A stretch of DNA of 64,000 nucleotides from an uncultured Ardenticatenia bacterium (GTDB taxonomy: Bacteria > Chloroflexota > Anaerolineae > 4572-78 > NAK82): positions 62,001 to 126,000 of the forward strand of contig CAKZLO010000002.1 in assembly GCA_937127125.1 (NCBI GenBank). The letters run 5' to 3'. Of this stretch, positions 1 through 64,000 are shown one piece after another. Position 1 is the first letter of the stretch, and each line of letters opens with the position of its first letter. The position numbers and the translations under genes were made by a program. The notes under the pieces are model-generated. The model did no database searches and was not told the origin of the DNA. It saw nothing but the letters and a program-made list of their open reading frames with translations.

Positions 1-2
1 AA

Positions 3-1256
3 GGCATCGGTAAGTTTGCTGTCACTTATCGCTTGCACGACTGGCTGATCAGCCGGCAACGTTATTGGGGTGCGCCCATCCCTATGATCGAATGTCCTGC
101 ATGTGGTATCGTGCCGGTGCCGTATGAGGATCTGCCTGTGCTTTTGCCTGACGATGTGGAGTTTATGCCAACCGGCGAGTCGCCGCTCAAGTTTCATGAG
201 GGCTTCCGGTATACCACATGCCCCCGTTGTGGCGGCCCAGCTGAGCGCGAGACGGACACAATGGATACATTCATGTGCTCCTCGTGGTACCAGTACGCCT
301 ATATGGAACGACACTGGAAGGCTAACCAACCGTTGAGCGCTCACGACATACCTTTCAATCCCGAAGAAGGTGCTTACTGGTTGCCAGTAGACCAGTATAC
401 CGGTGGTGTGGAACACGCCACCATGCACCTGCTCTACACACGCTTCTTCACCAAAGCAATGCGCGACATGGGTATCGTACCGTTCAGCGAGCCAATGTTA
501 CGCCTCTTCAACCAAGGAACCATCCTGGGCGAGGACGGCGAGAAGATGAGCAAAAGTCGCGGCAACGTTATTGCGCCAGATGACCTGGTCCAACGCTATG
601 GCGCTGATGTCGTACGTGGCTACTTGATGTTTGGCTTTCGTTGGGATCAGGGCGGCCCGTGGAACAGCACCGGCGTGTTGGGCATCCAGCGCTTTCTGGA
701 GCGGGTATGGAACCTGATTCTGGACGAGCCTGCGGCGCCTGATCAGGTCACGATGGTGGATGAAGCTTCCATACGTGCCCTGCGCCGCAAGCAGCACCAG
801 ACAATCCGTCGCGTCACACAGGATATGGAGACGTTCTCCTTTAATACTATGGTGGCAGCACTGATGGAGTACTCGAATTACCTCGTCAAGGCCAAAGAGA
901 CACCAGTCGTGCACACCCCAGCATGGAAGGAGGCGATTGAGACGTTGCTGCTATTGATGGCCCCAGCCTTCCCGCATATCAGCGAGGAACTGTGGTCACG
1001 ATGTGGCCGACCTTATAGCATTCACCAGCAACCATGGCCCGCGTGGGATGAAGAGCTCGCTGCCGAAGAGATCATTACAATCGTGGTGCAGGTCAACGGC
1101 AAAGTGCGTGACCGTTTCTCGGCGCCGGCGGATATCAGTGCGGAGGAAGCGCAGGCACGCGCGTTGGAGACTGAAGGCGCCCGCAAGTATCTAGGCGACC
1201 GTACACCGAGCAAAGTGGTGTATGTGCCAGGGCGTTTGGTGAACATTGTCGTCTGA
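3..1256 (+). CDS. leuS: Leucyl-tRNA synthetase, C-terminal part (5' truncated by window edge)
   Basis: Class Ia aminoacyl-tRNA synthetase that charges tRNA(Leu) in the cytoplasm. The reading frame is open from the first bases, so the start lies outside the window; 417 residues are visible, about half of a usual bacterial LeuRS. It begins just before the SRQRYWGAPIP segment of the catalytic core. A zinc-knuckle-like pair CPAC and CPRC follows. The class I signature KMSKS is encoded at about 543-557. An anticodon-binding helical domain and the small C-terminal domain ending in VYVPGRLVNIVV complete it. The family assignment is certain. Nothing indicates a frameshift; truncation is only due to the window boundary. 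Confidence 0.97.
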   Translation, partial: GIGKFAVTYRLHDWLISRQRYWGAPIPMIECPACGIVPVPYEDLPVLLPDDVEFMPTGESPLKFHEGFRYTTCPRCGGPAERETDTMDTFMCSSWYQYAYMERHWKANQPLSAHDIPFNPEEGAYWLPVDQYTGGVEHATMHLLYTRFFTKAMRDMGIVPFSEPMLRLFNQGTILGEDGEKMSKSRGNVIAPDDLVQRYGADVVRGYLMFGFRWDQGGPWNSTGVLGIQRFLERVWNLILDEPAAPDQVTMVDEASIRALRRKQHQTIRRVTQDMETFSFNTMVAALMEYSNYLVKAKETPVVHTPAWKEAIETLLLLMAPAFPHISEELWSRCGRPYSIHQQPWPAWDEELAAEEIITIVVQVNGKVRDRFSAPADISAEEAQARALETEGARKYLGDRTPSKVVYVPGRLVNIVV

Positions 1257-1453
1257 TCACACCAGCTCGGAAGCCAACAAGAGAAGACACAGTTGGCACC
1301 GAAGAAGTATCATCACCAATGAAGATGGAGTTGGCCGAGGGATCTACCGAGTCTAAACATGCTAACGCTGAAACCTGCTTCTAACACGGTGTCAAATCAG
1401 CCATGGTTAATACCTGTGTCCTCTCCCCAGGCAAATAAGGTGAGGTGATGTAA

Positions 1454-2017
1454 GTGGCTGAACATTATCTTGTCATCGTAAATGGTAGTCCGCGTCGAAA
1501 TGGTAACTGTGCCGTGCTGGTCGAGCAAGCTGCCGCCGGAGCACGCGCTAATGGTGCACACGTGGAGATTTTCAATCTAGGGGAGTTAAATATCCACCCC
1601 TGCGACGCGTGCGAAAGCTGCCAGGAAGCGAATGGTGTGTGCGTTATCCAGGATGATATGCAAAAGCTGTATCCACATCTGCGCCAAGCGGATGCTATTC
1701 TTATCGCCAGTCCGATCTACTGGTTCAGCGTTTCAGCACAGACCAAGATTTTCATAGATCGCTGCTATGCCCTTCAAGGAGCTGTGGGCAACCTGCTAGG
1801 CGCCAAACGGTTTGGTGTGATGCTCACTTATGGTGATGTGGACCCTTACACTTCGGGAGCCGTTAATGCCATTCGCATGTTCCAGGATATCATGCGCTAT
1901 TTGGAAGCCGATCTGGTTGGGCTGGTGTATGGCAGCGCCAATGCTCCCGGTGAAATTCGCGATCGACCGGAGGTGCTGGAGCAGGCTTATCAGCTAGGGC
2001 AGCAGCTGGGCAGCTGA
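1454..2017 (+). CDS. Iron-sulfur-flavoprotein-like NADPH-dependent FMN reductase
   Basis: Flavodoxin-fold oxidoreductase of 187 residues. The FMN phosphate loop GSPRRNGN lies at residues 11-18, and the segment ASPIYWFSVSAQTK is typical of NADPH-dependent FMN reductases. A compact cysteine motif C50-X2-C53-X2-C56-X6-C63 matches the CX2CX2CX4-7C pattern known from archaeal iron-sulfur flavoproteins, where it holds a [4Fe-4S] cluster. It may therefore pass electrons between ferredoxin or NAD(P)H and an acceptor; the substrate is unknown. The start is GTG, chosen because a GA-rich ribosome site (GGTGAGGTGAT) precedes it and the fold begins at once. It is a single gene with intergenic gaps of about 200 bp on both sides. 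Confidence 0.85.
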   Translation: MAEHYLVIVNGSPRRNGNCAVLVEQAAAGARANGAHVEIFNLGELNIHPCDACESCQEANGVCVIQDDMQKLYPHLRQADAILIASPIYWFSVSAQTKIFIDRCYALQGAVGNLLGAKRFGVMLTYGDVDPYTSGAVNAIRMFQDIMRYLEADLVGLVYGSANAPGEIRDRPEVLEQAYQLGQQLGS

Positions 2018-2255
2018 TCTCGAATATTGGGGTGTTCCGACCTGCACGCATGAAAGGGATTGCGATTGCCCTGGCACACACAAAAGGAGAAAGGCTCTGA
2101 GGATAAACGACGCGCAGGAAGCGAAAGCTAGGGATCTCACAACCTTGGTGCTTTTTGGCTATGCTCACTCCAAATCGCATGGATGTAGCCCTCAGCAGCA
2201 GAATAGCATAATGAGGTCTGGTTGAACACACCTCGGCCGCCGGTCAGGGGTAAAG

Positions 2256-3077
2256 ATGGACACATCGCCCACATCACTTCTCCAAAGCACATTGGATCGC
2301 ATCACGTTTGCCGTCGTTGATGTGGAGACGACCGGCCTCAACCCCTATATGGGACACCGCCTGTGTGAGATTGCCATCGTGCTCCAGCGTGGCGATCAGG
2401 AGATCGAAGCTTTTGTAAGGCGAGTCAACCCAGAGCGTCCGATAGACCCCCGAGCACAAGCAGTGCACGGTATCTCTGACGAGGAACTGCGAGACGCTCC
2501 CCGTTTTGCCGAAATTGCAGCGACCGTGCGCGATTACCTCGAGGACGCTGTCATAGTCGGGCACAATGTTTTATTTGACGTTGAGTTCTTGGCAACAGAA
2601 TGGCGACGTTTGCATTGGCCGCCGCCGCGCGCGCATCTGGTTGACACTCTGGCGCTAGCACGTCGCTGGTTGGAACTTCCTAGCAATCGTTTGGTCTCTC
2701 TCGCGAGCACCTTGGATATTTCCACAGACGCCGCTCACAGCGCTTTAGGCGATGCACGCATCACTGCTCAGGTACTGTATGCGCTTACCCGTATGCTGAG
2801 AAGCCACAGCGTGACCACATTGGGTGACTTGATCAATGCCCAAGGTGGTTTTATTAGCTGGCCACAGACCCCTTGGGGTAATCTGCCCTCTATCCTTCAG
2901 CATGCTCTTATGAACAAGTACGAACTCTGGCTACGCTACATAAACAAAGATGGCATTGTTACCGAACGTCGCGTGGTACCGCTGGACGCAAGTGACAAGT
3001 ATCTGATTGCCTATTGTCACCTGCGTCAGGCACAGCGTTCATTCCGTATTGACCGCATCTTGGAGATGTGGTTCTAG
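2256..3077 (+). CDS. DnaQ-type 3'-5' exonuclease fused to a WYL-like domain
   Basis: 273 residues. The N-terminal part (about 16-180) is a DEDDh exonuclease of the DNA polymerase III epsilon family: Exo I D22-x-E24 in VDVETTGLNP, Exo II GHNVLFD with D108, Exo III H161-SALG-D166. It should hydrolyse DNA or RNA from the 3' end with two metal ions. After a linker, residues about 222-270 resemble the end of a WYL domain: LWLRYINKDG, then DKYLIAYCHLRQ and RSFRIDRI, with the W of W-Y-L replaced by K. WYL domains usually sense nucleic-acid ligands or effectors in regulators. The fusion suggests a ligand-gated nuclease rather than a replication proofreader. The exonuclease call is sure; the WYL call is by pattern. 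Confidence 0.85.
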   Translation: MDTSPTSLLQSTLDRITFAVVDVETTGLNPYMGHRLCEIAIVLQRGDQEIEAFVRRVNPERPIDPRAQAVHGISDEELRDAPRFAEIAATVRDYLEDAVIVGHNVLFDVEFLATEWRRLHWPPPRAHLVDTLALARRWLELPSNRLVSLASTLDISTDAAHSALGDARITAQVLYALTRMLRSHSVTTLGDLINAQGGFISWPQTPWGNLPSILQHALMNKYELWLRYINKDGIVTERRVVPLDASDKYLIAYCHLRQAQRSFRIDRILEMWF

Positions 3078-3202
3078 TCAGCACCCACACCGTAAGTCTG
3101 ATTTTCTAACTCTCTTCATCTGCAACGAGAGCTGAAATGAAATCTTCTCTCCTGCTACCTTGCTTTCCGGGTCATTCAATAGTTTGCTCACGGCACAACA
3201 TC

Positions 3203-3223
3203 AGATGTAAGATGTAAGATGTA
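3203..3223 (+). repeat. Three perfect tandem copies of the heptamer AGATGTA
   Basis: AGATGTA occurs at 3203-3209, 3210-3216 and 3217-3223 without interruption, 50 bp upstream of the bactofilin-like gene. A seven-base period could change length by slippage. No function can be read from it. Confidence 0.8.
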
Positions 3224-3272
3224 AACTTAACGTGGGGGTAGGGGTGGACAAGTTATCCTAAAGGAGAAAACT

Positions 3273-4595
3273 ATGTTTATCAAACGAGCCTACCCTTTTC
3301 TGGTCATTGGACTGATCGTGGCGCTCACAGTAATCCCTCTAACGAGCAGCAATGCACATGCTGAGAGTCGAGGTGGAGAGGAGGTTATTGTCGCTGCCGG
3401 CGAAGTAGTCGATGACGACCTCTACGCTGCCGCCGACAAAATCGTTATCGATGGCACGATTAAGGGTGACTTGATTGCATTTGGCCGCGTGGTACTGGTC
3501 AATGGCACGATCGAGGGCGATCTGATCAGCTTCGCACAGGCGATCGCCATTCGCGGTACCGTGCAGGACGACGTGCGCGCTGCCGCTCAAGTGTTGGTAT
3601 TAGAGGACGGAGGTCGGATCGGCGATGACGCCAACCTTGCGGCATACAGTGTAGAGCTGCAAGCAGAGAGCAATGTAGGTGGCAATGTGTGGGCTGTAGC
3701 AAGCCAGATGATACTGGCAGGCCAAATCGCCGGCGACGTGGTCGGTGGTGGCGAGAGCGTCCATATCGCTGGAAGCATAGATGGTAACGTTGATCTTGGT
3801 GTGGCAGATGCCGAAGCTAGACCTGAGTTCTCCCTCGCTCGTTTCCTACCGGCATTGCCCGAGGGATTCCGGTTGCCCGAGATACCGTATGGGCTGAGCT
3901 TCACACAGGACGCATACGTCGGAGGCAAGTTTGCTTACACCAGCCGCAGCCCGGTTGCGCTGCCAGAGGGTGCAGTTCGCGGCGAAGTTATCCACCGCCA
4001 GCCAGAAGTGCCCAGAGAGGCAGAGCCAGAACGAGCCATAGAATTTGGTTCGACCGCCTGGGCAATTGAGCAGGTGCAACGTTTGCTGCGCTTGTTGCTG
4101 GTTGGCCTGTTAACTGCATGGCTGGCGGGCAGCTGGCTGCGCCGCGCATCTGCTGCATTGCGTGCGCGCCCATTTTCCAGTTTGGGATGGGGCGTGGTCA
4201 GCCCCTTTGCTCTGCTGGTCTTTGTCATTGTGGCTGGCCTGATCAGCTTAGGCATCGCAATCCTGCTGAGCTATGTCGTAGGTTCCACCGCACTGCTCAC
4301 GCTCTTGCTCGGTTCCACTGCTGGCACCATTGTGGTACTGTACCTGATGCTTGCATTCTACTTCGGTGGGCTGATCACCGCCTACGCGCTGAGTGAGCGC
4401 ATTCTGGCGGCACGCGCCAAGCATCCGATCTGGGCGATGTTGCTTGGCACAGGCATCCTGTGGGTGTTGACGTTGATCCCGGTGGCGGGAATCTTCATTG
4501 GGATCGTATTCGCACTGGTTGGCCTGGGAGCCATCTGGCTGGCTGTGCGAGGTGTCGGTGTCGCAGAAGCAGAGTTGGCAGCGGCACCAAGCTAA
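3273..4595 (+). CDS. Secreted bactofilin-like polymer-forming protein with C-terminal membrane domain
   Basis: 440 residues. A signal peptide occupies about 1-30 and ends SNAHA. Residues about 35-180 form short beta repeats with the rhythm xxIxGxxxGDLIAFG, like the bactofilin right-handed beta-helix, here placed outside the cytoplasmic membrane. A Pro/Glu-rich linker (about 185-260) leads to four or five hydrophobic segments between about 268 and 430. The architecture matches the 'polymer-forming cytoskeletal' annotations common in Chloroflexota: an extracytoplasmic beta-helix anchored by a membrane domain. The likely role is envelope organisation, which is inference. The start ATG is preceded by AAAGGAG. 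It stands alone between 195 bp and 299 bp gaps. Confidence 0.8.
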   Translation: MFIKRAYPFLVIGLIVALTVIPLTSSNAHAESRGGEEVIVAAGEVVDDDLYAAADKIVIDGTIKGDLIAFGRVVLVNGTIEGDLISFAQAIAIRGTVQDDVRAAAQVLVLEDGGRIGDDANLAAYSVELQAESNVGGNVWAVASQMILAGQIAGDVVGGGESVHIAGSIDGNVDLGVADAEARPEFSLARFLPALPEGFRLPEIPYGLSFTQDAYVGGKFAYTSRSPVALPEGAVRGEVIHRQPEVPREAEPERAIEFGSTAWAIEQVQRLLRLLLVGLLTAWLAGSWLRRASAALRARPFSSLGWGVVSPFALLVFVIVAGLISLGIAILLSYVVGSTALLTLLLGSTAGTIVVLYLMLAFYFGGLITAYALSERILAARAKHPIWAMLLGTGILWVLTLIPVAGIFIGIVFALVGLGAIWLAVRGVGVAEAELAAAPS

Positions 4596-4767
4596 GAGAA
4601 CCTGGTCTGTGGCCAGCACTATAACTGCTAGCCAGAAAGCCAAACTGCCAAGACACCGAAACGAAAAAGCGGGAGATGATGCAACGATCGTGTCCTTGTG
4701 CGCCGGCGCTAACAAGGACTGAACTATCAGCTCTAAGATCTACATGCTAGTGGGTGGTATGCATCAT

Positions 4768-4786
4768 CCCTCGCAGTGAGGGTTTT
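4768..4786 (+). terminator. Weak hairpin plus T4, possible terminator
   Basis: CCCTC and GAGGG (4768-4772 and 4778-4782) form a 5-bp stem with loop GCAGT, followed by TTTT. It lies after the bactofilin-like gene and before the gatC promoter, where a terminator would be expected, but the stem is short. The rest of the 299-bp gap at 4596-4894 holds nothing recognisable except the gatC promoter. Confidence 0.3.
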
Positions 4787-4824
4787 CCGCATAGAGAGGA
4801 GAAGTCCCCAGTCCCCTAGTATCC

Positions 4825-4853
4825 TTGCTCCTCCCTACAGATAATGTTATAAT
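4825..4853 (+). promoter_or_regulatory. Sigma-70-type promoter of gatC-gatA-galU, extended -10
   Basis: The -35 is TTGCTC (4825-4830). After a spacer of exactly 17 bp comes -10 TATAAT (4848-4853), preceded by TGT so that the extended element TGTTATAAT is complete. The start codon of gatC is at 4895 with AGGAG at 4883-4887, giving a leader of about 35 nt. Confidence 0.7.
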
Positions 4854-4894
4854 TTGGCACCGGTACATCCTCATCCTTCCCCAGGAGTTGTTCG

Positions 4895-5188
4895 ATGCCC
4901 AAACTGAGCCGGCAAGAGGTGGAATACGTGGCCCGGTTGGCACGCCTTGGCTTAAGCGATGACGAGATCGAGTTGTTGCGCGACCAGCTCTCTGCCATTT
5001 TGGAGTACGCCAGCGTGATCAACCAGCTCGACACGGACGACGTCGAGCCGATGACCAACGTTTTACCGCTACGTAACGTAATGCGCGGCGACCAGACTGC
5101 GCCTGGTCTGACCCTGGCCGAGGCGTTGTTGCAAAATGCTCCGGACGTCCAGGACGATCAATTCCGCGTGCGAGCTATTCTGGAGTGA
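4895..5188 (+). CDS. gatC: Glu-tRNA(Gln)/Asp-tRNA(Asn) amidotransferase subunit C
   Basis: 97 residues, the usual size. GatC is the small belt subunit that wraps around GatA and GatB in the GatCAB enzyme, which converts misacylated Glu-tRNA(Gln) or Asp-tRNA(Asn) to the amidated form. Visible family features are the opening helix [16 protein letters not shown], the segment FRDQLSAI-like [12 protein letters not shown], and the hydrophobic-acidic stretch [12 protein letters not shown]. It begins the gatC-gatA-galU operon; gatA starts one base after its stop codon, so translation is probably coupled. gatB is close by but on the opposite strand. Confidence 0.95.
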
Positions 5189-5189
5189 A

Positions 5190-6677
5190 ATGGGCACAAC
5201 CGAGCTGTATCACCTGAGCATCCATGCTGTGCTTCCTCTGCTACAGCGACGCATGCTCTCTGCGGTGGAGCTCACTCGTGCCTATCTAGAGCGCATTAGC
5301 GCCTTGGATGGGCAGCTGCACACCTATATCACCGTGACAGCCGAGGTCGCCCTCGACCAGGCCCGTCAAGCGGATGAGTGTCGTGCCCATGGTGAAGATG
5401 CACCTTTGTTGGGCATCCCGCTGGCAATCAAGGACGTCATTTGCACGCGTGGCATCAAGACTACCTGTGGCTCGCGCATTCTGGAGAACTTTATGCCCCC
5501 TTACGATGCCACCGCGGTGGCACGCCTACGCCAGGCAGGTGCCGTTCTGTTGGGCAAGACCAACACAGATGAATTTGCCATGGGCTCTTCCACTGAGCAT
5601 TCCGCCTTCTTCACCACAGCCAACCCGTGGGATTTGACACGTGTGCCCGGAGGCAGCAGTGGTGGCAGCGCCGCTGCGGTGGCAGCTGGCCTCGCAATGG
5701 GGGCACTGGGCTCAGACACAGGAGGCAGTGTGCGCCAGCCCGCCGCACTGTGTGGCATCGTCGGCGTGAAACCCACCTATGGCCGCGTCAGCCGCTATGG
5801 ATTGGTTGCGCATGGTTCATCACTCGATCAGATTGGCGTGTTGACGCGCGATGTGCGTGACGCCGCTCTGCTCTTGCGCATCATTGCCGGCCACGATCCC
5901 TTAGATGCAACCAGCCTGGATGCCCCTGTCCCCGATTACGAGCGAGAGCTCCAGCGTGACGAAGGTCTGCGCGGTGTGAAAATCGGTGTGCCTAAGGAGT
6001 ACTTCATTGCCGGGATCGAACCGGGCGTGGAGACTGCTGTCCGAAAAGCCCTAAATGTTATGGAAGAAGCCGGCGCCACGCTCGTTGAGGTTTCCCTGCC
6101 ACACACACAATATGGCATCCCAATCTACTACCTGATCGCCACGGCAGAGGCCAGCAGCAATCTGGCACGCTATGACGGTGTGCGCTATGGCCTGCGTGTT
6201 GAGGGAGAGGATATGTGGCAGACCTTCTTCCGCACCCGCGCTCTTGGCTTCGGCAGGGAGGTGAAACGGCGAATTATGCTGGGCACCTATGCCCTCTCCG
6301 CCGGCTATTACGACGCCTATTACCTTAAGGCGCAAAAAGCGCGCACCCTGCTCCGTCAGGATTTCGAGCGCGCGCTGCAGCAGGTGGACGTCCTGGCCTG
6401 TCCAACAACTCCGGGGGTGGCCTTCCGCATCGGTCAGAAGCTGGACGATCCATTGCAAATGTATCTGAGCGATGTATTTACCGTGTCCCTGAACCTGGTG
6501 GGGATGTGTGGCATCTCGCTACCATGCGGCTTTGTGGACGGCCTGCCAGTCGGATTGCAGCTCATGGGGCCACCGCTAGGCGAGAGCATGCTTCTGCGCA
6601 TCGCCTATGCCTACCAGCAGCGCACCGACTGGCACTTGCGCCGTCCCCCAATCTCAGTCCAAGTTTCAGGAGGATGA
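5190..6677 (+). CDS. gatA: Glu-tRNA(Gln)/Asp-tRNA(Asn) amidotransferase subunit A (amidase)
   Basis: 495 residues. This subunit releases ammonia from glutamine for the GatB kinase/transferase site. The amidase signature is complete: K81 in AIKD, the glycine/serine stretch [14 protein letters not shown] with the cis-Ser at about S156, and nucleophile S180 in GSDTGGS. I chose the ATG at 5190, 1 nt after the gatC stop and with GGAG within the gatC end, over an in-frame ATG at 5136 inside gatC, because [10 protein letters not shown] fits the family's N terminus. It is followed at 7 nt by galU. Confidence 0.96.
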
Positions 6678-6684
6678 GAATTCG

Positions 6685-7572
6685 ATGGCGATCACCAAGG
6701 CAATTATTGCCGTGGCAGGCTACGGCACGCGCTTCATTCCAGCCACCAAAGTACAGCCTAAAGAGATGTTGCCCATCGTGGACAAGCCGGTAGTGCAATA
6801 TTTAGTGGAGGAGGCGGTTGCCTCGGGCATTACCGACATCGTGTTAGTGACGCGATCGGGTAATCAGGCCGTAGAGGATCATTTTGACAGCGCGCGCGAA
6901 CTGGAGCTGCACCTGGAGGCACAGAAGAAGTGGCGCGAGTTGGAAGAAGTGCGACGCATCTCCAGCATGGCGAACTTCATTTTTATCCGTCAGGGCAAGG
7001 AGCTCCCCTACGGTAACGGCACACCCTTGCTGTGCGCCCGCCCGGTCATCCACCGCGACGAAGCGGTTGTCTACATGTTCGGCGACGACATTGTCAAGTC
7101 GGACGTGCCCTGTGCCCGCCAGCTGATCGAAGTGTATGAGCGTTACCAACCGGCGGCTGTGGTAGCCGTGCAAGAGGTGCCACCCGAAGAGATCAGCCGC
7201 TACGGGGTGGCTAAGTTGAAATCTGGATCCGACCGCAATGAGCTGGAGCGCATGGTCGAGAAGCCCGACCCCGCCGAAGCGCCTTCCAATCTGGCTCAGC
7301 TGGGACGCTTTGTCCTTTCCTATGAGGTGATCCCTATCCTGGAACGCCTGCGGGTAGGCAAGGGGGGTGAGCTATGGCTGGCGGATGCCATCGACGAGCT
7401 CGCGGCTACTGCCTCGGTAATTGTGCACCCCATCACAGGTAAATGGTTTACTACAGGCGACCCGCTGCGTTTTCTCAAGACAACAGTGGAATTTGCGCTT
7501 GACCGACCCGATATTGGGCCTGAGTTTGCGGCCTATCTGCGGTCGCTCGATCTATCACGCTACGGCGCATAA
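6685..7572 (+). CDS. galU: UTP-glucose-1-phosphate uridylyltransferase
   Basis: 295 residues. It makes UDP-glucose from UTP and glucose-1-phosphate, the sugar donor for polysaccharide and glycolipid synthesis. The nucleotidyltransferase signature GYGTRFIPATKVQPKEMLP (residues 12-30) and the VEKP segment are seen. The ATG at 6685 is chosen because AGGAGG (6668-6673) lies at proper distance; it sits 7 nt after gatA. Its place in an operon with tRNA amidotransferase genes is probably convenience rather than function. Its product could feed the glycosyltransferases encoded further right. It converges on gatB with only 40 bp between the stops and no clear terminator there. Confidence 0.95.
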   Translation: MAITKAIIAVAGYGTRFIPATKVQPKEMLPIVDKPVVQYLVEEAVASGITDIVLVTRSGNQAVEDHFDSARELELHLEAQKKWRELEEVRRISSMANFIFIRQGKELPYGNGTPLLCARPVIHRDEAVVYMFGDDIVKSDVPCARQLIEVYERYQPAAVVAVQEVPPEEISRYGVAKLKSGSDRNELERMVEKPDPAEAPSNLAQLGRFVLSYEVIPILERLRVGKGGELWLADAIDELAATASVIVHPITGKWFTTGDPLRFLKTTVEFALDRPDIGPEFAAYLRSLDLSRYGA

Positions 7573-7612
7573 CGCTGGTACAATACACTATACTGTTTAT
7601 GGGCAGGTAGTA

Positions 7613-9067
7613 CTACTGTTCTTCCCCCAGCTGTTCACGCAGCAGCATCTCCACCAGCTGGGGATTGGCGCGACCACGCGTCGCCTTCATCACCTGCCCG
7701 ATGAGAAAGCGCAGCGCTGTGGCCTTACCTGCACGAAACGAGGCAACTGCCTCTGCGTTCTCGGCGAGCACACGTGTCACCAGCGCAGCTAACTGCTCGC
7801 GATCGGAGATCTGGCCAAGGTCGAGCTCCTGTACGATCACCTCAGGCGCGCGACCTGTCTGCCACATAACACCAAATACTTGCTTGGCAGCAGTTTGATT
7901 TAGTGTATTATTTGCCACCAGCGCAATCAGACGCGCCAGATCGTCTGGACGGATACGCACTTCATGGATGGGTGTCCCTGTCTCGCGCATCATGCGGAAG
8001 AATTCACCACTTACCCAGTTTGCCACCAGCTTGGCATGCACCGACGGCTGAGCACAACGCACCACATCTTCAAAATAATCTGCCACCGCACGATCTTCCA
8101 CGAGCACGGTGGCATCGTATTCGCTCAGTCCGTATTCGGCGACAAAGCGTGCACGCTTAGCATAGGGAAGCTCAGGTAGCTCCTGGCGCACACGCTCGAC
8201 CCAGGCAGACTCCAGCGCCAGCGGAGGCAGGTCGGGTTCAGGGAAGTAACGATAATCGTGTGCCTCTTCTTTGCTACGCTGTGGACGAGTGACTTCAGCC
8301 GTTTCGTCCCAACCCATTGTCACTTGAGTGATCTGAGTGCCAGCTTCCAACAGGCGTGTCTGACGCTCGATTTCGTAGGCAATGGCGTTGCGCACGCTGC
8401 GGAAGGAGTTGAGGTTTTTGATCTCCACCTTGGTGCCCAGCTCCTGACTGCCCTGAGGACGCAGCGACAGGTTGACCTCACAGCGCATAGCTCCCTTCTC
8501 CATGTCCCCGCTACTCACTCCCAGGTAGCGCACGATCTGACGCAGATGGGTAACCAAGGCATACGCCTCTTCAGCAGAATGCATATCCGGGCGCGTAACG
8601 ATCTCCATCAGGGGTACACCCGCACGGTTCAGATCTACCAAGCTGTGCTCACCCACATGGATGAGCTTGCCAGTGTCCTCCTCCAGATGTACCCGCACGA
8701 TACCGACACGACGCACTCCGGCAGACGTTTCAACCTCCAACCAGCCATCCGTGCAGAGAGGCAGCTCGTACTGGGAGATCTGATAACCTTTGGGCAGATC
8801 AGGATAGAAGTAATTTTTGCGCGCGAAAACGCTGTGCGTCTGAATCTGACAATGCAATGCCAGACCGGTCATCACTGTGAAGCGCACTGCCTGCGCATTG
8901 ATGACAGGCAATGTACCAGGCATGCCCAGACACACTGGACAGACGTAGGTATTGGGTGGCGCGCCGAACACATCCGCGCGGCAAGCGCAGAACATCTTGC
9001 TAGTCGTGTTGAGCTCGACATGCACCTCTAAGCCGATAACCGGATCATAGCGCAAGTCTGCCTTCAA
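7613..9067 (-). CDS. gatB: Glu-tRNA(Gln)/Asp-tRNA(Asn) amidotransferase subunit B
   Basis: 484 residues. GatB phosphorylates the misacylated tRNA and uses ammonia from GatA to amidate it. The N terminus [13 protein letters not shown] and the zinc-type cysteines (CAC near the start, then CPVC) are visible; a GatB/Yqey tail domain closes the protein. I chose the TTG at 9067 ([15 protein letters not shown]): GTGAGG lies 8 nt upstream and homologous GatB proteins start just before this segment. Another in-frame TTG at 9103 would add 12 residues but has no ribosome site. It runs opposite to gatC-gatA, so the three subunits are not co-transcribed. Confidence 0.94.
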
Positions 9068-9157
9068 AGCCCATGCCTCACAGAACTTGTATACGCCTGG
9101 CAATTCAATGTATAATTGACAAGTCTTATGGATCTGACAGCAGAACCAAGCAGGGCT

Positions 9158-9337
9158 CTATGCTTTGCTCAACGTGCGCAGGCAACGGGTGCAGACTTTG
9201 ACCTTGCGACGCTTGCCATTTTGAACGATTGTAACCCGCTGAATGTTCACCTTGAACTGGCGCTTGACGTGGCGCATTGAGTGGCTCACGTGGAAGCCGA
9301 ATTGGGCGGTCTTGCCACACATTTCACATTGTGCCAT
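9158..9337 (-). CDS. rpmB: 50S ribosomal protein L28
   Basis: 59 residues, the short zinc-binding form. It carries CEMC near the N terminus and CTRC near the C terminus, with the basic segments HVSHSMRHVKRQF and GKRRKVKVC between. L28 binds 23S rRNA in the large subunit. The start ATG is fixed by AGGAGG at 9349-9354. Promoter and a perfect palindrome lie just upstream. The association of rpmB with asp23- and fakA-type genes is also known from Bacillus (rpmB-yloU-yloV), but here rpmB is divergent. Confidence 0.96.
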   Translation of the reverse strand: MAQCEMCGKTAQFGFHVSHSMRHVKRQFKVNIQRVTIVQNGKRRKVKVCTRCLRTLSKA

Positions 9338-9371
9338 AGGAATGCTGCCTCCTGGAATCCAAGCAATCGCT

Positions 9372-9386
9372 TTGTGATAATCACAA
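9372..9386. promoter_or_regulatory. Perfect 15-bp palindrome TTGTGATAATCACAA, possible operator
   Basis: Arms TTGTGAT and ATCACAA (9372-9378 and 9380-9386) flank a single A. It begins a few bases downstream of the predicted rpmB transcription start and upstream of asp23, so a bound protein could affect both divergent genes. The binding protein is unknown. Confidence 0.5.
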
Positions 9387-9396
9387 CAAATATGAA

Positions 9397-9425
9397 AGTG
9401 TAGCATATTCTGAAGGGATGAGCAA
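9397..9425 (-). promoter_or_regulatory. rpmB promoter
   Basis: On the minus strand, -35 TTGCTC (9420-9425), spacer 17 bp, -10 TACACT (9397-9402), preceded by TGC as an extended -10. The -35 is identical to that of the gatC promoter. It overlaps the start of the divergent asp23-type gene. Confidence 0.6.
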
Positions 9426-9818
9426 GTGACACATACGGAACGCGGCGAGACCATCCGTTACCAAACCGAGCAGGGGTGCATTGAAGTCTCTCTCATGGCG
9501 ATCGCAGCGATTGCCAGTGAAGCCGCACTCGAATGTTACGGGGTAGTAGGGATGGCCTCCCGCTGGTTGCGCGACGGTTTGGGCGAACTGCTGACGCGCG
9601 ACGCCAGTCACCGCGGCGTAGAAGTACATCTGCACAAGGAAGAGCTCATTGTGGATTTGTACATTATCATGGAGTATGGAGTACGTATATCTGAGGTGGC
9701 ACGCAACGTGATGTCCTTGGTACGCTTCCGCCTGGAAAAGATACTCAGTATGCCAGTCGCACAAGTAAATGTGCATGTGCAGGGATTGCGTGTGAGTTCG
9801 CAGGATGAGCCACGTTAG
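9426..9818 (+). CDS. Asp23/Gls24 family envelope stress protein
   Basis: 130 residues. The Asp23 fold is recognised from GCIEVSLMAIAAIASEAAL, CYGVVGMA and GVRISEVARNVMSLVRF. Members such as Bacillus YloU and Staphylococcus Asp23 are small, abundant proteins linked to the membrane and cell-envelope homeostasis. The start is GTG with GAAGGG upstream. The stop codon TAG overlaps the GTG start of the next gene by one base, so the pair is translationally coupled, as in many genomes where this family precedes the fatty acid kinase gene. Confidence 0.9.
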   Translation: MTHTERGETIRYQTEQGCIEVSLMAIAAIASEAALECYGVVGMASRWLRDGLGELLTRDASHRGVEVHLHKEELIVDLYIIMEYGVRISEVARNVMSLVRFRLEKILSMPVAQVNVHVQGLRVSSQDEPR

Positions 9819-11515
9819 TGGGGCTGATTGGGATGGGAAAAAGCAGGTCAAACGTCACTGATTCGCCCTCGTATACCCAGATACCAGCACCTGATAGAGA
9901 TCGTCGGGTGTGTGATGGGCACGGTCTGCGCCAGGCAATGATTGCCGCCAGCCAATGGTTGCGCCACCATATGGCAGAGGTCAACTCACTCAACGTCTTC
10001 CCAGTGCCCGATGGTGATACCGGCACTAACATGGCGCTCACGATGGCTGCAGCACTGGCCGAGGTCGAGAGCAGTGCAGATGGATCGGCGGCAGGAGTGG
10101 CACAAGCGCTCGCGCGGGGTGGCCTGATGGGAGCACGTGGCAACTCAGGTGTGATCCTCTCCCAAATCTTGCGCGGCCTGGCACGTGGCCTGTCAGACAA
10201 GAGGATCTTCTCAGTTCAAGACCTGGCCATCGCGGTGCAGGAAGCCTACGACACAGCAATGCGCGGTGTCATCCGACCAGTGGAAGGCACGATACTCACT
10301 GTCATGCGCGCCATAGCCGAGTCCATCCATGCCAGCAGCTCCAGCTCTGAAGATCTGCTGGTTGTGTTGGGTAAGGCGGTCGAGGATGCACGTGAAACAA
10401 ACCAACGCACGCCCGATATGTTACCCGTGCTGAAAGAGGCTGGCGTAGTCGACGCAGGAGGGCAAGGACTCGTGTACCTGCTCGAAGGAGTGGTACGCTT
10501 CTTGCGCGGCGAGACCTGCGAGTTGGACGCCGCTCCCGTAAAGGAGAGCTTAGAGCCATCGCACCTTCAGCTGGGCCATCATGAAACCACCTATGGCTAT
10601 GATGTGCAGTTTCTTATACACGGCGACCAGTTGGACACAGAGCAGCTGCGCCGTGATCTGGAAGCAATGGGCGATAGCTTGTTAGTAGTGGGCGATGAGC
10701 GGTTGGTCAAAGTGCACATCCACACCCACGACCCTGGCCGCCCGATCAGTTACGGTGCCAGCAAGGGTACCCTGTCCGACGTGGTAATTGAAGACATGCA
10801 AGCGCAGTACGAACGCTTTAGAGAACAGCAGCGCGCCACCAGCGAGGACGTTACCGACATCGCTATCGTGTGCGTCGTTTCTGGCGAGGGCATGGTGCGC
10901 ATCATGGAGAGCTTGGGGGTGAGCCGTGTTATTCCAGGCGGTCAAACGATGAACCCCAGCATTCAGGAGATTCTTTCAGCTATCGAAGCGGTGCGGGCTG
11001 AAAAAGTATTGGTGCTGCCCAACAACAGCAATATAATTGCTGCAGCAGAGCAGGCGTGTCAGCTCTCTTCCAAGCGTGCTTTAGTGGTACCAACGCGCAG
11101 CATTCCGCAGGGTATCGCAGCGTTGCTGGCTTTTAATTATCAAGCTGATTTGGAAGCCAACGCTGTACGCATGACCCACAGCGCTGCAGAAGTACACACC
11201 ATTGAAATCACCCGTGCAGTGCGCTCCAGCCAGACAAATGGCCTTAAGGTCACACGGGGGGATTGGATTGGCCTACTGGATGACGCGCTAGTTGTCAGCA
11301 ACAAAGATATAACAGCAGTAGCCCTTCAGACATTGGACAGTGCCATAAAGCCAGAATATAACATTGTAACCATCTATTTTGGAGAGGATGTCGACCTTGC
11401 GACAGCTACGGCGCTGGCCGAGGCGATCCAGGCGCGTTATCCGAGCCTCTCGATCGAAGTGCACGACGGAGGGCAACCACATTACCACTACATTATTTCT
11501 CTGGAGCAGGCATAG
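9818..11515 (+). CDS. fakA: Fatty acid kinase FakA-like (DAK2 domain, YloV family)
   Basis: 565 residues. The N-terminal DAK2 ATP-binding domain is seen as NSLNVFPVPDGDTGTNM (about 56-72) and GARGNSGVILSQILRG; a middle domain and a DegV-like C-terminal domain follow. FakA phosphorylates fatty acids bound to FakB proteins, letting the cell use exogenous fatty acids for membrane lipids. The FakB partner gene is the next one, 4 nt downstream, which strongly supports the function. The start is uncertain: GTG at 9818 overlapping the previous stop, or ATG at 9833; both keep the whole domain. Confidence 0.9.
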   Translation: MGLIGMGKSRSNVTDSPSYTQIPAPDRDRRVCDGHGLRQAMIAASQWLRHHMAEVNSLNVFPVPDGDTGTNMALTMAAALAEVESSADGSAAGVAQALARGGLMGARGNSGVILSQILRGLARGLSDKRIFSVQDLAIAVQEAYDTAMRGVIRPVEGTILTVMRAIAESIHASSSSSEDLLVVLGKAVEDARETNQRTPDMLPVLKEAGVVDAGGQGLVYLLEGVVRFLRGETCELDAAPVKESLEPSHLQLGHHETTYGYDVQFLIHGDQLDTEQLRRDLEAMGDSLLVVGDERLVKVHIHTHDPGRPISYGASKGTLSDVVIEDMQAQYERFREQQRATSEDVTDIAIVCVVSGEGMVRIMESLGVSRVIPGGQTMNPSIQEILSAIEAVRAEKVLVLPNNSNIIAAAEQACQLSSKRALVVPTRSIPQGIAALLAFNYQADLEANAVRMTHSAAEVHTIEITRAVRSSQTNGLKVTRGDWIGLLDDALVVSNKDITAVALQTLDSAIKPEYNIVTIYFGEDVDLATATALAEAIQARYPSLSIEVHDGGQPHYHYIISLEQA

Positions 11516-11519
11516 TACG

Positions 11520-12362
11520 ATGGGGCGAGTTGCCATTGTCACCGATAGCATGGCCCATATAGAAGGGAATAGGACAGGCATCACTGTGCTTCCGTTCACC
11601 ATTCAGATTGCGGAGAAACGTTACCGCGATGGGATCGACCTTTCGCGCGAGGAATTCTTTCGCGCACTGGAGCACGACTATGCCCAAGTATCCGTCATAC
11701 CGCCGGACGTGGAGCAGTTTCAACGAGTCTATGCCCAGCTAAGCGCCCGTACGGACCAGATACTCTCTATCCACGGATCAGGCAAGTTGAGCCGTGCCCT
11801 GGCAAATGCCCAACGGGCCAGCCGGAACGTGCTGGGTCGCGCTGAAATTGTGGTGCTCGATTCGCTGAGTAGCTCACTCGGGCTGGGCATTCTGGTCTCC
11901 CACGCGGCGCGTCTGGCCGCCCAGGGTGCCCGTCTCGAAGAGATCATGCGAGCGATGCGTAAGATCATCAGCCATCTTTATATGGTGTTTTACACTGCTG
12001 ACCTGGAGAGCCTGCAGCGCAACCGATACCTGACAGCGTCCCAAACACTATTGGGCTCGCTACTGGGCATCAAGCCAATCCTGTTTCTTGAGGACGGGCG
12101 GCTGACAGCACTTGAAAAGGTGCGTACCCACGAAAAGGCCGTGGAAAAGCTGCATGAGTTTGTCGCCGAGTTTTCTGACGTTGCGCAAGCCGCCATCCTG
12201 CAACGGCATACTACACCAAGCCAGGAAGCCAAAATGCTTTTAGCTCGGCTGCAAACTACCTTCCCCTCTGTCGCATTCCCAATTATTCAGTATGATCCAG
12301 TGCTGGCGAGCCATATCGGGCCGGCTGCTCTTGGAGTGATTGTGTACGAAGCGGAAGCCTAG
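11520..12362 (+). CDS. DegV family fatty-acid-binding protein (FakB-like)
   Basis: 280 residues. DegV/FakB proteins hold a fatty acid and present its carboxylate to FakA. Recognisable parts are the N-terminal strand GRVAIVTDS, the ITVLPFTIQI segment, ILSIHGSGKLSRALANA and the late VYEAEA end. The second-domain SxPSP-type loop usual in the family reads SVIPPDVEQF, a mild change. The ATG at 11520 lies 4 nt after the fakA stop and starts exactly at the fold. hutH follows after 6 nt. Confidence 0.9.
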   Translation: MGRVAIVTDSMAHIEGNRTGITVLPFTIQIAEKRYRDGIDLSREEFFRALEHDYAQVSVIPPDVEQFQRVYAQLSARTDQILSIHGSGKLSRALANAQRASRNVLGRAEIVVLDSLSSSLGLGILVSHAARLAAQGARLEEIMRAMRKIISHLYMVFYTADLESLQRNRYLTASQTLLGSLLGIKPILFLEDGRLTALEKVRTHEKAVEKLHEFVAEFSDVAQAAILQRHTTPSQEAKMLLARLQTTFPSVAFPIIQYDPVLASHIGPAALGVIVYEAEA

Positions 12363-12368
12363 TGCAGG

Positions 12369-13931
12369 GTGGAGACGATCTTCCTCAGCGGGGACGATCT
12401 AAGCATCGAACAGGTAGTGGCGGTAGCGCACGGAGCGCCAGGAGCTCCGCGCGTGGAGCTCACTCCATCCGCTATCGCACGGGTCCAACGTGCCGAGCAA
12501 GCGGTCGCCCAGCTCGTGCACCGTAATGAGATCGCCTACGGTATCACCACTGGCTTCGGTGCCTTTAAAGACCATGTCATCCCGCCAGAACAGGTGGAAC
12601 AGCTGCAGCGCAACATTCTTATGAGCCACGCGGTCGGCGTTGGCACGCCTTTCAGCCGCGCTGTAGTGCGGGCGATGATGTTGGTCCGTGCTAACACATT
12701 AGCTAAAGGTTACTCGGGGGTGCGCTTAGAAACGCTCCAGCTATTGCTGGCGCTCCTCAATGCTGGAGTGCACCCAGTGGTGCCCAGTCAGGGTTCACTG
12801 GGTGCCAGCGGTGACCTAGCTCCTTTGGCGCATATGGCACTGGTGCTAATAGGCGAGGGTGAGGCAGAGCATCAGGGACATGTTCTGCCAGGCAGTGAGG
12901 CTCTGCGGCGCGCCGGCCTGGCACCCACCACCCTGGCCGCCAAGGAAGGACTGGCACTTACCAACGGAACAGCGGTAATGTGCGCACTAGGCGCACTGGC
13001 CGTAGAACGTGCCGAGATGTTGAGCACAGTGGCTGACGTAGCAGGTTGCCTCAGCCTGGAGGCGCTGGATGGCACCTTGCGTGCATTCGATGAGCGCATT
13101 CAGGCCGTGCGACCCCACCCACGCCAGGTGGACTGCGCCCGTTACTTGCGCCGATTACTCGCCGACAGCGATTTTGTGCATCGCCAGGACCCCCAACATG
13201 TGCAGGATGCCTACACACTGCGCTGTATTCCACAGGTACACGGCGCAGCGCGCGATGCGATTGCCTATGCGCGTTGGGTGGTAGACATCGAGCTTAATTC
13301 CGCCACCGACAATCCGCTACTCTTCTTCGACGATCAAGGAAATGTGGATGTTATCTCGGGCGGCAACTTTCACGGGGAGATCGTTGCCATCGCCATGGAT
13401 TACCTCGCTATGGCACTTACCGAGCTGGGTAATATCTCCGAACGGCGTATCGCCCGCCTGACCGATGAAGCGAGCAATGCACACGTACTACCCGCCTTTC
13501 TGGTCAAACACGGAGGGCTTAATTCTGGGTTCATGTTGGTGCAGTACACCGCAGCAGCGCTTGCCTCGGAGAACAAGGTACTAGCGCATCCTGCCAGTGT
13601 GGACACCATTCCCACCTCTGCCAATGTCGAGGATCACGTCAGTATGGGATGCACCGCAGCGCGCAAGGTTTGGCAGGTGCTTGATAACTTGGAGCGTATT
13701 CTGGCATTGGAAATCTTGGCTGCGGCACAGGGGATCGAGTTCCGTCGTGCCCAGTTAGGTGCTGCGGCGCAGTTGGGACGCGGCACACGTGCCGCTTATG
13801 AACTGGTGCGTCAACAAGTACCTTTTCTGGAACACGATGCCGTGATGTATCCTTATATCGAAGCAGTGCGGCGCCTCATTGCCGATAGAACGCTGGCAGA
13901 AGCTGTCGCCACTGCCGTAGCAGAGGAGTGA
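12369..13931 (+). CDS. hutH: Histidine ammonia-lyase
   Basis: 520 residues, the normal length. It removes ammonia from histidine to give urocanate. The prosthetic group MIO forms from A146-S147-G148 in GSLGASGDLAPLAH, and Y57 in AYGITTGFG is the conserved catalytic tyrosine. The HVLPAFL and NQDHVSMG-like region (VEDHVSMGCTAARK) also matches. No hutU, hutI or hutG is nearby, so either the rest of histidine degradation is elsewhere or the enzyme has another aromatic amino acid substrate. The GTG start is 6 nt after the fakB-like stop, so it lies in the operon. Confidence 0.93.
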   Translation: METIFLSGDDLSIEQVVAVAHGAPGAPRVELTPSAIARVQRAEQAVAQLVHRNEIAYGITTGFGAFKDHVIPPEQVEQLQRNILMSHAVGVGTPFSRAVVRAMMLVRANTLAKGYSGVRLETLQLLLALLNAGVHPVVPSQGSLGASGDLAPLAHMALVLIGEGEAEHQGHVLPGSEALRRAGLAPTTLAAKEGLALTNGTAVMCALGALAVERAEMLSTVADVAGCLSLEALDGTLRAFDERIQAVRPHPRQVDCARYLRRLLADSDFVHRQDPQHVQDAYTLRCIPQVHGAARDAIAYARWVVDIELNSATDNPLLFFDDQGNVDVISGGNFHGEIVAIAMDYLAMALTELGNISERRIARLTDEASNAHVLPAFLVKHGGLNSGFMLVQYTAAALASENKVLAHPASVDTIPTSANVEDHVSMGCTAARKVWQVLDNLERILALEILAAAQGIEFRRAQLGAAAQLGRGTRAAYELVRQQVPFLEHDAVMYPYIEAVRRLIADRTLAEAVATAVAEE

Positions 13932-13937
13932 GCACGG

Positions 13938-14573
13938 ATGATCGTCCTAAATGCTTTCGACTACCTATTGATCCTGACCATGTTGGTAGGTGCTGTTTGG
14001 GGCGCCTTGCAAGGCGTGGGTCGATTGCTGATTTGGATCTTTAGCCTGTACATTGCCTTGATCATCGCATTGATGCTTTACCAGCCATTGGGTAATTTCT
14101 TTTTCGACCTGCTGCCAGGATTCTCTTTAATAGGCAGTCAGGCGCTGGCCTTTACCCTCATTCTGTTCATTGTATTCGGAGGCACCAACCTGTTTGTGCA
14201 CGTAGCGAACATCCCCCCGGAAGAACGGCGTCGTCGCGGAGCCACCATCTTAGACTTAGAGGAGCTGAGAGACACGAGCTGGCGTGCATGGCTGCGCCGT
14301 CTGGTAATTGGACCACTTACCACGTTGTTTGGTTTCGTAGTTGGCTTGCTGGTCACTGTTGCTGTGCTTAGCCTGGTACTGGCTGTGGCACAATTTCTGG
14401 TGCGTACCGAGGTCACTGTAGGACCACTCGGTGCCAATTTACGCGAGCAGCTGCGCACTTCCTCCCTCGCCCCGATGTTCAACATTGCCTTGTACGTGCT
14501 GTATCGGGCAGTGCGCATTTGGCTGCCGGGTGGCGAAGTGCCTGATATCTTCTCGCGGGTTCTCACGCTATAA
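13938..14573 (+). CDS. CvpA-like integral membrane protein
   Basis: 211 residues with four to five hydrophobic segments (about 8-48, 64-88, 118-150 and a weak one near 180). The opening NAFDYLLILTMLVGAVWGALQGVGR fits the CvpA family (colicin V production protein), whose members are small inner-membrane proteins of poorly known function. It is 6 nt downstream of hutH and 15 nt upstream of mutS2; a cvpA-like gene before mutS2 is a common arrangement in Gram-positive bacteria, which supports the call. Confidence 0.75.
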   Translation: MIVLNAFDYLLILTMLVGAVWGALQGVGRLLIWIFSLYIALIIALMLYQPLGNFFFDLLPGFSLIGSQALAFTLILFIVFGGTNLFVHVANIPPEERRRRGATILDLEELRDTSWRAWLRRLVIGPLTTLFGFVVGLLVTVAVLSLVLAVAQFLVRTEVTVGPLGANLREQLRTSSLAPMFNIALYVLYRAVRIWLPGGEVPDIFSRVLTL

Positions 14574-14588
14574 GTGTGACCTGAAAAG

Positions 14589-16997
14589 GTGAATCCCAAA
14601 CATCTCGCCACCCTAGAGTTTCCCAAGGTGTTGGAGCGCCTGGCACGCCACACCTATTTTGCAGCCGGCCGCGAGCTTGCTCTGGCTCTGATGCCCCAAG
14701 ACAATCTGGATGAGGCACGCCGACGTCAAGCGGAGACAAGCGAAGCACGCTGGTTGCTCAGCATGCGCCCCACGCTGAGCGTCGGTGGCGCACGTGACAT
14801 TCGGACCATCATCCAGCAGGCGACTCTCTCTGCCATCCTGCTGCCCATCGAGCTGTTGGACGTGCGTCAGACATTGCTGAGCGCCGCCACACTGAAACGC
14901 AGTGTGCTTTCCTATGCCGAGCGCGTGCCCCTGCTTGCCGCTTTAGCAACACACCTGCACGAATGTCCCGAATTGGCGCAAGAAATTGAACGCTGCATCC
15001 ATCCAAGCGGGAGCATTCTGGACGAGGCCAGCCCCATGTTACTGCGTATCCGCCGTGAGCTGGAGCTGGTACGTCAGCGTCTACTGGCGCGCTTGGAACA
15101 AATCTTGCACTCGCCAGAGAATAGCGCCTACTTGCAGGAACCCCTCATCATCCAGCGACAGGGACGCTATGTCATTCCTCTGCGCGCCGAGTTTAAAGGT
15201 CGCATCCGCGGCATCATCCACGACCAAAGTACCAGCGGCGCCACCTTGTTCATTGAACCGATGGCGACTGTGGAACTCAACAATCAGCTGCGCCAGCTGG
15301 AAGTAGAAGAGGAACAGGAGGTGCAGCGCATCCTAGCTCAGCTCAGTCAGCGGGTTGCTGCTGCAGCGACAGAGCTGCGGGAGACATTGCAAGCACTCGC
15401 TGAGCTTGATTTGGCGCTGGCGAAGGCACGCTATGCCGATGAGCTGCGTGCGGTGCCAGCACAATGGCCGGATGGCGACGCACGTCCCCCTTTCCGCCTC
15501 TTCAGCGCGCGTCATCCCCTGCTTGACCCACACACGGTGGTGCCCATCGATATTGCGCTGGACGGGCAAACTTTCATTCTGGTGATCACTGGCCCTAACA
15601 CGGGTGGCAAGACCGTGGCGCTCAAGACAGTTGGTCTGCTAGTATGTATGGCACAAGCCGGCCTGCATATCCCGGCATCCGAGAGCTCCCAGCTACCTTT
15701 CTATCGCGCCGTTTATGCTGACATCGGTGACGAACAATCCATTGAACAATCACTCTCCACTTTTTCGGGTCACCTCACCAACATCGTACAGATTCTGGAA
15801 CACTGTGACCGCCACACGTTGGTACTCCTGGACGAGCTGGGCGCCGGCACCGATCCCCTGGAAGGCTCCGCGCTAGCGCGCGCCATCCTGGAACATCTAC
15901 GCACGCGCGAGGTTACCACATTTGTTGCCACCCACTACCCCGAGCTCAAGTGGTATGCCCATCAAACACCAGGAGTAACTAACGCCAGTGTCGAGTTCGA
16001 TGCAGAGACATTGGCACCGACCTACCGTCTCATTATCGGACTGCCAGGACGTTCCAACGCGTTTGCTATCGCACGCCGTCTAGGGTTGGACGCGCACATT
16101 GTAGAAGCAGCCCAAACCTTGATCGCCCCAGAATTGCGCCAGGTGGAGACAATGTTGCATGACATCCAGGCAACATTGGATGCTGCACGGCGCGAGCGCG
16201 CCGCCGCCGAGAGCTTACGTGCCCGTCTGGAGGCACAAGCGGAGGAGTTGCGCCAACGGTTGGCGCGCATCGACGCTGAACGACGCGACATCCTTAACGC
16301 AGCACGCGCTGAAGCACGCCGCGAGATCGAGACGGTACGTCGAGAGCTAAAGGAATTGCGTGCCCAGCTGCCCAAGTCGCCCCCATGGCAGCCGAACGCG
16401 GAGACCAGCTCCGAGGAAAAGGCGTTGCAGCAGGCAGCTGAGACATTGGACGCTATGGAAGCGCGTCTGGCGACCCCGCTCCCTCCATCCTCCGCTGCAC
16501 CATCCTACCGCGGGCCGTTGCACCCAGGCGACATTGTCTGGGTACAGCCGTTGCAGGCTTCGGGCGAGGTAATCGAGAGTCGTCGTGGACGTGTAGAGGT
16601 GCAGGTAGGCCGTTTTCGCACCACAGTGCGCCGCAACCAAGTAGAATTGCGCGCACGCGCTACTGACAAGCAGGTCGAGGATGCCATACCTCTTATCACG
16701 CCGATCCCAAGTGAGATTCCGCGGTCTCCTAGCGAGCTGGCTGCGACACCCACCAGTGAACTGGATCTGCGCGGACAGACTACTGAGGAAGCATTGATAC
16801 GTCTGGAGCGTTATCTAGACGACGTCTATCGCGCCAGTATGCCTTGGGTGCGCATTATCCATGGCAAAGGTACAGGGGTATTGCGCCAAGCGGTGCGACA
16901 AGCTTTACAAACCCATCCGCTAGTATCTTCCTTCCGCCCAGGCGAGGAGGGCGAAGGAGGTGACGGCGTCACCGTAGTCTATCTGGCAACAGGGTAA
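14589..16997 (+). CDS. mutS2: Endonuclease MutS2
   Basis: 802 residues. The MutS core and clamp helices occupy the first third, the ABC-type ATPase follows with Walker A GPNTGGKTVALK (335-346), DELGAGTDPLEG as Walker B and TFVATHYPELK, then a long Arg/Glu coiled coil (about 510-620). A C-terminal Smr nuclease domain has LDLRG and HGKGTG. MutS2 suppresses homologous recombination or acts in ribosome rescue in different bacteria; it is not a mismatch repair protein. Start GTG at 14589, 15 nt after the cvpA-like gene. Confidence 0.96.
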   Translation: MNPKHLATLEFPKVLERLARHTYFAAGRELALALMPQDNLDEARRRQAETSEARWLLSMRPTLSVGGARDIRTIIQQATLSAILLPIELLDVRQTLLSAATLKRSVLSYAERVPLLAALATHLHECPELAQEIERCIHPSGSILDEASPMLLRIRRELELVRQRLLARLEQILHSPENSAYLQEPLIIQRQGRYVIPLRAEFKGRIRGIIHDQSTSGATLFIEPMATVELNNQLRQLEVEEEQEVQRILAQLSQRVAAAATELRETLQALAELDLALAKARYADELRAVPAQWPDGDARPPFRLFSARHPLLDPHTVVPIDIALDGQTFILVITGPNTGGKTVALKTVGLLVCMAQAGLHIPASESSQLPFYRAVYADIGDEQSIEQSLSTFSGHLTNIVQILEHCDRHTLVLLDELGAGTDPLEGSALARAILEHLRTREVTTFVATHYPELKWYAHQTPGVTNASVEFDAETLAPTYRLIIGLPGRSNAFAIARRLGLDAHIVEAAQTLIAPELRQVETMLHDIQATLDAARRERAAAESLRARLEAQAEELRQRLARIDAERRDILNAARAEARREIETVRRELKELRAQLPKSPPWQPNAETSSEEKALQQAAETLDAMEARLATPLPPSSAAPSYRGPLHPGDIVWVQPLQASGEVIESRRGRVEVQVGRFRTTVRRNQVELRARATDKQVEDAIPLITPIPSEIPRSPSELAATPTSELDLRGQTTEEALIRLERYLDDVYRASMPWVRIIHGKGTGVLRQAVRQALQTHPLVSSFRPGEEGEGGDGVTVVYLATG

Positions 16998-17009
16998 GAC
17001 AAATCGGCT

Positions 17010-18062
17010 ATGTTCCCCCAATCTCCTGTTTGGCTGCCCCCACTGCTCATCTTCTTGTTCAGCTTCATTGTCGCGCTGACGGCAGCACCGCTCAGCGTGC
17101 GCCTGGGACATTACTGGAAGCTGATGGATCGCCCGGGCGGTCGCCGGATGCATAAGGAAGCTATACCACGCAGTGGAGGCATTGCATTGTTCTTAGCCTT
17201 TGCCTGTGGGTCAGGAATGGCCTTGATGCTCTGGCCACCAACCAACCCAGAAGACATGCGCCGCTTACTAGCAGTTTTGGTGGGTAGTGGTATCGCTTTC
17301 CTCTTCGGTTTGTGGGATGACCAGCGCGAGCTGTCCGCCTGGCCACAGTTCATTGCCCAGGCAGCAGTAGCCTTGGTGGCTACAGCGGGCACTGTATTCA
17401 TCGAGCGCTTCACCAATCCCTGGACCGGCCAGCTGGTGATCATCCCCGATCTGGTGCCCCATCTCGGCTGGGGCATTGTGATCGCCATCACAGTATTCTG
17501 GGTGATGGGTATGATCAACACAGTGAATTGGTTGGATGGATTGGACGGATTAGCTGCCGGGGTCGGCTGTATTGCAGCAGTGTTGTTCGCCATTCACTCG
17601 TTCCGGTTGGGCCAGGCAGAGATTGCCTTGCTGCCCACCGCGCTAGCAGGCGCCTGTTTGGGTTTCCTCCCCTTTAACTTTCATCCAGCGCGCGTTTTTA
17701 TGGGTACTTCGGGTGCGATGATGCTGGGCTATACACTGGCAACACTTTCCATCTTAGCACCAGCACGCATTGCTACCGCATTGTTGGTGTTGGGTGTACC
17801 AATCTTGGATGTCGCCTGGATCATTGTGCAACGTTGGCGACGCGGTGTGTCTGCGACCCAACCAGGACGCGATCACCTGCACCATCGTCTGCTGGAGATT
17901 GGATTGACCCAACGCCAAATCGTAGCCCTATATTATCTGCTATGTATGATTTTTGGGGTAATGGCGGTGGTGGGACCATCGCCACGTTTCAAGCTGATAG
18001 CATTGGGGGTGCTAAGTGTAGGTGTGCTCAGCGTACTAGCATGGTTGTCGCGTAAGACGTGA
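17010..18062 (+). CDS. WecA/MraY-type undecaprenyl-phosphate sugar-phosphate transferase
   Basis: 350 residues, about ten membrane helices. It should transfer a HexNAc-1-phosphate from a UDP-sugar to a polyprenyl phosphate at the cytoplasmic face, beginning a lipid-linked glycan. Family motifs: DRPGGRRMHKEAIPRSGG after the first helix, WLDGLDGLAAG (the catalytic Asp-rich loop), and the histidine motif DHLHHRLLEIG with R/Q-rich loop. Those features fit WecA/TagO better than MraY. It lies 12 nt after mutS2 and closes the run that started at asp23. It could supply lipid-linked sugars to the GT operon at 51-62 kb, which is inference. Confidence 0.9.
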   Translation: MFPQSPVWLPPLLIFLFSFIVALTAAPLSVRLGHYWKLMDRPGGRRMHKEAIPRSGGIALFLAFACGSGMALMLWPPTNPEDMRRLLAVLVGSGIAFLFGLWDDQRELSAWPQFIAQAAVALVATAGTVFIERFTNPWTGQLVIIPDLVPHLGWGIVIAITVFWVMGMINTVNWLDGLDGLAAGVGCIAAVLFAIHSFRLGQAEIALLPTALAGACLGFLPFNFHPARVFMGTSGAMMLGYTLATLSILAPARIATALLVLGVPILDVAWIIVQRWRRGVSATQPGRDHLHHRLLEIGLTQRQIVALYYLLCMIFGVMAVVGPSPRFKLIALGVLSVGVLSVLAWLSRKT

Positions 18063-18149
18063 AGTCGGCGTCATCCCCTGCAGAAAAAAACAACCGGATA
18101 GCGCAAACACTAGAAAGTCAAGAGGGTGGGAAGATCGCATACGCACCAG

Positions 18150-18179
18150 TTGCAAGTATTTGCAGTAGCATGATAAACT
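18150..18179 (+). promoter_or_regulatory. Possible promoter of the DUF302-mrp pair
   Basis: TTGCAA (18150-18155), 18-bp spacer, TAAACT (18174-18179). It lies in a 160-bp gap before the DUF302 start at 18223. The match is modest. Confidence 0.3.
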
Positions 18180-18222
18180 TGGCTCATGATCAAGTGTCTC
18201 ATGGTGGCTTAAGGCAAACTAG

Positions 18223-18675
18223 ATGGTAACGGCAGAGAGCGGTGAAATGGGTAACAGAGCACATCATAAAAGTGATCTATGGGTTTGGTTGCCTATCTCG
18301 TTTGAACAAGCGGTCGAGCACACCAAAAAGGCGTTGCAGGTAGAGGGATTTGGTGTTCTAACCGAAATTGATGTGAAAGAGACGTTGAGAAAGAAACTGG
18401 ATGCCGATTTCCGCAAATACGTGATATTGGGTGCTTGCAACCCACCTCTAGCTCATCGCGCTTTCCAGACAGAGCTGGAGATTGGGTTGTTGTTGCCGTG
18501 CAATGTTATCGTATACGAGGAAGACACTGGCAGCGTTGTGTCCATAATGGACCCCGCGCTAATGAGCAAATGGCTGGACAATCCCGCAATGATTTCTCTG
18601 GCCGCAGAAGCTCGCGCCAAGCTAGAACGAGTCATTACCGCCCTACAACAAGCGAGTGTGGAGAAGGCTTCCTAA
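18223..18675 (+). CDS. DUF302 domain protein
   Basis: 150 residues. The DUF302 fold is recognised from PISFEQAVEHTKKALQVEGFGVLTEIDV, KYVILGACNPPLAHRA and GLLLPCNVIVYEE. The family's biochemical function is not settled; members are often near redox, metal or heme-related genes. Two cysteines (in GACNPP and LLPCNV) are the family's conserved type. Its stop TAA shares one base with the start ATG of the Mrp gene, giving TAATG, so the two are translationally coupled and likely act in the same process. An in-frame ATG at 18247 is an alternative start. Confidence 0.85.
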   Translation: MVTAESGEMGNRAHHKSDLWVWLPISFEQAVEHTKKALQVEGFGVLTEIDVKETLRKKLDADFRKYVILGACNPPLAHRAFQTELEIGLLLPCNVIVYEEDTGSVVSIMDPALMSKWLDNPAMISLAAEARAKLERVITALQQASVEKAS

Positions 18676-19526
18676 TGACAACACCCCGTCCGAAATCCAC
18701 CGAGGATATCGCGGAGCGTCCTCAAGAAGCATCGGATGTCAACCGCATCGACCATGTGGTCGCAGTGCTGAGCGGCAAAGGTGGTGTGGGCAAATCCATT
18801 GTGAGCAGTTTGTTGGCAGTATCACTACGACGCAAAGGTCACCGAGTTGGCATCCTAGACGCTGATATCACCGGTCCAAGTATTCCGAGAATGTTTCTAC
18901 CCAAAGGAACAATCCAGCTGGACAGCGACCCACTAGGTATCCTGCCGGCGACCAGCCGCACAGGCATAAAGCTGATGTCCATCAACCTGTTGCTGCGCAA
19001 CGAGAGCGACGCTGTCATCTGGCGCGGTCCGCTTATCGGACGCGCTATCCAGCAGTTCTGGACGGATGTGGTGTGGGGAGAGCTGGATTATCTGGTCGTG
19101 GACCTGCCACCAGGCACCTCCGACGCTTCGTTGACAGTTATGCAATTCTTGCCCCTGAGTGGTGCCCTGCTGGTGACGGCACCCCAAAGCTTAGCTGGCA
19201 TGGTGGTACATAAAGCGGCACAAATGGCCGAGATGCTTCAAGTGCCATTGCTGGGACTGGTAGAGAACATGGGGTATTTTGTCTGCCCGGATACTGGGAA
19301 GTCGTACGAGGTGTTTGGCCCCAGCCACGCCGACGAGCTGGCACGTGCCCTGCGCGTACCGCTTCTTGGTCGCCTGCCGATCAGGCCAGAATTGACCCAG
19401 CTGAGCGATACAGGTCGCATTGAGGACTATCCGGCCGAGGAGTTCGCTCCCATTGTGGCACACATCGAAGCGAATGCGCAGGCGCCGCGCTTGCCCCCTT
19501 TCACGATCGATCTGAAGGGGGTTTGA
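18675..19526 (+). CDS. Mrp/NBP35-type P-loop ATPase (Fe-S cluster carrier)
   Basis: 283 residues. The deviant Walker A SGKGGVGKS is at 33-41, then DADITGPSIPRMF and DLPPGTSDASL, all typical of Mrp/ApbC, which bind and deliver [4Fe-4S] clusters. In the C-terminal region where many Mrp proteins have CxxC, this one reads CPDT, so only the first cysteine is kept. A dimeric site could still be built with other ligands. There is no N-terminal DUF59/MIP18 domain. The start ATG overlaps the DUF302 stop. It converges on hypE with only 11 bp between. Confidence 0.9.
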   Translation: MTTPRPKSTEDIAERPQEASDVNRIDHVVAVLSGKGGVGKSIVSSLLAVSLRRKGHRVGILDADITGPSIPRMFLPKGTIQLDSDPLGILPATSRTGIKLMSINLLLRNESDAVIWRGPLIGRAIQQFWTDVVWGELDYLVVDLPPGTSDASLTVMQFLPLSGALLVTAPQSLAGMVVHKAAQMAEMLQVPLLGLVENMGYFVCPDTGKSYEVFGPSHADELARALRVPLLGRLPIRPELTQLSDTGRIEDYPAEEFAPIVAHIEANAQAPRLPPFTIDLKGV

Positions 19527-19537
19527 GCTGCTGATCG

Positions 19538-20584
19538 TCAACAAATGCGTGGGAGTTGCTCACCGCTGAGCATGTCCACGACGCGTAGGCCCCCGATGCG
19601 ACTGCGCATAAAAACTTTACCGGGATGTTCGTTCACCACCTCACCAATGGGAGTTGCATGGACACCACGAGGGTGAGCCCGCATAGCCTCTAACACGCCA
19701 TCGGCCGTTTCGGGTGCGACAATGGCGATACATTTACCTTCATTCGCAACGTAAAGCGGATCCAGGCCAAGTATTTCGCATGCGCCACGCACAGCATCTC
19801 CGATTGGGATACGTTCCTCTTCGAGACGGATCCCCACGCATGCTTTGGCTGCGATCTCGTTCAATGCACTGGCAACGCCGCCGCGCGTAGGATCGCGCAG
19901 TACATGCACACGAGAACCTCCCACCTCCAAGACGCGCGCCACCAGATCGGCCAGAGGGGCAGAGTCGCTGACAAGTTCGGTCTCGAAGGCTAGCCCTTCA
20001 CGCTGTGACATTACCGCGATCCCATGCTCGGCGATCGGGCCATTGATGAGCACGATGTCACCCGGAGCGGCACGCTGCGGCGCGATGTGCACCCCTGGTG
20101 GAATCACCCCCAAGCCGGTCGTATTGATGAATATCCCATCCCCCTTACCGCGCTCAACCACCTTGGTGTCGCCAGTGACCACCGGCACGCCGACCTCAGC
20201 AGCAGCTCGCTGCATCGAGAGCACAATGCGCCACAGGTCCTCCATCGGCAAGCCTTCTTCCAGAATAAAACCGGCCGCAAGGGCCAGGGGCCACGCGCCA
20301 CACATTGCCAGGTCGTTTACTGTGCCATGTATCGCCAGTGAACCAATATCACCACCAGGAAAGAAAAGGGGGCTCACGGTAAAAGAATCGGTCGAGAAAG
20401 CAAGACGTGCCCCCTCCAGCTCCAGGATAGCCCCATCATGCAACGCTTCAAGTGCAGCATTAGCAAAGGTGGGCACAAACAGGCGTTCGATCAACATCTG
20501 GCTTAATCGGCCGCCTCCACCATGCGCCAGCGTCACCACTGGGTAGTCGCTGATGGGGATAGGGCATTGCAAGCTGCCTGCCAT
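19538..20584 (-). CDS. hypE: [NiFe]-hydrogenase maturation protein HypE
   Basis: 348 residues. HypE dehydrates the thiocarboxamide that HypF places on its C-terminal cysteine, making the cyanide ligand of the NiFe site. The C terminus LPRIC ends in that essential cysteine. N-terminal [15 protein letters not shown] and the PurM/AIR-synthase-like segments [32 protein letters not shown] and [13 protein letters not shown] are all visible. Last gene of hypA-B-F-C-D-E, 15 nt after hypD. Confidence 0.97.
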
Positions 20585-20599
20585 GCCGACACCTCTTCA

Positions 20600-21688
20600 C
20601 TAAGAATGCTGACCATATTGGTAATAAGCTGCACAGGCGCCTTCGGAAGACACCATAGGTGCTCCCAACGGATGTTCCGGCGTGCACTGTGTACCAAAAG
20701 CAGGACACTGAGGAGGCTTCTTCAAGCCTTGCAAGATTTGGCCAGCAATGCACACAGAGGACTCCTGAGCAACCACGCCGGACAGGTCAAAACGTTGCTC
20801 TGCGTCGAAGTCCGCCCACGCAGGACGCAGCCGGTACCCACTGGCAGGAATGAGCCCGATGCCGCGCCACTGACGGTCGCACACTTCAAAAACCTGGTGC
20901 ATTAGCTGTCGTGCAGCTACATTCCCGTCGGGCGTCACTGAACGCGTGTACTGAATCTCCACCCCCCAACGTCCCTCTTCAAGCGCCTTCAAAGCCATGT
21001 GGAGTCCCTGAAGCAGATCCAAGGGCTCGAAACCGGTGACCACAATCGGGATGCGATACCGCTCGGCAATGGGCTCATATTCGCGCGTACCCATCACAGT
21101 GCAAACGTGTCCGGCTGCCAGGAAAGCTTGGATATGGTTATCAGGTGAATCCAGAATCGCTCGCATTGCGGGTGGCACCAACACATGGGCACAGAGGATC
21201 GAGAAATTACGCAGACCCAGCTGCTTGGCCTGCCAGACCGCCATAGCATTGCCGGGCGCCGTGGTCTCAAATCCCACAGCAAAGAAGACCACCTCGCGCT
21301 CTGGGTGTTTCTGTGCCAGTGCCAGCGCATCCAGGGGGGAGTAAACCATACGCACGTCCGCCCCCTGCGCTCGAGCGCTCAGCAGGTCAGAGGCAGAACC
21401 TGGCACACGCAACATATCCCCAAACGAGGTGAAGATCACGTTGGGTTGTTGCGCGATGCAGATCGCCTTGTCAATCAGCTCGAGCGGAGTAACACAGACC
21501 GGACAACCCGGACCGTGCACCAACGTGATAGAGGAGGGCAGCAACCGGTCGATACCGAATTTAATAAGATTATGGGTCTGCCCCCCACAGATCTCCATAA
21601 TTGTCCACGGACGGGTGACCAGCTTCTCGATAGCCCGCACCAGCTTTTGTGCGTCCGCCTCGCGGCGGTATTCATCCACGAAGCGCAT
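20600..21688 (-). CDS. hypD: [NiFe]-hydrogenase maturation protein HypD
   Basis: 362 residues. HypD is a [4Fe-4S] protein that with HypC assembles the Fe(CN)2CO unit. Key cysteines are seen in [10 protein letters not shown] (C34) and [10 protein letters not shown] (C62, C65), and the cluster-binding C-terminal group in CPAFGTQC and [11 protein letters not shown] placed the start at 21688 (MRFVDEYRR), one base after the hypC stop with GGAGGG upstream; an in-frame ATG at 21715 would overlap hypC and add nine residues without family support. Confidence 0.96.
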
Positions 21689-21689
21689 C

Positions 21690-21947
21690 TCACCCGTCAC
21701 CCTCCGGATCGGCATCGGCCAACGCGCTCATCTGTTCCAGCATTTCAAAAACTTCCTTTGCCTCTTCTTCGTTCAGCTTGTTGAGCGCGAAGCCGGCGTG
21801 AACGATGACATAATCGCCTACTTGGACATCTGGCACATAGGCCAGGCACACTTCACGCACGACACCACCGAAGCTCACCCTGCCCATTGCGATGCCCACA
21901 GCGTTCTGCTCAATACTCAGCACTTCTCCCGGAATTCCCAGACACAT
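21690..21947 (-). CDS. hypC: [NiFe]-hydrogenase maturation chaperone HypC
   Basis: 85 residues. The mature N terminus MCLGIPGEV with C2 is the hallmark; this cysteine helps carry the Fe(CN)2CO group from HypD to the large subunit precursor. [21 protein letters not shown] is the conserved C-terminal helix region. It is 12 nt after hypF and 1 nt before hypD. Confidence 0.96.
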
Positions 21948-21959
21948 CTTCTACCTCAA

Positions 21960-24332
21960 CTACACCCTATCTCGTCCCAGTTTCGCAGCCGCTACTATCA
22001 CCTGCCCTAAACTGACACAACCATCGTTGGGCGGCACCTGACGGTGCAGCAGAACCTCAAAGCCAGCCCGACGCAACGCCGCCGCTGACTTTTCGGTCAA
22101 CCAACGATTTTGAAAACACCCTCCCGACAATACAACGCGCTCACAGCCTACCTGTCGGGCTACTGCCACAATCGCCTCCACCAAGGCATTGTGGAAACGT
22201 GCCGCTATGATACCAATGGCAGTACCGCGCTGCAAATCACCCAGCACTTCTGTCAGCAACGGCTGCCAATCGAGTATCCACACTGGCCGTAATGCATTCT
22301 CACTATAGGTCTCCTCCAGAAGGATATGATAAGCTTCTCGAACCGTTGGATCGGCAGCGAATTCCAGCGCAATGGCAGCTTGCCCCTCAAAGCTTACCTG
22401 CTGATATAGTCCAACGAGGGCAGCAATACCGTCGAACAAACGGCCAACGCTCGTTGTAATAGGTGCATTGACACTACGCTGAAGCATTTGCGCCAGCAGC
22501 CGTCGCTGGGTCATCGAGAACTCGCGCAGGGGCGCCAGATCATCACGTTCCCATGCAGCATCCCCCATTATTTCCCACAACAGCGCCAACGCCACGCGAC
22601 GTGGTTCAAACACAGCTGCTTCGCCGCCTGGCAAACGGAATGGTTTTAGATGGGCAACACGCACGAAATCGGCAGCATCGCCCAACAGGAACTCTCCGCC
22701 CCACACAGTGCCATCCGTTCCATATCCTGTTCCGTCCCACGTCACCCCCAGCGCCTCGTCCACCACCTTGTTTTCGGCGAGACAAGCCGCCAAATGGGCA
22801 TGGTGGTGTTGCACGGCGACTAGATGGAGTTCCTCCGCTTCGATGGGCAATTGAGTGAAACGACCAGCTCGCACTTCCTGTGCCCAACGCGTAGAGACGT
22901 AATCCGGATGCAAATCGTGAGCGATGGCCTCCGGTTTTGCCTCATAAAGACGCAGAAAATCGATGATCACGCGCTCGAAAGCAGCGGTCGCTTCCAAGGT
23001 CTCCAGATCGCCAATGTGCTGACTGATAAACACTTGCTGCCCCACACTGAGCGCGACTGTGTTCTTGATATGAGCGCCCACCCCCAGAATGGTGGGCAAT
23101 GGTTGCGCAACCATCACCGGCAATGGTGCATAACCGCGCGCACGCCGGAGCATTTGGGCCTGACCATCCACAATCCACACCACACTGTCGTCTGCGTGAC
23201 GGGTGATGGGACGGTTGTGCACCAGGAATAGATCTGCTATCCCACCCAGACGCCGCAACGCCTCGTGCTCATCGATGCAGATGGGTTCGTCGGTGAGGTT
23301 ACCGCTAGTCGCTACCACCGGAAAATCTACCATGCGCAGTAGTAAGTGGTGCAGAGGTGTGTAGGGCAACATAATGCCCAGATTGGGATTGTCGGGTGCC
23401 ACGTTGTCTGCCACCGGAGCATTCGGCAGACGAGGCAATAACAGAATAGGCGCTTCAGGCCCAGAGAGCAGCTGTTCTGCTTCTCCCGAGACAAGGCATA
23501 GCATGCGTGCCTGTTCCAAATCGCGTGCCATTAATGCGAGTGGCCGATGTGGACGACGCTTGCGCTGGCGCAGCGCTGCCACGGCATCGTGATTACGCGC
23601 GTCCACCATCAGATGGAAGCCCCCTAGCCCTTTCACAGCTATAACGAATCCATGGCGCAATCCTGCAGCAGCACGTTGTAACACTTGGATGTCGTTACCC
23701 CCGACGAGTAGCTCCCCCTGAGAAGACCACAGGGCCAAGTGTGGCCCACAGACAGGGCAAGCATTAGGTTGGGCATGAAAGCGTCGATTCGTGGGCTGGT
23801 CGTACTCGGCCTGACAATCTGGACACATCACAAAGTGCCGCATAGTCGTATTAGGGCGATCGTAAGGCAACGCTTCAATAATGGTGAAACGAGGGCCACA
23901 ATTAGTGCAGTTGATGAAAGGGTAACTATACCTTCGATCATTCGTGTCGAACAGCTCTCTCAGGCAATCGCTACATGTGGCGATGTCAGGCAACACGAGC
24001 ACTGTCTTCACCCCGACCGCCTGGCTATGCCTAATCTCGAACATCTCATAACCAGCCGGTTCGAGCCAGAGGGAGTCCACGGTCTGGATGACGGCACGAG
24101 GTGGTGCCTCGTGCACCAAGCGCTCCTGAAAGAGACGCACGTTTTGTTCAGGACCTTCCACCTCAATGAACACGCCGCGCGTGTCGTTGATCACCCAACC
24201 GGTGAGACCCAATTCGGTCGCCAACCGGTAGACAAACGGACGAAATCCCACGCCCTGCACGGCTCCGTGCACTTCGACACGCAGCCGATGCTGAGAAGAT
24301 GGTCGCGAAGAATCAGGGGAAGAAAGCTGCAT
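21960..24332 (-). CDS. hypF: Carbamoyltransferase HypF
   Basis: 790 residues, full length. Order of domains: acylphosphatase-like (VHGAVQGVGFRPFVYRLA, about 20-100), four zinc-finger CxxC pairs (CSDC, CTNC, CPDC, CPVC), a YrdC-like domain and a Kae1-like carbamoyltransferase domain with HHHAHLAACLAE. It uses carbamoyl phosphate and ATP to carbamoylate the C-terminal Cys of HypE. The start ATG at 24332 is 18 nt after hypB. Confidence 0.97.
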   Translation of the reverse strand: MQLSSPDSSRPSSQHRLRVEVHGAVQGVGFRPFVYRLATELGLTGWVINDTRGVFIEVEGPEQNVRLFQERLVHEAPPRAVIQTVDSLWLEPAGYEMFEIRHSQAVGVKTVLVLPDIATCSDCLRELFDTNDRRYSYPFINCTNCGPRFTIIEALPYDRPNTTMRHFVMCPDCQAEYDQPTNRRFHAQPNACPVCGPHLALWSSQGELLVGGNDIQVLQRAAAGLRHGFVIAVKGLGGFHLMVDARNHDAVAALRQRKRRPHRPLALMARDLEQARMLCLVSGEAEQLLSGPEAPILLLPRLPNAPVADNVAPDNPNLGIMLPYTPLHHLLLRMVDFPVVATSGNLTDEPICIDEHEALRRLGGIADLFLVHNRPITRHADDSVVWIVDGQAQMLRRARGYAPLPVMVAQPLPTILGVGAHIKNTVALSVGQQVFISQHIGDLETLEATAAFERVIIDFLRLYEAKPEAIAHDLHPDYVSTRWAQEVRAGRFTQLPIEAEELHLVAVQHHHAHLAACLAENKVVDEALGVTWDGTGYGTDGTVWGGEFLLGDAADFVRVAHLKPFRLPGGEAAVFEPRRVALALLWEIMGDAAWERDDLAPLREFSMTQRRLLAQMLQRSVNAPITTSVGRLFDGIAALVGLYQQVSFEGQAAIALEFAADPTVREAYHILLEETYSENALRPVWILDWQPLLTEVLGDLQRGTAIGIIAARFHNALVEAIVAVARQVGCERVVLSGGCFQNRWLTEKSAAALRRAGFEVLLHRQVPPNDGCVSLGQVIVAAAKLGRDRV

Positions 24333-24350
24333 TACTCGAAAATCGTTCTG

Positions 24351-25025
24351 TCACGAGGAAGCATCAGCAGGCTTCGCGTGACAATCCAGCTGGTCTAACA
24401 GCCACCCCAACCACGCATCCAGTCCCTGTCCAGTGCGGCAGGAGAGCACAAAGAGGGGCGCCACAGAGTTCACCATGCGCAGGCCACGTTCAAAGTAAGC
24501 CACGTCGAAATCAAAAACGTCCAGCAAATCCGACTTGTTCAGCACCACAACGTCTGCACGAGCGAACATGCCGGGATACTTGTACGGCTTGTCATGCCCT
24601 TCGGGTGTGCTGGCCACCACGACATCCAGATGAGCCCCCAACTCGAACTCAGCCGGACAAACCAAGTTACCTACATTTTCGATAAACAACAAGCGAACGT
24701 TCTGGAGAGGTAGCTGGTCAAGGGCGGTTTGGATCATTGGAGCATCCAGATGGCAGCTGCCGCCAGTATTGATTTGGGTGACAGGGATGTTGTGTGACGC
24801 TATTATGTCGGCATCGATCCGCGATGCCAGATCTCCCTCAATCACCCCCAGTCGAACTTCACGCGGAAGCCGGTCGGCAGTTGCCAGAATGAGGCTCGTC
24901 TTACCCGCGCCCGGTGAGGCCATTACATTGATAGCCAGCACACCAATTGTGTCCAGGCGTGCTCGATTCTGTGCTGCTACTTGGTCATTGGCACTCAGGA
25001 TCTGCTTCTTCACTTCCAGTTGCAT
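24351..25025 (-). CDS. hypB: Hydrogenase nickel incorporation GTPase HypB
   Basis: 224 residues. SIMIBI-class GTPase that with HypA inserts nickel into the hydrogenase large subunit. Walker A ASPGAGKTS (37-45), GGSCHLD and NVGNLVCPAEF (with the metal-site Cys) and NKSDLLD are present. The N terminus has no His-rich stretch and no CxxCGC-type high-affinity nickel motif, so it lacks the nickel storage function seen in some HypB proteins. ATG 25025 is preferred to GTG 25028 because of GAGG at suitable distance. The start lies within the hypA reading frame, so the two genes overlap by 41 nt. Confidence 0.96.
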   Translation of the reverse strand: MQLEVKKQILSANDQVAAQNRARLDTIGVLAINVMASPGAGKTSLILATADRLPREVRLGVIEGDLASRIDADIIASHNIPVTQINTGGSCHLDAPMIQTALDQLPLQNVRLLFIENVGNLVCPAEFELGAHLDVVVASTPEGHDKPYKYPGMFARADVVVLNKSDLLDVFDFDVAYFERGLRMVNSVAPLFVLSCRTGQGLDAWLGWLLDQLDCHAKPADASS

Positions 25026-25368
25026 CACTCACCTCAATGCTATCCACAGCTAATCCCTGTCCCCCGCACACCTCCAGCTGGTAACCGCCACAATTTGGAC
25101 AGAAGGGCGCAAGGGGAGGGCTGACCTGAAACTCATGTCCACATTCGCGGCAGGTAGCGACGGCATGCTCACGCCGAAAATTGAGCACAGCGCCTTCTGC
25201 AATGGTGCCCCGGCTGAGCAGGTCGAAGTAGAACTGCACCGATTCGTCCACAAAGCTGGACAGATCGCCGATCACCAGGTTAACGGCAGTGATACGGCGA
25301 GCGTCCGCTTTCTGCGCCGCCTCCAATACGAGATTAAGGATATTTTCCGTGACCGTAAGCTCATGCAT
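24985..25368 (-). CDS. hypA: Hydrogenase nickel incorporation chaperone HypA
   Basis: 127 residues. The N-terminal MHE motif binds nickel, and two CxxC pairs (CREC and CPNC) bind structural zinc. It delivers nickel with HypB. The tail after SIEV runs about 15 residues longer than usual and overlaps hypB. It heads the hyp gene set. The 174-bp gap before it separates it from the transporter genes on the same strand; in this gap TTGACC and TACCAT 18 bp apart could form a weak promoter, but I am not sure. Confidence 0.96.
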   Translation of the reverse strand: MHELTVTENILNLVLEAAQKADARRITAVNLVIGDLSSFVDESVQFYFDLLSRGTIAEGAVLNFRREHAVATCRECGHEFQVSPPLAPFCPNCGGYQLEVCGGQGLAVDSIEVSDATGSEEADPECQ

Positions 25369-25542
25369 GCGACACCCTTAATTAAGCTCGTGCTTCGCTG
25401 ACAGATATAGCCACTATACCAATGCCTTGTTATACCTCTATTGGATGATATCGTTCCAATCCAAAGTATGGTACACCTTTGCGGTATCTTGGGTCAATTT
25501 CGCTATTTATGCAGTTCACACCATACTCTTCGCCAAGCGTTA

Positions 25543-26409
25543 TCACCCTTCTCCGTTTCCCTGATCGCGTGCCTGCAACCCCAATGCGTCGCGCAGGGCA
25601 TCTCCTAGCAAGTTCACTGCTAACACGGTTAACGTGATCGCACATCCCGGCACCGCCGTGATCCAAGGCGCCACGCCAAGATAGGCACGACCTTCGGTCA
25701 ACATTAATCCCCATTCCGGCGCGGGAGGTTGAGCTCCCAAGCCGAGAAAGCTGAGCGCACCGATGTTAAGCAAAGCGTAGCCTAGTTCCAACGACGCCAA
25801 AACAATCACAGTATCCAACACGAATGGGGCGATATGCCTTAATAGTATACGCCCCGGGGGACAGCCAATCGTGCGAGCTGCTTCGATAAAGGGAGCATAA
25901 CGCACACTGAGAGTAGCAGCACGCACAATCCGGGTGAAACGAGGGGCACCAGCACACCCAACAGCTAAGGCAGCACTCGTAAGCCCAGGCCCCAGGACAG
26001 AAACGATCGTCAGGGCGAGCAACAGGGTGGGAAAAGCCAGCGCCATATCCACAACGCGCATCAGGAATGAGTCCACTCTTCCCCCGACATAGCCAGAAAA
26101 AAGTCCCAGCAAGCTTCCAGGCAAGACCGTTAGTGCAGCTGCTACTGCTCCGGCCGCCAGGGAAAGGCGTCCTCCCCACACCACTCGACTCCACACATCA
26201 CGCCCTAACAAGTCGGTGCCGGCCGGATGCTCGATGCCAGGCGGCAGGAATTGCCTCGCCGGCGTGGCAGCTGTCGGGCTATGAAACGCCACAAATGGCG
26301 CAGCGGCAGCAACGAAGATGATCAGGCACAACACACAACCACCCGCCCGGAAACGAGAGTCGGCACGCAAGACACACCAGACGCGAGGCCAGCAACGTCG
26401 AGGTTCCAT
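25543..26409 (-). CDS. ABC transporter permease, DppC/NikC type
   Basis: 288 residues, about six membrane helices. The N-terminal pre-domain ends with ATPARQFLPPGIEHPAGTDLLGRDVWSRVVWG, the classical opening of the DppC/OppC/NikC permeases, and the EAA-like loop EAARTIGCPPGRILLRHIAP contacts the ATPase. It pairs with the DppB-type permease whose stop is 3 nt upstream. Substrate class is peptide, nickel or similar small solute; the position directly before hypA suggests nickel, which is inference. Confidence 0.9.
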   Translation of the reverse strand: MEPRRCWPRVWCVLRADSRFRAGGCVLCLIIFVAAAAPFVAFHSPTAATPARQFLPPGIEHPAGTDLLGRDVWSRVVWGGRLSLAAGAVAAALTVLPGSLLGLFSGYVGGRVDSFLMRVVDMALAFPTLLLALTIVSVLGPGLTSAALAVGCAGAPRFTRIVRAATLSVRYAPFIEAARTIGCPPGRILLRHIAPFVLDTVIVLASLELGYALLNIGALSFLGLGAQPPAPEWGLMLTEGRAYLGVAPWITAVPGCAITLTVLAVNLLGDALRDALGLQARDQGNGEG

Positions 26410-26412
26410 CCT

Positions 26413-27336
26413 CTAAGCTCCACGCTGGCGTGGATCAAGAACAATAGTGATGAGATCTACAGCAAGATTGACAACGATGTAAATACTGGCAACCAGCAAC
26501 ACAGCACCCTGCACAACGGGCAGGTCTTTCCACAAGATTGCATCCACGACGACCCGGCCCAAACCAGGCCGTGCGAACACGGTCTCGGTGACCACTGTGC
26601 CCCCCAAGAGGAAGCCGGCCTGCAACCCTATCAGGTTAAGTCCAGGCAATAGAGCATTGCGCAAGGCGTGGCGCAGCAGGACGAGGGTTTCGGGCAATCC
26701 CTTGCTGCGTGCAACAGTGATATAGTCGGCTTGCAACGTGGTAAGCAGGTTACTACGCACCAGCCGGATTAGTGGCGCAGCGCCAACACAACCCAATAGC
26801 ACTGCTGGCATCACCAGATGCCGCCACGAATCGGCCCCGCTCGCTGGCAGCCAACGGAGCACCAAGCTAAACAACCAGATGAGGAGCAGTCCAGACCAAA
26901 ACAACGGGGTGGACACCCCCAACACAGCAATGCCAGCAGCCATACGGTCGATCCAGCTACCAGCATACAAGGCAGCCACCATCCCCAGGCCCAATCCAAT
27001 GGCAACCGTGATCACGAGGGATGCTAGAGCGAGCTCGATGGTGAATGGCAGCTGTTCTGTGATGGTTAGGAGCACAGGTCGGTTGCTGAACAGGGAACGC
27101 CCAAGGTCTCCGCGAGCCAGGTTCCACAGGTAACGACCATACTGGACGGGCAACGCCTCGTCTAACCCCATCTGCTGACGTGCCTGCGCTATGGCCATTT
27201 CAGAGGCACCTGAGGCAGCCAGAATAGTGCGCGCCGGATCCCCAGGCAGTACGCGCAGCAACACAAACACAAGCGTGGCGATGCCCCACAATGCGAAGCC
27301 GGCCACCACCAAGCGACGCACAACTAAGACAAGCAT
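26413..27336 (-). CDS. ABC transporter permease, DppB/NikB type
   Basis: 307 residues with six helices. LRVLPGDPARTILAASGASE, ALPVQYGRYLWNLARGDLGRS and the loop ITVARSKGLPETLVLLRHALRNALLP are characteristic of DppB/OppB/NikB permeases. I chose the ATG at 27336 (MLVLVVRRLVVAGFALWG), 25 nt after the binding protein gene; a longer frame reaching 27411 would overlap that gene. Partner of the DppC-type permease. No ATPase gene is present in the cluster. Confidence 0.9.
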   Translation of the reverse strand: MLVLVVRRLVVAGFALWGIATLVFVLLRVLPGDPARTILAASGASEMAIAQARQQMGLDEALPVQYGRYLWNLARGDLGRSLFSNRPVLLTITEQLPFTIELALASLVITVAIGLGLGMVAALYAGSWIDRMAAGIAVLGVSTPLFWSGLLLIWLFSLVLRWLPASGADSWRHLVMPAVLLGCVGAAPLIRLVRSNLLTTLQADYITVARSKGLPETLVLLRHALRNALLPGLNLIGLQAGFLLGGTVVTETVFARPGLGRVVVDAILWKDLPVVQGAVLLVASIYIVVNLAVDLITIVLDPRQRGA

Positions 27337-27361
27337 AGCGCTCTGAAAACCGAGGAAATGG

Positions 27362-28990
27362 TCACTGGAGACGAACGTCGTGCAGGATGGGGAACCATCC
27401 TTGGGCATCAAAGCGCAATCCTTGCACGCGAGTGCTCACCCCATTCAGATTGACCGGATCCCGGATAGGAATGAGGAGCACAAGCTCCATGATGCGCTTT
27501 TGCGCCTGGGCATACAGCTCTGCGCGCGCGGCAGGGTCACCGAGCTCGCGCGCACGCTCGAGCAGATCATCCAACACAACGTCCGTCGCGCGAGTCCAAT
27601 TGAACGTGCTGTTGGAGTGATAGTAGGTGTGAAGCAGATCGGGATCGCTGCCAGCATAATTCTGCGGAATAAGATGGTAATCTCCTGCGCGCGCCGCCTC
27701 CAAGGCAGCAGGATAAGTCAATGTGCGAAGACGCAACTGGACGCCAACAGTCATCCACTGCGCCTGAAGCAATTGAGCCACTTCGGGTAGAGACCCCCAT
27801 GTCATCAACACGGCATCCAGAAGCAACGGTTGACCATTTCGATCGCGCACGCCATCACCATCCGTATCCGTGTATCCTGCCTCCTCCAGCAGCTGCGCTG
27901 CCTCTGCTGGGTCAAATCGAACAAGTGTATCCGGCATCTCAATGTGGCCAAACGTGGCTGAACTAAGTGGGCCGGTCGCAGGAGGCGAAAAACCACCAAA
28001 AATGGCCTGTACAATTTCCTCCCGGTTGGTGGCAAACAACAGCGCGCGCCGCACGCGCACGTCATCCAGAGGGGGACGCTGCGTATTCAGGATCAGACCC
28101 AGCGATTGGCCCGGAATAGGCACGGGAACAACTGTAAAATGTTCATCCTCCTGTAAACGCGCTGCGTCCAGCGGCGGGATCTCCCCCATGACATGGACAT
28201 CTCCGGCTTGCAGAGCAAGGGAACGCCCTGCAGGATCGGTGAAAAACCTGAAGACAACACGTTCCAAATGTGCGGGACCCTGATGGTCGTGAATAGAAGG
28301 CCCCCAAGCATACTCATCGTTGCGCACGATAGTCAAATGGTCGTTGGGCACGTACTCCTCAAAGCGAAACGGCCCAGTACCTACTTGGTGAAATTGATAG
28401 TCAACGCCCCAACGAGTCAGTGCCTGTGGCGAAGCCATTCCCAGATATACTTGAGACAACCCATCCAGCAACGGCGCATAAGGAGAGAAGAGATGAATTG
28501 CCACTGTGTATTCGTCAATGGTCTCGACTGAACGAAATGGCCCAAGCAGAAACACAGCCTTTTGTGATCGAGTGGCAGGATCCACAATGCGCTGGAGGTT
28601 TGCTTGCACGGCAGCAGCATTGAAGGGAGTGCCATCATGGAACTTCACGTCGCGCCGCAAATGAAATGTGTATGTCAGGCCATCCTCGCTAATCTCCCAC
28701 GACTCAGCCAGCCCAGGCACAAATTGCTGCGATGCTTCGGGCGAACCTGTCGCACGATATACCAGCGTATCATACACGCTGCGCAACGGGATACCTAGCT
28801 CTGAAGAAGCATTCACATGCGGATCGATTCCAGAAGGTGAGAGCGTCAAACCGTATAATAGGGTCGCTTCCTGTCGCGACAAAGGGGCATCGGCGCTTGC
28901 AACATCCACAACCTCAGCGTGCATGACAAACCTAACGATGAGAGTGAAAGCAAGAAGAGCGAGAAGGGTCAGCCCCCGAGTCCTACGCAT
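27362..28990 (-). CDS. ABC transporter substrate-binding protein, family 5 (peptide/nickel type)
   Basis: 542 residues. An N-terminal hydrophobic segment (about 5-25) serves as signal peptide or anchor; no lipobox cysteine is visible. Family features: VYDTLVYRA, PGLAESWEISEDGLTYTFHLRRDVKFHDGTPF and GTGPFRFEEY. A short acidic DTDGDGVRDRNG loop looks like a calcium-binding insertion, common in this family. I prefer the ATG at 28990 over 28996 because AAGGGG sits 6 nt before it. It is the first gene of the transporter operon and has its own promoter. The ligand cannot be told from sequence; Ni2+ or Ni-chelate is suggested by the downstream hyp genes. Confidence 0.9.
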   Translation of the reverse strand: MRRTRGLTLLALLAFTLIVRFVMHAEVVDVASADAPLSRQEATLLYGLTLSPSGIDPHVNASSELGIPLRSVYDTLVYRATGSPEASQQFVPGLAESWEISEDGLTYTFHLRRDVKFHDGTPFNAAAVQANLQRIVDPATRSQKAVFLLGPFRSVETIDEYTVAIHLFSPYAPLLDGLSQVYLGMASPQALTRWGVDYQFHQVGTGPFRFEEYVPNDHLTIVRNDEYAWGPSIHDHQGPAHLERVVFRFFTDPAGRSLALQAGDVHVMGEIPPLDAARLQEDEHFTVVPVPIPGQSLGLILNTQRPPLDDVRVRRALLFATNREEIVQAIFGGFSPPATGPLSSATFGHIEMPDTLVRFDPAEAAQLLEEAGYTDTDGDGVRDRNGQPLLLDAVLMTWGSLPEVAQLLQAQWMTVGVQLRLRTLTYPAALEAARAGDYHLIPQNYAGSDPDLLHTYYHSNSTFNWTRATDVVLDDLLERARELGDPAARAELYAQAQKRIMELVLLIPIRDPVNLNGVSTRVQGLRFDAQGWFPILHDVRLQ

Positions 28991-29022
28991 AGACATCCCC
29001 TTAGAAGCAAACTTCAGTCAGC

Positions 29023-29050
29023 ATTGTATGCAAAACTTTGCCTAACACAA
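29023..29050 (-). promoter_or_regulatory. Promoter of the transporter operon
   Basis: Minus strand -35 TTGTGT (29045-29050), 16-bp spacer, -10 TACAAT (29023-29028), followed by the ribosome site AAGGGG and the binding protein start at 28990. Confidence 0.45.
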
Positions 29051-29096
29051 GAACACACAGAATGCGCGATTTATCAGAACGGGGTCGCAAAATCAC

Positions 29097-29129
29097 GAGG
29101 GCCAGGGACCCGCCACCTCCCTGGCCCTC
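29097..29129 (-). terminator. Strong hairpin, probable terminator upstream of the transporter operon
   Basis: Perfect 12-bp arms GAGGGCCAGGGA (29097-29108) and TCCCTGGCCCTC (29118-29129) with a 9-nt loop. Read on the minus strand the stem is followed after a few bases by ATTTT; on the plus strand by TT only. It would stop transcripts from the MOSC cluster before the transporter promoter. Confidence 0.6.
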
Positions 29130-29336
29130 TTACAAAAGGAGGAGAAAAAGAGGTTTCGAATGCTTATAATATCATGATATTTTAAGCCCTGCAAGACGCA
29201 TACTCGATGTTTACCCTACGCAAAGCAGACGATATCGAAACGCAAAACGAGAGCCAAGGGTCACCGTGGCACGAAGGACGCATCATTGTCGCCGAGAGCC
29301 CAACAGAATACTCTAAATCCATAGTAAGCACACACC

Positions 29337-29936
29337 TTATGCGCGAGTAAGATAGCTGATCGCCTTGTTGCCCATAATACATCCCTCGATGTGGTCTGGT
29401 GCGCTCAGGCCAGAGAAGAACGTTTCAGAAGAAAGCCAAGGATGTGATGAGACGTGCCGGCAGATCCGCTTAGCCTCAGCCAATGCAGCCCGATACAAGG
29501 GGAGCAGCCGTGGAGTTACTACACATCCGCTGCAAGCACGGTGAAACAGCAGTGTCTGATCAGCCGGTGGCAGATCATTAGGCGCATCCGGAGTACAGAT
29601 GTACTCCTCCGCACAGCAGGGCGGATACCCAAAATAGTATGCCTCTCTACGCACCAAACGCGCCGTCTCACCCTCCAACTTGCGTTGATCGAACTCTGCG
29701 CGGTATTGCTCCACAAGCTGGGCATCCCTGCTGAATACCAAATGATGCAAAGGAGTGCCATTCGCTGCATAACGCGTGACACTGGCTGTCACGAGCGCCA
29801 TCCTTCGGAAGAGCGTGAGCACCCACGGTTTAACTGAATATTCCAACCGGCTGAGAGGCTTCACGCCCCACGCTGTCAGGACACCGAGATAGACAGCATC
29901 CTCCTCCAGAAGCGCCGGTGACAGCCAGTCTCCCAT
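29337..29936 (-). CDS. Cysteine-rich protein with CC and CxxC motifs, function unknown
   Basis: 199 residues, not recognised with certainty. The central YFGYPPCCAEEY (C107-C108) followed by FHRACSGC (H132, C135, C138) and further C114, C159 and C186 suggest a metal or Fe-S site. The FGYPxCC pattern recalls DUF483-like proteins of methanogens, but this is a weak resemblance. It lies 2 nt after the small CxxC protein gene and in the same direction as the MOSC gene, so the three probably form an operon with a shared task in sulfur or metal handling. No signal peptide or membrane segment. Confidence 0.7.
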   Translation of the reverse strand: MGDWLSPALLEEDAVYLGVLTAWGVKPLSRLEYSVKPWVLTLFRRMALVTASVTRYAANGTPLHHLVFSRDAQLVEQYRAEFDQRKLEGETARLVRREAYYFGYPPCCAEEYICTPDAPNDLPPADQTLLFHRACSGCVVTPRLLPLYRAALAEAKRICRHVSSHPWLSSETFFSGLSAPDHIEGCIMGNKAISYLTRA

Positions 29937-29938
29937 CC

Positions 29939-30247
29939 TCAGGCATCGCTCATGATCGCAACCAGGAGCTTGCAGTTCACATCGCGATTCGTGATAGGAT
30001 GGCCTGCTTCGGCATAATGGAACAGCCTCGGATTAAAGCGAACCGTGCGCCCATCATCGTGACACACGGTGATGCTGCCCATTCCCATCAGCGCTCCGCA
30101 GCGTGGACAAGGAACTACTCCCCTCTGCAGCCCGCTTGTATCAATGAAGACCCTACCACTACGGTAGCCAGATCTGCCTCCCTCGCTGATCGCGCTTCTT
30201 GAGCGGCACAGCGCGGCTATCTTGCGGATGGCATCTTCGGGTGTCAT
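29939..30247 (-). CDS. Small CxxC protein, function unknown
   Basis: 102 residues. A zinc-ribbon-like GVVPCPRCGALMG stands in the middle; C14, C62 and C95 (approximate) are other cysteines. The stretch VRFNPRLFHYAEAGHPIT is hydrophilic and possibly a ligand-binding beta part. I chose ATG 30247; a TTG at 30259 is in frame. It is 27 nt after the MOSC gene and 2 nt before the CC protein gene, which is the main reason to accept it as real. Confidence 0.6.
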   Translation of the reverse strand: MTPEDAIRKIAALCRSRSAISEGGRSGYRSGRVFIDTSGLQRGVVPCPRCGALMGMGSITVCHDDGRTVRFNPRLFHYAEAGHPITNRDVNCKLLVAIMSDA

Positions 30248-30274
30248 GAGTGTTACCAATCCTGGCAGGTGCTT

Positions 30275-30730
30275 CTACCGGGCAATAATCGTATCGCCAA
30301 CGCGAATCTTTCCCCCACGCACCACACGAGCGCAGATGCCGCCTCGTCCCATAAGGGCCCGCATCATTCCCGGCTCCGTGAGGCTCTCCACATAGGAACA
30401 GGGCGGTCGCGGCCGGTCGTATTCAAGGATGGCTTCACCCACCTGAAATTGTCGGCCTCGCAGCTGTTCCAGCTCGATGCCACGCGTGACAATGTTACGT
30501 CGATGTTCACCATCTCGCACATGGATGCCAGTTTGCTGAAAGATCTCATCTAGATGTTCTCCCTGGATCAACGTCACCTGACACTCATCCACGCCTGTCC
30601 AGTAGCCGGTACGCTCGCAGTAGCGATCGCCCTCCAGTCCGCATCCCTCTAGAGCAGTTACTTCGTCGACTGACTGCATAGGTTGTCCACCCGCCGCAAC
30701 GACAAAAATGGCCTCAACTGTGCCTTGCAT
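30275..30730 (-). CDS. MOSC domain protein
   Basis: 151 residues, a stand-alone MOSC domain. GLEGDRYCER, QVTLIQGEHLDEI and RRNIVTRGIEL are family motifs, and PPCSYVE holds the conserved cysteine that can carry a persulfide. MOSC domains transfer sulfur or bind molybdenum cofactor, as in the end of Moco sulfurase and in YiiM. Followed by two small cysteine-containing proteins in the same direction, it probably starts a sulfur or metal-cofactor operon. No Moco enzyme is encoded in the window. Confidence 0.9.
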   Translation of the reverse strand: MQGTVEAIFVVAAGGQPMQSVDEVTALEGCGLEGDRYCERTGYWTGVDECQVTLIQGEHLDEIFQQTGIHVRDGEHRRNIVTRGIELEQLRGRQFQVGEAILEYDRPRPPCSYVESLTEPGMMRALMGRGGICARVVRGGKIRVGDTIIAR

Positions 30731-30901
30731 CTCTGATCCCCCTATTCCACTACCTTCCGCACAACCTGAATTTAATCACAGGCGGTCAGGCAGAGCAAAC
30801 CCTTGCAGAGCCACAGGCAACCGGCTTACGCGCCGCCTTGGTGGAGCACAGCTAAACGCACTGGCGAGAGGCGAAACACAGTCAGGCCCTAGCATCTCGC
30901 C

Positions 30902-32062
30902 TTAGATGACGATTAGCTCACGCCGATAGGAAGAGAATTGCTCCACGCCATCTTTAGTGACCCGCACACCATCCTCCCAACGTGCACCATAATTTGGGGT
31001 GTACAGGAAACAATCCACTTGGAAAGTATAGTTTTCCTGCAGCACGTAATCCGAATTGGTCTCAATCCAAGGATGCTCACACTCCATCAGGCCGATACCA
31101 TGGCATGGCCCGTACAGGATGCAATCGCCATACCCACGTTGTGTGATGAAATCTTGCACAGCCAATGCCACATCACGCGCAGGAACGCCAGCCCGCATAA
31201 CCTCCATAGTCTTTGCCGAGGCGTCTAGTCCCACTTGCAGGAACTTCCGAATCTCATCCGACATGCGCCCTAACACGACCGGCCGGCCCACGCTGGACGA
31301 GTACCCACCCACTCGCGCACCAATATTGAGCTGGATAATCTCGCCTTCCACCAGCTTCTTGGCGGTAGGGCGCCCGATGGCATTGGCGCTGTTGCGGCCG
31401 GAAAGCACATAGAGGGGGTGTCCCTCATACTCTGCACCCAGCTCGTACATCTTAGCCTGAGCGATGCCCACCACCTGGGTTTCACTCATCCCGGGCTTGA
31501 TGTGGTTGAGCACAGCTTCTATTGCCTGCTCAGAGATCTGGAAAGCGCGCCGCAGCAGTGTCAGCTCGTTCTCACTTTTCACCTTGCGCATTTCGATGAG
31601 AATGTCATCTGCACGCACCAGTTCACCGCCAGCCATAGCACGCCGCAGCGCTTCATAAACCGGGGCCACAATAATTGGATAGCCTACCATGCCCAATCGT
31701 CTCACACCCTTGCCGTGCGAGATCTCATCGAAGACGCTGGTGAACGTGTCAAGCTGTTTACCTGGGTACTCTGGCTCAGCCGACTCGCGAAACTCTAGGA
31801 TCTGGCGAATCTTCTCAATTTTGCTGCGACTCTGGGCATAGGTTAAGCTCTCCGGCCCGATGATCAGGATGGGATCGCCCTCCACAGGCACCAATACACC
31901 AGCCGTCTCAAATGCTGGCCAATAATCCGAGAGGTAACGCACATTTTGGGGTTCTGCCTCGCTGCCAAAGGCAAACAAGGCATCGAGTCCGCGTCTGGCG
32001 AGCTCCTGCTGGACGCGTCTGATGCGTTCTTGGAATTCTGACTTGGGAATCTCGGTTATCAT
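30902..32062 (-). CDS. M24-fold (creatinase/prolidase family) protein with non-canonical metal ligands
   Basis: 386 residues: N-terminal creatinase-type domain (about 10-150) and C-terminal pita-bread domain (about 160-380). Aminopeptidase P enzymes use Asp, Asp, His, Glu, Glu to bind two metals. Here the corresponding residues by motif are N246 (QLNIGAR), S257 (GYSSSVGRP), H321 (PCHGIGL), D350 (FQVDCFLY) and E363 (RWEDGV). Two ligands are lost and one is changed, so it is unlikely to be a normal dinuclear metallopeptidase. It may act like creatinase, which works without metal, or as another hydrolase. AGGAG precedes the ATG. It follows the LacI gene by 115 bp and may be its target. Confidence 0.85.
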   Translation of the reverse strand: MITEIPKSEFQERIRRVQQELARRGLDALFAFGSEAEPQNVRYLSDYWPAFETAGVLVPVEGDPILIIGPESLTYAQSRSKIEKIRQILEFRESAEPEYPGKQLDTFTSVFDEISHGKGVRRLGMVGYPIIVAPVYEALRRAMAGGELVRADDILIEMRKVKSENELTLLRRAFQISEQAIEAVLNHIKPGMSETQVVGIAQAKMYELGAEYEGHPLYVLSGRNSANAIGRPTAKKLVEGEIIQLNIGARVGGYSSSVGRPVVLGRMSDEIRKFLQVGLDASAKTMEVMRAGVPARDVALAVQDFITQRGYGDCILYGPCHGIGLMECEHPWIETNSDYVLQENYTFQVDCFLYTPNYGARWEDGVRVTKDGVEQFSSYRRELIVI

Positions 32063-32177
32063 ATGACCTACTCCTTGTAATCATAATGGTCTTTCCTTCA
32101 TGCTGGGTGGCTGTTGTCGGACCTCTTATGCATTCCACGCACGATGTAACGCGATCAACCTTTCACAGCACCAAACG

Positions 32178-33290
32178 TCAACCCTCGCACTTGGAGCACC
32201 TCCTTTCCGCTCTTCGTGCGGATGAGCTACCTTTTTCCCCTATATCTCGCCTGCGGTTCGAAGCAAAGTGGCACCCGCACGACTCGCCGATCAACAGCTG
32301 TACAGGTACTCTCACGTAGTGTGGCTGATCGCTATAGCCCGCTACTGTTCTAGCCTGCAACACCAGTCTGGCAGCTTCCTCGCCGATTCTCTCCCAGTCA
32401 TAGCCCAGTGTGGTCAAGATTGGTCGCAGGAAAGTGCCAAACTCCACCCCATCGAACGAGACAACCGCTACATCCCGCGGCACGCACAAGCCACACTCCT
32501 GAATGGCGTACAAGGCGCCCATACACATCAAGTTGTTGCTGCTGAAAATAGCTGTGGGCGGCCATTTACCTTCCAACCACTCTCGTGTGATCCGATAGCC
32601 ATCCTCGACCGACCAGTTGCCGGCAGCAATCAGCATCCCCTCCGATGTGTAGCCTGCTTCCTGTAATGCCTGACGACAACCTTCCATGCGCTCTCGGGCG
32701 TGGCTCTCAGCCTCTGGGCCGGCCAGAACCCCGATGCGACGATGTCCGTGTTGTATCAGATGCTGCATCAACTGATAAGCTCCGACCTGATTCTCTGCGC
32801 TTACGATGCCGTATTCGAAGCCACCCAGATAGTTATCTATAGACACGACAGGAATACCATGCTGGACGACCATTTCCCTGAAAGCTTCCAGACACTCCGA
32901 TGTCGCTGTAGAAGCCAGAATGACACCTTCAACGCGCCGGTCAAGCATAACTTCAGCGGCATGCTTTTCCTTCTTCGGATCGCGTCCCGTGTTCACAATG
33001 AACAAATCGAATTCGGGCGACTCTATGCTGCTAATATAACGGTCTGCGCCAATGACGAGGTGGCCATAGAATGGGTTAGAAATATCGTGGATAATGAAGC
33101 CGATTGTGTACGTGCGCCCGTATTTGAGGCGACGCGCAACAGGATTCGGTCGGTACTGCAGTGCTTGAATGGCATCCAGCACGCGCCGGCGTGTGGCAGC
33201 ATCAATATAATCCACATCTCGCACAACGCGTGAGACAGTGCTGACCGATACGCCGGCGGCTCTCGCCACATCCTTCAAAGTAGCAACCAT
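32178..33290 (-). CDS. LacI family transcriptional regulator
   Basis: 370 residues. The helix-turn-helix TLKDVARAAGVSVSTVSRVVRD occupies residues about 4-25, the hinge about 45-60 (YRPNPVARRLKYGRT), and a periplasmic-binding-protein-like effector domain follows. The C terminus runs on about 30 residues past the usual SCGC end. I chose ATG 33290 because the HTH begins there; in-frame codons upstream lie in the promoter. A double operator sits between promoter and start codon, so it almost surely represses itself. The effector is unknown; the adjacent M24-fold gene suggests a small amide or peptide-like compound. Confidence 0.93.
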   Translation of the reverse strand: MVATLKDVARAAGVSVSTVSRVVRDVDYIDAATRRRVLDAIQALQYRPNPVARRLKYGRTYTIGFIIHDISNPFYGHLVIGADRYISSIESPEFDLFIVNTGRDPKKEKHAAEVMLDRRVEGVILASTATSECLEAFREMVVQHGIPVVSIDNYLGGFEYGIVSAENQVGAYQLMQHLIQHGHRRIGVLAGPEAESHARERMEGCRQALQEAGYTSEGMLIAAGNWSVEDGYRITREWLEGKWPPTAIFSSNNLMCMGALYAIQECGLCVPRDVAVVSFDGVEFGTFLRPILTTLGYDWERIGEEAARLVLQARTVAGYSDQPHYVRVPVQLLIGESCGCHFASNRRRDIGEKGSSSARRAERRCSKCEG

Positions 33291-33308
33291 TGCTCTGATT
33301 CGCACCCG

Positions 33309-33339
33309 TCTGGCAACGTTATCTGACAACGTTGCCAGA
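33309..33339. promoter_or_regulatory. LacI-type double operator
   Basis: Perfect inverted repeat of 12-bp arms TCTGGCAACGTT (33309-33320) and AACGTTGCCAGA (33328-33339) with a 7-bp spacer. It can be read as two LacI-family operators around AACGTT centres 13 bp apart. It begins just past the predicted transcription start of the LacI gene. Confidence 0.8.
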
Positions 33340-33350
33340 TATCCACTTCT

Positions 33351-33379
33351 ATTATCACACATAACACGTTCAGAGTCAA
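33351..33379 (-). promoter_or_regulatory. Promoter of the LacI gene
   Basis: Minus strand -35 TTGACT (33374-33379), 17-bp spacer, -10 GATAAT (33351-33356). The predicted start is near 33344, so the operator occupies about +5 to +35. Confidence 0.75.
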
Positions 33380-33439
33380 GCTCTGTTTTATTATGTTAAG
33401 TTTCGTTCTCAACCTTCCGGCCTAGAACGAGACAGATGT

Positions 33440-33468
33440 TTGCATAATGCAGGTCGTTGCACTACACT
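33440..33468 (+). promoter_or_regulatory. Promoter of the histidine kinase gene
   Basis: -35 TTGCAT (33440-33445), 17-bp spacer, -10 TACACT (33463-33468). A 7-bp inverted repeat TCGTTCT/AGAACGA (33403-33409 and 33424-33430) sits just upstream of the -35. The promoter position excludes the in-frame ATG at 33447 as the start and supports 33531. Confidence 0.5.
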
Positions 33469-33530
33469 ATTCTACCACTCAACAAAATGGCGCGATCGGA
33501 GCGGCCTATGGATCTGGAGATGAGAAGACC

Positions 33531-34922
33531 ATGAGCGAACGTCCTCCCGACACGTCCGATGAAGCCGAAATGGCCTACGCGCAGGCCAGGCGCTATGGCG
33601 AAGACTTGGTGCGCATCTATCAGCAAGAACGCGCCAGGCGACAAGAGCTGGAAGTCACCAACCAGAAGTTGCGCGTGGTGTGGGCCACAGCACCTAACGG
33701 GCTGGCCGTCTTGGACGAAAGAATGATCGTGGTGCAGGCCAACCCTCGCTTTGAGGCATTAGTCGAATGCCACGACTGCGTAGGGCGCCATTTGAGTGAG
33801 TTGCTCCCCTCACAGCAGCTCGTCACAACCCTTCTCAACGCTGCCGACCAACATATCCCGCTCGTCAATGTCGAGGTCACCCTGTCATATCCTACTCACC
33901 AACGCACTATCCAAGCCATGGGCTCCCCACTTGTTGCTGGCGCTCAACGCGGCTGGGTGCTCAGCCTGTTCGACCTGACAGAGCGTAAGCGCCTTGAGAG
34001 CCTTAAACAGGAATTTATCGACATTGCCGCGCACGAGCTGCGAACCCCTCTTGCTATCATTCTGGGTTTTGCCAATGTATTGAGTGAAGAGCTGGCTAAT
34101 TCGTCTGACCCCGCTGCTCTAGAATCCATCCATGCTATCGCCGGCGCAGCCAACCGCCTGAAAATGATCGTTAACGAGCTTGTAGACTTTGCGGAAGTGC
34201 GCAGCAGTGTACCTGAGGGAAGGATAGAGCAGTTCGATCTAGGCCAAGTGGTTGAACAGGTGGTCAGCGCAGCCTCGTACCAGGCCAATCAAGCAGGGAT
34301 CAGGCTCGTAGTCCAGCCCGCTGGTTGCCCATTGCCGATAACTGGTGACCGCACAATGTTGATCCAAGCGATCAGACACCTGCTGGACAACGCCATCAAG
34401 TTCAATCGTCCCGGCGGAAGGGTCTACGTGCGCGTCTCTCAGGAGAACAACTGGACAACGCTGGAGATTGAGGATACTGGGGTCGGTATCCCTGCCGCCG
34501 AGCGGGAGAGAATCTTTGACATGTTCTATCAAGTAGAAGAGCATATGACGCGTCGACAGGGCGGCCTGGGCATGGGTCTGGCAATTGCCAGACGCGCTGT
34601 TGAGTTCCACGGAGGCCGCATTGAGGTATCCAGCATAATGGGAAAGGGGAGCTGCTTCCGTGTGATCTTGCCGTCACTTCCTCAGCGACCATTTCCTTCG
34701 CCGCACTCCCAGTCTGAGATGGACCGTCGCCAGATTCTCGTCTACGGACAGGACCTAGCGCGTGTTTTTGTCGCCCAACGCGCATTAGCCCAAAAATTGT
34801 CTCGAGTGGCACAGCTGTGCCAAGAGCTCGAACAACTGGCACAGGCAGGTAAGCTGTCGGAAGTCTCCGAACTTGCACGTCAGATTGTTCGCGAAGCCTC
34901 TACCGCGTCCGAAACCCAGTGA
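33531..34922 (+). CDS. Soluble PAS-domain histidine kinase, orphan
   Basis: 463 residues, no membrane segment. Order: N-terminal coiled helix (about 16-44), PAS domain (about 45-150), dimerisation box IAAHELRTPLAIILG with H168, N-box LLDNAIKFN (N287), G1 DTGVGI (315-320), G2 GGLGMGL (344-350), then an 80-residue C-terminal tail. The tail segment YGQDLARVFVAQRALAQKL (405-423) repeats the N-terminal YGEDLVRIYQQERARRQEL (22-40) with 9 of 19 residues identical. It autophosphorylates on H168; no response regulator gene is nearby. It is divergent from the LacI gene. Confidence 0.92.
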   Translation: MSERPPDTSDEAEMAYAQARRYGEDLVRIYQQERARRQELEVTNQKLRVVWATAPNGLAVLDERMIVVQANPRFEALVECHDCVGRHLSELLPSQQLVTTLLNAADQHIPLVNVEVTLSYPTHQRTIQAMGSPLVAGAQRGWVLSLFDLTERKRLESLKQEFIDIAAHELRTPLAIILGFANVLSEELANSSDPAALESIHAIAGAANRLKMIVNELVDFAEVRSSVPEGRIEQFDLGQVVEQVVSAASYQANQAGIRLVVQPAGCPLPITGDRTMLIQAIRHLLDNAIKFNRPGGRVYVRVSQENNWTTLEIEDTGVGIPAAERERIFDMFYQVEEHMTRRQGGLGMGLAIARRAVEFHGGRIEVSSIMGKGSCFRVILPSLPQRPFPSPHSQSEMDRRQILVYGQDLARVFVAQRALAQKLSRVAQLCQELEQLAQAGKLSEVSELARQIVREASTASETQ

Positions 34923-34943
34923 AAACTGACACAACAAAGGCAA

Positions 34944-34980
34944 GGCGTGGCATATACTATACCATCATAGATGCCACGCC
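34944..34980. terminator. Hairpin between convergent genes, probable bidirectional terminator
   Basis: Arms GGCGTGGCAT (34944-34953) and ATGCCACGCC (34971-34980) form a perfect 10-bp stem. The inner loop can add CTAT/ATAG. It lies midway in the 82-bp gap between the stops of the kinase gene and clpB. No long T run follows on either strand. Confidence 0.6.
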
Positions 34981-35004
34981 CTGTCCGCCACACATGCATT
35001 CGCC

Positions 35005-37647
<2,643 letters not shown>

Positions 37648-37984
37648 AGACAACCTCCAATTGTGAATTTGTGCCACTTACATGCAAATAAAGTAGGCAT
37701 TCGTACGCGTGGCATTAGAATGTGCATAGCCTGTCACCCTGCCAGAGCACAGGCTCGACACTCGCTTCCCAGCTTAGCCGGGACATATTAGAGTCGTATA
37801 AGAATTATGTTGAGATTATGTTAGAGATTGGGAGCATCCAACCTTTTCAGACGGGCGAGATTTCCGCGGAGTATGGGCCTGAGGTCAAACCGTCACACGA
37901 GTGGGCGACAACACCAAAGCCCGAGGTAGCTTTGACTGGCATTGGGACAACAGGGGTGATCATCGTGCAATTGGAAAAGTGCGC
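37648..37984. other. Intergenic region (337 bp) upstream of clpB
   Basis: No convincing gene. The clpB ribosome site lies at its left end. A hairpin-like CATTC/GAATG pair near 37700 is too short to interpret, and no CIRCE sequence (TTAGCACTC-N9-GAGTGCTAA) was found. Confidence 0.5.
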
Positions 37985-39352
37985 TCAGGAGGTCAGCCCA
38001 CTTGTGTCCCGTGGCAGCCTTTCTCCATAGTGCTCATTTTCGCGCACCGTCGCCAGCTCTGCCTGCATACTCCATGGGCCGGTCCACGTGACCACGACAT
38101 CGACCAGCGCACCACGCCAATCGCGCCCGCTGTTATCACAGAAAAAGACCAGCTTGTTGGTGCGCGTGCGCCCCTTCCATTTGCCTTTTTGCTTTCCCTC
38201 CACCAAGATCTCCACGCGCTGGCCGAGCAGACGACGGTTAATGCGCGCCGCGATCTCTTCTTGCAGGGCGTTCACGGCATCCAAGCGACGTTTCTTTTCC
38301 CCTGGCGGCACATCGTCCGGCATCGTCGCAGCCGCGAGCGTACCCGGACGGGGCGAATACATGGCTACGTGGCAGACGTCCATCTGGAGCTCGGCCAGCA
38401 GGTCGAGCGTGTGCTGAAATTGCTGCTCTGTCTCGCCAGGAAAGCCAACGATGACATCTGTCGCAATCGAACATTCCGGCAACTGTTTGCGAATGCGCTC
38501 GATTAACCGACGATAGTCATCCACAGTGTACCCACGACGCATGCGCCGTAAGATCTCATCATCGCCGGCTTGGATGGGCACTTCAATGTGCTCACACACC
38601 TTGGGCAAAGTTCGCACTGCCTCGATCAAGGGCTCGTCAAAATAGCTGGGATGGCTGGTCAGGAAGCGCACACGCACGATGCCCGCCACTGCCGATACCG
38701 CTGCTAGCAAATCAGGAAGACGTGGCGCGTCGCTCCCCAGATCATAACCGTAACGATCCACGATTTGTCCGAGCAATACCACCTCGCGCACACCATTCTG
38801 CGCCAGCGTTTCGACTTCGGAGACGACAGTGGTAAGTGGTCGGCTGCGCTCGCGCCCGCGGCGCGCCGGGATGACACAGTAGCTGCACACGTGATTGCAC
38901 CCTAGCACCACCGGTACCGGTGCACTGACCAGTTGCCCACGCGCATATGAAGGCAGAGTGTAAGGATCGCCTCCACTTCCACAACGTTCTTCTCCGGGGA
39001 GAAGCACGGTCTCCAGATAGCTTATTAAAGGCTGGACCTCACCCGGGGGCATAAAAACGTCCACATGGGGATATCGCTCGCGCAGCTGACCATTGCCCCT
39101 GATGCCCACCATACAACCCATCAAAGCGATGATGAGGGAAGGTCGGCGCTCCTTGAGCGGTTTGAGAGACCAGAGGAACCCGCTGGCCCGATCCTCAGCG
39201 CTCTGGCGGACCACGCACGTGTTCAGCACCACAATATCAGCCTGACGGATATCCTCGGTGTGCTCACATCCCCACGCTTCCAGCGCTGCGGCGACCCGGA
39301 GCGAGTCGGAGCTGTTCATTTGGCAGCCAATAGTCCAGATGGAGTATTTCAT
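37985..39352 (-). CDS. miaB: tRNA (N6-isopentenyl adenosine-37-C2)-methylthiotransferase MiaB family
   Basis: 455 residues. Radical SAM enzyme that adds a methylthio group to A37 of tRNAs. UPF0004 domain: C10 in TIGCQMNSSDS, C46 in NTCVVRQSAED, C80 in GCMVG, which hold the auxiliary [4Fe-4S] cluster. Radical SAM CxxxCxxC: C152, C156, C159 in GCNHVCSYCVIP. A TRAM-like domain ends the protein. The CQMN...NTCVVR pattern favours MiaB over MtaB or RimO. ATG 39352 is selected by AGGGGT at the right distance and by the family's MKYSIWTIGCQMN opening. Confidence 0.93.
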   Translation of the reverse strand: MKYSIWTIGCQMNSSDSLRVAAALEAWGCEHTEDIRQADIVVLNTCVVRQSAEDRASGFLWSLKPLKERRPSLIIALMGCMVGIRGNGQLRERYPHVDVFMPPGEVQPLISYLETVLLPGEERCGSGGDPYTLPSYARGQLVSAPVPVVLGCNHVCSYCVIPARRGRERSRPLTTVVSEVETLAQNGVREVVLLGQIVDRYGYDLGSDAPRLPDLLAAVSAVAGIVRVRFLTSHPSYFDEPLIEAVRTLPKVCEHIEVPIQAGDDEILRRMRRGYTVDDYRRLIERIRKQLPECSIATDVIVGFPGETEQQFQHTLDLLAELQMDVCHVAMYSPRPGTLAAATMPDDVPPGEKKRRLDAVNALQEEIAARINRRLLGQRVEILVEGKQKGKWKGRTRTNKLVFFCDNSGRDWRGALVDVVVTWTGPWSMQAELATVRENEHYGERLPRDTSGLTS

Positions 39353-39851
39353 GACCCCTGTGATTAGGCCTTTATGACCTAGTATCATCGCTAGAGATAA
39401 TATATAGAATCAGGGGTGATTTTTGTCAATGGAAAGAGGCTGAAGATGGTCCCTTGCCACTTTCTACCGTACGATTCTTGCAAGAACGCTAGACGATAAG
39501 TCAGACAAGCTGAATTTTTTCAGCGTCTCCCAGTGGATGTGTCGCCTTACTGTGGATGACAAGATCTTAGGTGAGCGAACAAAGAGAGCCGAACTGGTCA
39601 GCAAGAACAACAGAACGAATGAGCAGTATGGGCTCTGAAACTAGCCATAATCGGCGTATCAAAGAAAGTTTGAGATGTTCTTGTATCACTTGTGGTCACT
39701 TTAGACTCCCCCATCTGAGAAGATCGAATACCCATCCCCGAAGACAGTCATTGATTCGTCGCACCACTACCTCTGACTTAGAACATGCCCTGCCCACACA
39801 TGTAACCTCACCACACCGACCTAATCCTGCAAACTGAAGAAGCTAATTCGC
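39353..39851. other. AT-rich intergenic region (499 bp)
   Basis: Apart from the miaB promoter it holds a perfect 12-bp palindrome TTCTTGCAAGAA (39475-39486) and a 6-bp-stem hairpin GCTGAA-TTTT-TTCAGC (39509-39524). The hairpin could act as a weak terminator. A plus-strand open frame of 88 codons at 39571-39837 has no family features and I do not call it a gene. Confidence 0.5.
39401..39429 (-). promoter_or_regulatory. miaB promoter
   Basis: Minus strand -35 TTGACA (39424-39429, perfect), 17-bp spacer, -10 TATATA (39401-39406). It points leftward to miaB, whose start lies about 45 bp downstream. Confidence 0.7.
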
Positions 39852-41546
39852 TTAAGGTACTACGAACAGTTCTGCATCTCCAATCTCGAGAATCTTCCTT
39901 GCATCTTGGTTGGTAAGACCACCGTAGCGATTCTTCCTTACCACGAAGAACTGTCTTGCCATACCTTCAAATTCGGTATTTTCTACTTCTGCTTTTACTT
40001 TTGCTGGCACAGCCTTATACCATAGGTAGAACCGCACAGGCTCGTCGGCAGGTGCTCGAGCTATGACCACATCACCAGGCTGTATCTGCTTAGATAGCAC
40101 ATCGACAACTATTGGAGCCTCAGGAAAGTACCCTGTGTCATCGTATTTAGCAATTACGTTATGATTCATAAGCAACACACCTGAAGAGATGGTAAGCAGT
40201 AGGAGGACAACTTTTACAAGCACACGAATGTAGGATCCCAACACAGGTGAAATACCAGCATCAACGTAAACAAACAAGAAGGGCAACACATATATCCAAG
40301 TTCTACGGAAAGGAATTGCGTGTTGTACAAAGAGAGTGACTGCAGCGCCCAACACGAGTGCTGGGACTAGACTAAGAACATCCCATTGTCTCCGTCGATA
40401 CATCTGATACAGTCCACTGAGGATTAGTAATCCACAAATTCCAATCACCACAAGAGGGACGTCACGACTAAAAGCACTCAGCGTGTTGGATATATGATCA
40501 GGCAACCGAGCCAGAAAGTCAGAAAATTCGAGGCTTCTGACAAAGCGATTATTTACTATAGAGTTAATACCATTGCTAGCAATTATCACCGGGGTATAGA
40601 GGAAGGAAGTAAAAAAGGCCACGACTACCGTGTACGGCACCAAGTAATGCCTGGCAATCCATTTAAACGTTCGATGACCCAACAGCAGCACGACAACTGT
40701 CCACAACAAAAGACCAGCCGCTGGAAAGAGAAAGGAAGGTACCGCGAACAGACCTAAACTTGTCACCAATGACATTGCGACGCAAAGCGGCAACGATGGA
40801 GTCCGCGAGAAACGAAAGCTTAGTATGGCCAAGCAAAGACTCAAGAGCACCACTATAGAATAGCCACGAGCCATCGTATCATACAGGATTAAGAAGGGGA
40901 ACACCGCAACCATAGCTGCACTTAGATAACCACTTTGGCCACCCAAAATAATTCTCGACAGACAGAACGAAGCCACTATTACACTTATACCGGCGAGCAG
41001 AGCCGGTAAGCGAATGGCAACAGGGTGACTACCGAACAGCTCGACCGAAGCCCGAACCAGGAGCGTATGAAGAACGTGGTTGTTCGGAAGTGGGTAGTAG
41101 AATAGATCAGAGACACCTTTGTTCACAAAGTTAAGAAAAGTGTAAGCTTCGTCGTAACGCATAGGCTGACTTAAGAAATAGCAACGCACTGCCAACCCAA
41201 CGGCAATCACCACGGCAAGCCAAGCAGTTGCATCAGCAACCATGCCGCGAATCCAGCTAGCAACAGCACATAGCTCCTTTGCGAGCGAGCATACCAGCCG
41301 CGTGAACTTGCTCAACACAGTGGCACCCCTGTGCCTCTGGAGATACCAAGCTGCACAAGCAAGAATCCCGACAGCTATGCCGTAGGATAGGCACACAAGA
41401 CGGTTGACGCTGTGAAACGGTTGCCATGGCCCACTGTACCAGGTCAAGCCCGACCAGTTGACATGCAAAGGCAGGAGACTAAGTGTTACAAGGGCAGCCG
41501 CAGTCGCCGAAAGGAACGCTGCTTCCAGATATCTCAACATTTTCAT
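39852..41546 (-). CDS. GT39-type membrane glycosyltransferase (GT-C fold)
   Basis: 564 residues with about 12 or more helices. The acidic catalytic pair of the ArnT/PMT-type enzymes is D132-E133 in RYDEAYTFLNF after an N-terminal extension of about 110 residues holding two extra helices. It should transfer a sugar from a polyprenyl-phosphate donor on the outer face of the membrane. It differs from the four GT39 genes at 51-60 kb by lacking their C-terminal beta domain (a short C-terminal soluble part remains) and by a more AT-rich sequence, which may mean recent transfer. ATG 41546 follows a GGGAAG site; TTG at 41561 is an alternative start. Confidence 0.8.
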   Translation of the reverse strand: MKMLRYLEAAFLSATAAALVTLSLLPLHVNWSGLTWYSGPWQPFHSVNRLVCLSYGIAVGILACAAWYLQRHRGATVLSKFTRLVCSLAKELCAVASWIRGMVADATAWLAVVIAVGLAVRCYFLSQPMRYDEAYTFLNFVNKGVSDLFYYPLPNNHVLHTLLVRASVELFGSHPVAIRLPALLAGISVIVASFCLSRIILGGQSGYLSAAMVAVFPFLILYDTMARGYSIVVLLSLCLAILSFRFSRTPSLPLCVAMSLVTSLGLFAVPSFLFPAAGLLLWTVVVLLLGHRTFKWIARHYLVPYTVVVAFFTSFLYTPVIIASNGINSIVNNRFVRSLEFSDFLARLPDHISNTLSAFSRDVPLVVIGICGLLILSGLYQMYRRRQWDVLSLVPALVLGAAVTLFVQHAIPFRRTWIYVLPFLFVYVDAGISPVLGSYIRVLVKVVLLLLTISSGVLLMNHNVIAKYDDTGYFPEAPIVVDVLSKQIQPGDVVIARAPADEPVRFYLWYKAVPAKVKAEVENTEFEGMARQFFVVRKNRYGGLTNQDARKILEIGDAELFVVP

Positions 41547-41744
41547 CACTTCCCGTGCCAACTAGCACCTCGACCCGAATGGAAAGATTCGAAGTAAATC
41601 AATAATACTCCTAGAGGGTTTCTGGAAAAATCTATCTTGATACTAAATTGAACGGTGGACGTTGCTTTCAAAACATCGTCCCGAGCTATATTGTCAAGCA
41701 TTTTCTCTTGCCAGTTTAGTCAATGGAGGTAAATGCTTTTCAAG

Positions 41745-43181
41745 CTACAATTTCGGCTTAAGCCCAGATGAGAGCCCGTCGAACTCCAAAACCCCTTGTG
41801 GTTCTGCCTGTCGTTCCTGTGCGCGCGTTTTTAGTCCAAGAGACGCCAGCACCATCAAAGAGGAAAGAACTCCAGCGATCAGGTACGCCATGGCGTAGCC
41901 TGCCACACCACCTCCTAAAGAGCCTGCGATGGCACCGACTGCGGCCCCACCCACCATCTGCCCCGCTCCAATAAATAGATTGACCGAACCTTGGGCTGAG
42001 GCACGTTCATCCGGACGCGCCTCGCCCAACACGATGTAACGCAATGGAGCACCAATCAAGCTGGCCACGCCAAAGCCGATCAACATGAGGCTCACATAGA
42101 AAAAAGATATCTGCTGGGCACCCCACAGTGCCAATCCGAACGTCCCAGCACTCATCACAATGGTTCCACTCAATACTACCACGCGCGAACCCAAACGATC
42201 GAGCAATCGTCCTACAATTGGCGAGCCAACTGCTACAGCGACTACCAACGGCAACAACATAAAGCTCGCTGCGGAAGCTGTCACCTGATAGGCCGCCACC
42301 GCCAGCTGGGGGATGAAAGCAATTCCAGACTCGATCAAGCCCGCGCCAGTGGCCAAGACGACCACGAGCTGCATCTGGCGGGAACGGTACAGCCCGGGAC
42401 GCAGGACTGGCTCCACAGCACGCTGCTCCGCCCTTACAAAAAGGGGCAACATCAGCAAGGCAATCAGTAAGAAAGGCCACACCTCTGATGACGTCAAACT
42501 GCCTATAACGTCGGTTGTATCCAGACGGTTGATTCCATACGCCAATGAGGCAAGTGAAACGGCCAGGATGGCCATTCCCATCTTGTCAAACTCGCCCTGC
42601 CGCGCAGGCTGTGTGGTAGGCAACAGGCGCCAGCCCGCAACAATGATAGCCAGCGCAATGGGCAGATTGATCACGAACAACCATTGCCATCCAACAAGCA
42701 ACAACGCACCCCCGATGATCGGACCGATGATAAACGCAATGCCAAACACAGCGCCGATCAGCCCCAAGGCGCTGCCTCGTTTCTCTGCAGGGAACGTGTC
42801 GCCGATCACGGCACTGGCAACTGGGAAGATGCCGCCCGAACCAAACCCCTGTACAGCGCGGCCAAACAACACCACGGCGAACGAGGGCGCGAGCGCTACG
42901 ATCGCAGAGCCCAGCGCAAATAACGACACATCGAGGATGTAAATCGAGCGGCGCCCAAACGTGTCCGACAGCCGCGCCCAAAGCGGCGTGCCCACCAGAT
43001 TGGACAGCACATACACAGCATAGGTCCATGCCAGTGATCGATCTTCGACAGCAAAGTACTGTTGGATAGCTGGTAGCGCTGGAGCGACAATAGCAATGTC
43101 CAACGCCCCCATCAACACACCCACGAACAGTACAATCAATAATCGATTACGCGCCCTATCACCACCAGAACTTATAGTCAT
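41745..43181 (-). CDS. Major facilitator superfamily exporter, DHA2-like
   Basis: 478 residues, 14 probable helices. GALDIAIVAPALPAIQ near the start, LSDTFGRRSIYILD (motif A) and RAVQGFGSGG are typical of the 14-helix drug/H+ antiporter family. It probably exports drugs or other amphiphiles; the substrate cannot be inferred. It stands alone with gaps of 198 bp to its downstream neighbour and 123 bp to nuoN. Confidence 0.88.
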   Translation of the reverse strand: MTISSGGDRARNRLLIVLFVGVLMGALDIAIVAPALPAIQQYFAVEDRSLAWTYAVYVLSNLVGTPLWARLSDTFGRRSIYILDVSLFALGSAIVALAPSFAVVLFGRAVQGFGSGGIFPVASAVIGDTFPAEKRGSALGLIGAVFGIAFIIGPIIGGALLLVGWQWLFVINLPIALAIIVAGWRLLPTTQPARQGEFDKMGMAILAVSLASLAYGINRLDTTDVIGSLTSSEVWPFLLIALLMLPLFVRAEQRAVEPVLRPGLYRSRQMQLVVVLATGAGLIESGIAFIPQLAVAAYQVTASAASFMLLPLVVAVAVGSPIVGRLLDRLGSRVVVLSGTIVMSAGTFGLALWGAQQISFFYVSLMLIGFGVASLIGAPLRYIVLGEARPDERASAQGSVNLFIGAGQMVGGAAVGAIAGSLGGGVAGYAMAYLIAGVLSSLMVLASLGLKTRAQERQAEPQGVLEFDGLSSGLKPKL

Positions 43182-43304
43182 TCTTCACTTTCCATCCACA
43201 ACAGAAACTGCACTCACATGCCTTGACCAATGGGTGTCAATACACAGGAGAGCTCAGGGGGACCTGCCCACTTCTCCTACTGACAGATTTCTCAATGCGG
43301 TCGA

Positions 43305-44822
43305 TCAGAATGAAGCAGCAAGAAGGCTTACCGAGTCGCTTGCCAGGCGAATGAAAGGCTCGGCATAAAGAGCGATCATCAACACCATCAGCGCTGCTAC
43401 ACCCACGGCTACGCGCAAGCCGGGCCCCTCATCGAAGGGTGGAGCGTCAGGCGCCTCGCCAAAGAACATCTGGCGCATGATAGCATAGTAGTAGTACACC
43501 GATATAACGCTGTTGACGATGCCCACCACAGCCAACATGATCATCTGTCGCTGGATGGCAGCGCCGAAAACGAACAGCTTACCCACAAAACCGGCCGTTG
43601 GGGGTATGCCTATTAAGGAAAGTAAGAAGAGAAACATAGTGATGGCCAAAAAAGAGTTGCGGCGCATCAGTCCGGCGAAGGCGTCCAGCTGTGCCGACCC
43701 GGTATGATTCTCAACCGCGATCACCACAGCAAACGCACCTAAGTTGGTAAACAGATAGGCAAAGAGGTAAATAAGCAAACCGTTCAAGCCAGTCGTCCAG
43801 CTGTGTGCTTCAGGCGCGAGCGCCACTAGACCGATCAGCATATACCCTGCCTGCGCAATACTCGAGTACGCCAGCAGACGCTTAACATTGCTCTGCCAGA
43901 GCGCCACCAGGTTGCCCAGAGTCATTGTGACAATGGCCACACCCGCCAGTACAGATATCCAGTCCAGCTGGAAACCGGGCAATGCAGTGAGCAACAAACG
44001 CATCAGCACGGCGAACCCAGCTGCCTTGGGCCCCACTGAGAGAAAAGCCGTTACGGGAGTGGGGGCTCCTTCGTAGGCATCCGGCGCCCACTGATGGAAG
44101 GGCACCAATGCGATCTTGAAACCTAATCCGACCAGTACCATAATGAGAGCCGGATATACCAACCAATGCACGGGGATCACACTGCCTGTCAGCACTGCAG
44201 CGATACTCGCCAGATCAAGGGTGCCGGTTGCGCCGTAAAGCAAGGAAAAACCATACAGCATCACGGCAGAAGCCGTCGCGCCGTAGACAAAATACTTGAC
44301 AGCTCCCTCCGTCGAGCGCTCGTCCTCACGCAGGTAGCCAGTGAGCAGGTAGCTGGTGATGCTTAGAAATTCAAGCGACAGGTAAATCATCAGCAGATTG
44401 GTTGCTGCAGCTGACAACGTCATCGCCAGACCAGCAAACAAGATAAGTGCATAGAACTCACCATGAAAACGGATGTGCGCGCGCACATAATTACCCGAGG
44501 AGAGCAACACCAGGGCGAGCACAATTGCGGTGAACAGCTTGAAGAAGAGGGCAAGCGGATCCAGCACCATCATAGGGGTTTGGTCACCGCCAAAGTCTTT
44601 ACCAGTGGTAAAGGTGATAGCCGCGCCACCAGTGCTCCCCAATGGCCAAATGAGCACAGCAGCCACCAGCAGCGCCACCGTACCAGCCAAAGCTATCCAA
44701 GGCAAGAGGTGTCGGGAACCGTTCCCATTCCTCCAAAGCATATCCAGCCCCAACACTACCAATGCTACCAGCGTCAGCACCAGCTCGGGCAAGAGTAGCA
44801 CAAGAAATTGAGTAAGCGTCAA
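43305..44822 (-). CDS. nuoN: NADH-quinone oxidoreductase subunit N
   Basis: 505 residues, 14 helices. Antiporter-like proton-pumping subunit of complex I. The proton-channel segment LVPFHQWAPDAYEGAPTPVTAFLSVGPK is clear. I chose TTG 44822 because AGGAGGG lies 7 nt upstream; a GTG at 44849 would start upstream of that site. It is the last gene of the nuo operon. Confidence 0.95.
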   Translation of the reverse strand: MTLTQFLVLLLPELVLTLVALVVLGLDMLWRNGNGSRHLLPWIALAGTVALLVAAVLIWPLGSTGGAAITFTTGKDFGGDQTPMMVLDPLALFFKLFTAIVLALVLLSSGNYVRAHIRFHGEFYALILFAGLAMTLSAAATNLLMIYLSLEFLSITSYLLTGYLREDERSTEGAVKYFVYGATASAVMLYGFSLLYGATGTLDLASIAAVLTGSVIPVHWLVYPALIMVLVGLGFKIALVPFHQWAPDAYEGAPTPVTAFLSVGPKAAGFAVLMRLLLTALPGFQLDWISVLAGVAIVTMTLGNLVALWQSNVKRLLAYSSIAQAGYMLIGLVALAPEAHSWTTGLNGLLIYLFAYLFTNLGAFAVVIAVENHTGSAQLDAFAGLMRRNSFLAITMFLFLLSLIGIPPTAGFVGKLFVFGAAIQRQMIMLAVVGIVNSVISVYYYYAIMRQMFFGEAPDAPPFDEGPGLRVAVGVAALMVLMIALYAEPFIRLASDSVSLLAASF

Positions 44823-44887
44823 AGCTGTCCCTCCTGTACTGACTTCCACGAAGGAGACAATTTACACTACTCCAGAAGGTGCCATCC

Positions 44888-46429
44888 CTACAACATAGCC
44901 AACAGTGCCGTGGTAGCGGCGTTGATTACATTCAGTACTGGCGCCGGATATATGCCCACCAGCACCATAAAGAACAGCAAAGGGGCCATCGTAATCACCT
45001 CGAAGCGTGCCATATCCAGTGAGAAGTGCCAGTGCGCCGGATTGAAAATCTCCTGCCATCGCTCTTCACTGAATTCGCCCAGAAAGACATGCTGGACAAT
45101 CTTCCAGAGAATATACGCTGCACCTAATACGATGGCGACGACACCGATGATGGCATACGTGGGGATAAGAGCGAAAGCTCCTCGGAACACCATAAACTCA
45201 CTGATGAAACCGGCCAACCCAGGCAGCCCCAACGAGGCCAATGCGGTCGTGAGCATCACCCCGTAGTAAACAGGCATCTTGGCGCTCAATCCACCAAATG
45301 CCTTCAGATCGCGTGTGTGGGTACGCTCGTAGATGACACCTACTAGGAAGAACAGACCACCTGTGATGATGCCATGGTTGAACATCTGCAACACGGCACC
45401 GTTCAACGCGATTGCACGGCTGGTCAACACTGGGTTGGCAACCTCCAATGAAGCGGCTGCAGCTACCAGTCCCAACATGAAGAAACCCATATGGCTTACT
45501 GAGGAATAGGCAATCAGCCGCTTCAGGTCCCATTGCGCCATACTGACCAAGGCGCCGTAGATCATGCTGATCAGGGCCAACACCCCAATCCAAGGTGCGA
45601 ACTGCTTGAACAAGTCTGGGAAGAATGGCAACAGAATGCGAATCATGCCGTAACCTCCCAGCTTCAGCAATACACCCGCCAGCACCACAGATCCAGCAGT
45701 GGGTGCCGCTGTATGCGCGTCGGGCAGCCAGGTATGGAAAGGCCAGGAAGGCACTTTGATCGCAAAGGCCAGAAAAATGGCCCAGAAGGCAGCAATTGCC
45801 AAGCCTGGGTTGCCTGCGAGCGGTTTAAGGCCAGGTATCTGCAATATGTTCCATGTACCAGTGGTCATGTAGATGGCGATGAAGGCCAACAACATAGCCA
45901 CTGAACCGACCAGGGTATAGAGGAAGAACTTGATCGCTGAGTACTGTGGGCGATCTTGAGGTTGTCCCCAGATCCCGATCAGAAGGAACATCGGTACCAG
46001 ACCGACTTCCCAGAAAATGTAGAAAAGCACCAGATCGAGCGCCACAAAGACGCCGATCATGCCCGTTTCAAGCAATAGAAAGAGGGCAAAAAATTCCTTG
46101 ACGCGCTTTTTGATCGTATACGAAGAATAGAACAGAGAAAGCGTTGTCAAGAGCGTAGTCAAGAAGACGAGCGGTAAGCTGATCCCATCCACACCGACCC
46201 GATAGTAGGCATTGAGGGTAGGAATCCAGGTGGCCTCCTCGAGGAACTTTATCTCACCCGCGTTCTGGGCGTAAAGCAACCAGGCGATCAGCGAGAGCAC
46301 GAGCGAGGGCACACTGAACAGCACAGCCACCAGCTTGATCTCCCGCTCGCGCCTACCCGGGATCAGCGCCACTACGACAGCACCCAGCAGCGGGATGAAG
46401 GTGATCAGAGTGAGAAACGGGAAGTTCAT
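44888..46429 (-). CDS. nuoM: NADH-quinone oxidoreductase subunit M
   Basis: 513 residues, 14 helices. Antiporter-like subunit. KVPSWPFHTWLPDAHTAAPTAGSVVLAG and LKLGGYGMIRI are diagnostic for NuoM, and the conserved helix with SVSHMGFFMLG is also present. AGGAGG lies 10 nt before the start. It is 65 bp upstream of nuoN and 21 bp downstream of nuoL. Confidence 0.96.
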   Translation of the reverse strand: MNFPFLTLITFIPLLGAVVVALIPGRREREIKLVAVLFSVPSLVLSLIAWLLYAQNAGEIKFLEEATWIPTLNAYYRVGVDGISLPLVFLTTLLTTLSLFYSSYTIKKRVKEFFALFLLLETGMIGVFVALDLVLFYIFWEVGLVPMFLLIGIWGQPQDRPQYSAIKFFLYTLVGSVAMLLAFIAIYMTTGTWNILQIPGLKPLAGNPGLAIAAFWAIFLAFAIKVPSWPFHTWLPDAHTAAPTAGSVVLAGVLLKLGGYGMIRILLPFFPDLFKQFAPWIGVLALISMIYGALVSMAQWDLKRLIAYSSVSHMGFFMLGLVAAAASLEVANPVLTSRAIALNGAVLQMFNHGIITGGLFFLVGVIYERTHTRDLKAFGGLSAKMPVYYGVMLTTALASLGLPGLAGFISEFMVFRGAFALIPTYAIIGVVAIVLGAAYILWKIVQHVFLGEFSEERWQEIFNPAHWHFSLDMARFEVITMAPLLFFMVLVGIYPAPVLNVINAATTALLAML

Positions 46430-46450
46430 CAGTGCGCTGCCTCCTTGTGA

Positions 46451-48595
46451 TCAGAAGTACAGGTACAGCCCCAGCAACAGCAAAATCGTCACCGCCACTA
46501 CGAGCAGGTAGTTTTGCACGCGGCCCGTTTCCGAGTAGCGTAGCCCACGTCCCGCAGCGTTGAAGAGCTGAGCTGTTCCCTCAACAAACCAGCGATCCAC
46601 CACCACACTGTCCAATACGCGCACAATATCTGAAGCGACCCGTCCTGCCGCACCCACCAAATCCACAAACGGGTCGATGATCCACCGATCGTCGATGTTG
46701 AAACAGAAGTTGGACAACCATACCACTGGTCGGATGATCACCTGTTGATAGAGCTCGTCAATGTAATACTTGTTGCGCAGTAAGGTGAAGACGGGACCCA
46801 GCACCACCTGAAATGGTTCCACCTGCCCCGGGCGATAGTTGCGGTAAAGCAACCAGCCGAGCAACAGTCCAGCTACTGCTAGCACTGTCGAGATAGCTGC
46901 CACCGTGAAGTTGAAAGGAACTGCTTCAGCATGCACCACTTCGCTCGCTTCGTGCACGCCCCCCATGAAGTGGTGCAACGGGCTGCCCAAGAATGGAGCA
47001 TTTACAAAGCCAAACAACAGTGCGAACAGGGCGAGAACAATCAATGGGATTGTCATGCTTGATGGCGACTCATGGGCGTGACGCGCGGCCGTGTGACGCG
47101 GCTCCCCCCAGAAGACCAATCCCAACTGTCGCCCCATATACAGCGCGGTAAAGAAGGCCCCCAGAGTGCCTGCCAACCACACCCAGAAAGGCAGGTTAAG
47201 AGCGCCATCGGCGCGCCACAGATGAAACGCCTCAGCCAGAATTTCGTCCTTGCTCCAGAAACCGGCAAAGGGCACGATACCCACCAGCGCGAGAGTGCCC
47301 GCCAAGTAGGCAACAAACGTGTATGGCATGCGATGGCGCAATCCCCCCATTGCTTTCATATCGTTGGGGTTGAAATGCTCCGTGTGAACATGGTCAGCGT
47401 GTGCCGCGACGTGGTGTCCGTGCTCGACCCCATGGATCACCGAGCCGGCGCCCAGGAATAACAACGCCTTAAAAAAGGCATGGGTCAACAGGTGGAAGAT
47501 ACCAGCTACCAAACTGCCCAGCCCCAATCCCATCATCATATAACCCAATTGACTGATGGTGGAATAGGCCAGCACACGCTTAATGTCATCCTGAGCCAAG
47601 CCAATAGTCGCCCCCAGCAGCGCGGTGATGGCCCCGACGATTGCCACCCAGTGTAAAGCGGGAGCGTCCGCCACCTCGAAGCCAGCGATGAAAAGTGGCA
47701 ACATGCGCGCCACCAGATATACGCCCGCTGCCACCATTGTCGCGGCATGGATCAATGCCGACACTGGAGTGGGGCCTTCCATTGCATCCGGCAACCACAC
47801 ATGGAGAGGAAACTGGGCACTCTTGCCCACTGCACCCCCGAACACCAAAAGTGCAATCACTGTGACTGCCGGCATACCCAATAGCGAAATAGTCTGCAAG
47901 GTTTCCAAAGTCTCGGGCCGGAAGATCTCGCGCAGAGTGACCGTGCCCGTGTAGCTGTAGAGCAGAGCAATCCCTGAGAAGAGCAATACGTCTCCGATAC
48001 GCGTGGTGATGAACGCCTTCAGAGCCGCCTTCCGCGCGCGGATCACTTGTGCTTCATCAATGTGGTGCTCATCATCTGCCTTGCGGAACGACCAGAAGCC
48101 GATCAACAGGTATGAACAAAGCCCCATGATTTCCCACGACACGAACAGCAACACCAGGTCACGCGCCACTACCAGCCCAAGCATGCCGGCTGCGAACAAT
48201 GAGATATAAGCGAAGAAACGTGCATAGCGCGGGTCTTGGTCCGGCTGCCCCAGCTTCATGTAGCCCTGCGAGTAGATAAAAATCATCAGACATACGAAGG
48301 GCACCATAAAGAGCATGGCCGCCGTAAAGCCATCCACAGCGAAGCCCAGATCAAGGACAGTTGTGCCCGCAGGTAACCATGGCACACGCAGCTGCCAGCC
48401 TTCCACCTGGATATGCTCACCACCCAGCAGCGTCGCCAGCAACACCGCCCATGCTAGCACGGTAGACAGCGCGATGCTCCCAATGGCGATATCGGAGCTG
48501 AGACGATTGTAGCGGTAGGTAAATAGCACGATCACCGCAAACGCCAGTAACGGGAAGAGCGGTATCAACGGCGTGAAGCTAAAGAGGAAGTCCAT
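46451..48595 (-). CDS. nuoL: NADH-quinone oxidoreductase subunit L
   Basis: 714 residues, about 16 helices, including the long C-terminal lateral helix region. KSAQFPLHVWLPDAMEGPTPVSALIHAATMV is the conserved core of the proton path. A His-rich cytoplasmic/periplasmic loop (HGVEHGHHVAAHADHVHTEH) around residues 395-415 is longer than in the E. coli protein. The ATG at 48595 has GGGG 8 nt upstream; TTG 48601 is less likely. Confidence 0.96.
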   Translation of the reverse strand: MDFLFSFTPLIPLFPLLAFAVIVLFTYRYNRLSSDIAIGSIALSTVLAWAVLLATLLGGEHIQVEGWQLRVPWLPAGTTVLDLGFAVDGFTAAMLFMVPFVCLMIFIYSQGYMKLGQPDQDPRYARFFAYISLFAAGMLGLVVARDLVLLFVSWEIMGLCSYLLIGFWSFRKADDEHHIDEAQVIRARKAALKAFITTRIGDVLLFSGIALLYSYTGTVTLREIFRPETLETLQTISLLGMPAVTVIALLVFGGAVGKSAQFPLHVWLPDAMEGPTPVSALIHAATMVAAGVYLVARMLPLFIAGFEVADAPALHWVAIVGAITALLGATIGLAQDDIKRVLAYSTISQLGYMMMGLGLGSLVAGIFHLLTHAFFKALLFLGAGSVIHGVEHGHHVAAHADHVHTEHFNPNDMKAMGGLRHRMPYTFVAYLAGTLALVGIVPFAGFWSKDEILAEAFHLWRADGALNLPFWVWLAGTLGAFFTALYMGRQLGLVFWGEPRHTAARHAHESPSSMTIPLIVLALFALLFGFVNAPFLGSPLHHFMGGVHEASEVVHAEAVPFNFTVAAISTVLAVAGLLLGWLLYRNYRPGQVEPFQVVLGPVFTLLRNKYYIDELYQQVIIRPVVWLSNFCFNIDDRWIIDPFVDLVGAAGRVASDIVRVLDSVVVDRWFVEGTAQLFNAAGRGLRYSETGRVQNYLLVVAVTILLLLGLYLYF

Positions 48596-48683
48596 AAGCA
48601 ACCCCGCTCAGGTATTTACTCCACTAGGTTCTCTAACCCCACTTCACGGCATGTGCGATGTTGTCGCACCGCAGCCAGGCGCC

Positions 48684-48995
48684 CTACCATCGCATAGTAT
48701 CCAATTCGTCGACCACGACGGTGCGGCGGCGACGATAGGCAGAGATGATGATAGCCAGTCCGGCTGCCGCCTCAGCAGCAGCAATGCCTATCACAAAGAT
48801 GGCAAAAACCTGTCCCGTGAGCGCTTGGGGTGTAATGAAGCGCCAAAACGCCACCAGGTTGATGTTAGCAGCATTGAGCATCAACTCGATGCCCAAGAGC
48901 ACCCCAATAGCGTTGCGACGCGACAAGACGCCGTACAATCCAATGGCGAAGAGCGCTGCGGCAACCGTTAACCACCAAGATAAGGGTATAGCCAT
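48684..48995 (-). CDS. nuoK: NADH-quinone oxidoreductase subunit K
   Basis: 103 residues, three helices. GIELMLNAANINLVAF carries the conserved membrane glutamate, and IAAAEAAAGLAIIISAYRRR the second one, both part of the proton path at the centre of the membrane arm. Confidence 0.96.
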   Translation of the reverse strand: MAIPLSWWLTVAAALFAIGLYGVLSRRNAIGVLLGIELMLNAANINLVAFWRFITPQALTGQVFAIFVIGIAAAEAAAGLAIIISAYRRRRTVVVDELDTMRW

Positions 48996-49089
48996 GTACT
49001 GTCTCCCACTTTGTGAGTGCCTCTGTCTATCAGCTACAGAACTGCTATCTAAATTGTCTCAAATGACACTCACCCTTGCTGCGAAGGGC

Positions 49090-49644
49090 TCACTCGCTCG
49101 ATCCCGCTTCTGCGTGAGATCCCTGATTGTTTTCTGTCTCTCGCGCTAACACAATCGCACCCACCAACGCCACCAGCAACAGCACTGAAATAATCTCGAA
49201 CGGAATGGCGTAGGGCCCAACTAGTGCCTCGCCCAGCTGACTAATCGCCACATTCGGGGTGCGCAGCGCCTCGTCATCGGCGATCGGCCATACCATCTGC
49301 CATAGTGCTACAATCAGCACCACAAACGTTAGAAACACCACTAACGCTGCGATCCACCATTGCTCATTGCGTTGCACCTGTCGGGGTGTCATCAGCCCGC
49401 GCGTAAGCATGATAGAGAACAAGATCAGGATGGAGATCGCTCCGATGTAGATGAGCAGCTGCACAATCGCCAGAAAACCAGCATCGAGCAACACGTAGTA
49501 ACCCACCACGCCGGCCAGCGATAGAATGAGGGACAAGGCCGCGTGAAACAAGTTGCGACTGGTGACCACCGCCAGGCCACCCCCCAGCGTCATCAATGTC
49601 AGGATGACGAAGACGAAGATTTGTAAAGCCTGCTCAATCGCCAT
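49090..49644 (-). CDS. nuoJ: NADH-quinone oxidoreductase subunit J
   Basis: 184 residues, five helices. VTSRNLFHAALSLILSLAGVVGYYVLLDAGFLAIVQ is the typical NuoJ helix 2-3 region with the pi-bulge-type segment. The ATG at 49644 is chosen since AAGGA precedes it and the family starts here; a longer frame would run into nuoH. In usual operons nuoI lies between nuoH and nuoJ; here only 100 bp separate them. Confidence 0.95.
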   Translation of the reverse strand: MAIEQALQIFVFVILTLMTLGGGLAVVTSRNLFHAALSLILSLAGVVGYYVLLDAGFLAIVQLLIYIGAISILILFSIMLTRGLMTPRQVQRNEQWWIAALVVFLTFVVLIVALWQMVWPIADDEALRTPNVAISQLGEALVGPYAIPFEIISVLLLVALVGAIVLARETENNQGSHAEAGSSE

Positions 49645-49744
49645 AGCAATATTCCTTGCTTGACCTTCCCCTGTGTAGTATTGATGGCATCGCGAGGTCG
49701 AAAACACGCTGTACCGATAAGTTATCCATTGCTCGCTCTTTACC

Positions 49745-50914
49745 CTAGTCCGCACCCGCTACCGCGCGCAAGGCCGCCGAACGGCTGCGTCGGGCCAAGA
49801 GGGAGATCACTATCATCATCAACAACGCTGCAATTACGTTTGCTCCTAGCAAGGCAATCCAGCGTAGTGCAGGCGAGTTGACAGCAGGTAGTTTCAATGC
49901 AACCGCCACCGCTACCACCAGAATCAGACCCAGAGGCACCAAGAATTTCCAGGCAAAGTCCAAGAGATGATCAATACGGATACGGAATAATGTCCCCCGC
50001 ACCCACATCATGATCCAGATCACTGCTGTCGTCTTCACAACAAAGTAGATAAACCCGAGCAGAACGCCAAGCAACGAGTCCGAGCTGGCGAGCGGGCCAC
50101 GCCATCCCCCTAAGAATAACGTGGTGATAACCCCAGCTGAAGCGAACAGATGCATGTATTCGCCGATGAAGAAAAAGGCGAACTTCATACCGCTGTACTC
50201 AACGTGATAGCCGGCTACGATCTCGCTCTCCGCCTCCAGCAGGTCAAACGGACTGCGTCCTATTTCGGCAATGCTGGCGACTAGAAGGACCAAGAACGCC
50301 ACAGGCAACACCAATGCGAAAGGTATGTCTTGGGCGGCCACAATCGCCCCCAGCTGCATAGAGCCAGCCGCCAGCACCACCGCCAGAATGGCCAGCACGA
50401 TAGGAATCTCGTAGGCAATCAACTGAGCAACCGCGCGAAAAGCACCCAAGAGAGCAAACTTATTGTCACTGCTCCATCCAGCCATTAACGCTGCCACTTC
50501 GCCCAGAGCGCCGATTGCAACCACGTAGAGAACGCCGGCCTGCAAGTCAGCACCAATCACCCCAGGCGCCACAGGTAACACTGCGAAGACAAGGATTGCA
50601 GCGACTGTCGCCAATACCGGCGCCAAGTTGAAGACGACCCGGTCGGCACACGCTGGCGTCACGTCCTCTTTGGTCAACATCTTCACGGCATCGGCGAAAC
50701 CCTGTAGGACACCCAGTGGACCAGCACGATTAGGACCTACACGATCCTGGATGCGCGCTAGAACCTTGCGCTCCATATAGGTGTACGCCACCACGATGAG
50801 CACTGGTGCAACAAAAGCTAGCACACCTGAATAGAGCACATAGACGATCAAGCGTGCCAGCGCTTCTGAAAGGGGAGGGAATGTATCCACCAACCAGCGA
50901 ATAAGTGCTTCCAT
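49745..50914 (-). CDS. nuoH: NADH-quinone oxidoreductase subunit H
   Basis: 389 residues, eight helices plus a longer C terminus. EIGRSPFDLLEAESEIVAGYHVEYSG is the conserved loop that forms the quinone cavity and contacts the peripheral arm, and MERKVLARIQDRVGPNRAGP the first conserved loop. All acidic residues of the E-channel seem present, so the subunit should be functional and needs NuoB/D-like partners, which are not encoded next to it. Confidence 0.96.
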   Translation of the reverse strand: MEALIRWLVDTFPPLSEALARLIVYVLYSGVLAFVAPVLIVVAYTYMERKVLARIQDRVGPNRAGPLGVLQGFADAVKMLTKEDVTPACADRVVFNLAPVLATVAAILVFAVLPVAPGVIGADLQAGVLYVVAIGALGEVAALMAGWSSDNKFALLGAFRAVAQLIAYEIPIVLAILAVVLAAGSMQLGAIVAAQDIPFALVLPVAFLVLLVASIAEIGRSPFDLLEAESEIVAGYHVEYSGMKFAFFFIGEYMHLFASAGVITTLFLGGWRGPLASSDSLLGVLLGFIYFVVKTTAVIWIMMWVRGTLFRIRIDHLLDFAWKFLVPLGLILVVAVAVALKLPAVNSPALRWIALLGANVIAALLMMIVISLLARRSRSAALRAVAGAD

Positions 50915-50938
50915 AGAACAGTTCTCACGAGATAAGAG

Positions 50939-51295
50939 CTACGTCCAGCGCAATGCATCCTTGCGCCACGCATATACCAATGCCAGTGCCAGAATCGCCA
51001 CGAAAATCACTGCCTCGACCACTGCATAGAGGGCCAGTTGATTGTAAGCCACCGCCCACGGCAACAAGAAGGCAGCTTCAACATCAAAAACGACGAAGAG
51101 CAGCGCGAAAACATAGTAGCAGGCACGAAATTGCACCCATGCCTCACCCCGCGTTTCAATACCACACTCATAAGTGGACTGTTTGATGGGGTTGGGTTTC
51201 TTGGGTCGGACAAGCCAGGCTACAGCCAGCCCGGCAACCGGAAGCAACGTTGCGAAGACGGCCAAGATGCCTACGAAAGCGAACTCAGACGACAA
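50939..51295 (-). CDS. nuoA: NADH-quinone oxidoreductase subunit A
   Basis: 118 residues, three helices. KQSTYECGIETRGEAWVQFRACYYVFAL is the conserved loop with the cysteine whose accessibility reports the active state of complex I. The start is TTG, fixed by AGGAGG exactly 6 nt upstream. It is the first gene behind the promoter and is followed at 24 bp by nuoH, with no nuoB, nuoC or nuoD between. Confidence 0.95.
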   Translation of the reverse strand: MSSEFAFVGILAVFATLLPVAGLAVAWLVRPKKPNPIKQSTYECGIETRGEAWVQFRACYYVFALLFVVFDVEAAFLLPWAVAYNQLALYAVVEAVIFVAILALALVYAWRKDALRWT

Positions 51296-51355
51296 TGTCT
51301 ACCTCCTCAGCTGCAGCGAGCCGGAGCAAATGCTTGGAACAGAGATGATATAACA

Positions 51356-51384
51356 ATTATAACATACCCATCATATAAAGGGAA
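51356..51384 (-). promoter_or_regulatory. nuo operon promoter, extended -10
   Basis: Minus strand -10 TATAAT (51356-51361) preceded by TGT, giving TGTTATAAT; -35 TTCCCT (51379-51384) is poor at 17-bp spacing, as expected for an extended -10 promoter. The start codon of nuoA lies about 60 bp downstream. Confidence 0.6.
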
Positions 51385-51470
51385 AAATGAACGAGCTCTT
51401 TTTCAATGCAACCAAAAAGAATTATATACGATAAAACATGACTGCCCACTTGGACCGGATGTGAGGCTTG

Positions 51471-53654
51471 CTACTCTCTCCCAACCCCCACGCTGCCCAA
51501 GAGGATCTCCCCTGATCCTTCCGCCAACAGTGGCATCAGTGTGTCGGGTTCATAGACCACCAGGTGCACAGTATATTCGCCTGGGGATACCGGCGACAGC
51601 CAATAGTACTCATTCACGTGCTCAGGCGGCCAGAGACTGGTACCCTGATGCCAGTTGTGACGCAAGGTGCGATCCTTTTGGAGAACCAAGGCCTCATCCG
51701 CACCTCTCAAGCGAATGGAAACCTTGTAGTCTACCGACATCACCGCTTGCGGCATCCAGCGCAATGCCACGCCGACCCAACCCCTACCTGTTTCCAGATG
51801 CACAGCTTCTAAAGCAATCTGCCCACCAAACATAGCTTGCCGGGGCACATCAGGGACAGGTAGCTGAAAAATGGTCTGGTCAGATGGCAGCACCCAAGTC
51901 TCCACATGGTAGGCTGGTCGCATCCGGTTACCTACCAATTGAGCGGTTGTGCCTAATAGATAGGTGACAACCTCGCGTTCATCCGCAGCGATGTGTTTAT
52001 CCTGTGTCCAGCGCACGACACGGAATAGCTTGGCACCCTTTGCTGCCCGGGTCAACTGCGCGGCCACAGTATGTTCATCCACTGGTATGTAATAGTAAGG
52101 TGTCCGACCATGATACAGGAAATCCAGCGTGTAGTGACGTGCTTCATGGCCCGCGCGCAAATCCATCGGGATGATGTACACCACACCCGACTCGCCATCA
52201 GCAGCAATCTCTTCAGCCAGCTCCTCCGCATACACGTCGAAAGCCATATACAGCTGAGGCAACCGTGCCCACTGGACGAAGTACTGTTGCGCTGTCAACA
52301 AACCCACCGGCAAGAAAAGCGCTAACGGCACAATTAAACCAACAGTTGGTCGCCGGATGATCTCCTGCTCCAGCGCAGGCGCCTTCAAAACGAGCCTCCT
52401 TCCCAGACGTTGCCAGAGCGACAATGCCACCCCACCCACGATACGCAACAAGTACACACATCCTATTGCCACCAGCACATACGTAGCAGGTGCACTGCCG
52501 ATCAACCGCAGGTGGTGAGGTGCTCCCTCCGGTGCCAGAATAGCTGGCAATAACATCACCACCCACCAGCACAACAGAAACAGATCGAACAGCACTGAGA
52601 TACCAACACGACACGTCCCGGCTTCAGGAGTATCCCGTCGCACCGAACGCGCTACCCGCCAGAGGCACAGTGCCACGCCTAACCAGAAACATAATGCCAA
52701 TGGGGCACTCAACATCGGCTGCCCCGGCAGGTTTCCCAGTGGATTAGGGTCACCACCCAGCCCTGTAAAAGTGCTCAGCGTCACAATGGTTGTGCGCAGC
52801 AACGTACCCAGCAAATCGCCTTGGTTCCACGCTGGATTGAAAATGGAAACCGACACAGCACGCTCGGCAAACGCTTCCGGATGACGCAAGAAAAAGAGAG
52901 CTAACGGGGAGAACACCAGGCATGCCGCCAATCCCGTTGCCAACCATCCACGCCAGTAACGCACTGCCAACGGTTGTCTTCCTGCCCAAGCCGCCAGTGC
53001 AGCTTCCAAGGCCAGGAAGAGCCCAATACCCAGCGGTACAAACCGGCCCGCCAGATAGGTATAAGCGCCGAGGCCGATGAATCCACCAGCAGCGAAGAAG
53101 TGCAGCCAGGCACGCCGCTCGCTCTCCACCTCTGCAGCGCGCAATGCGCGCCATAACCAGGCAATCGCCAACGCTTCGACAGCTGGCATCGCCAACGCGC
53201 GGAAGCCGATGCGGCTGTAAGCCACATGCCAGAAGGCAGTCGCCAGACCCAAACCAGCCAGCAACGGAAGTGCGACATCGCCGGCAGAGAATCGTTGCTT
53301 ATCCGAAGAAGAAGCGACTACCCACTCACTTGCCAGCCACACAGTACCAGCTACTGCGAGCACACCCATACTTGCTGCATAAACGCGCAGTGCCAGACGG
53401 GTAGCGCCCAGCAACCAGAACAGCGGTTGCACCAAATAGGCCATCAACGGCTCCTTACCGCCACCGATGGGCCACCAAAGACGCAAAACACCATGTGTCA
53501 CGTCGAGCGCTGCGACACCTTCACCGCCCTCATCAAAATGCAGACCCGGTGGCAGCTGATCCAACCAGGGATAACGCAGAGCTGCCGCCACCAGCACAGC
53601 GATTGCTAGCGATAACCACCATAGAAGTCGGTAATTACGCCGTGGGTCAACCAT
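51471..53654 (-). CDS. GT39-type membrane glycosyltransferase with C-terminal beta domain
   Basis: 727 residues with 11 or more helices in the first 480. Catalytic pair D41-E42 in LHFDEGGEG. After the membrane part come a soluble region and a C-terminal beta-sandwich (about 590-727, VDYKVSIRLRG, SPGEYTVHLVVYEPDT). The start ATG at 53654 overlaps the stop of the pentapeptide gene by 8 bp, so it is translated by coupling; longer starts (53666 and further up) are possible. Role: adding a sugar from polyprenyl phosphate to a glycan or protein outside the membrane. Acceptor unknown. Confidence 0.8.
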   Translation of the reverse strand: MVDPRRNYRLLWWLSLAIAVLVAAALRYPWLDQLPPGLHFDEGGEGVAALDVTHGVLRLWWPIGGGKEPLMAYLVQPLFWLLGATRLALRVYAASMGVLAVAGTVWLASEWVVASSSDKQRFSAGDVALPLLAGLGLATAFWHVAYSRIGFRALAMPAVEALAIAWLWRALRAAEVESERRAWLHFFAAGGFIGLGAYTYLAGRFVPLGIGLFLALEAALAAWAGRQPLAVRYWRGWLATGLAACLVFSPLALFFLRHPEAFAERAVSVSIFNPAWNQGDLLGTLLRTTIVTLSTFTGLGGDPNPLGNLPGQPMLSAPLALCFWLGVALCLWRVARSVRRDTPEAGTCRVGISVLFDLFLLCWWVVMLLPAILAPEGAPHHLRLIGSAPATYVLVAIGCVYLLRIVGGVALSLWQRLGRRLVLKAPALEQEIIRRPTVGLIVPLALFLPVGLLTAQQYFVQWARLPQLYMAFDVYAEELAEEIAADGESGVVYIIPMDLRAGHEARHYTLDFLYHGRTPYYYIPVDEHTVAAQLTRAAKGAKLFRVVRWTQDKHIAADEREVVTYLLGTTAQLVGNRMRPAYHVETWVLPSDQTIFQLPVPDVPRQAMFGGQIALEAVHLETGRGWVGVALRWMPQAVMSVDYKVSIRLRGADEALVLQKDRTLRHNWHQGTSLWPPEHVNEYYWLSPVSPGEYTVHLVVYEPDTLMPLLAEGSGEILLGSVGVGRE

Positions 53655-54171
53655 GCACAGTGCCATCCGGCATACGCGCGCCCCCCAGCTTGGCCGCGCG
53701 CGTATCGGCCCGAATAGTGCTTGCACCCAAGAGGTCTGCCTGTGCCAAGTCAGCTCCGTACAGACAGCTTTCATCCAGTCGAGCACCAACCAGATCAGCT
53801 TGGACCAACTCGGCACCGCGCAGATCAGCGCGGTACAGGATGGCGTGCCGCAGACAAGCGCGACGCAAGATCGCATTACTTAGAATGGCACCGCTAAGAT
53901 CGCTCTGCGTCAGATCGGCACCAGTCAGGTCTGCTTCGGCAAGATTAGCACTGCTCAGACGTGTACTGTGGAGAACTGCACCGCGCAATACCGCCCCGCT
54001 TAGATTGACCAGGTGTAAATCGGCGCCGTGCAAGTTAGCCCCACTCAAATCAGCCCCATGCAGATCGAGTGCCTGGAGCTGGAGACCACTCAGGTCCAAG
54101 CCAGCCAGCCTGGGGTGCTCGCCAGCAGCAATCAGTGCCAAGACCAGCTCTTTGCGTGTGATCTCCGCCAT
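53647..54171 (-). CDS. Pentapeptide-repeat protein
   Basis: 174 residues. From about residue 22 on it is built of A(D/N)LxG-type repeats (LDLSGLQLQALDLHGADLSG, ANLHGADL, ADLTGADLTQ and so on), about 28 of them, forming a square beta helix. No signal peptide or membrane helix; N-terminal EITRKELVLALIAAGEHPRLA is helical. The function of such proteins is mostly structural or inhibitory (some bind DNA gyrase). It lies 3 nt after one GT39 gene and overlaps the next by 8 bp, which ties it to the operon. Confidence 0.88.
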   Translation of the reverse strand: MAEITRKELVLALIAAGEHPRLAGLDLSGLQLQALDLHGADLSGANLHGADLHLVNLSGAVLRGAVLHSTRLSSANLAEADLTGADLTQSDLSGAILSNAILRRACLRHAILYRADLRGAELVQADLVGARLDESCLYGADLAQADLLGASTIRADTRAAKLGGARMPDGTVHG

Positions 54172-54174
54172 AGC

Positions 54175-56211
54175 TCACCCCTCGTCAAATGGAAGATCAA
54201 CGGGTGCACCCAAGGGCGCGCCATTTGCTGCATCATAGATGACTATCTGTACGGATTGCACCGACCAGTCATTGCTCCGCACCAAAGTGTGTATATCACG
54301 CAAGTAATCCCCTGGTCGTAGCTGGCGGGTGGGTAACAACCCATTTGCGGGCCAGCTGTCGTGTTGCGCCAGCCAGCGACCATCCCCCCCCACAAGGCGT
54401 ACGCTTACCGTGTAATCCGTCGGCACAGTCACAGGCACATACCAACCCAAAGTCACCACAACCGAGTCACCTTGCACCTCCACTCGATAGCCAATCAGCT
54501 GCAAAGGGGAGTCCTTCCATGGTGTACTCCTCAGCATATGCAACCCATCCGGAGCGCTGGAGGTGATGAGCTTTGGCCCGCGATAGATCCAAGCATAGGG
54601 CACCCCAAGAATTTCGACCACGTAGTCTGGCCGCTGCGCACGAAAATGACGCACAATTTCAGGGCTGGGTGCCAGCCGCTGGACTTGCGACACATAAAGC
54701 ACCACCCAATCGGCCCGCAACGCCACATCGTTGGTGTAGAAATTCTCGCCGCGGCCCCGAAAGTATGGTAGCAGCGTCTGTGCTGGCACTGCTGCCACGT
54801 ACGCATTCGCCGCATTCGGCTGCGCGTTGAGATAAGAGGCCACCTGCTCCATCCCCTCTCCCCATCCCACCAACGTGGTCTCGACAGCACGCGATAAACC
54901 ACCCATCACTGGATTAAAGTACGCCAGATAGTAAGGATAGTGAGTGACGACTGGATAAGCGTGTAGCACCACCAGAATTGCCCACAAGCTGGCAACACTA
55001 TAACCTGCGAGGCGAGGCAAAAGCCTTGGTATTATGGCAATGCGCCCTATCAACCATATGAGCCCCCACGCTGCTAGCAGGTCGAGAAATGGGAACAGTG
55101 CCAGCAGATAGCGATCCTGTTTCTTGGGACTAAGTTGGGCAAAACACAACAGGCCGATCACAAACAGCCAGCAAAGAACAGCGATTCGCACACTTGCTCG
55201 CTCATGGTCCTCGTGTGCACCTCGCGTTCGACATAACCATCCCCATGCCAAAGCGACCATGCTGCCCAGCAGACCCAACCAAACCACTGGTGTGAGACGG
55301 AAAGCAATCACGTACGGGTAGAACCATGGTCCCGGATCCAGACTAGATTGCCCCATAAAGAAGACCAGATGGCCCGCTTCTACCTTGCCAAATGTCTCTT
55401 CAATCATACGTTGCAGCGTGCCCGGCGCATCCACCCACAGCGCCGGCCACAGCGCCACGAAAACTATGCCGGCCAGCGCGCCCCAGAGAAACAATTGGAG
55501 GATGCGCTTCCGAAAGATCGCCCGACCAGAGCGAGCGCCATACATAAATGCATCCGCCAGGCCCACCAAAAATACAAACACAGCGACAAAGGGTCCCGGT
55601 GACCTGGTTAGCGCCGCCAGCCCACCACACACCGCCGACAACACCAGCCATCTGCTCACGATGCGTTCACGCGCTAAAGAGTCGCGCAGGTGTACCAGGA
55701 ATGCCAACACCGCCAATCCTATGAACACGGCTACCGGCCCATCCACATGGACGACGCGCGTATGTGCCAGCACAAACGGATCCCAGGCCACCAACAAGGC
55801 ACCCATCAACGCTACACGCCAGCCCAGCAAACGCCTGCTCAGTGCATATACCCCGACCGCGCATAGCGCGCCCAGGACGGCATGGGCAAGCCGTGTGGCG
55901 CCCATCAACTCGAGAAAGGGTCGTTGTATAAATTGACTGAACGGTTCTCCCGCACCAGAGCCAAGCCATTGGAGCACCATTCCCAGCCCGGCCAGCCAAC
56001 TCATAGTAAGCCCAGGATAGAAATGCCAATAAGTGGAGCGAAAGTCTCCTTGCAGGAAAGCATTGACAACAGCGGCAGACCGCTGGATATTGAATGGTTC
56101 ATCTGTGGTGACAAACTGATCCAGTCCAGGCACTCGAGGCAGCAAGGCAGCTAGAAAGATGAGCAGGAGCAGCCACCACGCTCCACCCTTATGGCGCGTT
56201 CGCATCGTCAT
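54175..56211 (-). CDS. GT39-type membrane glycosyltransferase with C-terminal beta domain
   Basis: 678 residues. D37-E38 in TTDEPFNIQRS is the catalytic pair of the ArnT/PMT-type fold; eleven or more helices to about residue 430. A soluble part and a terminal beta-sandwich (about 560-678, VVVTLGWYVPVTVPTDYTVSVRL, RPGDYLRDIHTL) follow. The ATG overlaps the stop of the previous gene (ATGA), so the two are coupled. An in-frame ATG six bases downstream is another start. Confidence 0.8.
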   Translation of the reverse strand: MTMRTRHKGGAWWLLLLIFLAALLPRVPGLDQFVTTDEPFNIQRSAAVVNAFLQGDFRSTYWHFYPGLTMSWLAGLGMVLQWLGSGAGEPFSQFIQRPFLELMGATRLAHAVLGALCAVGVYALSRRLLGWRVALMGALLVAWDPFVLAHTRVVHVDGPVAVFIGLAVLAFLVHLRDSLARERIVSRWLVLSAVCGGLAALTRSPGPFVAVFVFLVGLADAFMYGARSGRAIFRKRILQLFLWGALAGIVFVALWPALWVDAPGTLQRMIEETFGKVEAGHLVFFMGQSSLDPGPWFYPYVIAFRLTPVVWLGLLGSMVALAWGWLCRTRGAHEDHERASVRIAVLCWLFVIGLLCFAQLSPKKQDRYLLALFPFLDLLAAWGLIWLIGRIAIIPRLLPRLAGYSVASLWAILVVLHAYPVVTHYPYYLAYFNPVMGGLSRAVETTLVGWGEGMEQVASYLNAQPNAANAYVAAVPAQTLLPYFRGRGENFYTNDVALRADWVVLYVSQVQRLAPSPEIVRHFRAQRPDYVVEILGVPYAWIYRGPKLITSSAPDGLHMLRSTPWKDSPLQLIGYRVEVQGDSVVVTLGWYVPVTVPTDYTVSVRLVGGDGRWLAQHDSWPANGLLPTRQLRPGDYLRDIHTLVRSNDWSVQSVQIVIYDAANGAPLGAPVDLPFDEG

Positions 56212-58280
56212 GGGGCACTCATCCTTGTGAGCAACACTGCATTCTCACCACTCGTGTCTCCACGAATCGGAACGCGCTCGCCCGTTTCAGCATCGTAAAG
56301 ACCAACCAACAGCCGATAGGTGCCCTGCGGCAATGGATCGGGTAAGTAAAGCAACACACCGTCACGCAGCCATTCCCGTTGTTCTATCAGGTCGCGCAAC
56401 ACCTCACCGCTGACCAGTCCCTCCAGCAAAAAGTGGTCCGCCTGAGCGATGATCGCATCTCGCTCGTCACGAAGTTGTACAAATACCTTAATAGGTCGAC
56501 TTACTTCGGCGATCAGGGGTCGCCAGTAGAGAACGAGCTGGATCGAGTTGTCTGGTGCCACCGCGCTGAAGTCAACAGCGTAACCGCCCAACTCGGCAAG
56601 ATCGTCAAAGCGAGCACGAAGCTCTGTCGTGGGATCGGCCGGTATAGGACGAGGATACCGATGACTAAGGAATACTGGCACACCACCACGATGGTATACA
56701 ATGTCCATCTGGGCAAAGACCTGCTGGGTAAACAGTGGATCATAGCGATGAAACAGGCGCTTGCGATCTACCACAAACCACAGCCGACCTTCTGACTCGG
56801 CCAACGCTCGGTTAAGCCCTTCCTCCGAGTCAACCAGCGTTGCACCTACATAACGATCCACTGTTTCATCGCTCTCCTCGTCGTACAACACGCGGGCCCG
56901 TTCCCCCGCTGCATAATAATCCACACGTCCCAGATATAGATATGCCGCTGAGGGATGCACCGTCATCAGGCGATCACCTTCCTGCCAATTCTCCCTCACC
57001 CAAGCAAACGCTGTGTTGTAATCACCAATGCCACGTGCTCCCAATCCCTGCCATGCATCTTGTCCCCACACAACCACAATGAGAATCACTGCCAAAAGTG
57101 TTCCAACACCCGAAAGCCAGCGTGGATACGCCCACGGCCATATCCTGGCCAGCAAGCCCAGTCGCGCCGCTCCATCGGCTGCCAGCAACACAAAAGCAGG
57201 TTGACAGAGGATGAAGAGGTATCGCGTCTTGCGCCACATCGAAGGGAACAGGAATCCCAAAGCAGCAATAGTGAATAAAAAAATGAAAACCAAGCACAAT
57301 GTAGCCAACCCACGAGGTGTAACTCGCTTTCGTACCACTGTTGCCAACGATATCAACCCGGCCACACCCACCAACACGGCCAGTGGAAGATAAACCTTAG
57401 ACGTGAAGTAGTAGACAAAGTCGTCCACCCGCTGCCAGCTGATCCCAGGGGATAGAATCTCGGCAACCAGCGCAGCCAAATCTACCGACTGAGTCCTGCA
57501 GGTTGCTTGTGTCGGGGTCAGGAAAGGTCCTTGGCCGATAACCCCAAACACCACCGCAGCTAACACCATTACTGCGATAGCTAACCAAGATATGCGGTCA
57601 CGCCACAAGTTACCAACCACGGTGGCAACACTCAACTGTTTCCTCTCAAGCAGAGTCGTGACCAAAATCGCCAGCGCCCATGCCGGCAAAGCGACAATGG
57701 CAACAGAATGAGACAGCGTTGCGCCCAGAAAGCAGGCAGCGGCAGCTAGCCAGAAGCTTGACCTGTGGCGACCTGTTACACCTCGAACCGCAAAATAGAG
57801 CGCCCACAGCGCGAACAGGGCGGCTGGCGCATACATGCGCACACGGCTGGACCAAAGGATCATCAACATATCCACCGCGGCAAATGCCATAGCAAACAGT
57901 CCAGCAGCACGTGAGGCAAACAGACGACGTGCCACCACATAATAGCTGGCCACTGTGAACATCCCCACCAAAAGCGAGGGCCAGCGCAACATCTCTTCCT
58001 GCACCCCATTGCTCAGCGCAGCAAAGGGCACAGCCAGATACGAAGAGAGCAGCCCTTGTGAGTACAGAATACCAGACGGAAGCACTGGCAGACCCTTGAG
58101 CGTTGTCATCTGCACAGCCAACATACTGATGTATTCGTCCACATGAAATATGCGCGCCACCACACGATCCATACGCAGCAGGAAAGCGACCAATAGCAAC
58201 ACCACGGCCACCCCAAGAGGCAAGTAACACGCAAGTCTTGAGGGCGAAGAGTGTGTTCTCAAATCCTCGCTCGATCTCAT
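56208..58280 (-). CDS. GT39-type membrane glycosyltransferase with C-terminal beta domain
   Basis: 690 residues. D48-E49 in FHVDEYISM forms the acid pair. The protein resembles the next upstream gene: both have LPVLPSG, a GLL-SYL-VP stretch, RxRMY, FAxVRxxWQEGD and the end xDTSGENAxLL, so they arose by tandem duplication. About 11 helices, then the soluble beta domain with YWRPLIAEVSRPIKVFVQL and GTYRLLVGLYDAETGERVP. ATG 58280 overlaps the previous stop as ATGA; a longer frame upstream is not likely. Confidence 0.8.
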   Translation of the reverse strand: MRSSEDLRTHSSPSRLACYLPLGVAVVLLLVAFLLRMDRVVARIFHVDEYISMLAVQMTTLKGLPVLPSGILYSQGLLSSYLAVPFAALSNGVQEEMLRWPSLLVGMFTVASYYVVARRLFASRAAGLFAMAFAAVDMLMILWSSRVRMYAPAALFALWALYFAVRGVTGRHRSSFWLAAAACFLGATLSHSVAIVALPAWALAILVTTLLERKQLSVATVVGNLWRDRISWLAIAVMVLAAVVFGVIGQGPFLTPTQATCRTQSVDLAALVAEILSPGISWQRVDDFVYYFTSKVYLPLAVLVGVAGLISLATVVRKRVTPRGLATLCLVFIFLFTIAALGFLFPSMWRKTRYLFILCQPAFVLLAADGAARLGLLARIWPWAYPRWLSGVGTLLAVILIVVVWGQDAWQGLGARGIGDYNTAFAWVRENWQEGDRLMTVHPSAAYLYLGRVDYYAAGERARVLYDEESDETVDRYVGATLVDSEEGLNRALAESEGRLWFVVDRKRLFHRYDPLFTQQVFAQMDIVYHRGGVPVFLSHRYPRPIPADPTTELRARFDDLAELGGYAVDFSAVAPDNSIQLVLYWRPLIAEVSRPIKVFVQLRDERDAIIAQADHFLLEGLVSGEVLRDLIEQREWLRDGVLLYLPDPLPQGTYRLLVGLYDAETGERVPIRGDTSGENAVLLTRMSAP

Positions 58281-60418
58281 CGGATCATAATGCTGCCCAA
58301 AAGGAGAGCATTCTCCCCAGAAGTATCGTTTTGCAACGGCAGTCGTTCCATGGTGTCCAGCCGATACATGCCTACCCAAACAGTGTATTCTCCTGTTGGC
58401 AGCTCCGCTGGTAGCATCACCACATGAGGATCGATCACCACCTCGCCTGGCCGCCAGCGACTGGTAGGATAATCACCGTCTAACGGCTGCCCATCCTGCT
58501 GCGCTATCGTTGCTCCCGTCGCGTCGCGCAGATGCACAAAAACAGTGTAGTCCACCCTCTGGACGACATCCGCACGCCAGAACAACGTCAAAGCGTACTG
58601 GCCGCCTGGTACAAGCTGTGTCCCGTCCTCATCGCTATATCCCAATAAGTGAAGCGCGTCGCCCAACACTGCATCCACTGTCACCGTTGGTGCTGTTGAC
58701 AACGGAGAACGATCAGCTCGGGTCACGAACACCAGTGCCTCATCCTCCGACCATACCAGCTTCATCTGTGTCTTCAGCACAGCCAGCCAGTCGCTCCGAT
58801 AGTAGACGGGCAGACGAATAGTATCTGTCACGAACCAGGCGCGCGGATAGGTATTTAGCACTCGCATCAGTTCGTCTGCCGAACCCAGCCAGGGCATCCC
58901 CATCCACCGGTCCACCCATTGCATCGAGCCATATTGATCCTTCCCATAGGAAGCAGAGCGCAAAAGAAATTGCTCAGCATCTTCCTGCACTGCGAAGAAT
59001 TGTACACGTCCCACCAGGAGCGCGGCACCAGGTGTGTTCATTGTCAGCAGCGCATCACCCTCCTGCCACTCGTCGCGAACATAGGCAAATGCCCGTTCAT
59101 AAGCCGGTTCAGGTGTACGAAAAGCGACCTCCATATCAAGCCACAATCCATGCATCTGAAGCAGCACTAACACCACCGCCATCAACCAGCCACACACATG
59201 CAGCAACCGGGATCCCACGCTACGCCCATGTTGGTCGCCCCGGAGACGTAGTAGCAGCTCCCAACCCACTGCCGCCAGCAGGTAGAACCATGGCAGTATC
59301 ATAATCAGGTAACGCGGATTACGCCGCCATGGCTCGAGCAATGTTATCATCTCCCCGACAGGGCCTGAGCTGATCACCCATAAGTAGAGAGCCTGACAGC
59401 AGCTTCCTTGATGCTGCACATCCAGCTTGCGACGCCGCAGCCAGAGAACCAACATCGCCACGCCCCCCCACACGGCTACAATGCTCAGCCAAATGTGATA
59501 GGACACACCGAACTCGCGTGCCAGAAATTTCACAGCGCTGCCGATGTCGAGAACTAACCCGGCTTGATAGGTGATCGTATTAAGCAACTCACGCGTCAGA
59601 TCTGCAGCTTCTATATCACCCAATGGAGCGGCACCAAGTGGCTGACCCAGACGCTTCACCAGTACTGCCAATACCAACACCACACCAAGGACAAACACTT
59701 CTGCCAGCACACTGAACCGTAGAAACCAAGGGCGCACATCGGCAGGACGTGTCAGCCAACCTACCAAAACGGCTGCGACGAGCAATGGTGGCACCAGGAC
59801 AAGGGCGCCAAAGTGAGTTAACAGCAGCGCCATCAGGATGAGGAGTGCAAGCCAGCGCAAGCGTCTGTTCCCCGCACCATAGCTGCCCCAATACACTAAG
59901 AGTGCCAATCCCATAGCCAGGAGTTGAGCCAGGCCATACATTCGTGCGCGTCCACCCCACACCACCGCCTGAGGAGCAAGCGCCAGCAAAGCAGCAGCAA
60001 CTAAACCCACACGTGCACCGAACCATCTCTTCCCCGCGCGATAGACAAGCCACACCGCTGCCACACTGACCAGCACGCTGGGCCAGCGAGCCATCAAGAA
60101 GAGCACCTCGGTACTAGCAGCTTGGCCCAGCCAATTTGCCAGGCTTACCCAGGGTACATCCAGATAGCTGAACAGCAACCCGTGCTCGTAAAACAACCCC
60201 GATGGCAACACTGGGAGACCGCTTTGCAGGATCGCCTGCACCGCCAGGACAGTGACATATTCATCGAAAAACGGGTGGCTACGCCAGGCATAAGCAAGGC
60301 GCAACACCAACGCAACCAGCAAGATGCCTGATAGCCACAGAGCGCTGTTGCCTGCAATCCAGCGCTTGATAGCAAACCTCTCTAAAGGGTGTGTCTTTTC
60401 AAACTGGGGATCATGCAT
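58277..60418 (-). CDS. GT39-type membrane glycosyltransferase with C-terminal beta domain
   Basis: 713 residues. D52-E53 in PFFDEYVTVLAV is the catalytic pair. About 11 helices between residues 28 and 450, then a soluble region ending in the shared beta-sandwich (DYTVFVHLRDATGATIAQQDG, TGEYTVWVGMYRLDTMERLP). It is a paralogue of the downstream gene. ATG 60418 (MHDPQFEKTH) is preferred over GTG 60430 for lack of a ribosome site at the latter. It lies 69 bp after the GT4 gene. Confidence 0.82.
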   Translation of the reverse strand: MHDPQFEKTHPLERFAIKRWIAGNSALWLSGILLVALVLRLAYAWRSHPFFDEYVTVLAVQAILQSGLPVLPSGLFYEHGLLFSYLDVPWVSLANWLGQAASTEVLFLMARWPSVLVSVAAVWLVYRAGKRWFGARVGLVAAALLALAPQAVVWGGRARMYGLAQLLAMGLALLVYWGSYGAGNRRLRWLALLILMALLLTHFGALVLVPPLLVAAVLVGWLTRPADVRPWFLRFSVLAEVFVLGVVLVLAVLVKRLGQPLGAAPLGDIEAADLTRELLNTITYQAGLVLDIGSAVKFLAREFGVSYHIWLSIVAVWGGVAMLVLWLRRRKLDVQHQGSCCQALYLWVISSGPVGEMITLLEPWRRNPRYLIMILPWFYLLAAVGWELLLRLRGDQHGRSVGSRLLHVCGWLMAVVLVLLQMHGLWLDMEVAFRTPEPAYERAFAYVRDEWQEGDALLTMNTPGAALLVGRVQFFAVQEDAEQFLLRSASYGKDQYGSMQWVDRWMGMPWLGSADELMRVLNTYPRAWFVTDTIRLPVYYRSDWLAVLKTQMKLVWSEDEALVFVTRADRSPLSTAPTVTVDAVLGDALHLLGYSDEDGTQLVPGGQYALTLFWRADVVQRVDYTVFVHLRDATGATIAQQDGQPLDGDYPTSRWRPGEVVIDPHVVMLPAELPTGEYTVWVGMYRLDTMERLPLQNDTSGENALLLGSIMIR

Positions 60419-60487
60419 CAACGAGCTCACAAAAACGGCGATTCTGACCTGCCAGCCGGCACACGCCGAATAATGTAAATCATCCGG

Positions 60488-61918
60488 CTAATGTGCCGCG
60501 TTTCTCCCGCTTCGCTCCAACACTCGGCGGTAGACTTCCACGTACTGAGCTGCAATGTACTCCCAGGCAAACTGTCTTTCCGCCATAAGACGGCTCTGAC
60601 GTCCCATGCGGCGCCGCTCATAACCGTTGTCGACCAGCAAAGCCAGAGCATCAGCTAGCGCGCCAGGATCTCTGGGTGGCACCAGATAACCGTTCACCGT
60701 GTCGTGTACCAGCTCCTGCAATCCGGGCACCTGTGTGCCGACGATGGGCAACCCGCATGCCATTGCTTCCAGAACTGTGTTCGGCATTCCCTCCCAAGTA
60801 GTCGCTGTGACAAAAATATCAGCCCTTCGATAGTAATCCGCAATTTGATCACGCGGCACCCAATCTGTAAAACGAACGCGCCGTGTCAGCCCCCGTTCGG
60901 CGACCAGGTGCTCCAGGCGAGGACGTGTTTCCCCTTCCCCCACCAGCTCCAGCTCAAAGTCACCCACTTCGCGTCGAGAGAGAAGATACACGGCTTCGAT
61001 CAGCGTTTCCACATTCTTGGCAGCAGTGAAGCGACCCACATACAATAGCTGCACTGGCCCTTGTGTATCGCGCTGGCGCGGCGGGGTGAACTGGCTCAAA
61101 TCGATGGCATTCGGTATCACCTGAATGGGGATGTCGGGTGCAACTTTCTCCGCATGACTACGCAACCCATTGCTGACAGCAACCAAAGCATCAGCGTCGC
61201 GCCACAGATATGTGATGAATGGGCGGAGCAATTTGTAGTGTCGGGCGAAACGCTTTACTTCATCCGAGGGCACATCGGCTCCGCGTAACGAGACCACATA
61301 AGGCAACCGATAAAGCCGTTTGAGCAACCACCCCAGTGGGCCATCTGGCACGCCAAAAAACACATGCACGATGTCAGGTCGAAACTCTCGCACATTGAAC
61401 AAACAGTACCAGGCTGCGCTTAGCAGAAAGGAGGCCATTTCAAAGGTGGAACAATAGTCCTGGCGCTGGCGAAACACAGGTACGCGATGCACCTCCACCC
61501 CATGGATGAACTCAACACGCTTTAGCCCACGGATGGGCATAATAAGTTCCCAAACCAGCCCCATAGTGTGCAAAATGAAGCCAGACAACAGCAACAACGT
61601 TCCCAAAATGGTGAACCCATGGTCGCTGATGTCCTCTCCCCAGCTAAGCTTGGCATACGTGAGATACACCCAGAAACCAAAACCCATAAAAAGGCTGACG
61701 GAACCCATCAGCGAGTAGAGTTGGGAAGGGCGCGAGGTAACTACACGCACGGTGTGCCCCATCTCGACCAGACATTCGGCAATCTTCTGAGATGCCTGTC
61801 CTCCGCCCGCGCCAATGGGTGGAAATTCGTAGTTAATAATCAGGATACGCATCGCCTCGTCAGAAGGTGTGAAGAATTTCGAACTCGCGCCGGTTTGTAC
61901 GTGCTCTGCAGCTGACAT
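60488..61918 (-). CDS. GT4 family (GT-B) glycosyltransferase with an inserted transmembrane hairpin
   Basis: 476 residues. The N-terminal Rossmann domain has YEFPPIGAGGGQASQKIAECL (30-50), which binds the acceptor; the donor domain has LLYVGRFTAAKNVETLIEA, and the catalytic/nucleotide loop WEGMPNTVLEAMACGLPIV with the EX7E pattern. Between VRVVTSRPS (58-65) and the GVEVHRVPVF strand (140-149), about 70 residues are inserted, including two hydrophobic segments (about 70-88 and 103-125). The cytosolic enzyme is therefore anchored inside its fold. It is the first gene of the GT operon. The start ATG 61918 is only 8 bp after a TATAAT, so translation may be leaderless; ATG 61852 is an alternative. 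Confidence 0.88.
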   Translation of the reverse strand: MSAAEHVQTGASSKFFTPSDEAMRILIINYEFPPIGAGGGQASQKIAECLVEMGHTVRVVTSRPSQLYSLMGSVSLFMGFGFWVYLTYAKLSWGEDISDHGFTILGTLLLLSGFILHTMGLVWELIMPIRGLKRVEFIHGVEVHRVPVFRQRQDYCSTFEMASFLLSAAWYCLFNVREFRPDIVHVFFGVPDGPLGWLLKRLYRLPYVVSLRGADVPSDEVKRFARHYKLLRPFITYLWRDADALVAVSNGLRSHAEKVAPDIPIQVIPNAIDLSQFTPPRQRDTQGPVQLLYVGRFTAAKNVETLIEAVYLLSRREVGDFELELVGEGETRPRLEHLVAERGLTRRVRFTDWVPRDQIADYYRRADIFVTATTWEGMPNTVLEAMACGLPIVGTQVPGLQELVHDTVNGYLVPPRDPGALADALALLVDNGYERRRMGRQSRLMAERQFAWEYIAAQYVEVYRRVLERSGRNAAH

Positions 61919-61926
61919 TGGCCAGT

Positions 61927-61932
61927 ATTATA
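61927..61932 (-). promoter_or_regulatory. -10 element upstream of the GT operon
   Basis: TATAAT on the minus strand, 8 bp before the ATG of the GT4 gene. No good -35 at 17 bp. If used, the mRNA would start at or within two bases of the start codon. Confidence 0.4.
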
Positions 61933-62014
61933 CATTAGCCAGCAAAGTTATGACGAACTGGGTCACCGGTATGATGCTTTCGTGAATGGCATCGCAATGC
62001 TCAGTCGCTCTCTT

Positions 62015-62043
62015 TTGCTATGTAAGAAGGGGATTGTTATAAT
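62015..62043 (+). promoter_or_regulatory. Promoter of the HNH nuclease and xylB genes, extended -10
   Basis: -35 TTGCTA (62015-62020), 17-bp spacer, -10 TATAAT (62038-62043) preceded by TGT. The leader to the start codon at 62189 is about 140 nt and contains a short hairpin GCGCT/AGCGC near 62083-62097. Confidence 0.7.
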
Positions 62044-62188
62044 CGTCACCAACGTGCACACTGAGGTTTGAGTAGTGTTATCGCGCTGGGACAGCGCATT
62101 CATTCCATTAGGGATAGAGGGAGTAAAAAAAGAGCACCACAAACGCGCATCACCCACGTACGCTGTGCCATCCACGGGAGTAATCGAC

Positions 62189-62689
62189 ATGGGAAGTGTC
62201 CTCGTTCTGAACGCCACCTATGAGCCAATTAGCGTGGTCTCGATGCGACGGGCAGTCATCCTGCTCCTGAAGGAGAAAGCAGAGATTGTCGAAGCCGCTG
62301 AGGCAGAATTGCGCGCTGCAAACTTCACCATCCGTGTGCCTCTTGTGATTCGCCTGGTCTACTTTGTTCGCATCCCTTACAAGGTGTCCCTACCTGTCAC
62401 ACGGCGCACTGTGTTGGCGCGCGACCATTATACGTGCCAGTACTGTGGTCGCCAGCCCGTCCGTAAAGATCTGACAGTAGATCATGTAGTTCCTCGTTCG
62501 CGCGGTGGTTACACCTGCTGGGAAAACGTGGTCACCGCTTGTCAGCGTTGCAACGGACGCAAAGGTAACCGCACGCCAGACGAGGCTGGTATGTCACTGC
62601 TCTCCCAGCCGTCACGTCCCCGCTATATTGCATTGGCGCTCGTGGAGGGCAGTGATGCACGTCATATATGGGATAAATATCTGCGCTGA
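62189..62689 (+). CDS. HNH endonuclease
   Basis: 166 residues. The opening VLVLNATYEPISVVSMRRAVILLLKEKAEIVE and the HNH core with CQYC, DHVVPRSRGG and CQRCNGRKGN (two CxxC zinc pairs flanking the His-Asp motif) are typical of the HNH family widespread in Actinobacteria, Cyanobacteria and Chloroflexi. The substrate is unknown; many of these are housekeeping rather than mobile. ATG 62189 has GGGAG 8 nt upstream; an in-frame upstream codon at 62075 would encode an N-terminal extension unlike the family. Confidence 0.9.
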   Translation: MGSVLVLNATYEPISVVSMRRAVILLLKEKAEIVEAAEAELRAANFTIRVPLVIRLVYFVRIPYKVSLPVTRRTVLARDHYTCQYCGRQPVRKDLTVDHVVPRSRGGYTCWENVVTACQRCNGRKGNRTPDEAGMSLLSQPSRPRYIALALVEGSDARHIWDKYLR

Positions 62690-62701
62690 AGGAGAACGCC
62701 T

Positions 62702-64000
62702 ATGCCTCCCTATCTCATCGGTATTGATGTTGGCACCACCGGCAGCAAAGCAGTTCTGATCGACGCGGACGGCACCGTCAAAGCCAGCGTCACCAATGAA
62801 TATCCCATGTACACCCCCTATCCGGCTTGGGCAGAACAGGACCCAGATGACTGGTGGACAGCAACCATCGCCAGCATTCGCCAAGCAATGGAGAGAGCAG
62901 AGGTCTCACCCAACCATGTAGCTGGCATCGGTCTAACAGGCCAAATGCACGGCCTGGTGGCCTTGGATGCCCAAGGCAAAGTACTGCGCCGCTGTATTAT
63001 GTGGAATGATCAGCGCACTGCGCCCCAATGTGCCGCGATCACAAAACAGGTTGGCATTCAAAACTTGCTACGCTGGACCGGCAATCCTGTCCTTCCCGGT
63101 TTCACGGCACCAAAGATCCTTTGGGTGCGCGAGAACGAACCGGAGGTGTACAGGCGCATTGCTACCGTGCTATTGCCTAAGGACTATGTGCGTTACCGCC
63201 TCACTGGGGGCTTTTTCAGCGACGTTTCGGATGCTTCTGGCACCTCTCTGTTCGACGTCGGAAAACGCTGCTGGTCGGAGGATATGCTCAAAGCACTGAA
63301 TATCCCGCGCGAATGGCTGCCAGAAGTGACTGAGTCGCCTGTGGTCAGTGCCCGCGTCAGCCCAGAGGCAGCCCATCTCACCGGTCTGTTAGAAGGAACC
63401 CCTGTAGTCGGCGGAGGAGGCGACAACGCCGCAGCGAATGTTGGCGTAGGGGTCATCCGAGAGGGCATTGTCTCGGTGTCGCTGGGCACATCAGGTGTTG
63501 TCTTCGCCGCGTCCGATACCTACCGGGTGGAACCAGAAGGCAAACTGCATGCCTTCTGCCATGCCGTTCCTGGAATGTGGCATCTTATGGGGGTCATGCT
63601 CTCTGCGGCGGGTAGCTTCCGCTGGTTCCGTGATGCCTTGGGCGACACAGAACAAGCCCAAGCCGCCGAAACGGGCCGCGACGTCTATGATATCCTCACT
63701 GAGAAGGCGGCACAGGTGCCAGCCGGTTGCGAAGGGCTCCTGTTCTTGCCCTATCTCACTGGCGAGCGCACACCGTATCCCGATCCCGACGCCCGCGGTG
63801 TGTTCTTCGGACTGTCATTGCGTCATCGCAAGCCCCATTTAACGCGCGCTGTCTTAGAAGGGGTCAGCTACGGCTTGCGCGACTCACTCGAGCTGATGAA
63901 AAACCTGAACCTGCCCATCCAACAAGTTATCGCTCTGGGAGGCGGAGCACGCAGCGCCCTGTGGCGCCAGATCCTCGCTGATGTATTCAACATTGGACTG
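62702..64000 (+). CDS. xylB: Xylulokinase, 3' truncated by window edge
   Basis: FGGY-family sugar kinase; 433 residues visible of about 500. Converts D-xylulose to xylulose-5-phosphate with ATP. Seen: IGIDVGTTGSKAVLID (phosphate loop, residues 6-21), LTGQMHGLVALD (78-89, the xylulokinase Met-His signature), MWNDQRT (100-106), GGGGDNAAANVGVG with the catalytic base D241, LPYLTGERTPYPDPDARGVFFG, and the end of the ATP-binding domain ALGGGARSALWRQI. It is 12 nt after the HNH gene with AAGGAG before its ATG, so they share a transcript. Confidence 0.95.
   Translation, partial: MPPYLIGIDVGTTGSKAVLIDADGTVKASVTNEYPMYTPYPAWAEQDPDDWWTATIASIRQAMERAEVSPNHVAGIGLTGQMHGLVALDAQGKVLRRCIMWNDQRTAPQCAAITKQVGIQNLLRWTGNPVLPGFTAPKILWVRENEPEVYRRIATVLLPKDYVRYRLTGGFFSDVSDASGTSLFDVGKRCWSEDMLKALNIPREWLPEVTESPVVSARVSPEAAHLTGLLEGTPVVGGGGDNAAANVGVGVIREGIVSVSLGTSGVVFAASDTYRVEPEGKLHAFCHAVPGMWHLMGVMLSAAGSFRWFRDALGDTEQAQAAETGRDVYDILTEKAAQVPAGCEGLLFLPYLTGERTPYPDPDARGVFFGLSLRHRKPHLTRAVLEGVSYGLRDSLELMKNLNLPIQQVIALGGGARSALWRQILADVFNIGL

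Follow-up and report, generated by a model that had tools for sequence, protein, structure and literature searches.

A GT4 glycosyltransferase from one order of Chloroflexota with an internal hairpin homologous in sequence to the transmembrane stalk of ArnC/GtrB-type GT2 enzymes

The window analysed here, a stretch of 64,000 nucleotides from an uncultured Ardenticatenia bacterium (Chloroflexota), encodes a GT4 glycosyltransferase whose acceptor domain is interrupted by 66 residues. Profile comparison relates this insert by descent to the transmembrane stalk found at the C-terminus of GT2 polyprenyl-phosphate glycosyltransferases of the ArnC/GtrB type. A first-pass annotation of the DNA, which did not give the strand, had described about 70 inserted residues forming a transmembrane hairpin; the gene lies on the minus strand, the insert runs from R63 to P128, and its GT2 origin had gone unseen until the present analysis. 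The features of the gene are as follows.

60488..61918, minus strand: GT4 glycosyltransferase open reading frame, 476 aa, with the conserved part from M23 (61852)
61535..61732, minus strand: insert of 66 residues (R63-P128), with homology to the transmembrane stalk of GT2 enzymes (ArnC/GtrB) according to the gap in insert-less GT4s, hhalign, shuffles and reciprocal searches
61640..61720, minus strand: predicted helix 1 of the hairpin, aa 67-93 (AlphaFold2 model, membrane score)
61541..61621, minus strand: predicted helix 2 of the hairpin, aa 100-126 (AlphaFold2 model, membrane score)
60767..60793, minus strand: EX7E motif EGMPNTVLE, aa 376-384, invariant in 16 orthologues

Pfam detected both a Glycos_transf_1 donor domain (1.6e-41) and a GT4-type N-terminal domain (Glyco_trans_4_4, 7.7e-19) in the open reading frame, well above the cut-off; a Glycos_transf_2 (GT-A) catalytic domain was absent. 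M23 is the start of the orthologues, and the first 22 residues of the frame are unconserved. The donor-phosphate residues R296 and K301 are invariant in the alignment of 16 orthologues, as are E376 and E384 of the EX7E motif, which had been annotated as intact and proved to be so. The AlphaFold2 model (pLDDT 81.7) has two 27-residue helices between strand β2 and the next strands, and Foldseek searches with this model retrieved GT4 enzymes of the GT-B fold (MshA, BshA and PimA). Sequence and model identify the protein as a predicted GT4 glycosyltransferase of the GT-B fold.

The insert follows strand β2 of the N-terminal (acceptor) domain and lies between VVTS and the GT4-native segment IRGLK..GVEVHRVPV. 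The closest insert-less GT4s, which belong to other families of Anaerolineae and, in the case of L098 in G200, to a genome within the same order in which the insert-bearing gene is present as well, show a single large gap of 65 residues exactly at the hairpin, TS-[RP...WELxxP]-IRGLK, and are otherwise aligned through the acceptor domain. Two helices had been placed at about 70-88 and 103-125; both are present in the model, with limits of 67-93 and 100-126. Mean column identity of the insert was 80% in the 16 orthologues, compared to 75-93% for the other parts of the protein, and the insert is thus roughly as conserved as the enzyme itself. In each of the 16 orthologues, no other stretch of the protein is as membrane-like as these two helices; this and the conservation argue that the insert did not arise by chance.

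The search for homologues with the same insertion, proposed in the first-pass annotation, was run with the insert profile over samples drawn at class, phylum and order level, which together comprise 663 different genomes. Of the 25 genomes that represent the window's order, 19 have an insert-bearing GT4, and the genomes sampled outside the order yielded none. Among the six order genomes counted as lacking the gene, three are from one genus (g5), one (G278) has a C-terminal piece of it at a contig, and the assemblies of the other two, G662 and G080, are incomplete (63% and 87%). When 84,980 species genomes were searched by a pattern, an approach that detects close relatives only, 20 loci were obtained, all in Chloroflexota. 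An assembly error as the source of the insert was rejected, because the insert recurs in 19 genomes. In the single-contig assembly CP070811.1 the GT4 is present as N- and C-terminal pieces (L019 and L020, at ~999 kb and ~1666 kb) that are ~670 kb apart and both run into a stretch of N; this is probably scaffolding and not a split gene.

The first link to GT2 enzymes came from BLASTP within the fetched loci, where the insert matched the C-terminus of a GT2 in locus L016. Alignment of 16 inserts with 24 GT2 C-termini by hhalign gave a probability of 97.7% and an E-value of 1.8e-12 over 66 columns without a gap; the score was 66.1, compared to a maximum of 24.8 in 600 column shuffles and 14 for the reversed alignment. 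In HMM searches performed in both directions over 2404 open reading frames, full-hairpin matches between GT4 inserts and GT2s scored more than 10 bits over the best unrelated frame. Across the 663 genomes, all 45 distinct hairpins that matched the insert profile besides the GT4s, and for which the DNA was read, were GT2 C-termini; about 15 more listed matches outside these 45 (e.g. in G018, G092, G244, G123 and G520) are in open frames of 313-441 aa, the size of a GT2. The nearest solved structures of the matched GT2 family are ArnC and GtrB. Fifteen positions are conserved at a level of at least 75% in both GT4 inserts and GT2 stalks; the positions shared by the two families are an RP pair at the entry, glycines at a spacing of seven within each helix, Tyr-Leu and Lys ending helix 1, and Glu-Leu ending helix 2, and they look structural. 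In a tree of the hairpins (66 columns) all inserts formed one clade with a support of 100/100, and the sequences indicate a single gain of the stalk, in the ancestor of one Chloroflexota order. The GT2s of this order were not specifically nearest to the inserts, and the tree singled out neither a donor GT2 lineage nor a copy from the neighbouring gene.

In GtrB, the two transmembrane helices assemble into a tetrameric stalk, a role in guiding the polyprenyl phosphate is proposed for two amphipathic juxtamembrane helices together with basic residues, and R122, R125, K132, A136, Y140, R200, L212, A216 and R290 are reported as essential (PMC4728340). The borrowed segment maps to about residues 226-290 of GtrB in the alignment, using a numbering offset of 23 that was fixed by the F215A difference between 5eke and 5ekp. 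Eight of the nine essential residues precede the segment and R290 is opposite an invariant proline of the insert; by this mapping, neither the juxtamembrane helices nor the essential residues are contained in the insert. The mapping therefore indicates, at the level of the alignment, that only the stalk was transplanted and not the proposed lipid-phosphate path. Since the lipid-handling residues of GtrB are missing, the homology does not imply a polyprenyl-linked acceptor.

Membrane propensity was scored by a simplified position-weighted sum with a published residue scale, of which only relative values are used; on this basis the insert helices fall in or near the range of the GT2 transmembrane helices and clear of every window of the insert-less GT4s. 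Their hydrophobicity is moderate, and helix 2 has an arginine in most orthologues. The turn of the hairpin is acidic and the outer flanks are basic, the pattern expected when both ends are in the cytosol. The helix limits in the GT4 model match those in a model of the GT2 stalk, which is a rough check only as the latter is weak (pLDDT 54.9). That the insert folds into a membrane hairpin whose two ends are cytosolic, and so anchors the enzyme internally in its acceptor domain as first annotated, is well supported by the homology to a solved hairpin, the hydrophobicity, the predicted helices of transmembrane length in the GT-B model, and the distribution of charges. A soluble helical pair, the outcome that would have spoken against this annotation, is disfavoured. 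The hairpin most likely serves as an anchor that keeps the acceptor cleft at the membrane.

Downstream of the GT4 gene are genes for membrane proteins that resemble GT39 enzymes.

58277..60430, minus strand: GT39-like membrane protein 1, PMT_2 (Pfam)
56208..58379, minus strand: GT39-like membrane protein 2, PMT_2 (Pfam)
54175..56211, minus strand: GT39-like membrane protein 3, PMT_2 and PMT (Pfam)
51471..53876, minus strand: GT39-like membrane protein 4 (limits of the listed open frame), grouping with the PMT_2 proteins of loci L003-L006 and L014

The operon had been described as containing four GT39 enzymes, and three of the downstream genes indeed match PMT_2. The fourth protein gave no Pfam match and is assigned through its clustering with PMT_2 proteins of sister loci; the true start of its gene is probably near 53600. 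A GT39-like membrane protein is encoded downstream of the GT4 in 12 of the 13 loci with readable downstream DNA, in one of them after a small gene; the exception is L011. One open frame adjoining the GT4 of that locus (L011:4381-5391) combines RNase H and GNAT acetyltransferase domains. Upstream of the GT4 in L016 and L019 is a GT39-like gene and beyond it an ArnC/GtrB-type GT2, which in L016 is preceded by an LPG_synthase_TM protein; in the window's genome the GT2 is on another contig, beside membrane proteins of similar look. On the outer face of the membrane, GT39 enzymes draw on polyprenyl-phosphate sugars as donors. A division of labour can be envisaged in which the GT2 would supply such donors, with the GT4 working on the cytosolic side. 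A pentapeptide-repeat protein of 174 aa (53647-54171, minus strand) is encoded between the third and fourth GT39-like genes. The three PMT_2 proteins (54175-60430, minus strand) have a similar, soluble-looking C-terminal region of ~100 residues beyond the membrane part, with motifs such as YxVxVxLRD...LPxGxYxVxVGxY and no Pfam match.

Overall, we consider it probable that the once-acquired GT2-type stalk after β2 anchors the acceptor cleft of this GT4 at the membrane, where the enzyme acts on a membrane-bound acceptor. A GT4 in the ancestor of the order would have gained an ArnC/GtrB-type two-helix stalk at this point. Strand β2 terminates at the side of the Rossmann sheet that faces the cleft, so that the hairpin would keep this acceptor cleft close to the membrane on its cytoplasmic face. 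There, the GT4 may add a sugar to a membrane-bound acceptor, probably polyprenyl-linked, and the GT39-like enzymes of the operon may contribute to this pathway from the outer face. In this view the stalk would provide anchoring, and perhaps oligomer contacts, rather than a binding site for polyprenyl phosphate. The earlier proposal of an acceptor site brought by the hairpin to polyprenyl-linked acceptors is hypothetical: the hairpin does derive from a family of polyprenyl-phosphate enzymes, but the stalk was transferred without the essential GtrB residues. A lipid-linked acceptor is a plausible hypothesis.

The likeness to the GT2 stalk could in principle be convergent, the insert being a generic membrane anchor of similar hydrophobic composition. 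Chance alignments are common for short hydrophobic segments, and searching directly with the insert produced no significant match: among PDB sequences, ArnC came up below significance alongside spurious myoglobins, and Pfam gave no match, for which reason the link was made via the Chloroflexota GT2s and tested by shuffles and reciprocal searches. However, shuffles that preserved the hydrophobic/polar pattern (half of the 600) reached at most 23.7 against 66.1, no other transmembrane protein matched among the 2404 frames or in the searched genomes, and non-hydrophobic positions (RP at the entry, Tyr, Lys and Glu) are common to both families too, which makes convergence very unlikely. We regard it as just as improbable that the helices do not cross the membrane. 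Such a reading would fit their moderate hydrophobicity and the hydrophobic segment of human Alg2, a related kind of enzyme, which binds without crossing (PMC8827073), but it is at odds with the homology to a solved transmembrane stalk, with membrane scores that overlap those of GT2 transmembrane helices and are apart from all insert-less GT4 windows, and with the acidic turn and basic cytosolic flanks.

Alternatively, the stalk might serve mainly for assembly, of a GT4 oligomer or by docking to GT2 or GT39-like enzymes of the pathway, with acceptor delivery being secondary. The tetrameric stalk of GtrB (PMC4728340), the glycines seven apart retained in both families, the conservation of the insert at about the level of the enzyme and the GT2 and GT39-like genes nearby are in line with this, but the C-terminal β-hairpin and juxtamembrane helices of GtrB, which also hold the tetramer, are not in the insert; a primary role in assembly is rather unlikely. 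Less likely still is a mixed membrane bundle made up of GT4 and GT2 subunits, in which two unrelated folds would be docked via one homologous transmembrane module to form a single carrier-lipid assembly line.

The best PDB matches of the GT4 in sequence and fold, BshA, MshA, PimA/PimB' and PglA, have the fold, EX7E motif and donor domain in common with it; to our knowledge, none has a transmembrane hairpin after β2, and membrane binding of the PDB members is peripheral or absent. ArnC and GtrB resemble the enzyme in the two-helix stalk (66 aligned columns, with the RP, Gly, Lys and Glu positions), but their catalytic domain is GT-A and the stalk is C-terminal, whereas the insert-bearing GT4 is GT-B and does not have the juxtamembrane helices and essential residues. 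Transmembrane helices inside a catalytic domain are already known. PGAP4, the GPI-GalNAc transferase, has tandem transmembrane helices in its catalytic domain and a membrane glycolipid as acceptor (PMC5785973), but is eukaryotic, of GT-A fold, and has an extra N-terminal transmembrane segment. Yeast Alg2, a dolichol-pathway mannosyltransferase with a polyprenyl-PP-linked acceptor, is held by internal hydrophobic domains, of which two cross the membrane, and human Alg2 performs its task with one non-crossing segment (PMC8827073); the hydrophobic segments of yeast Alg2 are other ones than those of the GT4.

What is new is the transplantation of a stalk between glycosyltransferase folds: in the literature we found no description of a GT4 with an inserted hairpin, nor of a glycosyltransferase stalk transplanted from another glycosyltransferase fold. 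The enzyme would be a clear natural case of a membrane stalk that has moved as a unit between unrelated folds (GT-A to GT-B), and it suggests a way of anchoring soluble GT4 enzymes at membranes. With the stalk transferred but the juxtamembrane part that handles the lipid left behind, the enzyme would also separate anchoring from polyprenyl-phosphate recognition, a division proposed in the GtrB structure paper and left there for further study (PMC4728340). The insert further marks a conserved, uncharacterised glycan operon of uncultured Chloroflexota.

The predicted periplasmic turn of the hairpin, D-x-SDHGFT (61610-61633, minus strand; insert columns 38-45) is nearly invariant among the GT4 inserts and better conserved than helix 1. 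For a simple anchor such conservation would be unnecessary, so the turn may have a partner or ligand outside the membrane.
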